Assembly (NCBI GenBank): GCA_016930835.1
Contig: JAFGGA010000079.1
Span: 1-33,684, forward strand
Direction of reading: 5' to 3'
DNA length: 33,684 nucleotides
Origin: Deltaproteobacteria bacterium
Lineage (GTDB): Bacteria; Desulfobacterota; DSM-4660; Desulfatiglandales; HGW-15
Shown here in pieces: positions 1 to 33,684 of the stretch. The position numbers and the translations under genes were made by a program. The notes under the pieces are model-generated. The model made no database searches. It saw only the letters and a list, made by a program, of their open reading frames with translations, and had not been told where the DNA came from. The stretch's first letter is position 1. Every line of letters starts with the position of its first letter.

Positions 1-44
1 CGTATGGATTAATCGGCCTTCGACAGATGAGATTAGAGTTTAAT

Positions 45-131
45 TTATGACCATGGGTGTCTCATTCCCATTGACATATTCCGTTTAGAAAAGTGATCTC
101 GTCCCTCCAAAAACCGTTTTTGGACAAGCAT
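45..131 (-). repeat. Short repeat copy A, readable as a 28-codon ORF
   Basis: On the minus strand this stretch opens with ATG and reads 28 codons to a TAA. Its first 21 bases match the start of the small ORF at 3495-3653 at 20 of 21 positions, and weaker similarity continues for about 30 bases. The first eleven residues, MLVQKRFLEGR, resemble MLIQKRFIFGR of the other copy. A 7-bp inverted repeat (CCAAAAA and TTTTTGG) lies inside. The two copies flank the decayed kinase gene and its upstream non-coding region. No function is recognised. It is more likely a fragment of an intergenic repeat than a real gene. Confidence 0.3.
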
Positions 132-148
132 GAATGGGTATGCCATTT

Positions 149-2621
149 TTAAAAAGGGAGTATGCGCCTTGTATTGGAATATTTCTCGGAATTAATTATT
201 GTTTGTGTTTTAGATATTAGTCTCCTCACTTTTGTTGATAGTGCTTCCATATTGAACAGTTTTTGAATAAAGCCATCACAACCCATCCCTGATAAGTCTG
301 CTGCTTTACCATTTAACCCATGTCCATTGGCAAGAAGGTCCTTCATTCTAAGGGCCGTCTTTTTCAAATCGCTAAAGGGCATGTTAGGCATGATCATATC
401 TTATATCATCAGTTTATGGGCCTTTGCTGAGCGATTTGAATCTGAAAGACGATTAAAAATTTCTTTTCCACTGTTGGCCGTTAAAATATTAAATCCCAAT
501 TGTCTGAGCAATTTCCCTCAAACATCAATGATATCGTTATTAACATCCGCCAATAAAATAACTTACGAACCCTTAAAACGATTTGGCTTACTATTGGTCA
601 GTACTCGATGTAGCAAATTTTCCTTTAAAGGAAGATAAATATTAAAAGTCGTTCCCTTATGCTTTTTACAATAAACATTAACGATGCCGTTATGGTTTTT
701 AATTATCCAATAAACAGCTGCAAGCCCTAAGCCCATTCCTTGTCCCATTTTTTTGTTGTAAAAAATGGATCGAAAATCCGAATCTGCGTTTGTTTGTCCA
801 TACCGATACCTGTATCTGTTATGGAGATCCTCACGTAGTAACCACATACCAAACCAAACGGCTTTGCATAATCTTCATTAAATTTTACAATATCAGTGCT
901 TGCGTAAAGATCTCCCCCCTTCGGCATCGCCTGCCAGGCATTTACGCAGACATTGAGTAAGGCTTGCTCGATTTGCCTTTTGTCCACATCTACCGTAATA
1001 TCATCTTGAGAATAATTTTCGTGAATTGCAATGTTTTCCTTTTCGGAACGAAATTGTTCTAGTGTACTTGAAATAATTTGGTTGATTTTATTTGGCCGGA
1101 CTAAATAGTTTCCCCTCTGTGTGAAACCGAATAGTTTTTCAGAAATGGCTGCCCCATTGTTGATAAGACGCTCGATTTCTTTTAATCTATTGTAGTGTGG
1201 ACTATCATGACACACATCAATTAACATTAACGAGGTATTCCCTTGAATACCCATTAGTAGGTTATTGAGGTCGTTGGAAATTCCTCCTATTAATGTATGG
1301 ATGGCTTCCATCTTATGAGCCTGTAAAAGCTGATCCTCCAGCACCCTCTGTCTTGTCAGATCCCTAGCAAAATTCAATACAGCGGGTTTTCCTTCCCAAT
1401 TAATCACAACTGCATTACTTCGGATCAATACCTCATCGCCTTCTTTATTCAGCATACGACACGAATAGTGGCAAGAACCCTTGTTTTCAATTACATCTTT
1501 ATCCAGACTTTCAATTACCTCAACCTTATCATCATAATGAATAAGATTTTCAAAGGGAGTACTTAATATCTCCTGTTGAGAATAGCCTAACAGGGCGAGT
1601 GTATTCGGATTAGCAAAGGCAATGAAACGATCTCGAATAATAAAAATGGCCTCATTCGCATTGTTGACCAACAGCCGATATTTTTCCTCAGATTCTTTTA
1701 ATGCCCTTACGACACGTTTGTGAATGGAAAAAAGCAAGGCATTTTCAATGGCTAGGGCAGCAGAATTAGTCAATGCTGAAAAGAAAAAAGATCGTCTCTC
1801 CTAAAACCATAAAGTGTTTTTATGGAGTGGACATAAACAACATCCAATATTTTCGATTTGCTAATCAAAGGAACACACATGATCGATTTGACATGCATCA
1901 TTTCAATACTTTCAGAGAGATTCTCCTGTTTCTCTTGACGCGTATCAGCCATCATGATGGCTTTCCCTTCTTGAATGACCCTATGGACGATGGTTCTACT
2001 GTATTTTACAGAAGCCGGTTTTTTATCGCCTCTTCTGCGAGATATTATTTCTTGGAGTTCTCCGCTTTCATTGTTAACTAATAAAATGGCACCGCTGTCA
2101 ATCCTGCTGAGTGATAAAAACAGGGAGTCGAAAATTTTTTCACAAATCTCCTCTACATCAAAAGATTGCATTAACAACATCGAAATTTCGTAGATAAGCT
2201 CTAATTTTTTGTGGTCGGTGATATATCTATTTCCAAGGGCGGGACTTTTTGCAAACTTCCCAGAACCCAGTAGATCGATAGCACACTGAATAACCAGGCC
2301 ATCTTCAATATCTTTTTTCCCGATATTGAAATACACTCGCCCGACAGCAACGGGTACCCCTTCATCTATTTCATGTGGTGATCCTGGATCGATGGCTGAT
2401 CCGTTGATTCAGATGCCGTTTTGACTGTGTAAATCTTCAATAAAATATTTGTCGTCTTTAATCGTTATCCTGGCGTGCTTGCGTGAGATGGAGGGGTCTT
2501 TTAACTGGATGGAATTGCCGGAATCTCTACCTAACGATATGTCAGGGCTATTCAGATCAAAAAATTGACCCGCCATAGGTCCATTCAAAACATAGAGTTT
2601 TTTCATGATTGATCCGTCCAT
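149..2621 (-). pseudogene. Decayed FHA-GAF-PAS hybrid histidine kinase
   Basis: Read from 2621 downward, the translated pieces give one multidomain sensor kinase in order: an FHA domain (2621-2340, with GRDSGNSIQ, SRKHARI and HSQNG motifs), a GAF domain (about 2240-1790), a PAS domain (about 1700-1400), a HisKA/HATPase_c kinase core (about 1330-640) and a receiver domain (about 560-200, with DMIMPNM and a GCDGFIQK stretch). The frame is broken by an in-frame TGA at 2409-2411, a frameshift near 1775-1790 in a T-rich run, a second near 750-760 in an A7 run, and in-frame stops at 563-565, 518-520 and 401-403. The usual H-box GGIAHDFNN reads GGISNDLNN, so the phospho-accepting histidine is Asn. 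An intact ancestor would have sensed a signal by GAF/PAS and phosphorylated its own receiver. The start could be the ATG at 2621 or at 2606. The many lesions argue against sequencing error, since neighbouring genes are intact. Confidence 0.85.
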
Positions 2622-2810
2622 GATAATTACTCTTTCGCTTCAAGATGAACAGTGAAATTTGTGGTTTTTATAAGCCTTAAAAAGAGATCGTAACGATAAA
2701 CAAATTTGCTACTGGGGGCATTGATATTGAGACATTTTTATTGTCGGTCTTTTAAACAGAATTTGCGCAAGCATTGTCAACCTTCTATGTCACTCACAGG
2801 GAGCTCTTTC

Positions 2811-2987
2811 GTAAGTTCCAACTATTCATCTTAAGCCTTTGGAACGGCACCCAGCTTCCATAATCTGCTGGATGAAAACCCCCATCGGACGGCCTCTCCG
2901 ACTGAATCCATCTTCCGTGCCTGCATGGCAAAATATTCGCGGCCAGGGGGCGGTAACGAGCTTGGTCGAATTCGAGTTGGAACTTGC
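2811..2987. repeat. 177-bp element with terminal inverted repeats
   Basis: The ends are imperfect inverted repeats: GTAAGTTCCAACT at 2811-2823 and its near complement AGTTGGAACTTGC at 2975-2987 (12 of 13 positions). The interior is more GC-rich than the AT-rich flanks and holds smaller hairpins, for example TCGGA and TCCGA around a 7-base loop near 2884-2900. Short open frames run through on both strands but none has a convincing start or known domain. The form suggests a non-autonomous mobile or structured intergenic repeat. Copies elsewhere in the genome cannot be checked here. Confidence 0.45.
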
Positions 2988-3039
2988 AAAAACGCTTCCC
3001 GTGGGTGGCAGATACCATTAAAAAATAACCCATTTTCAT

Positions 3040-3490
3040 GCATAAAAAATTTTGGGTATATTAGTAACTCTTGACCAAAAAATCATCCATATCTTTTTTA
3101 TAATATATTAGACATGAAAAGCATAAGATTTGCTTTTTCCAATTGATTAGAATCCATTGGCCTATATTCCTGTTCTCTAATGCGCCTTAAGTTGATGTTT
3201 AATTTTGATATCAAAATAGTCTTTGCTTTTTGAAACCCAAATCTATTTTCATTCTTTATCGAAATTCATCGGTGTCTAAAATAAATGAAATTCAACTTTC
3301 CTATTTGTTTGAGCTATTGTTTTTCAATTATGCCCATAACAGAACGTTTTTAAGGTTCGTCTTTTTCTACATTCAGATCGGAAATACGGGAATCGTTTTT
3401 AGGCTCACCGCCATTTTTGAGGAGGCCGTAGGACGGCATTGAAATACTACAAATACGATATCAGAGCCTCCACGGCATGGTTGCTTAAGC
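3040..3490. other. AT-rich non-coding stretch
   Basis: No gene with a recognisable product is seen here on either strand. The bases are strongly AT-rich up to about 3380. A short GC-richer segment follows with a 6-bp inverted repeat, GGAGGC at 3421-3426 and GCCTCC at 3466-3471, which could form a hairpin beyond the end of the PATAN/cNMP-binding gene. A minus-strand frame at 3373-3708 stays open but overlaps the 3' end of that gene and shows no domain. Confidence 0.4.
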
Positions 3491-3494
3491 ACCA

Positions 3495-3653
3495 TTATTT
3501 CTTTGTGCCTGCCCTCAATGCCATTTGTCGAAACGATAGGGGCAGCTCTGCCCGCTGGAATAATGGCAGGTAGCAAAAGGCATCGGCCTTGGGGCGGAAA
3601 ATTTGGAAAGAGATCCCCATCCTCCCAAATATAAACCGTTTTTGGATAAGCAT
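3495..3653 (-). CDS. Possible 52-residue peptide or repeat copy B
   Basis: A 52-codon minus-strand frame starts MLIQKRFIFGR and ends MALRAGTKK. No clear Shine-Dalgarno sequence lies before its ATG. The first 21 bases nearly duplicate those of the 45-131 frame, so the two are related copies of one sequence. It lies just downstream of the PATAN/cNMP-binding gene. The composition is protein-like (basic with aromatic residues), but no family is recognised. It may be part of a genome-wide intergenic repeat rather than a translated gene. Confidence 0.2.
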   Translation of the reverse strand: MLIQKRFIFGRMGISFQIFRPKADAFCYLPLFQRAELPLSFRQMALRAGTKK

Positions 3654-3665
3654 TGATCGAATCTA

Positions 3666-4841
3666 TTAATGTACCTGGCAGGCGATTTTCGTTGTCATGG
3701 ATACGCATGAGCCCACATTTTCGACAAGATTTTTAAATGTCGGGGTCAAGTGATCATATTCTCTCTTAATGTTATCTTTATTAATCTTATCAACTTTAAC
3801 ATCTTTTGATGCAATGACCGCGGTATATTGTGGATCATGTCCCATATCAATAAAAGGGACTGAACCAAAAACGTCGTTTCTATTTAGTGTGGCCAACGGT
3901 AAATACCCTTTTGGGGTTTGCCCAACAACATATATTTCGCCCGCGGTAATTAGGAAAAGATCGTCTACGGATTTTTCTTTGTTTAAAAGCATCTTTTTGT
4001 CCTTCATTAGGGCAGCGGCATTTTCCTTGATTTCTCTCATGGATAATCCAACGGAACTATCATTCAATTTGTTTAGCCGACCACAAAGGCTCAATAAAAG
4101 CTTTTTAAAATCCGTGGACAAACAAGAATATTCGCCTGCAAGTTGCTGGATGTCTAAAAGTCCCAAATGAACATCCCCTACTGCCGTTGCGGTAGCCGTT
4201 CTTGCGTATTCACGAAAGACAAGGGATGCAATCGTACCAATAAAACAGCCTTCGCCAATCCTCGCAACCGGCAAAGGACCTTTTGGTGTTTCTCGACTGA
4301 CCTCGACCAACCCACTGAGTATTACCCATATCCAGTTCCCGTAATGACCTTCCTTGACAATCCGTTCTCCATTTCGAAATAAATTTTCTTCGATAATATA
4401 AGTATAATCAATTTGTGGGCCCTTAACTACACTAAGACCTCCCTTTTTATTGTTGCTTGACATGGCCTTTCCTTTACCAGGCTGCTTATCGCCTCCGGAT
4501 CCTATTCTTTTAATTTTCCCTTCATCCACCATTCTCATAGCATCCATGACGATTTGCATTCGGCTGTGCTTGACGACTTGCTCAACCTGAATCGGTTTTT
4601 CAAGAAATTCATACTTTCCATCGTTCCACCCGAACAACGAATAAATAGCATTTAGTCCTCGAAGATGACCACTGATTGCATTTATGGGATTACCATCCTT
4701 GAAAAAAATTTGACCTCGGTTCGGCAAATAATCATTGGTAAGCTGTAACACCCCAGTGTTCCGATTATTACCGAGCATTTGAAATATGTCTGCCAAACCC
4801 ATAAACTCCAAATATCCTGAAAATACTATCTTGCCGTTCAT
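3666..4841 (-). CDS. DUF4388 (PATAN) protein with two cNMP-binding-like domains
   Basis: This 391-residue protein has an N-terminal PATAN/DUF4388 domain (about residues 1-100, with the typical LADIFQMLGNNRNTGVLQL and GQIFFKDGNPINA segments). A polar linker of about 45 residues rich in Gly, Lys and Ser follows, then two cyclic-nucleotide-binding-like beta-barrels (about 150-260 and 265-380). The first keeps a phosphate-cassette-like stretch, GEGCFIG then YARTATATA, including the Arg-Thr that normally holds the cyclic phosphate. In the second the equivalent reads PQYTAVIA, so binding is probably lost. PATAN domains occur in bacterial signalling proteins, often beside two-component systems. There is no signal peptide or membrane segment, so it is probably cytosolic. 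A strong GGAGGT lies 5 bases before the ATG. It starts 10 bases after the MglA-like GTPase gene and is the last gene of the operon, so it may be a target of or partner for the GTPase. Its ligand is unknown. Confidence 0.85.
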   Translation of the reverse strand: MNGKIVFSGYLEFMGLADIFQMLGNNRNTGVLQLTNDYLPNRGQIFFKDGNPINAISGHLRGLNAIYSLFGWNDGKYEFLEKPIQVEQVVKHSRMQIVMDAMRMVDEGKIKRIGSGGDKQPGKGKAMSSNNKKGGLSVVKGPQIDYTYIIEENLFRNGERIVKEGHYGNWIWVILSGLVEVSRETPKGPLPVARIGEGCFIGTIASLVFREYARTATATAVGDVHLGLLDIQQLAGEYSCLSTDFKKLLLSLCGRLNKLNDSSVGLSMREIKENAAALMKDKKMLLNKEKSVDDLFLITAGEIYVVGQTPKGYLPLATLNRNDVFGSVPFIDMGHDPQYTAVIASKDVKVDKINKDNIKREYDHLTPTFKNLVENVGSCVSMTTKIACQVH

Positions 4842-4851
4842 GGTTAACCTC

Positions 4852-5466
4852 CTAGTTTGCCCATCTCAATTCGTGTTGCAGATGTCGCAACGTAAGTTTT
4901 AGGGATTTTTTCAAGGTATCGCTAACGCCATTTCCTTTTAAGGCGCTTGCGGTATAAAAAGGGACCTTTAGTTTATTATTCAGATACGACTCCATCTCAG
5001 AGACTTGCATTATAGGAATGCCATTTTCAGAAAGATCTCTTTTGTTGTACTGAAAGACGAGTGGGATGTTGAAAAGATCCATATTTTGTTCAGCGAGATT
5101 TTCTTGGAGATCCTTTAAGGAGCTAAGGTTTTCGTTTTTTCGAATCTGGAGTGAATCTGCAACAAAAACGATCCCATCGACACCTTTGAGAACCATCTTT
5201 CTTGTAGAACGATACTTTGATTGCCCTGGAACAGTAAAAAGTTGGACTTTTACATCACATCCCATAATCCTACCAATCCCCATAGGGAGGAAATCAAAGT
5301 ACAGTGTTCGATCTCCTTTTGTATTAATAGATATCATATCAGTAGTTGCGTAACTTCTGCCTGCCCTGAAAATATATTCCAAATTTGTGGTTTTTCCGCA
5401 CATTCCGGGACCATAATAAACAATTTTGCATTCAATAACTTTATCTTTTTGATTAAAAAACGCCAT
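4852..5466 (-). CDS. MglA-like small Ras-family GTPase
   Basis: This 204-residue protein carries a full set of GTPase motifs: the P-loop GPGMCGKTT (residues 19-27), the G3 motif TVPGQ (78-82) in place of the eukaryotic DxxG, NKRD (141-144) for guanine specificity, and SAL (174-176). The switch region GDRTLYFDFLP is typical of the bacterial MglA/ARF-like group. MglA proteins are polarity switches in Myxococcus and are normally turned off by the roadblock protein MglB. No MglB/roadblock gene is visible in this window. Its operon partners are a TPR-like gene 25 bases upstream and the PATAN/cNMP-binding gene 10 bases downstream, which suggests a GTPase-controlled signalling or localisation role. 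Whether it affects motility or polarity here cannot be told from sequence. Confidence 0.92.
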   Translation of the reverse strand: MAFFNQKDKVIECKIVYYGPGMCGKTTNLEYIFRAGRSYATTDMISINTKGDRTLYFDFLPMGIGRIMGCDVKVQLFTVPGQSKYRSTRKMVLKGVDGIVFVADSLQIRKNENLSSLKDLQENLAEQNMDLFNIPLVFQYNKRDLSENGIPIMQVSEMESYLNNKLKVPFYTASALKGNGVSDTLKKSLKLTLRHLQHELRWAN

Positions 5467-5491
5467 GAATTTTTGTGACCTTTCTTACCGG

Positions 5492-6403
5492 TTAATTTGC
5501 CTTTATTTTAATGTCCAACACATAATCCCCTTTTTTGGGACCGATTTTTATTTCTGTCTTTTCCGCAACAATCCCATTCCCTTCAAATACGGCCCTTGGC
5601 GTGTAAAATTTTATCTTCGGCAAGGACATGCCTAGATGGAATCGATCAAGTAGTGTTTTTTTCTCAGAAGGGATTACGACACTCACGGTGTCATTTGATT
5701 GAAACGTAACATCGAAATCGATCTCATAAAGGCCTTCACTATGATCATCGACTTGGATCTTGAGTGAATAAATATCCAGAGCCAACCGCTGTTCTCCCCT
5801 AGTTCTATTTTTCTTCCTCGGAGTATGATCCAATTGAGGAAGCGATGTCTCAATCCCTTTATCCCTTAAGACTGTCTCAAGAAAGGACTGCGCGTCCAGA
5901 AGATCGTCTTGGGTTAACAGGCCGTTGGCAACCCATTGATTAAATTGTGAGATTGCAGCTTCTGAAGATGATAAAGCCAAATGACATTCCAAGATGTGTT
6001 TTGCGACCACGCCAGGGGCAACCCCCTTCCCCAGTAATCGATGGAATTCCACCAAAGCTTGTTCATGTTGACCAAATTTCGCCAGGGCTAATACACCTTC
6101 CACTTCCGCCATTTCTTTTGTTTGTGAGAAAGAAAAAACCTTCTGTATTAAATTTTGTACATCATGGGATAGTGTTGGTGTTTCATCAATCTTTTCAAAA
6201 TCAGCGATATCTTCTTCTATTTTTTCAATCCTCACATTAACGGTTTTTATCAATTTTTTATAGGTATCAGATGACCGATTATCATCCGTCATATAGTGAA
6301 GAACCGATAAGTATTTTTCCTTTGATTCTTCCAAAAGTCCCTGAGATTGATAAACCTCTGCTTCATTGATCAATGTCTGTAATTGAAAATCTTCAAGCAA
6401 CAT
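5492..6403 (-). CDS. TPR-like protein with beta-rich (PilZ-like?) C-terminal domain
   Basis: The N-terminal two thirds (about residues 1-185) are helical and contain TPR-like repeats, for example LINEAEVYQSQGLLEESKEKYLSVL and VLALAKFGQHEQALVEFHRLL. A basic linker (RKKNRTRGEQR) leads to about 95 residues of predicted beta strands that may be a divergent PilZ-like barrel, although the canonical RxxxR c-di-GMP motif is not evident. I chose the ATG at 6403 (303 residues) because GGAGGT lies 4 bases before it. An in-frame ATG at 6421 would add six residues with a poorer ribosome site. It is the first gene of the operon with the GTPase and PATAN genes, directly behind a sigma-54-type promoter at 6448-6463. 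The function is not recognised; a scaffold for the GTPase is a reasonable guess. Confidence 0.75.
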   Translation of the reverse strand: MLLEDFQLQTLINEAEVYQSQGLLEESKEKYLSVLHYMTDDNRSSDTYKKLIKTVNVRIEKIEEDIADFEKIDETPTLSHDVQNLIQKVFSFSQTKEMAEVEGVLALAKFGQHEQALVEFHRLLGKGVAPGVVAKHILECHLALSSSEAAISQFNQWVANGLLTQDDLLDAQSFLETVLRDKGIETSLPQLDHTPRKKNRTRGEQRLALDIYSLKIQVDDHSEGLYEIDFDVTFQSNDTVSVVIPSEKKTLLDRFHLGMSLPKIKFYTPRAVFEGNGIVAEKTEIKIGPKKGDYVLDIKIKAN

Positions 6404-6447
6404 GTTGACCTCCGGTTCCATACATTTTTTGCCTTACTTCTTCCTTA

Positions 6448-6463
6448 AGCAAAGGGTGTGCCG
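6448..6463 (-). promoter_or_regulatory. Sigma-54 (-24/-12) promoter for the GTPase operon
   Basis: On the minus strand the sequence reads CGGCACACCCTTTGCT, which matches the sigma-54 consensus TGGCAC-N5-TTGCW at every position but the first. The invariant GG (6462-6461) and GC (6450-6449) have the required 10-base separation. Transcription would start near 6437, leaving about 34 bases before the preferred ATG at 6403. A sigma-54 activator gene lies divergently on the other side of the same intergenic region. Confidence 0.8.
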
Positions 6464-6542
6464 AAAAGATCTTTTAGAAAAGTTAATCCTAACACCTTGA
6501 TTTAATGTGGAAAATAGGCTCCTTGCTTTTTCTTTTTTATAA

Positions 6543-6600
6543 AAATGTATTATTCAAAAAGAGTTTATAATCAGACATATATTAAAAAAAGTATACATTT
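6543..6600. promoter_or_regulatory. Spaced inverted repeat, possible activator-binding region
   Basis: AAATGTAT (6543-6550) and ATACATTT (6593-6600) form an 8-bp perfect inverted repeat separated by 42 bases of AT-rich DNA. They lie about 80-150 bases upstream of the -24/-12 promoter, the usual distance for enhancer sites bound by sigma-54 activators. The whole region is AT-rich, so chance is a real possibility. No conventional sigma-70 promoter for the divergent activator gene stands out. Confidence 0.25.
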
Positions 6601-6665
6601 ACATAAATTTTTGTTACACTTTTTATCGTATTGACATATTGTATCCACTTAATTGTGAGGTGTTT

Positions 6666-8159
6666 ATGTATAGAGGACTGCCAATCTCAGATTCTCCCAT
6701 TGACCGATTAAATGAGATCTCTACTTGGTTGAATTCGGTGCTCGATCTCGATCAACTTCTTGAATTGATTATCGATTCAGCTACGCGTATGATGCAGGCA
6801 AAAGCCAGCTCTTTATTATTACTCGATCAAAAGACTGGAAAACTTTATTTTAAAATTGCAACAGGGGAAAAAAAGGAGGAGGTGCGTAAATATGAAATCA
6901 ATATGGGAGAAGGGATTGCCGGTTATGTAGCGGAAACAGGAGAACCACTTCTTATTCCCGATGTAAGCAAAGACCCCAGGTGGGATAAACGAATTAGTGA
7001 ATATATCGGATTTCAGACCCATTCAATCGCTTGTGTTCCTATGAAAATGGAGGGAAAGATTATCGGTGTTGTTGAAATAATTGATAAAGAAGATGGAAGC
7101 TCCATAAAGAGTGAGGATATGAAAACGCTAACAGCATTCGCCGGATTGGCATCGATGGCCATTGGTAATGCAAGAAAAATAGACCAAGTCAAAAGGGAAA
7201 ATAAAGATCTCAAAGAGGAGCTTGAAACCAAACATCAAATCATAGGAGAAAGCAAAAGCCTTAAAAAAGCCGTCTCAGATGCTTTTAAAGTAGCCAACTC
7301 AAAGACCAGTACGCTTATACTAGGAGAAAGTGGTACCGGAAAAGAACTATTGGCCCGATTGATCCATAGGGCAGGATCACGAAAAGCTGAACATTTGATT
7401 GTGCTTAATTGTGCTGCTTTACCGGAAACATTGATGGAAGCGGAGTTATTCGGTTATGAGAAAGGAGCCTTTACAGGAGCTGCGAGTCGAAAAATAGGAA
7501 AATTTGAACTTGCTGATTGCGGAACACTTTTTCTTGATGAAATCGGAGAAATGTCCGGTGGAATGCAAGCTAAACTGCTTCGTGTTTTGCAAGAAGGGGT
7601 ATTCTACCGAGTCGGAGGCCTTACACCCATTTCTGTGGATGTGCGGGTTATCTCTGCAACGAACAGAGATATTGCCAAAGAAGTCGCGGAAGGACGATTC
7701 CGTGAAGATCTTTTTTATCGACTCAATGTCGTCCAGATCCGTATGCCGGCATTAAGAGAAAGGAAAGAGGATATCCCTCTTTTAGCCAGTTATTTTGTTA
7801 ATCACTTTGGGCGGGAACGTGGACTCCAAGATTTAAAGATCTCGGAAAAAGCCTTGGAAAAGATGCGAGAATATGATTGGCCGGGCAATGTAAGGGAGTT
7901 GGCAAATGCCATAGAACGGGCTGTGGTCATGGGGAATAACCAAGAAATTCTACTTGAAGATCTTCCTATTTTTAGTCATAAGACAGATCAACCCGGATTA
8001 GAGGTAGGATTAACATTAAAAGAGGCATTGGATAGATTTAAGAAAGAATTTATTCTTCTTAATTTGAAACATACAGATGGCAACAGAAGTAAAGCAGCGA
8101 AGATAATGGACATACAAAGGACCTATTTGTCGCGTCTCATTTCACAATATCAGATTTAA
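6666..8159 (+). CDS. Sigma-54-dependent activator with GAF sensor domain
   Basis: This protein of about 497 residues has an N-terminal GAF domain (about 15-170), a short coiled linker, a sigma-54-interacting AAA+ domain (about 190-425) and a C-terminal Fis-type helix-turn-helix (HTDGNRSKAAKIMDIQRTYLSRLI). Key motifs are Walker A GESGTGKE, the sigma-54 contact loop GAFTGA, Walker [12 protein letters not shown] and the R-finger region FREDLFYRLNV. It lacks a receiver domain, so activity is likely set by a ligand of the GAF domain rather than by phosphorylation. GAG-GTG followed by ATG at 6666 fixes the start; the in-frame TTG at 6639 has no good ribosome site. It is divergent from the operon that carries a sigma-54 promoter, which makes that operon its probable target. 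Confidence 0.95.
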   Translation: MYRGLPISDSPIDRLNEISTWLNSVLDLDQLLELIIDSATRMMQAKASSLLLLDQKTGKLYFKIATGEKKEEVRKYEINMGEGIAGYVAETGEPLLIPDVSKDPRWDKRISEYIGFQTHSIACVPMKMEGKIIGVVEIIDKEDGSSIKSEDMKTLTAFAGLASMAIGNARKIDQVKRENKDLKEELETKHQIIGESKSLKKAVSDAFKVANSKTSTLILGESGTGKELLARLIHRAGSRKAEHLIVLNCAALPETLMEAELFGYEKGAFTGAASRKIGKFELADCGTLFLDEIGEMSGGMQAKLLRVLQEGVFYRVGGLTPISVDVRVISATNRDIAKEVAEGRFREDLFYRLNVVQIRMPALRERKEDIPLLASYFVNHFGRERGLQDLKISEKALEKMREYDWPGNVRELANAIERAVVMGNNQEILLEDLPIFSHKTDQPGLEVGLTLKEALDRFKKEFILLNLKHTDGNRSKAAKIMDIQRTYLSRLISQYQI

Positions 8160-8248
8160 TGCCCGATAGGAGGAATAAGCTTTAACAAGGAATTCTTCTT
8201 TTTTCTAACCAGGCGAATTGTACCATTGATCTTTTCCTCGGATCGGAA

Positions 8249-8638
8249 CTAAAAAAAACGTTCAAAAAGAATAATTGCCCATATTACGACACAAGCGGTT
8301 AGACTGATGAATACAGATGCAGACCCCAAATCTTTTGCCCTACCCGCCAACAAATGGTACTCTTCTCCGATGCGGTCGACAATCGCTTCAATTGCAGAAT
8401 TGATCAATTCGACAATCAACACAACAAAATATATTCCAATTAATAGTGCCTTTTGTGTCCCGGAGGCACCCAACCACCAACCTAGGGGAAATATGATCCC
8501 TATAATAAGAATTTCTATTCGGAAAGCCTCTTCATTTAACCAAGCTGCCTTAAGGCCTTTTAGGGAATATCCGCATGCCTTAATTAAACGCGGAATACCT
8601 TTGTTTTTTTTTCTTTGCATAGCCGACATCTCTTTCAT
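8249..8638 (-). CDS. dgkA: Diacylglycerol kinase family membrane protein
   Basis: This 129-residue protein belongs to the small prokaryotic DgkA family, which phosphorylates diacylglycerol or undecaprenol at the inner membrane. A basic N-terminus precedes three membrane segments (about 45-62, 65-83 and 108-127). The family signature ELINSAIEAIVDRIG, containing the catalytic Glu and metal-binding residues, is followed by the RAKDLGSASVF loop. In a Gram-negative cell its usual job is recycling diacylglycerol released during envelope modification; lipid specificity cannot be read from sequence. The first ATG (8638) has a weak ribosome site, and starts at the fourth or seventh codon are possible. 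It is convergent with the sigma-54 activator gene. No strong terminator is visible in the gap between them. Confidence 0.9.
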   Translation of the reverse strand: MKEMSAMQRKKNKGIPRLIKACGYSLKGLKAAWLNEEAFRIEILIIGIIFPLGWWLGASGTQKALLIGIYFVVLIVELINSAIEAIVDRIGEEYHLLAGRAKDLGSASVFISLTACVVIWAIILFERFF

Positions 8639-8722
8639 TTTTTGATTTGATGTCTCATTATCAAGCTACTCAAATAATTTGATCGTGAACAGAATGCTAT
8701 GCATGCTATCAAATTAATCGCT

Positions 8723-8758
8723 TTGACACAACGAACATTTTACATTAATACGTATTAA
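8723..8758 (+). promoter_or_regulatory. Promoter before waaA with a palindrome over the -10
   Basis: A perfect -35 TTGACA (8723-8728), a 17-base spacer and a -10 TAATAC (8746-8751) form a strong sigma-70-type promoter. The -10 lies inside a perfect 14-bp palindrome, TTAATACGTATTAA (8745-8758), which would be a natural repressor operator. Translation of waaA starts about 100 bases downstream. The promoter hexamers are clear; the operator role is inference. Confidence 0.65.
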
Positions 8759-8858
8759 GAATCGTTTAATCCCCGTAAATGATGCCCTTTTACCAGAACA
8801 ATCTCATTCGTGAGGAATTATCACCAAGTTTTATTGCTTATATCCCAAGTATAATGAA

Positions 8859-10160
8859 ATGATGAATATTTTTTATCCTGCATACATCTTACTTGTTAAT
8901 AGTCTGTTTTTTCCTTGTTTATTGGCTTTTTTGATTTATTATGCATTTGGAGGACGTCATAGAAAACGTCTACTAGAACATCTCGGTTTTAAGTCGATGA
9001 AGCGATTGCGGAATTTGTCAGGATACCCACGCATATGGATTCATGCGGTATCCCTTGGAGAAATGAACGTGGGTGTGTCGATTATCAAGGCATTAATGAC
9101 GAAATTCCCCAAATCATGTCTTATACTATCCGCTACTACCAAACATGGTTATGAGCAGGCCGAAAAGTTATTTAAAGGAAAAATTCCTATAATTTATGCT
9201 CCGAGCGATTTCCTTTTTTCCGTAAGAAAGATGTTATCGAACATAAGACCCCATATTATTATATTTTTAGAAACGGAAATTTGGCCAACTTGGATCAAAG
9301 AAGCTCATAAAAGAAATATTAAAATCGCCCTCGTAAATGGTCGAATATCAAAGGAGTCTTTTAAAAGATATCTTAAAATTAAACCGCTGATTTCTAATGT
9401 GCTAAAAGATATTGATGCGTTTAGTATGATCAGTAATGTGGATGCATTACGGATCCAAAAGATGGGAGCTGAAAAAGACGATATCGCTGTAAACGGCAAT
9501 GCGAAATATGACCTTTTACCTACCCGAATCGATAACTCGATAAAGGATCTTGTTAAGCATCTCTTAAACATTAAACAATCCCAGCCAGTTTTTATTGCGG
9601 GAAGTACACGTGAAGGAGAAGAGGTGCTTATTCTTGATGCTTACCAACAAATTTCAAAAACATTCCCAAGCCTTATTATGTTGATTGCACCTAGGCATAT
9701 CAAACGGACAAGAGAAATCGAGTCTCTTTTAAGAAAGCGAGGGCATGCCTATCACCTTTACACTTGGTTAGACGGTTTTACAAACAAAAGAAGGAAACAA
9801 GTAGTCATAGTCGATAAATTTGGTGAGCTTTTTCACCTTTACAGTATAGGTACGATTATTTTTTGCGGGGGAAGTCTCGTAACGAAGGGAGGGCAAAACC
9901 CTCTAGAAGCGGCTGTTTGGGGAAAAGTTGTTTTTTATGGACCTTATATGGATAATTTTTTAGATGCTACGGCGCTTTTGGAAGAGGTCAACGCAGGAAT
10001 CTGTGTTTCCCATCCTGGGATGCTGGCGGATAAAGCAATATGGTATCTTCAACATCCAATCATTTTAAAAGATCATGGCAATCGTGCGAGAGAAGCCGTA
10101 ATAAAGAATGGTGAATCAGCGGTAAAACATACCCGGGTTATATCCGATTTATTAAATTAA
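8859..10160 (+). CDS. waaA: 3-deoxy-D-manno-octulosonate (Kdo) transferase
   Basis: This 433-residue GT-B glycosyltransferase transfers Kdo from CMP-Kdo to the lipid IV-A precursor at the cytoplasmic face of the inner membrane. The N-terminus has one membrane anchor (about 5-27), then IWIHAVSLGEMN with the conserved catalytic Glu, PSDFLFSVRKML, and FLETEIWPTWI. In the C-terminal half FIAGSTREGEE, LIAPRHIKR, and the GGSLVTKGGQNPLEAAVWGK nucleotide-sugar site are typical of WaaA/KdtA. Length matches the family. The ATG at 8859 is followed directly by a second ATG, and either could start. The gene is separate from the lpx cluster found 10 kb away on the other strand. How many Kdo residues it adds cannot be told. 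Confidence 0.95.
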   Translation: MMNIFYPAYILLVNSLFFPCLLAFLIYYAFGGRHRKRLLEHLGFKSMKRLRNLSGYPRIWIHAVSLGEMNVGVSIIKALMTKFPKSCLILSATTKHGYEQAEKLFKGKIPIIYAPSDFLFSVRKMLSNIRPHIIIFLETEIWPTWIKEAHKRNIKIALVNGRISKESFKRYLKIKPLISNVLKDIDAFSMISNVDALRIQKMGAEKDDIAVNGNAKYDLLPTRIDNSIKDLVKHLLNIKQSQPVFIAGSTREGEEVLILDAYQQISKTFPSLIMLIAPRHIKRTREIESLLRKRGHAYHLYTWLDGFTNKRRKQVVIVDKFGELFHLYSIGTIIFCGGSLVTKGGQNPLEAAVWGKVVFYGPYMDNFLDATALLEEVNAGICVSHPGMLADKAIWYLQHPIILKDHGNRAREAVIKNGESAVKHTRVISDLLN

Positions 10161-10183
10161 GAATTGCTTTTATTGTATGAGGA

Positions 10184-10253
10184 TGCAAAATAGATTTTTT
10201 AAAAATGCTAAACTGAACTATTATAAATTGCTATAAAAATTCTTTATTTTGCA
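10184..10253. other. Inverted repeat between waaA and infA
   Basis: TGCAAAATA (10184-10192) and TATTTTGCA (10245-10253) are perfect 9-bp complements around a 52-base AT-rich loop. It lies just after waaA and just before the infA promoter. It lacks a GC-rich stem and adjacent T-run, so it is a weak terminator candidate at best. Confidence 0.2.
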
Positions 10254-10261
10254 AAAATATG

Positions 10262-10291
10262 TTGACTTTAGACGCTTTTATTTCGTAAAAT
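10262..10291 (+). promoter_or_regulatory. Promoter for infA
   Basis: TTGACT (10262-10267) and TAAAAT (10286-10291) are separated by 18 bases, close to the sigma-70 consensus. The infA TTG start is 36 bases past the -10, giving a short leader of about 30 bases with GAAAGGG before the start codon. Confidence 0.6.
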
Positions 10292-10327
10292 ATTAAATAG
10301 GCCAATTTATTATTTGAAAGGGATATT

Positions 10328-10546
10328 TTGAGTAAAGAGGATTTAATTGAGCTGGAAGGAGTCGTAACACGAGTAATAGGCCGTGGTGCTATGGAAATTG
10401 AGTGTGATAACAACGTAATTGTTAGGGGAATCCTTTCGGGTCGAATGAAGAAGAATAAGATTAAAGTCATTCAAGGGGATCGAGTAAAAATAAGCGTTTC
10501 GCCTTATGACACCACACATGGATTAGTAACTTACCGCTTTAAGTAG
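10328..10546 (+). CDS. infA: Translation initiation factor IF-1
   Basis: This 72-residue single OB-fold protein binds the 30S A site during initiation. MSKEDLIELEGVVTRV, the LSGRMKKNKIKVIQGDRV core and the SPYDTTHGLVTYRFK C-terminus are typical of IF-1, and the length is exactly that of the family. The start codon is TTG, preceded by GAAAGGG at a good distance; no in-frame ATG lies near enough. The central strand (IGRGAMEIECDNNVIV) departs from the common NAMFRVELENGH form, which fits a divergent or second copy. It stands alone with its own promoter rather than in a ribosomal protein operon. Confidence 0.92.
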   Translation: MSKEDLIELEGVVTRVIGRGAMEIECDNNVIVRGILSGRMKKNKIKVIQGDRVKISVSPYDTTHGLVTYRFK

Positions 10547-10681
10547 GTGGCTTTTATCTTTTTAGCCAACAATAAGATGCGGCTTCTTTTTATAACCTAA
10601 TATGATCTTCATTGATGTTTTAAGTATGGGCTGGTGCGTCAAACCTATTTATTATTTTTCATTTTAAGGAGGTAGATTTCA

Positions 10682-11062
10682 ATGAAAGCATTAAAAAAAG
10701 AAGTTCAAGCTATGATGAAGGAGCTTAAAACATTAACAAAAAAAGCTGAAAAAACTGCTAAAAAAGTAGATAAGCTATCAGAATCTTCAACACCGATAAA
10801 AACAAAAGCCCAAACAAGATTAAAAGCTCGTGTCACTAAAAAGAAGGCCCCGGCAAAAAGAACAGCAGTAAAAACATCCAAAAGGGTTCCTGCTAGTGAC
10901 ACTGTTATGAATTTGATTAGTAAAAATAAAAAAGGGCTTCGAACAGCAGATTTAATATCAAAGACTGGTTTTAAGGAGAAAAAAATCCGTGACATCATTT
11001 ATCGATTGAAAAAACAAGGAAAAGTAAAAAGTGAACGAACAGGTCTTTATGTTAAGATTTGA
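10682..11062 (+). CDS. Lysine-rich nucleoid-like protein with winged-helix C-terminus
   Basis: This 126-residue, strongly basic protein has a helical N-terminus (about 1-35, probably coiled coil), a low-complexity linker of Lys, Ala, Thr and Pro (about 36-75, including KKKAPAKR) like histone H1 tails, and a C-terminal segment (about 76-126, TVMNLISKNKKGLRTADLISKTGFKEKKIRDIIYRLKKQGKVKSERTG) with the pattern of a winged helix-turn-helix. A consensus AAGGAGGT precedes the ATG. The layout suggests a DNA-compacting or regulatory nucleoid protein; RNA binding is also possible. It follows infA by 135 bases and has no obvious operon partner. Confidence 0.75.
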   Translation: MKALKKEVQAMMKELKTLTKKAEKTAKKVDKLSESSTPIKTKAQTRLKARVTKKKAPAKRTAVKTSKRVPASDTVMNLISKNKKGLRTADLISKTGFKEKKIRDIIYRLKKQGKVKSERTGLYVKI

Positions 11063-11485
11063 AAAAAGTACTGATTGAAAGAGGTTATAGAATGAATTCG
11101 ATACGGTCCATCTAATTCAAATTCAGGAGTGATTATCTATTGATGAAATCGTAGAATCCGACAAAAAGCATAATAGGCCCACACAAATAATGAGGAGATT
11201 GATAATTAAGCCATAACCATCTGAATCAATAGGTGGTTATGGCTTTTGTTTATGGGTTTTCGCTAGAACAAAGTTATATTGACGATATGGATGGATTCAG
11301 ACCACGTGTAATAAATCAGTTGGCGGAGTTTCGTGGGGTACCTGATACTACATTCTACTTGCATTTGTAAGAATGTGAGGTTAGGTTCAGTGATGGAACA
11401 TAGATCTTTTTTATTCATCTTGAATGTTTTATATAGTCTTTTATCTGATTTGGACCCATGAAAAAAATAGGAAGACTCCTACCCG
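11063..11485. other. 423-bp intergenic region
   Basis: No coding frame with a plausible start and family is seen. The region holds a strong hairpin at 11208-11245 (listed separately) and a smaller imperfect one formed by ACATTCT and AGAATGT around 11350-11377. A small RNA cannot be excluded. Nothing resembling tRNA or a known riboswitch was recognised. Confidence 0.4.
11208..11250 (+). terminator. Hairpin, probable terminator of the lysine-rich gene
   Basis: AAGCCATAACCA (11208-11219) and TGGTTATGGCTT (11234-11245) are perfect 12-bp complements with a 14-base loop, followed by TTTTGTTTAT. The stem is strong and the T-tract is interrupted by one G, so intrinsic termination is likely but not certain. 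It lies about 145 bases past the lysine-rich gene and 240 before lptF. Confidence 0.5.
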
Positions 11486-12628
11486 TTGAAAACCATTCTT
11501 TTTAAATATATTTTTAAAGAAATCTGTCTGATTTTCTGGGTCAGTATTATGATCTTGATAATGATCATTTTGGCAACCGAGGTGATAAAAGAAATGACAG
11601 AGTTGATCGTCAATCAAGGTCTGCATATTTTTCAACTCTTATTGATAATTATCTCTCTGCTACCCAGAATCATTATGTTTTCTCTCCCTGCCGCTTGTCT
11701 GATGTGTGTCTTGCTGACGTTTCTTCGTCTTAGCGCCGATAATGAAGTGGTGGCTTTAAATGCTTCAGGAATTAGTCTTTATCAACTGCTTCCGCCGGTT
11801 ATTGTATTCAGTTCGTTATGCTTCATTTTTTCCATATTTATTTCCATCTATGCCGTTCCTTTTGGCAACACCTCCTTTCAAAAGGTCCGTTACAAGGTCA
11901 TCGAATCAGCTTCCGATATTCCTATAAAAGAGAGGATTTTTCATGAACCGATTAAAAAAATCGTTTTTTATGTGGGCTCATATTCAACATCGGAACGAAT
12001 CATGAAGGAGATTTTCATAGTGGATAAAAGAGGAATTCCAACAACCAGTATGATTATTGCTAAAGAAGGGAAAATACAATTTAAACCCCGAGAAAAAGAG
12101 GTCACCATCCATTTTATTAATGGCATGATCTCAACAGTGGATAATGCCTTCAAGACCACCAGCACGACTTTGTATGGCACATATGATTTTCAGATCAGCC
12201 TGGATGAAATTATATCTAACTTAAGATCTGCGCAAAAAGGGCCAAAAGAAATGTCCATCAGCGAATTGGTTTCCAGTCTCAGGGACCCTTCTCATAATCC
12301 GGTAAAAGACAATCAGATCAGGATCAAATTGTTTGAGATGTTTTCAATCCCTATAGCTATCTTTTTGCTGGGAGTGATCGGGGCACCGCTTGGTGCTCAT
12401 GTTCGTTCAAAGGGTCGGCCGTTGGGGATCGTTCTAAGCCTTTTGATTTTTTTGATTTATTACATCAGTCTTATGAGTGTAAGATATATTTGTGAATTGG
12501 GAATCCTTGAACCCGTAATTGGGGTATGGCTGCCGGATCTTTTCCTCTTATTCATTTGTATTTATATTGTTCAGAAAGTAGCGAATGATCATCCTATCTT
12601 GCTTTTGGGGCGATTATCTTCCCAATAA
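11486..12628 (+). CDS. lptF: LPS export permease, LptF/LptG family (LptF-like)
   Basis: This 380-residue protein is a permease of the LptB2FG transporter, which lifts LPS from the inner membrane to the Lpt bridge. It has three N-terminal membrane segments (about 12-34, 48-80, 100-125), a periplasmic beta-jellyroll region (about 130-280) and three C-terminal segments (about 290-310, 315-335, 345-365). The YIFKEI start, LNASGISLYQLLPPV and KGRPLGIVLSLLIFLIYY segments fit the family. The start is TTG at 11486 with a modest AGGA upstream; the N-terminal alignment supports it. LptF and LptG are usually encoded side by side, but no second permease follows; tatA is next. The LptF rather than LptG assignment is the more likely of the two. 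Confidence 0.88.
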   Translation: MKTILFKYIFKEICLIFWVSIMILIMIILATEVIKEMTELIVNQGLHIFQLLLIIISLLPRIIMFSLPAACLMCVLLTFLRLSADNEVVALNASGISLYQLLPPVIVFSSLCFIFSIFISIYAVPFGNTSFQKVRYKVIESASDIPIKERIFHEPIKKIVFYVGSYSTSERIMKEIFIVDKRGIPTTSMIIAKEGKIQFKPREKEVTIHFINGMISTVDNAFKTTSTTLYGTYDFQISLDEIISNLRSAQKGPKEMSISELVSSLRDPSHNPVKDNQIRIKLFEMFSIPIAIFLLGVIGAPLGAHVRSKGRPLGIVLSLLIFLIYYISLMSVRYICELGILEPVIGVWLPDLFLLFICIYIVQKVANDHPILLLGRLSSQ

Positions 12629-12688
12629 AACTAGAGAAGATCAAAGATTTCATTAAGATCCATTGAATTTGCCGAAAGGGAAAACCGA

Positions 12689-12717
12689 TTGACTGGACAT
12701 ATGAAGTTTGATAAAAA
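12689..12717 (+). promoter_or_regulatory. Probable promoter for tatA
   Basis: TTGACT (12689-12694), a 17-base spacer and TAAAAA (12712-12717) resemble a sigma-70 promoter, 35 bases before the tatA start codon. The -10 is imperfect. Confidence 0.45.
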
Positions 12718-12751
12718 TATGCTGTTATTAAGAATAATAGGGAGATAAAAG

Positions 12752-12973
12752 ATGGGCATTCCAGGCGGAACAGAATGGCTTATAATTTTACTCATCGTCC
12801 TGGTGCTTTTTGGCGGCAAAAAGTTACCGGAACTGATGGGGGGCCTTGGCAAAGGAATAAGGAGCTTCAGAAAAGGGGTTTCCGGTTCGGAGTCTGACAA
12901 GGCCGCAAATGGTGAATCCCTTGATGATGGGAATGACCGGCCCAAAAAAATTCACAATGAAACCAAGCAGTGA
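12752..12973 (+). CDS. tatA: Sec-independent translocase subunit TatA/TatE
   Basis: This 73-residue protein has one membrane helix (about 7-22), the hinge FGGKKLPEL and an amphipathic helix (GGLGKGIRSFRKG), followed by an acidic then polar tail. This is the standard layout of TatA-type pore subunits, which assemble with TatC to export folded, twin-arginine-signal proteins. Many enzymes with metal cofactors in anaerobes depend on this route. No tatC is in this window. The ATG at 12752 follows GGGAGAT. TatB is unlikely, since TatB proteins are usually longer. Confidence 0.9.
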   Translation: MGIPGGTEWLIILLIVLVLFGGKKLPELMGGLGKGIRSFRKGVSGSESDKAANGESLDDGNDRPKKIHNETKQ

Positions 12974-13130
12974 AACTCGGGACTTTGTTAATGCTGGCTG
13001 GAATATGGCGTTTTATCGTTTTCAAACATTTTTGGTCATTAAACCAGTACAAGTCAGCCCACCCAATACCCTTCCTATCTGGTAAAAATTGTTTATTTTT
13101 CAAATGTGAAATTTGGCATACTCGTAAAAA

Positions 13131-13211
13131 GTCGTCACCCCGGCGAAGACCGGAGCCCAGAGTCCATGTAACTATCTGAAACGGCTGGATGCCGGCCTTC
13201 GCCAGAATGAC
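13131..13211. repeat. Palindromic intergenic repeat (GTCATTCCGGCGAA type)
   Basis: The two ends are imperfect inverted copies: GTCGTCACCCCGGCGAAGAC at 13131 and, reading inward from 13211 on the other strand, GTCATTCTGGCGAAGGCCGG. A frame through it reads VILAKAGIQ and later GLRRGDD, the familiar false translation of this widespread proteobacterial repeat. It lies in the 309-base gap between tatA and the thymidylate-synthase-like gene. The rest of that gap shows no gene. Confidence 0.75.
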
Positions 13212-13282
13212 AAATATGCGTATTTTCCGACTTGTTACAAGATCGTCAAATTTAATCGCTGAATATCCCTTAAGGAGTGTGG

Positions 13283-13966
13283 ATGATGAAGCTGGAGTTT
13301 GTTGAAGCGCGCGATCTACCGGATGCATGGTTTCAGTGTGTTTATAAACTTCTAGAAACGGGTCATAAATATACTATTGATAGGGGCAGTTTTGAGGGCC
13401 AAAAACGGCTAGAATTTGATTATATCACAGTTCATATCAAATATCCCGGCGTACGTCCTCTGTTACCGGATATCCCGCCAGGCCTAGGCATTCCAAATCC
13501 TGTCGCGGAAGGATATTTGGAAGAATATCTCCCTTATCTCATGACATCGGCAAAAAAAGCGGGGGAAGACTACACGTATGGACAATACCTGGAACCACAA
13601 ATTGAAGAAGTTATTAAGATGTATCAGGAAAGTGGACATGGCACGAACCAGGCGTATATGACCGTAGGAGATCCTCAGGCTATTTTTTTAAATGATCCAC
13701 CTTGCCTCCGAGGCATTGACACTAGAGTGAGGGATAACAAACTCCACTTTATCGTCTATTTCAGATCATGGGATCTTTGGAATGGATTTCCGGCGAATCT
13801 CGGAGCCATTCAACTTTTGAAAGAATATATGGCTTCAGGAATCGGAGTGGAAGATGGTGAGATAATAGCTTCCAGCAAGGGACTTCACATATATGATTAT
13901 GTATGGGAATTGGCTAAACTCAGGACCATGAAAGAGCAAACATCCCAAAAAGATATCTTGAAATGA
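13283..13966 (+). CDS. Thymidylate-synthase-like protein (archaeal-type ThyA)
   Basis: This protein of about 227 residues shows the C-terminal active-site pattern of thymidylate synthases: the nucleophile in DPPCLRGID (Cys141), a phosphate-binding Arg-Ser followed by Asp in FRSWDLWNGFPANL (161-174), and LHIYDYVWEL (His202, Tyr204). ThyA makes dTMP from dUMP with methylene-tetrahydrofolate. The short length and divergent N-terminus resemble the archaeal (methanogen) form rather than the 264-residue E. coli enzyme, and the substrate could differ. AAGGAG at 13272-13277 points to ATG 13283 or the next codon at 13286; a GTG at 13277 overlaps that site and is less likely. Its stop overlaps the rlmN start by 4 bases (ATGA), so the two are translationally coupled. 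Confidence 0.8.
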   Translation: MMKLEFVEARDLPDAWFQCVYKLLETGHKYTIDRGSFEGQKRLEFDYITVHIKYPGVRPLLPDIPPGLGIPNPVAEGYLEEYLPYLMTSAKKAGEDYTYGQYLEPQIEEVIKMYQESGHGTNQAYMTVGDPQAIFLNDPPCLRGIDTRVRDNKLHFIVYFRSWDLWNGFPANLGAIQLLKEYMASGIGVEDGEIIASSKGLHIYDYVWELAKLRTMKEQTSQKDILK

Positions 13967-14988
13967 AGGCAGATCTTAAATGCCTGACTTCCACAGAGAT
14001 GGAAATTTGGGCAAAAGAAATGGGTCTGGATCCTTACCGGGGTCGCCAGATCAGACAGTGGCTATTTAAACGTCTTACTGTGTCATTTGATGAGATGACA
14101 AACCTCTCTCGCTCCCATCGTGAAATCCTCAAAGAAAGGGCTCGAATTGATCATCTTGAAGTCGTAAAAACCCAGACATCCGAAGATAGAACGACCAAAT
14201 TCCTGTTTAAATTAGCAGACGGTCTATCTATTGAGTCTGTTCTCATCCCTGAACAAGACCATTTTACCATATGTATTTCTTCTCAAGCGGGTTGTGCGAT
14301 GGGTTGCCGGTTTTGTCTCACCGCTAAACAAGGCCTCAAGCGAAATCTCAGTTCGGCCGAGATCATTGACCAAGTCATCCACGTAAAACGTTCCATGCAA
14401 AATCCTGAAAAAATCACCAATATCGTGTTTATGGGTATGGGGGAACCGCTGGCCAATTACGACAATGTTATCAGGGCTGTCCATAATATTGTGGCTGACA
14501 ATGGCTTGAACTTTTCTCATAGAAAAGTAACGCTCTCTACGTGTGGTTTGGTGCCCAAGATTCGGGCTATGGGTAGAGACACCTCGATCAATTTAGCGGT
14601 GTCATTGAATGCTTCGGATAATGAAACACGTGATTTTTTGATGCCCATCAATCAAAAATACCCTCTTCATGATCTACTTTCGGCCTGTAGGGATTTTCCC
14701 TTACCACACCGAAAAATGATCACCTTTGAATATATATTAATAAGAGATGTCAATGATCAAGAGAAAGACGCACTTAGATTGGCTAAACTTCTTGCTGGTA
14801 TCCGTGCAAAGATCAACCTAATCCCTTTGAATCAAACTGCCGGGGTTGAATTCGCTGAGCCTTCCATGGACCGCATCTTAAGTTTTCAGGAAATTTTACT
14901 AAACAAGAATTTTACCGCCATCATTCGAAAAAGTAAGGGGCAAGATATCTCCGCAGCTTGTGGACAGTTAAGTGGTCAAACATTGTAA
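13963..14988 (+). CDS. rlmN: 23S rRNA/tRNA adenosine-C2 methyltransferase, radical SAM
   Basis: This 341-residue protein methylates C2 of A2503 in 23S rRNA and A37 of some tRNAs. It has the helical N-terminal domain (GLDPYRGRQIRQWLFKR), the radical-SAM cluster motif CAMGCRFC (Cys111, 115, 118), the SAM-binding GMGEPLANYDNV, the STCGLVPKI and AVSLNAS segments, and a C-terminal KGQDISAACGQL that includes the cysteine forming the methylated intermediate. All expected parts of RlmN are present at normal length. It overlaps the upstream thymidylate-synthase-like gene by 4 bases. Confidence 0.97.
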   Translation: MKADLKCLTSTEMEIWAKEMGLDPYRGRQIRQWLFKRLTVSFDEMTNLSRSHREILKERARIDHLEVVKTQTSEDRTTKFLFKLADGLSIESVLIPEQDHFTICISSQAGCAMGCRFCLTAKQGLKRNLSSAEIIDQVIHVKRSMQNPEKITNIVFMGMGEPLANYDNVIRAVHNIVADNGLNFSHRKVTLSTCGLVPKIRAMGRDTSINLAVSLNASDNETRDFLMPINQKYPLHDLLSACRDFPLPHRKMITFEYILIRDVNDQEKDALRLAKLLAGIRAKINLIPLNQTAGVEFAEPSMDRILSFQEILLNKNFTAIIRKSKGQDISAACGQLSGQTL

Positions 14989-15192
14989 CCTAGACTAATC
15001 ACTTCATTGTTAAACAACACCGGACACGAGCGAAAGTTACAGACCTTATTATTTTTTTCATGGCTGTAAAAATCGTTCGATTATGCCCAAAAAGAAATTT
15101 GCTGGCGGTTCTTGTCTGCAATTTTTCACTTGCGCTTATATTTCAGTATGTTATGTTATCAGCCCTATATCAATCAAAGAAGGGTAAATACA

Positions 15193-15576
15193 GTGATCGC
15201 ATTAAGTTTTTCAAAGGGGAATGGCCTTTTGCCGGCCATAGTACAGGATCATAGGACGGGCAAGGTATTGATGTTGGCTTATATAAATGAGGCATCATGG
15301 AAAAAATCCCTTGAAACAGGAGAAACCCATTTCTGGAGTAGATCCAGGCAAGAGATCTGGCATAAAGGTGGAACATCCGGTCATGTACAAAAAATAAAAG
15401 AGATTTATGTGGATTGTGATAATGATACGGTCCTCTTTAAGGTGGAACAACTCGGTGGTGCAGCCTGTCATACGGGTTTTGAGACCTGTTTCCATCAAAA
15501 AATTGACAAGAGTGGTGAGGCAACTACTGTGGGTCATAGGATTTTTGATCCTGAAAAGGTATATGGTAAGGCTTAA
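15193..15576 (+). CDS. hisI: Phosphoribosyl-AMP cyclohydrolase
   Basis: HisI opens the adenine ring of phosphoribosyl-AMP in the third step of histidine synthesis. The 127-residue protein has LLPAIVQDHRTGKVLMLAYINEASW, THFWSRSRQEIWHKGGTSGHVQ, the metal-site Asp-Cys-Asp in VDCDND, and AACHTGFETCF with the zinc-binding cysteines. I chose the GTG at 15193, which follows GAAGGGT and gives the usual length; upstream in-frame codons reach back to 15112 but encode residues unlike the family. No fused HisE domain is present. hisG starts 39 bases downstream. Confidence 0.93.
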   Translation: MIALSFSKGNGLLPAIVQDHRTGKVLMLAYINEASWKKSLETGETHFWSRSRQEIWHKGGTSGHVQKIKEIYVDCDNDTVLFKVEQLGGAACHTGFETCFHQKIDKSGEATTVGHRIFDPEKVYGKA

Positions 15577-15615
15577 AAGACAATATTTATTGAGTATATA
15601 TAGAGGTGATATTCC

Positions 15616-16488
15616 ATGAAAACACTTAAATTGGGTATCCCAAAAGGGAGCCTTCAGCAATCAACCATCACTTTGTTTGAAAAATCCGGCTGGAAGATTA
15701 CCACGAACGGTCGGAGTTATTTCCCGGACATTAATGATGAGACCATTGAGTGTACCATCTGTCGTGCGCAGGAGATGTCTAGGTATGTGGAAAACGGAAC
15801 CTTGGATGCCGGATTGACCGGGAAGGATTGGACCGAGGAAAATGAATCGGACGTCATCGTTGTGGACGATCTGGTTTATTCAAAGGTCAGTCAAAATCCG
15901 GCCAAATGGGTCTTGGCTGTACCGGTAGATTCGAATATAAAGGACCTAAAAGATCTACAGGGTAAAAAAATCGCCACCGAATTGGTCAATTTTACAAAAA
16001 AATATTTTAAAGATCGAGATATTGATGTACGGGTTGAATTCTCATGGGGGGCTACGGAAGGAAAGGTGGTTTCCGGTCTGGCTGATGCTATTGTGGAAGT
16101 AACTGAGACCGGGAGCACCATTCGAGCTCATGGTCTGAAGATTATCCATGAGTTGATGGAGTCCAACACCCAAATGATCGCTAATAAAAAATCTTTTCAG
16201 GATACATGGAAGAAAGAAAAGATTGGCCAGATCATCTTGTTATTAAAGGGCGCTCTCAGGGCGGAAAAGATGGTGGGATTAAAGATGAATGCCCCTGAAG
16301 AAAAACTGGAAGGGATTATCAAGATTCTCCCGAGCCTAAATGCCCCCACAGTAGCAGGACTTTATAACAGTAAATGGGCTTCCGTTGAAACGGTTGTGGA
16401 TTCCAAGATTGTTCGAGAATTGATTCCTCGATTGATCCAGGCAGGGGCTGAAGGGATTATTGAATACCCCTTAAACAAAGTCATTTAG
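15616..16488 (+). CDS. hisG: ATP phosphoribosyltransferase (long form)
   Basis: This enzyme makes phosphoribosyl-ATP from ATP and PRPP, the first and feedback-controlled step of histidine synthesis. The 290-residue length and the C-terminal ACT-like regulatory domain (about 215-290, with [13 protein letters not shown]) mark the long HisG form, which does not need HisZ. Seen motifs include [10 protein letters not shown], the DAGLTGKDW loop and the PRPP-binding stretch [21 protein letters not shown] lies 6 bases before the ATG. It follows hisI and precedes an aminotransferase by 19 bases. Confidence 0.96.
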
Positions 16489-16507
16489 AGAGAAAATATT
16501 ATTCTTT

Positions 16508-17653
16508 ATGAATGCCGTTACAAAACGGGCCCTTCAAATTCCTTCCTTCATCGTCATGGACGTTTTGGAAAGGGCGCATGCATTAGAAAGAGAAGGGCGG
16601 CAGATCATTCATCTAGAGGTTGGTGAACCCGATTTCCCCACACCTCAATGTATTAGTGATGCTGCCCTTGAGGCTATACGAAATGAACAGACGCATTACA
16701 CCCATAGCCTGGGGATCCCAGAGCTTCGAGAAGCCATTCGCCTTCATTATCAAGATCATTATGAAGTCTCCGTATCTGCGGACAACATCATTGTAACATC
16801 AGGCACCTCACCAGCATTATTGATAATTTTTTCAGCACTCTTGGAACCAGGTGATGAAATTATCATTTCCAATCCCTATTACGCCTGTTACCCGAACTTT
16901 ATTAAATTCCTAAATGCCGTGCCCGTTTATGTCAATGTGTATGAAGAGAATGGGTATCAATTCTTTGCAAACGAAATCAAAAAGCGGTTAACCCATCGCA
17001 CCAAGGCTATCCTCATCAATTCCCCTTCCAATCCAACCGGCACTCTTTTATTACCGCATAATATGAAGGAAATTGCCGAACTAGGCCCTTATATTCTATC
17101 AGATGAGATCTATCACGGGTTGGTCTATGAAGATGTAGCGCATTCGATTCTGGAATATACGGATAAGGCCTTTGTTCTGAACGGTTTTTCCAAACTCTAT
17201 GCCATGACCGGATGGCGACTCGGTTATCTTATCGCCCCATCGGATTTTGTAAGGCCTATGCAAAAGATCCAACAGAATTTTTTTATCTCAGCCGGTAGTA
17301 TCTCTCAATGGGCTGGTGTCGCTGCATTAAAATATGCCGGAGATGATGTGGCTCACATGAAAACTGTTTATAATGAAAGGCGACTATATATGATTCAAAG
17401 GCTTCGTAAAATGGGTTTTGACTTGCCGTTCGAACCGCAAGGGGCCTTTTATGTACTGGTTAACGCAAAACACCTTTCACCCGATTCTTATCATCTAGCC
17501 TTTGAAATCCTTGAAAAAGCGGGTGTGGGTGTCACACCAGGTATCGACTTCGGACAAAACGCGGAAGGTTATATCCGTTTTTCTTACGCAAACTCACTTG
17601 AAAATATTCAACAGGGCTTGGATCGAATTGAGGAGTTCTTGAAAAAACGATAG
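16508..17653 (+). CDS. Class I/II PLP-dependent aminotransferase
   Basis: This 381-residue fold-type I aminotransferase has the PLP lysine in NGFSKLYAMTGWRLGY (Lys229), the PLP-phosphate Arg region in GWRLGY, NSPSNPTGT, and LSDEIYHGL with the cofactor Asp. It resembles aspartate- or alanine-type aminotransferases of subgroup I-gamma. The substrate is not clear. Its position after hisG might suggest histidinol-phosphate transamination, but the sequence is not characteristically HisC. It is followed without any gap by engB, whose ATG abuts the TAG stop. Confidence 0.9.
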   Translation: MNAVTKRALQIPSFIVMDVLERAHALEREGRQIIHLEVGEPDFPTPQCISDAALEAIRNEQTHYTHSLGIPELREAIRLHYQDHYEVSVSADNIIVTSGTSPALLIIFSALLEPGDEIIISNPYYACYPNFIKFLNAVPVYVNVYEENGYQFFANEIKKRLTHRTKAILINSPSNPTGTLLLPHNMKEIAELGPYILSDEIYHGLVYEDVAHSILEYTDKAFVLNGFSKLYAMTGWRLGYLIAPSDFVRPMQKIQQNFFISAGSISQWAGVAALKYAGDDVAHMKTVYNERRLYMIQRLRKMGFDLPFEPQGAFYVLVNAKHLSPDSYHLAFEILEKAGVGVTPGIDFGQNAEGYIRFSYANSLENIQQGLDRIEEFLKKR

Positions 17654-18226
17654 ATGGAAGCAACTTTTCTTAAAAGCGCCTACCAAGAAAACCACTATCC
17701 TTTGCCTGATAAACCGGAAATCGCTTTTGCGGGCCGGTCCAATGTGGGGAAATCCTCTCTCATTAATGTGCTGGTGAATCGGAAAAAGATTGCGCGGATC
17801 AGTTCCACGCCTGGAAGGACACAGGCTTTGAATTTTTTTTTATTGAATAACCGATTGTATCTTGTGGATCTGCCGGGTTATGGATTTGCCCGCGTACCGC
17901 TTAACGTCAAGCAGTCCTGGCGTGGGATGGTTGAGACCTATTTTCGATTACGGACTAATCTAAAAGGTGTGGTGGTTATTCTGGACATAAGAAGAGATCC
18001 CAGTGAAGGTGATCTGGACCTCCTTCGATGTTTGAAACAATACCAAAAAAAAGTGATCCTCGTCCTGACCAAGGCGGATAAACTCTCGCGAAATAGATGC
18101 TCGGTCCGGCTGAAAACCATTAGCCAAGGTCTTGAAAAAATAATCGATGTAAAACCTATCATCTTCTCGGCCAAGACAAAAGAAGGGAGGGAAGAGATCT
18201 GGAGGGAAATAAATGGTCTTATTTAA
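17654..18226 (+). CDS. engB: Ribosome biogenesis GTPase EngB (YihA/YsxC)
   Basis: This 190-residue GTPase is needed for late assembly of the large ribosomal subunit. Motifs in order: P-loop GRSNVGKSS (about 27-35), TPGRTQALNFF with the switch Thr, DLPGYGFA, TKADK and SAKTKEG. Length and the HYPLPDKPEIAFAGRSN start are standard. The ATG directly follows the aminotransferase stop, so translation is coupled. Its 3' end overlaps the convergent NtrX-like gene by 4 bases, leaving no room for a terminator between the two. Confidence 0.96.
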   Translation: MEATFLKSAYQENHYPLPDKPEIAFAGRSNVGKSSLINVLVNRKKIARISSTPGRTQALNFFLLNNRLYLVDLPGYGFARVPLNVKQSWRGMVETYFRLRTNLKGVVVILDIRRDPSEGDLDLLRCLKQYQKKVILVLTKADKLSRNRCSVRLKTISQGLEKIIDVKPIIFSAKTKEGREEIWREINGLI

Positions 18227-19590
18227 TGTTTGAATTCGTCCAACCCATAAGCTTTAATCTTTTTATGGAGGTTGCTTCTTTCAATGCCTATGGCTTCCGC
18301 AGTCTGGGAGATGTTTCCGTGAAATTCCTTTAATTTCTTGGCGATAAAGGCCTTTTCAAACCTGTTTTTGGCTTCCTTGTAAGAATCCGTCCCAAAATAG
18401 GATTCCGGTTCTTCTTTGATTTTCGGTTCCTGATTGAACGGTGCCGGGATATCTTCTTTGCAAATCACATCTCCAGGGATCATAATCGCAAGACGTTCCA
18501 CAAGGTTTTTAAGTTCACGTACATTTCCCGGCCAATAATATCGTTTAAGGACCTCAATGGAATCATCAGAAAAGAATTTTGCCTTTAGATTCGCGTTTAG
18601 GGAGATGTCCTTCATGAATTCATCCGCCAAGGCCCGGATATCCTCAACCCTATCCCTAAGAGGCGGCACATTGATCGGGACGACATTTAGCCGGAAATAG
18701 AGGTCATCGCGAAATGTTCCTTTTTCAATCTCCGCTTCCAGATCCTTATTTGTCGCGGCAATAACGCGGACATCTACCTGGATGGTTTTGGAGCCTCCTA
18801 CCCGCTCAAATTTTTGTTCTTGAAGTATCCGAAGGGTCTTAGACTGAGCCTTCAGACTCATATCCCCGATTTCATCAAGAAAGAGCGTTCCTTCGTGGGC
18901 CTGATCGAATTTCCCTTTTTTCATGGCCGTTGCACCAGTAAAAGCTCCCCTTTCATGACCGAAGAGTTCACTCTCAATGAGCTCTTCCGGGATAGCCGCG
19001 CAGTTGACCTCAACTAAGGGCTTGTTGCTTCTTTTGCTCATCCTATGAATTGTATGCGCGACGAGTTCCTTTCCCGTCCCATTTTCTCCAGAGATCAGGA
19101 CCCAGGCATCCGTAGGGGCCACGATTCTTATCTGCTCTAAGACATTATGGATAGCTTTACTGGTTCCGGTTATGGTGTGTTTTTCCCTGTTCTTTTCTTT
19201 GAGTAATGAAATCTCTTCCTCGAGTTGATAATAATCCAGGGCGTTTTGAATAGATAGGAGTAAGTTTTCCAGAGATAATGGTTTTTCAATAAAATCATAT
19301 GCTCCGAGTTTGGTGGCTTTTACAGCGGTTTCTATGGTGCCGTGTCCGGACATCATAACGATCTGGAGATGGGGATATTCTTCCTTGATTTTAATAAGTG
19401 TTTGAATTCCGTCCATTCCGGGCATCCAAATATCCAGCAAAACCAGATCCGGCATTTCTTCTCGAATTTTTTCGAGGGCCGCTATCCCACTCTGGGCCTT
19501 GACAACCTCAAAACCCTCATCGGTCAAAATACCGTCTACGGCCTGCAGGATGCTTTCCTCATCATCAACGACTAATATTGTATGTGCCAT
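18223..19590 (-). CDS. NtrX-like sigma-54 response regulator
   Basis: This 455-residue protein has a receiver domain (1-120, phospho-acceptor Asp53 in [11 protein letters not shown]), a sigma-54 AAA+ domain (about 140-380, Walker A GENGTGKE 168-175, sigma-54 loop GAFTGA, Walker [11 protein letters not shown]) and a Fis-type helix-turn-helix (about 410-450). The GENGTGKE P-loop and [25 protein letters not shown] closely follow NtrX. NtrX proteins usually act with the membrane kinase NtrY and have been linked to nitrogen, redox and envelope control. No ntrY is adjacent. The gene is the last of the lpx cluster, 42 bases after lpxB, so it may be cotranscribed with lipid A genes. Assignment to a sigma-54 regulator is firm; the NtrX subgroup is likely. 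Confidence 0.93.
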
Positions 19591-19632
19591 AAATTACCTG
19601 CCGGGATTTAAAGAAGTATTGGTTAGACCCGC

Positions 19633-20775
19633 CTATCTCATCATCTCGATGGCGATACGTGCTGTTTTTTCAGAAGCTCCGCCTGTCCCGAGCTTTTCTG
19701 TGACCATTTGCAATTGCTCTATAATATGGGTTTTGCGTTGATCATCATTAAGTATATCTTGCGTTTCTTGGGCTATGCGATGAGGCGTAACTTCCGCTTG
19801 GATCAATTCCGGCACGATCATTTTCCCGGCCACAAGATTGGGCAATCCAACATGGGGTACTTGAATAACCCTTTTCCCTATCCAATAAGAGATGGGAGAG
19901 ACCTTATAAATAATGACCATAGGCACGTTCATCACGGCTGTTTCAAGTGTCGCCGTGCCGGATGTCACCAGTGCGATATCACACACACTTAGAATACCAT
20001 AGATATTTTTTTGCGAAACCGTGACGGGGATCGATGATTTTTGTAAGATCCTTTGGATCAGATCAGGTGATATGGTTGATGCCAATGGCAATATGCACTG
20101 AATATTGCGATAATGCGGGGATAGGATATCAATCGCGTCGATCATCAATGGAAGTAAGCCACTTACTTCTTCGTTTCTGCTTCCTGGTAGAAGCCCGATA
20201 ATGGGATATTGTTTTTTAAGCCCCAACTCCCGAAGCATAATCTTTTTATCGTTTAGGCTGGGGATAGAGTCTAAAAGTGGGTGACCTACAAAATCCACAA
20301 TCATCCCTCTTTTGTTATAAAAGTCCTTTTCAAAAGGTAGGATGACCGCCATTCGATCAACCCGACGCGCAATCTTCTTCACGCGAGCTTGTCGCCACGC
20401 CCATACCTGAGGACTGATATAATAGAGCACGGGTACACCGTAGCGCTTTGCTAAACGCGCCAGGCTGATGTTGAATTCGGGGTAGTCGATGAGTATGAGT
20501 AGATTGGGTCGATTATATTTTAAAAGGAGTTTTAGTTTTCGGTGTGCCTGAATGATAATATGTAAATGTGTGAGGACCTCGGTAAGACCCACTACCGCCA
20601 TATCAGATGCGGAAACAATGATTTCTACACCCGCTTCCGCCATATGTTTGCCGCCGATACCTTTGACTTGGAGGTCAGGTGACAGTCTTGTTAAAGCCTT
20701 CACAAGATTGGCGCCATGCGTGTCCCCGGATGCTTCTCCAGCGACGATCAGGACATATTTTTTGCTATTATTCAA
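19633..20775 (-). CDS. lpxB: Lipid A disaccharide synthase
   Basis: LpxB joins 2,3-diacyl-GlcN-1-phosphate (lipid X) with UDP-diacyl-GlcN to form the lipid A disaccharide at the inner membrane. The 380-residue GT19 protein has VAGEASGDTHGANLV, GIGGKHMAEAG, LIDYPEFNISLA, YYISPQVWAWRQARVKKIA, LPFEKDFY, VGHPLLD, LLPGSRNEEV and VTSGTATLETA, all hallmark segments. Length matches the family. Its start overlaps the stop of the upstream Gfo/Idh gene by 4 bases (ATGA). Confidence 0.97.
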   Translation of the reverse strand: MNNSKKYVLIVAGEASGDTHGANLVKALTRLSPDLQVKGIGGKHMAEAGVEIIVSASDMAVVGLTEVLTHLHIIIQAHRKLKLLLKYNRPNLLILIDYPEFNISLARLAKRYGVPVLYYISPQVWAWRQARVKKIARRVDRMAVILPFEKDFYNKRGMIVDFVGHPLLDSIPSLNDKKIMLRELGLKKQYPIIGLLPGSRNEEVSGLLPLMIDAIDILSPHYRNIQCILPLASTISPDLIQRILQKSSIPVTVSQKNIYGILSVCDIALVTSGTATLETAVMNVPMVIIYKVSPISYWIGKRVIQVPHVGLPNLVAGKMIVPELIQAEVTPHRIAQETQDILNDDQRKTHIIEQLQMVTEKLGTGGASEKTARIAIEMMR

Positions 20776-21749
20776 AACGAGTAAGGGGGCTGAAACCTTT
20801 TACACCCGCTGGTTATCTGGTCAATAATTCCCAGCGCAATCTTTAAGGCCTTCCTTTCATCCCAACTATTTAGTGCTTGCTTTGATGATGTCATCACAGC
20901 GTCTATGAAAGACCGGATCTGATCAGCAAGGGGATCGCTATCCGGGAAAGTGGTTTTGTCCGGGGCCGCGGGTGAAAGGCCGTCAGGATCCCGTCCACCA
21001 TTATCAAGTCGGATAACACCTAATTCTCTTTTCAAGCAATCGGCTTCCAACAGTGAATTGGGTTGAAAAACACGTAGTTTTCGGATTGTTTTATGTGAGA
21101 CCCTGCTCGCCGTCAGATTGGCAACGGTCCCATTTTCAAATATCAAACGGGCGTTGGCCACATCCGTTTTCGGCGTGATCACGGACATGCCCACAGCGTG
21201 GACTTCTTTAACCTCAGAATGTACGATATGAAGGATAATATCCAAATCATGGATCATTAAGTCAAAAACCACATCCACATCCGTCCCCCTGGTTGTAAAT
21301 AGATTCATGCGATGGGCATCAATTAAGATCGGTTTGGTGAGCATGGTTTCCATTTTGACGATGGCTGGGTTAAAACGCTCCACTAATCCCACCCGAAGGA
21401 TCAACTTACGTTCATGGGCCATATTGATAAGACTGTCACCACATTCAATCTTATATGAGATCGGTTTTTCGACCAATAAATGGACTCCGTGCGACAGGAT
21501 GTCTTTGGCCACTTCAAAATGGGCCTCAGTTGGAACGGCAAGACTCACGGCATCGACTTGCTTTAATATTTCTTCATATTGGTTATATACTTTTATGCTG
21601 TAACGTTGCCCTATCTCATTGGCCCGATCGGAATTGGTATCCACGATACCCATCAGCTGTACGTTAGGGAGGGTTTTATATTTTTGAACATGGTATTCAC
21701 CCATATGTCCAACGCCAATTACACCAACTCTTAATTTGTTGTTGTTCAC
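20772..21749 (-). CDS. Gfo/Idh/MocA oxidoreductase within the lipid A cluster
   Basis: This 325-residue protein has an N-terminal Rossmann fold (GVIGVGHMGEYH at about 9-20), the catalytic-lysine motif EKPIS, and a C-terminal alpha/beta domain with MIHDLDIILHI. Such enzymes oxidise or reduce sugars with NAD(P). It is sandwiched between lpxI and lpxB and coupled to lpxB by an ATGA overlap, which suggests a UDP-sugar step in lipid A or LPS synthesis. GnnA, the UDP-GlcNAc 3-dehydrogenase used to make amide-linked lipid A in some bacteria, belongs to this superfamily, but no GnnB-type transaminase is visible nearby. A different sugar substrate is equally possible. Confidence 0.88.
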   Translation of the reverse strand: MNNNKLRVGVIGVGHMGEYHVQKYKTLPNVQLMGIVDTNSDRANEIGQRYSIKVYNQYEEILKQVDAVSLAVPTEAHFEVAKDILSHGVHLLVEKPISYKIECGDSLINMAHERKLILRVGLVERFNPAIVKMETMLTKPILIDAHRMNLFTTRGTDVDVVFDLMIHDLDIILHIVHSEVKEVHAVGMSVITPKTDVANARLIFENGTVANLTASRVSHKTIRKLRVFQPNSLLEADCLKRELGVIRLDNGGRDPDGLSPAAPDKTTFPDSDPLADQIRSFIDAVMTSSKQALNSWDERKALKIALGIIDQITSGCKRFQPPYSF

Positions 21750-22045
21750 TTATCTATAGCTCCGCATATTAATACATTTTTTATCTCTTAAAGGGTGTCT
21801 TTTTAGGTTGAACCATATCATGTGAGGATCACCCATTCCGATGTGATATTAGATCAAATTGTGCAAAAATTCAAAATGAAATTTCATGATCTCAGAAAAA
21901 GCTTGTCCCTAAACGCATGCCCTTTCGTATATTCAGAAAAATTCGATAGATATGGAAGATTATTGTATGGATTTCCATCAGGGTGTATTTACACTTATGA
22001 GGGAGGATCGGGGCGATTGACGGTAGGATAGAAAAAATCAAATGG
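21750..22045. other. 296-bp gap inside the lpx cluster
   Basis: This is the longest break in the otherwise tight minus-strand cluster. It lies between lpxI (ends 22046) and the Gfo/Idh gene. A 69-codon plus-strand frame at 21822-22031 has no ribosome site or recognisable family and is probably chance. An internal promoter for Gfo/Idh-lpxB-ntrX may lie here, but I see no convincing -35/-10 or -24/-12 pair. Confidence 0.35.
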
Positions 22046-22882
22046 TCATTGAACTTTTATGATCGAATCTTCATAAGAGACTATGGAGATTCCCATTTTA
22101 TCGGCGGTCTTTATCATCTCCGACCTTTCGAAGATCAACGTCTTCCCGGCTTCTAAGGCAAGGACCGATGCCTTGACTTGAACCATCGTACGGATGGTTT
22201 CAGGACCCACGGAAGGCATGTCGAAGCGAAGATCCTGGTTTGGTTTACTGATCTTCACCACTACGGCATTCTTTCCGGCCAAGTTGCCACCCCTTTTGAT
22301 GGTTTCATTGGTACCCTCTATGGCCTCAAGGGCAAGAACCGTTTTATCTCGAACCACTACACATTGCCCGATATCCAGCCGTCCGAGTTCTTTTGCTATT
22401 CTCCAGCCTAATAGGATATCTTCTTTCTCTGCTTTATTGGGTTTTTTTTTGGTCAAGGTCCCCACTGGGGCTATTAATTCAGGCAGAAAGTGGGCGGCGC
22501 TGATAACCTGAATACCTTCTTTGGCAAGTTCATCGGCCACCGCTCTTAATATGCCGTCATCATGCAAGACGGCCATCTTTGAAATGAGGGATAAGCCTTT
22601 AAGATCGGGTCTGATATCGCCGAACATACGGCGTTTGGTAATGGTGCCGGCCATAACGGCCTTGTCGACACCATTGGCCTTGAATGCCTTGAGCAAGCGA
22701 CCGAGTTGTCCCAGCTTGATCCAAAATGTACTATCCACGCAATCGGTGATGGAAGGATCCGTTTCACCCTGGTGGGCTACTGCAACCACACGTAGACCAT
22801 GACGGCCGGCCGCCTCCGCCACCATCAGCGGGAATTGGCCTCCGCCCGCGATAATACCAATGGTTTTTTGTTCTTCGATCAT
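22046..22882 (-). CDS. lpxI: UDP-2,3-diacylglucosamine pyrophosphatase LpxI
   Basis: LpxI cleaves UDP-2,3-diacylglucosamine to lipid X, replacing LpxH of enterobacteria. The 278-residue protein has the N-terminal IGIIAGGGQFPLMVAEAA, KANGVDKAVMAGTITKRRMF, LDIGQCVVVRDKTVLALEAIEGTNETIKRGG and DLRFDMPSVGPETIRTM, all features of the DUF1009/LpxI family. Its place after lpxA and before lpxB is the classic position. Ribosome-site sequence before the ATG is weak, but no alternative start fits better. Confidence 0.95.
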   Translation of the reverse strand: MIEEQKTIGIIAGGGQFPLMVAEAAGRHGLRVVAVAHQGETDPSITDCVDSTFWIKLGQLGRLLKAFKANGVDKAVMAGTITKRRMFGDIRPDLKGLSLISKMAVLHDDGILRAVADELAKEGIQVISAAHFLPELIAPVGTLTKKKPNKAEKEDILLGWRIAKELGRLDIGQCVVVRDKTVLALEAIEGTNETIKRGGNLAGKNAVVVKISKPNQDLRFDMPSVGPETIRTMVQVKASVLALEAGKTLIFERSEMIKTADKMGISIVSYEDSIIKVQ

Positions 22883-22967
22883 ATCTAAAGGTCAATGTCC
22901 TCTCTTTTCTACCTCTGATGGAAATGGAGATCCGAAGAACATAGGATCATGTGCCTTTTCCATGAGA

Positions 22968-23741
22968 TTATCGTATGACCCCTCTTTTAGAATCCATGAT
23001 AAACTCCAAAAACATTTCCAATTCCGGGAATAAAGGGATCTCCTTCCTAACTCTGCTGATCCCTTCATTTAATTGCCTGGTTTCACGCCATATAATTCTA
23101 TAGGCCTTTTTTAATCCGTCTATGACCTCACGAGAAAACCCAAAACGTTTAAGGCCTTTCTGGTTGATACCATAAGGTTTTGCTCGATCACCTACAGCCA
23201 AGACAAAAGGCGGCACATCCTGGGATACGGCCGATTTGCCACCGATAAAGGCATAGGCCCCAATCCTGACAAATTGGTGCGTGGCCACAATTCCTCCTAA
23301 ATTGGCATGGTCCCCAATAATGGTATGCCCGCCTAGAGTCGCCACATTGGCCATGATGATGCCATCACCCAATACGCAGTCATGCGCCACATGGGAATAG
23401 GCCATGATATAATTATTATTCCCGACGATAGTGATTCCGTCTTGCTTGGTTGTGGCCCGATTGATATTTACGTATTCTCGGATGATATTACCGTTGCCGA
23501 TACGGATGCTGGTGTCCTCGTCTTTATATCCGACATCCTGTGGTGGTGTTCCTATACATACAAAGGGGAAAATGGTGTTTTGCTCACCAATGCTTGTTGG
23601 TCCTTCAATAACCGCGTGGGATCCAATAATCGTTCCTTTTCCGATAGAAACCTCCTCTCCAATTACACAATAGGGTCCGATCTCAACATCGGGGTCCAGT
23701 TGGGCATGGGCGCTTATAACAGCCGTTGGATGGACTTTCAT
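22968..23741 (-). CDS. lpxA: UDP-N-acetylglucosamine acyltransferase
   Basis: LpxA puts a 3-hydroxyacyl chain from ACP onto UDP-GlcNAc, the first lipid A step. The 257-residue protein has hexapeptide repeats of the left-handed beta-helix, the catalytic His in YSHVAHDCVLG, GGHTIIG and VATHQFVRIG, then the C-terminal helical domain beginning GLKRFGFSREVIDGLKKAYR. The position equal to Gly173 of E. coli (in FIGGKSAV) is Gly, which in the known acyl-chain ruler permits a long chain. It is 85 bases upstream of lpxI and starts 19 bases past fabZ. Confidence 0.97.
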   Translation of the reverse strand: MKVHPTAVISAHAQLDPDVEIGPYCVIGEEVSIGKGTIIGSHAVIEGPTSIGEQNTIFPFVCIGTPPQDVGYKDEDTSIRIGNGNIIREYVNINRATTKQDGITIVGNNNYIMAYSHVAHDCVLGDGIIMANVATLGGHTIIGDHANLGGIVATHQFVRIGAYAFIGGKSAVSQDVPPFVLAVGDRAKPYGINQKGLKRFGFSREVIDGLKKAYRIIWRETRQLNEGISRVRKEIPLFPELEMFLEFIMDSKRGVIR

Positions 23742-23760
23742 TAAAATAGCTCCACGGAGG

Positions 23761-24204
23761 TTAACCGATAGTCGCCATTAGTTCAGCCTCAGCAACCATC
23801 ATATCATCCACAAAGGCCTCACCGCTCAATTTCCAGACCTTGGATCCGGTTCGGATGGGTTCTAATTCAAAAATGATTTGATCACCAGGGACAATCGGTC
23901 TGCGAAACTTCACCTTATCAATAGCCATGAAAAAGATATCACCCTCTTTTTCCATGGCTCCAGAAACCGATAAACGAGCCAATATGCCTCCAACCTGGGC
24001 CATAGCTTCGATAATCAAAACCCCCGGCATGATCGGTTTTCCAGGGTAATGTCCCTGAAAAAAAGGTTCATTGGCCGTTACGTTTTTGATTCCTCTGATC
24101 TTTTTCCCCGGCTCCAGCTCCGTTATTTTATCCACCAATAGGAAAGGGTAGCGGTGTGGAATGATTTTGATAATATCTTCATATCCTAAAGGTAATTTAA
24201 TCAT
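23761..24204 (-). CDS. fabZ: 3-hydroxyacyl-ACP dehydratase
   Basis: FabZ dehydrates 3-hydroxyacyl-ACP in fatty acid elongation and competes with LpxA/LpxD for the same substrate. The 147-residue hot-dog-fold protein has IIPHRYPFLLVDKITEL (catalytic His), FFQGHYPGKPIMPGVLIIEAMAQ (catalytic Glu) and FRRPIVPGDQI. I chose the ATG at 24204, which follows GGAG and overlaps the lpxD stop by 8 bases; the longer frame from 24255 would run back through lpxD and adds an unrelated N-terminus. Confidence 0.96.
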   Translation of the reverse strand: MIKLPLGYEDIIKIIPHRYPFLLVDKITELEPGKKIRGIKNVTANEPFFQGHYPGKPIMPGVLIIEAMAQVGGILARLSVSGAMEKEGDIFFMAIDKVKFRRPIVPGDQIIFELEPIRTGSKVWKLSGEAFVDDMMVAEAELMATIG

Positions 24205-25225
24205 TGTTTTTCTCCAGTATTTCAAATTTCTTTTCAAGCCGTCGCAGACGTTCATGGTGTTCGGTAAGCCTTGGCATGATTCGAAGCGTTTTAAGCCATT
24301 TTCTATGGGGCATGATGGGTATACCGGAGACCACTTCGCCGGATGAAACCGACTGGTACACGTATGATCCAGGTCCGATCATGGCCCGATCTCCAATCGT
24401 GATATGATCCACCGTGCCGGTCTTGCCGCCGATGATGACTTGTTTCCCGATCTGAACGCTTCCGGAAATGCCTGTCTGAGCCGCGATAATAGTGTCTTCG
24501 CCTATGGTGACATTATGGGCGATATGGATGTGATTATCCAATTTAACACCCCTCTGAATCCATGTCTTGCCAAATGCGGCACGGTCGATGGTGTTATGGG
24601 CACCAATTTCCACGTCATCATCAATTTGAACGATTCCCATTTGGGGGATCTTAATGTTTTTGATTCCATCCTGTGCAAAACCGAATCCATCACTTCCGAT
24701 CACGGTGCCTGCATGAATAATCACCCGATTCCCGATCATGCAGGCATGATAGATGGTCACTTGGGGATAAAGGATGGATCCGTCTCCTATTTTTGCCTGG
24801 GCACCTATTGAGACACCGGGGAAGATGACCACATCGTTTCCGATAGTCACTTCAGGCCCGATATAAGTTTGTGGATAGACAGAAACGTTTCTACCCAACC
24901 TGCAGGTTTTATCTATGGATGCCTCAGGGCTTACTCCTGGGAACCTCGGAACGGGCATACTAAAAAGTCCGGCTATTTTTGCGTGTGCAAGCGACGGATT
25001 GGAGACAAGAATCTGCGGACCCTTAAAAGATTCTATTTTTGCGGATACCAGCAGGGCGGACGCCTTTGTATGTTTTATACGATCCCGGTAACGATTATCG
25101 GACAAAAAAGAGATCTCACCTTCGCAGGCGTCGTCCAGGGATTGGATCCCGTTAATCGTAATCTGATCATTTCCCAGGACTACACCTTCAATGAGTTCAG
25201 CAATCTCTTTAAGCGTCCTTTCCAA
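24197..25225 (-). CDS. lpxD: UDP-3-O-(3-hydroxyacyl)glucosamine N-acyltransferase
   Basis: LpxD adds the second (N-linked) acyl chain to UDP-3-O-acyl-glucosamine. The 342-residue protein has the N-terminal uridine-binding domain (ISFLSDNRYRDRIKHTKASALLVS), hexapeptide repeats of the beta-helix, the HAGTVIGSDGFGFA segment, the catalytic His in LDNHIHIAHNVTIGEDT, and a C-terminal helix (LTEHHERLRRLEKKFEIL). It starts 9 bases after the skp gene and overlaps fabZ at its end. Confidence 0.97.
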   Translation of the reverse strand: MERTLKEIAELIEGVVLGNDQITINGIQSLDDACEGEISFLSDNRYRDRIKHTKASALLVSAKIESFKGPQILVSNPSLAHAKIAGLFSMPVPRFPGVSPEASIDKTCRLGRNVSVYPQTYIGPEVTIGNDVVIFPGVSIGAQAKIGDGSILYPQVTIYHACMIGNRVIIHAGTVIGSDGFGFAQDGIKNIKIPQMGIVQIDDDVEIGAHNTIDRAAFGKTWIQRGVKLDNHIHIAHNVTIGEDTIIAAQTGISGSVQIGKQVIIGGKTGTVDHITIGDRAMIGPGSYVYQSVSSGEVVSGIPIMPHRKWLKTLRIMPRLTEHHERLRRLEKKFEILEKNND

Positions 25226-25234
25226 TTCACGCTC

Positions 25235-25759
25235 CTAGGGTTTCATTTTGTTATATTCAGAAACCACTTCTTCAGTAATGTCCGCCTTGCCCGACCAAAA
25301 TACCACATTACTGCGGGTCGCCTCAAAAATAATCTCATATCCACTTTCTTTTGCGATTTTATCGATTACCACCTTTAAATCATTCATCATTTGTTGTTGA
25401 GCGGTCATTTCGGATTTTTTCATGTCTTCATTGATATCTTGAAATAAATATTGAAGCTCACGTCGTTTTCTTTCAAAATCTTTTTGCTTATCTTCTTTGG
25501 CCTCCAGACTCAACATCAGGCTCTGTTTCTCCAACTCTTTTTGAAATTCCTTTAATTCATCCTCTTTTGCAGTCAGCTTTTTTTGTAGAGCCTCCTGTTT
25601 TTCCTTCAGTGCTGCATAGACCCGCTTTCCTTCATTTGATGCACTGAAGACTTTTTGTAAATCCAAAATCCCAACTTTGAAAGAATCGGCACCCCATGCA
25701 TTGGCCTGGAGAATAAATGTAATGCAAATCCAGAATGACCATTTCATTAAAAACTTCAT
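25235..25759 (-). CDS. skp: Periplasmic chaperone Skp/OmpH family
   Basis: Skp holds unfolded outer-membrane proteins in the periplasm on the way to BamA. The 174-residue protein has a signal peptide (about 1-23, cleaved near NAWGA-DS), a KVGILDLQKVF beta strand, a long charged coiled coil (about 45-125, rich in Lys, Glu and Gln) and a C-terminal return to the body domain (VVIDKIAKESGYEIIFEATRS). Its position between bamA and lpxD is conserved in many Gram-negative bacteria. Confidence 0.93.
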   Translation of the reverse strand: MKFLMKWSFWICITFILQANAWGADSFKVGILDLQKVFSASNEGKRVYAALKEKQEALQKKLTAKEDELKEFQKELEKQSLMLSLEAKEDKQKDFERKRRELQYLFQDINEDMKKSEMTAQQQMMNDLKVVIDKIAKESGYEIIFEATRSNVVFWSGKADITEEVVSEYNKMKP

Positions 25760-25799
25760 AAAACCCCCTTTCTGACTCTGTGCTGATTAACAATACTTA

Positions 25800-28496
25800 T
25801 TAAAAAGCACCGCCTATGGTAAACTCCCAGTCATCTTTGCTTTCACCCGGTTCAGGGTCCAGCTTCCTCCCATATTCAAGACGCAGCAGGCCCAAAGGTG
25901 TTAGCCATCGAATTCCGCCTCCAATGGATTGCTTTGGGTAATTGAAAAAATCATCATCTTCTTTTCGATAAACATTGCCAGCGTCGTAGAGCAACAATCC
26001 CATGACCCCCTGCTCTTTTTGCAATGGGAAAAGATATTCAAGATTAAAGACCCACATATCTTCTCCCCCAATATTGTAACCATCCGAGCTTTTGGGTGAA
26101 ATCTCCCCATAGCTATAGCCACGGACCGTGTTAATCCCCCCCAACTTGAATTTTTCTCCGATGGGCAAGGTGCCTTCTGACTTTTTTCGGACGATCCCCG
26201 CCCTGAATTGAGCCATGAAGATGTTATCCAATGGCAATGGGAAATACCATGCAGAACGAAGATTGTATTTATCAAAGGAGGAATCCCCATCTAATAAACG
26301 CCCCGCATACTCATAGCTCAGGCTGTTGAGGGAACCCTCCGAGGCCAAAAAATGTCTATTCTTGGAATCCCGTGTCATGCTGAAAGTCATGCTACTCGTG
26401 ACCTGCGTTCCCGCTTGGTTTTTCACCTCTTGAGATGCATCCGTTGCAATATTATATATTTCCGATTCATCCAAGGCATATTGAACAGATCCCCTGGTGT
26501 AGTCGTCGACTTTCAACGGAAACCCGAAGGTCAATGATCCGCCTTGGGTATCCTGGTCATACTGATTATATTCCGAATCGTAAACCCACTTATAAAGGGA
26601 AATACCAGCGGAGAGTGGTCGATCAAAGAGCCAGGGTTCAATAAAGCTGACATTGTAGTTCTTGGTTCGACTCCCAAAGGTAGCCCGGGCGGAAACCTCC
26701 TGACCCTTTCCATTGAAGTTCCTCTTCGATAATTCAAGGGTTGACACGGTTTTTTCATAAGAGCTATATCCGACGCCGAATGCGAATTGTCCCGTGGGTT
26801 TCTCCTTTACATCCACATCTAGAATCATCAGGTCATCATCTTCTCCTTTTTTTGTCTGGATGTCTACCGTTTCAAAGAAATCCAAGCGATATAAATTGCG
26901 CGTGCCTTGTTTCAATTCTTTTCCGTTAAAGTAATCTCCCTCGGCGAATTTGAATTCACGGCGTATCACCTTGTCTCGAGTAATGGTATTCCCGGTAATA
27001 TTTATCCGCTCAAATCGGACCCTCTCCCCTTTGGTTATTTTATACGTGATGTCCACCAGATGATTTTCCTCGTCCTCTTTCGTGATAGGTGTCACATCGG
27101 CGTAAGCGAACCCCTGTTCAGAATATATTTCTCCCAATCTCATGGTATCCGTGCGAACTACCTCTCGACTGAAAAGGGTACCTTGTTTGATATTTAATGT
27201 GGCTAACAGTTCGTCGAGGGGTTTAATGAGATCACCCTCAATGTTGACTCCATCAACCTTGTATTGCGGGCCTTCGATAATATCAATGGTGATGGTCAGC
27301 CCCTCAACTTCTTCATCATAGGTGACTTTCGGTTCCCCGATTTTTACCTTGATGAACCCATTATTGTGATAAAAAGCGGCTAATCGATGGACGTCGAACT
27401 CCAGTTTTTTCTTGTCCAGTTTCCCTGATCCGGAAATAAAAAAGAAGCAGCCTTTTTCACTGGTCTCCATCTCATCTTTGAGTTCATCAGCGTCAATTTG
27501 TTCGTTTCCTATGAATTGAATATTTTTGATATAGATCTTTTCCCCTTCGCTCACCTGATAGGTCAATGAGACTTCATTCTCCGGAAGATCTTCAATAGAT
27601 TCAGTGATTTCCACATTATAATAGCCTTTTTCACGATAGTATTCCTTAAGGCGATTAATGCTCTGTTTAATTTCATTCAAGTTCAAGATCGAGTATTTTT
27701 TCACCCCTAATTGTTCTAGGAGATCATCATCTTCCAGGTCCTCATTTCCCTCAAAAAAGATTTTAGCAATGGAAGGTTTTTCAATAATATAGAAGATCAC
27801 GACTTTTCCACGAGGATCGTCCTCTATCTCAATCCTGACATCCTCGAAGTACCCCATTCGATAGATCGCGCGGAGATCCTTATCCAGTTGATTGCTATTG
27901 GGTTCATCTCCTTCTTTGCTCTCAATGACCGCAAGAATGGCCTCACTCTCGATACGTTTGTTCCCGGTTATTCGGATTTGATAAATCTGGATAATCCCGG
28001 TAATGCTTTTAAATATGTGCGTTGCTACACGCTCAACCGCGTTTTCCAAACGATCCAATCCATCTTCTTCCACAAAGATTGAAGAGGCAGGTTGGACGCT
28101 ACTCGTCTCTAGGAACTTAGTATCAAGGCTTATTGTATTCCCGATTTGAGTGAGGCTGCCCCGGATGACCCATGTCGCTCCTAATTTTTTCCCAATGGCT
28201 CTCAAGTCCTCGCGTCCAGCCTGCGTAGGAAGGGTTGACACGTATTGATTCACTTTAGTCATATCCGTTACCCGGAGTCCCTTATCCTCCAAACGGGATG
28301 TAAGCATTTCTTGGATTCCGATTTTGAGGTGATCCATAGGTACAAGGGAATGGACTTCAAAAGGTAGAATGATTATCTGTTCATTGTCCTCCCCTTTGAC
28401 TTCAACGGGAAATAAGATGCACGCTATCCAGCCGAAAAGGATCGCTAAAATATGTATCTGCTTAATACCGATTGGTCCGAAAGTTTTGTAAATCAC
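25800..28496 (-). CDS. bamA: Outer membrane assembly factor BamA with extra N-terminal domain
   Basis: BamA is the beta-barrel core that inserts outer-membrane proteins. This 898-residue protein has a signal or membrane segment (about 12-35), then about 130 extra residues (38-165, EQIIILPFEVHS to HIFKSITG) with the pattern of a TolB-N/FlgO-like domain, five POTRA domains (about 168-560) and the 16-stranded barrel, including the conserved VRGY of loop 6 and the C-terminal WEFTIGGAF ending in the aromatic targeting signal. Typical BamA is near 800 residues, so the excess matches the added domain. It precedes skp by 40 bases and follows lolD by 15. The barrel and POTRA assignment is secure; the nature of the N-terminal domain is less so. 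Confidence 0.97.
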   Translation of the reverse strand: MIYKTFGPIGIKQIHILAILFGWIACILFPVEVKGEDNEQIIILPFEVHSLVPMDHLKIGIQEMLTSRLEDKGLRVTDMTKVNQYVSTLPTQAGREDLRAIGKKLGATWVIRGSLTQIGNTISLDTKFLETSSVQPASSIFVEEDGLDRLENAVERVATHIFKSITGIIQIYQIRITGNKRIESEAILAVIESKEGDEPNSNQLDKDLRAIYRMGYFEDVRIEIEDDPRGKVVIFYIIEKPSIAKIFFEGNEDLEDDDLLEQLGVKKYSILNLNEIKQSINRLKEYYREKGYYNVEITESIEDLPENEVSLTYQVSEGEKIYIKNIQFIGNEQIDADELKDEMETSEKGCFFFISGSGKLDKKKLEFDVHRLAAFYHNNGFIKVKIGEPKVTYDEEVEGLTITIDIIEGPQYKVDGVNIEGDLIKPLDELLATLNIKQGTLFSREVVRTDTMRLGEIYSEQGFAYADVTPITKEDEENHLVDITYKITKGERVRFERINITGNTITRDKVIRREFKFAEGDYFNGKELKQGTRNLYRLDFFETVDIQTKKGEDDDLMILDVDVKEKPTGQFAFGVGYSSYEKTVSTLELSKRNFNGKGQEVSARATFGSRTKNYNVSFIEPWLFDRPLSAGISLYKWVYDSEYNQYDQDTQGGSLTFGFPLKVDDYTRGSVQYALDESEIYNIATDASQEVKNQAGTQVTSSMTFSMTRDSKNRHFLASEGSLNSLSYEYAGRLLDGDSSFDKYNLRSAWYFPLPLDNIFMAQFRAGIVRKKSEGTLPIGEKFKLGGINTVRGYSYGEISPKSSDGYNIGGEDMWVFNLEYLFPLQKEQGVMGLLLYDAGNVYRKEDDDFFNYPKQSIGGGIRWLTPLGLLRLEYGRKLDPEPGESKDDWEFTIGGAF

Positions 28497-28511
28497 CGTC
28501 TGCCCATCTCT

Positions 28512-29174
28512 TTATCGGATCCGCCCATCCACAATCTGCATGCGCTGTGACATCTTTTCCGCGAATTGCTCATTATGAGTTGCAATAACCATACTTAATC
28601 CTTCTTGACGTTGCAGATGAAGTAAAAGATCGATTATGCCTTCACCTGTAATACTATCCAGATTCCCGGTGGGTTCATCAGCCAGCAACAATTTAGGTTT
28701 CATGATAATGGCCCTGGCAATGGCCACACGTTGTTGCTCACCGCCTGAAAGTTCGCCTACTCTATGATTCAAGCGTGTTTCAAGTCCCACCTTCATGAGA
28801 ATTTCAACAGCGGAGCGTTTTGCTTTCTCTTTATTCATGCGGGCGATGAGGGCTGGCATCATGGTATTTTCAAGGGCATTGAATTCCGGAAGAAGATGAT
28901 GAAACTGAAACACAAAGCCGATCTCATGATTTCGTAATCGGCAAACTTCAGCTTCTTCCATCTCCGTGATATCACGGTCCTGAAACCGAACAATACCTTT
29001 TGTGGGTGCTTCAAGGGCCCCCATTAGATAAAGTAGTGTTGATTTCCCGGCTCCTGATACACCTGTAACGGCCAAGCTTTCCCCGGTTGCAACGGATATA
29101 TGAATATCTTTCAAGACATCAATGGTATTACCGTTATGTTTGAAAGATTTATAAATGTTTTCGAGTTTCAGCAC
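28512..29174 (-). CDS. lolD: Lipoprotein release ABC ATPase
   Basis: LolD powers the LolCDE or LolFD complex that extracts outer-membrane lipoproteins from the inner membrane. The 220-residue protein has Walker [10 protein letters not shown], the Q-loop [10 protein letters not shown], signature [10 protein letters not shown], Walker [13 protein letters not shown] and the H-loop ATHNE. I prefer the GTG at 29174, with AAGG 8 bases upstream; a GTG at 29183 overlaps that ribosome site. It lies 111 bases downstream of its permease gene. Confidence 0.93.
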
Positions 29175-29285
29175 AAAAATCACCTTAAATGGAATTTACT
29201 CTTACAATATGCGAACATGCCACTTTAACTTAGATGAGGGAGCGAATAATCTGATCGCTGACAACCGAATGCTGAAAGCTTTTCA

Positions 29286-30512
29286 TTATTCATATCTCAG
29301 TGCCTCAACGGGGCTCAGACGGGAAGCACGCCAAGAAGGATAAATGGTCGCCAAAAAGGAAATAACCAGCCCGGCTATGGTTATCATTACGACATCAATG
29401 GTCTCCACTTTAACCGGCAATGTCATAAGGCCGTAAAAATCCGTAGGCATATCGATATGGATATATTTTTCCAAGAGATAACAGGCCCCCAGTCCCGAAA
29501 GCAACCCTGCAATGGTTCCGACGACACCCACGATGAGCCCTTGAAACATAAATATGGACATAATGCTTTTTGATGTGGCGCCCATGGCCCTAAGGATTGC
29601 GATATCTTTTGTCTTTTCCATCACCACCATAACCAATGTGCTGATGATACTGAGCGCCCCCACCAACACAATCATGGTCAGTATAATAAACATGGCCTTT
29701 TTCTCCAATTCCAGTGCGGACCAAAAAGGTCGGTATATGGCCTTCCAGTCTCTGGTATAGAAAGGGTAGGGCCATTTTTCCCGAATGATATCCGTGATCG
29801 ATTCGGAGTCATAAATATCTCTGATCCAAATCTGGATGCCGTAAACCTCGTCGTCCATTCCCATGAGGTCCCGGGCTTCCTTTAATGATATGTAGACATT
29901 GGATAGATCATATTCCGGATAGCCTGAAAGGAAAAGACCGGTCACTTTGAATTTACGTCGATATTCCATTCTTCCTAAGGGTGTCAACCGGCCTTGGGGG
30001 GAGATCACCTCGACTACATTCCCCGGCTCGACCCCCATCTGTTTGGACAGCTCACTTCCCATGATCACCCCGGGTAATCCATCGTGAATCTCATTTAAGG
30101 ATGACCAGGAGCCTTGTTTGACCATATCGCCAAATATTTCAACCTTACCGACTTTTTCGGCATCGATCCCTAACAAAAGAGATCCCCCAGCATTTCTATG
30201 ACTCTTGATGAGGACCTGACTGGTGATATAAGGGATTGTGGCAACCACACCATCGATATGACCTATGGAGCTTGAAATGGCCTCGTAGTCAGGAAAAGGA
30301 CCATCAAAGTTACGAAGCTGTATATGGGCATTCACACCCAAGATCTTAGACTTTAGGTCGTCATGGAACCCGTTCATCACAGATAATACAATAATCAAGG
30401 CCATGACCCCGAGCATTACACCCAACACGGAAATGATGGTGATGACTGATATGAAGGCCTGTTTGCGTTTGGCCTTCAAGTAGCGCAACCCTATAAAAAA
30501 TTCAAAAAACAT
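29286..30512 (-). CDS. lolC: Lipoprotein-releasing ABC permease LolC/LolE
   Basis: This 408-residue permease has one N-terminal membrane segment (about 20-45), a periplasmic MacB-like domain (about 50-260) and three C-terminal membrane segments (about 272-300, 320-350, 372-395). The start FFIGLRYLKAKRKQAFISVITIISVLGVMLGVMALIIVLSVMNGF and the end YPSWRASRLSPVEALRYE are diagnostic of the LolC/E family. Only one permease gene is present, so LolD may work with a homodimer as proposed where LolC and LolE are not separate. Its ATG is one base past the lysS stop, which implies coupled translation. Confidence 0.95.
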   Translation of the reverse strand: MFFEFFIGLRYLKAKRKQAFISVITIISVLGVMLGVMALIIVLSVMNGFHDDLKSKILGVNAHIQLRNFDGPFPDYEAISSSIGHIDGVVATIPYITSQVLIKSHRNAGGSLLLGIDAEKVGKVEIFGDMVKQGSWSSLNEIHDGLPGVIMGSELSKQMGVEPGNVVEVISPQGRLTPLGRMEYRRKFKVTGLFLSGYPEYDLSNVYISLKEARDLMGMDDEVYGIQIWIRDIYDSESITDIIREKWPYPFYTRDWKAIYRPFWSALELEKKAMFIILTMIVLVGALSIISTLVMVVMEKTKDIAILRAMGATSKSIMSIFMFQGLIVGVVGTIAGLLSGLGACYLLEKYIHIDMPTDFYGLMTLPVKVETIDVVMITIAGLVISFLATIYPSWRASRLSPVEALRYE

Positions 30513-30513
30513 A

Positions 30514-31998
30514 TCAGCCTTGTTTGGATCTCATATGGGGGAAGAAGATGACATCCCGAATGGATGGTGAATCCGTCAGCAACATGACCACCCGGTCGAT
30601 ACCGATACCTTCTCCTGCCGTGGGAGGCAACCCATATTCCAAGGCGGTCACGTAGTCCTCATCCATAAACTGAGCTTCCTCATCCCCGGCCTCCCGTAGA
30701 GCTACTTGCTGTAAAAACCGCCCCTTTTGATCCTCCGGATCATTCAGCTCCGTAAAGGCATTGGCTATCTCCTTCCCGGCGATAAACATTTCAAAGCGGT
30801 CTGTAATATTGGGGTCTTGATCGTTTCTTCGAGACAGGGGGGAGATCTCTGTGGGATATTCCACAATAAATGTAGGGTTGATTAATTTGGGCTCTACCAA
30901 TTGATCAAAAATCTTTGCCAGTACCTTCCCATGCTTATCCTTTTTACTTAGGGGGATATCATGGGCTTCCGCATAACGGACGGCCTGGATCGGTTCAACG
31001 ATGACCTCCTCCGGCACCCCAGCTATCTTTCTTAAAGCATCAAAAAGGGTGATCCTTGACCATGGTGTAGTAAAATCAATAGTGTGCCCTTGATATGGGC
31101 AGATGTTTGTCCCAATGGTCTCCTTTAAAATAAATGTAAAAAGCTCCTCGGTTAAGGTCATGAGATCTTCATATGTGGCATAGGCCATATAGAATTCCAG
31201 CATGGTGAATTCCGGATTATGCTGAATCGATATACCCTCATTTCGAAAATTGCGGTTGATCTCAAAGACCCGTTCCAGACCCCCTACCACCAGGCGTTTA
31301 AGATAAAGTTCCGGTGCGATTCGCAGATAAAGATCCATACCCAGTGCATTATGAAATGTCTTAAACGGTCTTGCCGTGGCCCCACCCGGAATGGGTTGCA
31401 TCATGGGTGTCTCCACCTCCAAAAAGCCTTTTCGAATAAAAAAATCACGAAAAGACTGGACAATCTTACTTCGTAAGATAAAGACATCCTTGACGGAATC
31501 ATTGACTATAAGATCCAGATATCTTTGTCTGTATCTTGTCTCAACATCCGTCAACCCATGCCATTTTTCAGGGAGTGACCTTTTAGATTTTGAAAGGAGG
31601 GTCAGATCATTCGCCAGGAGGGTCAGTTCATCGGTTCGGGTCTTGAAAAAAGAACCTTTCAACCCGACAAAATCACCAATATCTAATAATTTAAAGGCCT
31701 TGAATAAATCATCACCGACCTTATCCTTTTGGATGTAGGCCTGGATACGGCCGGTATTGTCTTTGATATGAATAAAGGAAGCCTTCCCAAAATTCCGAAT
31801 GGCCATGATCCTTCCGGCCATGGAATAGGTCTCGTTCATTTTTTCTAAAGTCTCGGCATCCAGATCGGCAAGCCTGCTTTTGGCTTCAGTTGCGGTCATG
31901 TCGTAATGGTAGCCTGCAGGGTACAGATTGATACCCATTGCCTTCAATTGATCGGATTTTTTTTGTCTGTCCTCAAAAAGCGTACCTGATTTTTCCAT
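30514..31998 (-). CDS. lysS: Lysyl-tRNA synthetase, class II
   Basis: This 494-residue enzyme charges tRNA-Lys. The N-terminal OB fold (about 55-150, AGRIMAIRNFGKASFIHIKD) binds the anticodon. The class II catalytic core carries motif 1 (FLEVETPMMQPIPGGATARPF), motif 2 (FEINRNFRNEGISIQHNPEFTMLEFY) and motif 3 (GEGIGIDRVVMLLTDSPSIRDVIFFP). It is the first gene of the long minus-strand envelope cluster and is one base from lolC. The ATG at 31998 gives the normal length. No T-box or other leader is recognised upstream. Confidence 0.98.
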   Translation of the reverse strand: MEKSGTLFEDRQKKSDQLKAMGINLYPAGYHYDMTATEAKSRLADLDAETLEKMNETYSMAGRIMAIRNFGKASFIHIKDNTGRIQAYIQKDKVGDDLFKAFKLLDIGDFVGLKGSFFKTRTDELTLLANDLTLLSKSKRSLPEKWHGLTDVETRYRQRYLDLIVNDSVKDVFILRSKIVQSFRDFFIRKGFLEVETPMMQPIPGGATARPFKTFHNALGMDLYLRIAPELYLKRLVVGGLERVFEINRNFRNEGISIQHNPEFTMLEFYMAYATYEDLMTLTEELFTFILKETIGTNICPYQGHTIDFTTPWSRITLFDALRKIAGVPEEVIVEPIQAVRYAEAHDIPLSKKDKHGKVLAKIFDQLVEPKLINPTFIVEYPTEISPLSRRNDQDPNITDRFEMFIAGKEIANAFTELNDPEDQKGRFLQQVALREAGDEEAQFMDEDYVTALEYGLPPTAGEGIGIDRVVMLLTDSPSIRDVIFFPHMRSKQG

Positions 31999-32045
31999 AA
32001 TACAATAAATAAACCAATCTATAAAAATTTTTATTAAAGAATAAT

Positions 32046-32067
32046 ATTATTCAATTATTTGAATAAT
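32046..32067. promoter_or_regulatory. AT-rich perfect inverted repeat upstream of lysS
   Basis: ATTATTCAA (32046-32054) and TTGAATAAT (32059-32067) are perfect complements around a 4-base loop, about 50-70 bases before the lysS start. It could be an operator or part of the lysS promoter. The all-AT flanks make a chance origin possible. Confidence 0.3.
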
Positions 32068-32120
32068 TTGAACATATCTATGTAATGCATTTGAGTCATA
32101 TAGTCAAGGTAAAAGAACCG

Positions 32121-32247
32121 CTCTGGATATCAGGGAGATGGCATTCACGGTGTTACTTTCGGGTACTTTTCCTTGGGGAGTATTACCCATACGCCTCCGT
32201 CATCCTTCCTCGGCGCCTCGCATCTAAAATCTTCCTGGTATCCAGAG
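32121..32247. repeat. 127-bp element with 18-bp inverted ends
   Basis: CTCTGGATATCAGGGAGA (32121-32138) and TCTTCCTGGTATCCAGAG (32230-32247) pair at 16 of 18 positions, and the two exceptions would be G-U wobbles in a plus-strand transcript. The interior is GC-richer than the surrounding DNA and has no gene. On the minus strand it contains GATGCGAGGCGCCGAGG, which I associate from memory with a widespread intergenic repeat of Desulfobacterota. It is probably a mobile or structured intergenic element in the lysS-smr gap. Confidence 0.5.
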
Positions 32248-32325
32248 ATTCCTAAAATCGGCTGTCATTTCTATCCGATGTTGATCCGTCCATAATCGAA
32301 TTCAAGGAAAGGAAATAAGGAAGAT

Positions 32326-32619
32326 TTATGCCTTCACATCAATAGCCTTGAGGTGGGCAATGGTAGCGCCCCATCCGGATGGTCCCGTGTCCAGCCCGAA
32401 TGCTCTAACCAATGGATGATTGTGGAGCACCGCATGAATGGTGCGACGGAGGACACCCTTTCCCTTGCCATGGATGATTTTGACATCGAGGATACCTTCT
32501 TTCAAGCATGCATGGATGTATTCATCCACCACAGAAGCGGCATCTTGTGGGGCAAAGGAATGGAGATCTAAAACCCCGTCTATGGGGACATGGACAATAT
32601 CCTCGTCTTCGATATCCAA
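32326..32619 (-). CDS. Smr-domain protein
   Basis: This 97-residue protein is almost entirely one Smr domain: VLDLHSFAPQDAASVVDEYIHAC with the LDLH motif, VKIIHGKGKGVLRRTIHAVLHNHPLV and the final GWGATIAHL in place of the common GGxGxT. Stand-alone Smr domains have nuclease or nucleic-acid-binding activity, and LDLH and HGxG carry the key residues. The start appears to be TTG at 32619: the codon three places upstream in frame is a TGA, and a GAGG lies about 11 bases before. It follows the 113-residue gene by 13 bases. Confidence 0.85.
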   Translation of the reverse strand: MDIEDEDIVHVPIDGVLDLHSFAPQDAASVVDEYIHACLKEGILDVKIIHGKGKGVLRRTIHAVLHNHPLVRAFGLDTGPSGWGATIAHLKAIDVKA

Positions 32620-32632
32620 GATGTTTCATTCC

Positions 32633-32974
32633 TCATGATATTTTTTCAAGATCCACTTGGTCATGAAAATGCTCCGCCAGGTCACGGCTCAATGCCTGAT
32701 AGTCATTCTCCGTTTCCAACTCCACCACCAGATCACGATCATCCAGGACCTTTATAAAGCCGTGATTTTTCACGACCTCCACGACCTTTTTCACATCCGT
32801 TGTCACCCATCCCTTCATCCTCATGATCAGTTCATCGCCCTTAAATGCGCGCTCAATGGTGAGGTCCACCTGCCGATGCTTGGCATCCCAACTAATAATC
32901 GCTGGCTTTACGATAATCGGGGTAACCGGATCATGCATGGCCGCGCAACGAAACCAAAGTTTTGCTCGAATCAT
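32633..32974 (-). CDS. Hypothetical protein, 113 residues
   Basis: I do not recognise this protein. It is soluble, with alternating strands in the first half (PIIVKPAIISWDAKHRQVDLTIERAF) and helices later (VKKVVEVVKNHGF and YQALSRDLAEHFHDQVDLEK). There is no signal peptide or membrane segment. It starts 16 bases after lemA, behind GGAGATG, and is followed closely by the Smr gene, so the three are probably one transcript. Codon use looks like its neighbours. Confidence 0.7.
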   Translation of the reverse strand: MIRAKLWFRCAAMHDPVTPIIVKPAIISWDAKHRQVDLTIERAFKGDELIMRMKGWVTTDVKKVVEVVKNHGFIKVLDDRDLVVELETENDYQALSRDLAEHFHDQVDLEKIS

Positions 32975-32990
32975 GTTTCATCTCCAATCT

Positions 32991-33566
32991 CTAAAATGTA
33001 ACCTTGGGCGCTTCCTGCCTTTCCGGGGGCACTTCAAAATAGGTAGCCTGCTCGAAACCGAACATCCCCGCGATAAAATTGGTTGGAAAGGAGCGAATCC
33101 GCGAGTTAAAGGCTTTTACCATTTCATTATATCTGCGACGCTCCACGGCAATACGATTCTCCGTACCGGCCAACTCGTCTTGCAGCCGAATAAAATTGGT
33201 ATTGGCCTTTAACTCCGGATATCGCTCAACGACCACCAGCAACCTGGACAAGGCCGATGAAAGGCTGTTGTTGGCATCGATCTTATCCGATACCGTTCCG
33301 GCACCCGCTACCCTAGATCGTGCTTCTGTCACCTGGACAAAGACTTCCCGCTCATGGGCTGCATAGCCCTTTACGGTTTCCACAAGGTTGGGGATCAGGT
33401 CATAGCGGCGTTGAAGCTGATTTTCCACTTGGGCCCAGGCCCCATTGATCTCCTCATCCATGGTTACAAGGCTGTTGTATGTTCCTTTGAAATAAAAGAA
33501 CGGTATCAGAATAATCAAGGCGATTACGATGATAACAATCAATAAGGTCTTTTGGGTCTGTGTCAT
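32991..33566 (-). CDS. lemA: LemA family membrane protein
   Basis: This 191-residue protein has one N-terminal membrane helix (about 7-26) and a helical bundle outside. YNSLVTMDEEINGAWAQVENQLQRRYDLIPNLVETVKGYAAHE and the later RYPELKANTNFIRLQDELAGTENRIAVERRRYNEMVKAFN are characteristic of LemA. The final FGFEQATYFEVPPERQEAPKVTF matches the typical end. LemA proteins are anchored in the inner membrane with the bulk facing outward; their role is poorly defined. AAAGGAGGATG precedes the ATG. It is often paired with a TPM-domain (DUF477) gene, which is not seen here. Confidence 0.95.
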   Translation of the reverse strand: MTQTQKTLLIVIIVIALIILIPFFYFKGTYNSLVTMDEEINGAWAQVENQLQRRYDLIPNLVETVKGYAAHEREVFVQVTEARSRVAGAGTVSDKIDANNSLSSALSRLLVVVERYPELKANTNFIRLQDELAGTENRIAVERRRYNEMVKAFNSRIRSFPTNFIAGMFGFEQATYFEVPPERQEAPKVTF

Positions 33567-33605
33567 GTCATCCTCCTTTAAAAAAATGCCGCCGTTGTCG
33601 GTATT

Positions 33606-33684
33606 TTATAGTTCATCAACAATCCTCGAAAGCCCGCGAACTTCCTTTAAATAATTTCGAAAAAGGGTTTTCATTTCAATATCA
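33606..33684 (-). CDS. Partial gene, C-terminal 25 codons
   Basis: A minus-strand frame enters from the window edge and ends at TAA 33606-33608, giving a basic helical tail (EMKTLFRNYLKEVRGLSRIVDEL). Its stop is 39 bases before the lemA ATG, so it may be the preceding gene of that operon. Too little is present to identify it, and chance cannot be excluded over so short a stretch. Confidence 0.35.
   Translation of the reverse strand, partial: DIEMKTLFRNYLKEVRGLSRIVDEL

Follow-up and report, generated by a model that had tools for sequence, protein, structure and literature searches.

An MglB-less three-gene MglA module conserved in sulfate-reducing bacteria and its possible coupling to a PilB-type pilus motor

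MglA is the best-studied Ras-like switch of bacteria, and its cycle has so far been explained through MglB, its Roadblock GAP. A clade of MglA proteins that look catalytically competent, lack MglB and keep other fixed partners raises the question of what turns MglA off and by what route it acts on the pilus motor. The locus studied here lies within a window of 33,684 nucleotides (the whole stretch of DNA analysed) from a deltaproteobacterial metagenome-assembled genome of 4.70 Mb, with 224 contigs and a completeness of 95.5%. The first-pass annotation had read the locus as a small-GTPase circuit whose regulator and effector are a TPR/beta-domain protein and a PATAN protein with two cNMP-binding domains, possibly integrating cyclic nucleotides.

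The trio operon and its GTPase

The features considered here are as follows.

5492-6421, minus strand: TPR-PilZ-fold protein, 309 aa
4852-5466, minus strand: orphan Group 1 MglA-type small GTPase, 204 aa, with G21, R53, Q82 and a C-terminal W202
3666-4841, minus strand: PATAN-CNBD2 protein, a PATAN domain and two cyclic-nucleotide-binding domains (CNBDs), 391 aa
6639-8159, plus strand: GAF-sigma54-activator-HTH protein, 506 aa, divergent from the operon
6448-6464, minus strand: putative sigma54-type -24/-12-like site, TCGGCACACCCTTTGCT, GG-N10-GC with two mismatches, just upstream of the TPR gene

All three trio genes were confirmed on the minus strand and are as tightly packed as first described; the TPR gene is transcribed first, followed by the GTPase gene and the PATAN-CNBD2 gene, with intergenic gaps of 25 and 10 bases. 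The TPR gene starts at 6421, and position 6403 is its second in-frame ATG. The GTPase gene is single-copy in the source genome.

The GTPase was aligned with Myxococcus xanthus MglA (E=6e-56) and matched the Ras and Arf families of Pfam. Group 1 MglA proteins are defined by a P-loop GxxxxGK[T/S], an Arg finger adjacent to the Thr of G2, a TVPGQ G3 motif and a [NT]KxD G4 motif (Wuichet and Sogaard-Andersen 2014). The trio GTPase carries GPGMCGKT within GPGxxGKTT, R53-T54, TVPGQ and NKRD; the set of nucleotide motifs is thus complete, as had been noted, and the protein is a Group 1 MglA by its motifs. In a tree confined to MglA-type proteins, it was nested among MglB-coupled MglAs, in a clade that we call clade A. 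Clade A retains R53 in 48/52 sequences, Q82 in 50/52, G21 in 49/52 and both F57 and F59 in 52/52. Since R53, Q82 and G21 are kept, the trio GTPase looks catalytically competent from its sequence. The clade is marked by S87, present in 52/52 sequences where sister-clade proteins mostly have Ala, by E12, and by an extended C-terminus bearing W202 (40/52 versus 1/58). We would guess that W202 belongs to a docking tail.

Conservation of the trio and absence of MglB

Gene neighbourhoods were scored with profiles of the three trio proteins and of MglB in 80 named loci and approximately 60 loci of relatives. Among the 51 clade-A loci, the TPR gene immediately precedes the GTPase gene in 36 of the 45 with enough upstream DNA, and the PATAN-CNBD2 gene immediately follows it in 42 of the 48 with enough downstream DNA. 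A Roadblock gene adjoins the GTPase gene in 0/51 clade-A loci, whereas MglB does so in 51/56 sister-clade loci. The orphan MglAs group into one clade in a quick tree (SH-aLRT 96) and again in a more careful one (UFBoot 99, SH-aLRT 96), and neither the MglB-coupled clade nor the outgroups fall inside it. The one apparent clade-A exception (L151) arises from labelling by score cut-off and not from the tree. At the level of whole genomes, full-length PATAN-CNBD2 was present in 28/28 clade-A genomes versus 9/57 others among 85 genomes of the class (Fisher p=5e-15, uncorrected for shared ancestry), where a clade-A GTPase was called at a profile score of at least 338.

The carriers include the cultured Desulfosarcina cetonica JCM 12296 and records labelled Desulfosudis oleivorans, Desulfoluna sp. 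and Olavius algarvensis endosymbiont. The flanks of the trio vary, with fatty-acid genes at some loci and the sigma54 activator at others, indicating that the unit is not merely carried along by general synteny. Synteny in dozens of genomes with differing flanks also argues against chance. We therefore have very little doubt that the trio is a conserved MglA module that lacks MglB. The GTPase gene is not always in place, however: six genomes (G002, G003, G009, G010, G049 and G058) have a TPR-PATAN-CNBD2 pair without the GTPase on a separate contig, four of these pairs lying beside the activator gene, and encode a clade-A MglA elsewhere. Pairs without a GTPase gene between them, in genomes with the trio GTPase elsewhere, are found at L003, L107, L108, L109, L110 and L111. 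Because of these cases, the GTPase may serve two pairs, or a pair may work alone and have a function of its own.

We searched the entire source genome for a Roadblock protein with three profiles: PF03259, a 14-sequence profile built from the MglBs of related loci and a profile of a divergent Roadblock-like protein. None gave a match in the source genome; PF03259 is the one with a positive control in relatives (Roadblock genes above cut-off in 18/61 genomes), the other two having no in-search control. The absence of a Roadblock partner, first remarked for the window, was thus borne out and extends to the whole genome. Since the trio is a conserved unit and no MglB was found in this genome, neither of the two contrary results named beforehand (failure of the three genes to co-occur outside this genome, or an MglB homologue acting on the GTPase from elsewhere in it) was obtained.

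In relatives that have MglB, the gene usually adjoins a second MglA paralogue and not the trio MglA; in Desulfoluna (L136), the trio GTPase lies approximately 3.5 kb from such an MglB-MglA pair. MglB appears to have been lost across a branch of sulfate reducers (Desulfobacterales), and the simplest reading is that coupling was lost once, in the ancestor of the clade. Roadblock or Roadblock-like proteins of other kinds were also seen in the surveyed loci. Positions 447-842 of L124 (G007:C787) encode an orphan Roadblock protein of another type, with no MglA on the same contig. A second Roadblock-like protein, recognised by eye and invisible to Pfam, lies beside REC-PATAN in MglB-linked clusters (L089, 13112-13504; L102, 14992-15345).

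The trio shares R53, TVPGQ, Q82 and the beta2 Phe residues with the Group 1 MglA-MglB systems of M. xanthus and Thermus. It differs from them in that no MglB or other Roadblock gene lies nearby or was detected in the genome, in its two fixed other partners and in S87, E12 and W202. Bdellovibrio bacteriovorus MglA likewise has no MglB; it interacts with the TPR protein Bd2492 and affects pili (PMC3983030). However, that MglA has S21, and its TPR gene lies in the tamAB operon and not beside mglA, whereas the trio GTPase has G21 and shares one operon with the PilZ-fold and PATAN-CNBD2 proteins.

Partner proteins and the possible output of the switch

The TPR region of the first partner (residues 3-187) comprises approximately four helical TPR-like hairpins with nine helices. 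The window's protein has no Pfam match itself, but 16/18 members of its family match TPR_2. Its AlphaFold model (mean pLDDT 80.7, pTM 0.57) shows the helical hairpins followed by a six-stranded barrel. The beta domain of the first description is thus present and could be refined: the modelled barrel (residues 214-309) has a PilZ fold, with its best match to MrkH (Z 9.5, rmsd 2.7 over 86 residues) and further structural matches to the PilZ domains of Alg44, PP4397 and YcgR. Across 50 PilZ domains of trio-family proteins, RxxxR and the Asn and Gly of the second motif, [D/N]xSxxG, are lost; an RGEQR in the window's protein is missing in homologues and does not align with RxxxR. A classical c-di-GMP reading of the trio PilZ domain was rejected because of the loss of these two motifs. 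A homologous TPR-PilZ protein in two MglB-linked clusters (L089 and L098) has RxxxR and NxSxxG intact. Further genes of the MglB-linked clusters (L089, 8619-10987) specify a winged-helix-like protein and a membrane sensor with zinc-ribbon, Cache and HAMP domains, a possible signal input.

The second partner begins with a PATAN domain (DUF4388, PF14332; residues 8-108, E=7.6e-20, 71.6 bits against a gathering cut-off of 25). The cNMP_binding family matched two stretches (E=3.2e-19), which correspond to CNBDs at approximately 142-270 and 280-391. The mean pLDDT of its AlphaFold model was 82.9.

A candidate output emerged from the TPR part. The TPR profile weakly matched (approximately 20-58 bits) the N-termini of TPR-MshEN-T2SSE proteins of approximately 770-830 residues encoded near MglA. 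The gene for such a protein follows MglA on the same strand within approximately 50 bases at L097, L103 and L106 and is divergent from MglA at L088 and L093, suggesting that switch and motor are physically linked. The ATPase halves of these proteins resemble PilB/GspE but score below the PilB equivalog cut-off, and the driven machine could therefore be another T4P/T2S-type system. Such ATPases beside or near MglA were also seen at L095, L099 and others, and some of these loci have no MglB. At L169 (7545-9032), TPR, MshEN and PilZ are joined in one chain, a possible intermediate between the TPR-PilZ and TPR-PilB-like proteins.

The source genome has no TPR-PilB protein matching the trio TPR. 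Its nearest counterpart of these ATPases is a GAF-MshEN-T2SSE protein (L217, G000:C96; 48-54% identity, versus approximately 45% or less for its other ATPases), in which a GAF-like N-terminus replaces the TPR. The same ATPase subfamily, likewise with a GAF-like N-terminus in place of the TPR, is encoded at L155 (151-2487). The source genome also encodes a T4aP PilB above the curated cut-off (L213).

Published systems link each type of trio component to the pilus motor. SgmX of M. xanthus also consists of TPRs; it has been proposed to act, downstream of MglA, on the motor that extends pili (PMC7519303, PMC11580455), and it links MglA to PilB (PMC11580455). However, SgmX is described as having 14 TPRs with MglA-binding C-terminal TPRs, whereas the trio protein has approximately four hairpins and a PilZ fold and is not of the SgmX type. 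In Synechocystis, the PATAN response regulators PixG and PixE bind PilB1/PilC (PMC12288463); the trio PATAN domain differs in being fused to two CNBDs. PilZ of Xanthomonas, known from the PilZ-PilB-FimX system, binds the N-domain of PilB (PMC8389850); it is a stand-alone protein, whereas the trio PilZ fold is fused to TPRs, and a partnership with PilB would hold by analogy. Our literature search found no paper joining MglA with DUF4388 by that name, and nothing on Desulfo- organisms, MglA and PilZ together. Orphan MglAs were reported earlier (59 of 449), as were PATAN genes near Group 1 and Group 5 MglAs (Wuichet and Sogaard-Andersen 2014). The partners had been called unusual; their fixed pairing stands, but earlier papers had already described orphan MglAs, PATAN genes in the vicinity of MglA and TPR proteins as MglA effectors.

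We favour, with a probability of about 60%, a model in which a catalytically competent MglA without MglB drives a PilB-type pilus motor through a TPR-PilZ-fold adaptor and a PATAN scaffold, under control of the sigma54 activator. In this model, the GTPase, an MglA switch of the polarity type that has lost its Roadblock GAP, probably still cycles between GTP and GDP. The GTP-bound form would engage the TPR part of the co-encoded adaptor, by analogy with MglA and SgmX in Myxococcus. The PilZ-fold and PATAN domains would couple the switch to the PilB-type extension ATPase, and MglA may thereby set where or when type IV pili extend. Direct binding of the TPR-PilZ-fold protein to MglA, the pilus output and the sigma54 control are points that we infer. 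The idea that the partners act as effectors gained from the PilZ fold and from the TPR part common to MglA-linked PilB-like ATPases, which give the partners the look of effectors or adaptors serving a pilus motor. TPRs are common and their homology to the PilB-like proteins is weak here, yet the matches occupy the same position close to MglA, and we regard an output on a PilB-type motor as probable.

We also considered that PATAN-CNBD2 or the TPR-PilZ-fold protein serves as a non-Roadblock GAP (or GEF) for the trio MglA in place of MglB. The beta2 Phe residues and hydrophobic surface contact MglB in M. xanthus MglA (PMC6785124). Clade A keeps this surface together with R53, Q82 and G21, the last of which is S21 in the MglB-less Bdellovibrio protein; some protein may therefore still act on the MglB surface of MglA, and the two partners are its constant companions. 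However, the kept residues could serve intrinsic hydrolysis, pairs without a GTPase in cis exist, and a fold search, which barely covered the PATAN domain, revealed nothing Roadblock-like in either partner. We consider such a role of the partners unlikely. That the clade actually replaced its Roadblock GAP by one of these co-encoded regulators, tied to pilus motor control, is rather unlikely; if true, it would represent a new type of bacterial small-GTPase activating or exchange factor.

Similarly doubtful is control of a non-pilus output, such as secretion or polar exopolysaccharide, in which case the TPR homology would reflect only a common repeat. No pilus genes were recognised in the trio loci themselves, fatty-acid genes lie beside some of them and the TPR homology to the ATPases is weak, all of which would fit this alternative. 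It is opposed by the independent published T4P motor links of TPR, PilZ-fold, PATAN and MglA proteins and by the TPR-PilB-like genes that adjoin MglA in several genomes.

Integration of cAMP or cGMP through the first CNBD appears quite improbable. In the phosphate-binding cassette (PBC) of a CNBD, Glu contacts the ribose and Arg the phosphate. CNBD1 keeps Arg214 in 30/30 homologues, its model resembles the CNBDs of PKG, CRP and Bd1971 (Z approximately 13) and the source genome has six class III cyclase genes, implying that cNMP may exist. However, the PBC Glu is found in 0/30 homologues, mostly replaced by Ser or Thr, and CNBD2 has neither Glu nor Arg. Classical cAMP sensing is therefore unlikely, and the motifs of the two CNBDs do not support, in its classical form, the cyclic-nucleotide integration suggested at first.

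The last alternative, that the genes are co-transcribed but functionally unrelated neighbours and that MglB was missed in an incomplete metagenome-assembled genome of many contigs, can be dismissed as highly improbable, given that synteny extends over 51 loci whose flanks differ, that the MglB-free proteins form a single supported clade and that co-occurrence is strong at the genome level.

Regulation and surroundings of the operon

The divergent GAF-sigma54 activator has orthologues of 72-82% identity at the same position in several relatives, and it is likely the transcriptional regulator of the trio operon. Sites resembling the one at 6448-6464, with one to three mismatches, precede the TPR gene in the activator loci L003, L071, L109, L110, L111 and L121 and in only a minority of the others. 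A scan of the whole window yielded 16 sigma54 sites against 18.9 expected, which is the chance level; the putative site is suggestive of sigma54 control, taking its weight from position and from recurrence in activator loci only. No RNA families were found in the window. Elsewhere in the window, a sensor kinase gene (563-2624, minus strand; FHA-GAF-PAS-HATPase) is interrupted: a TGA falls in frame within its FHA domain, and the reading frame breaks again near 1773 and 730-850, indicating either a pseudogene or assembly errors.
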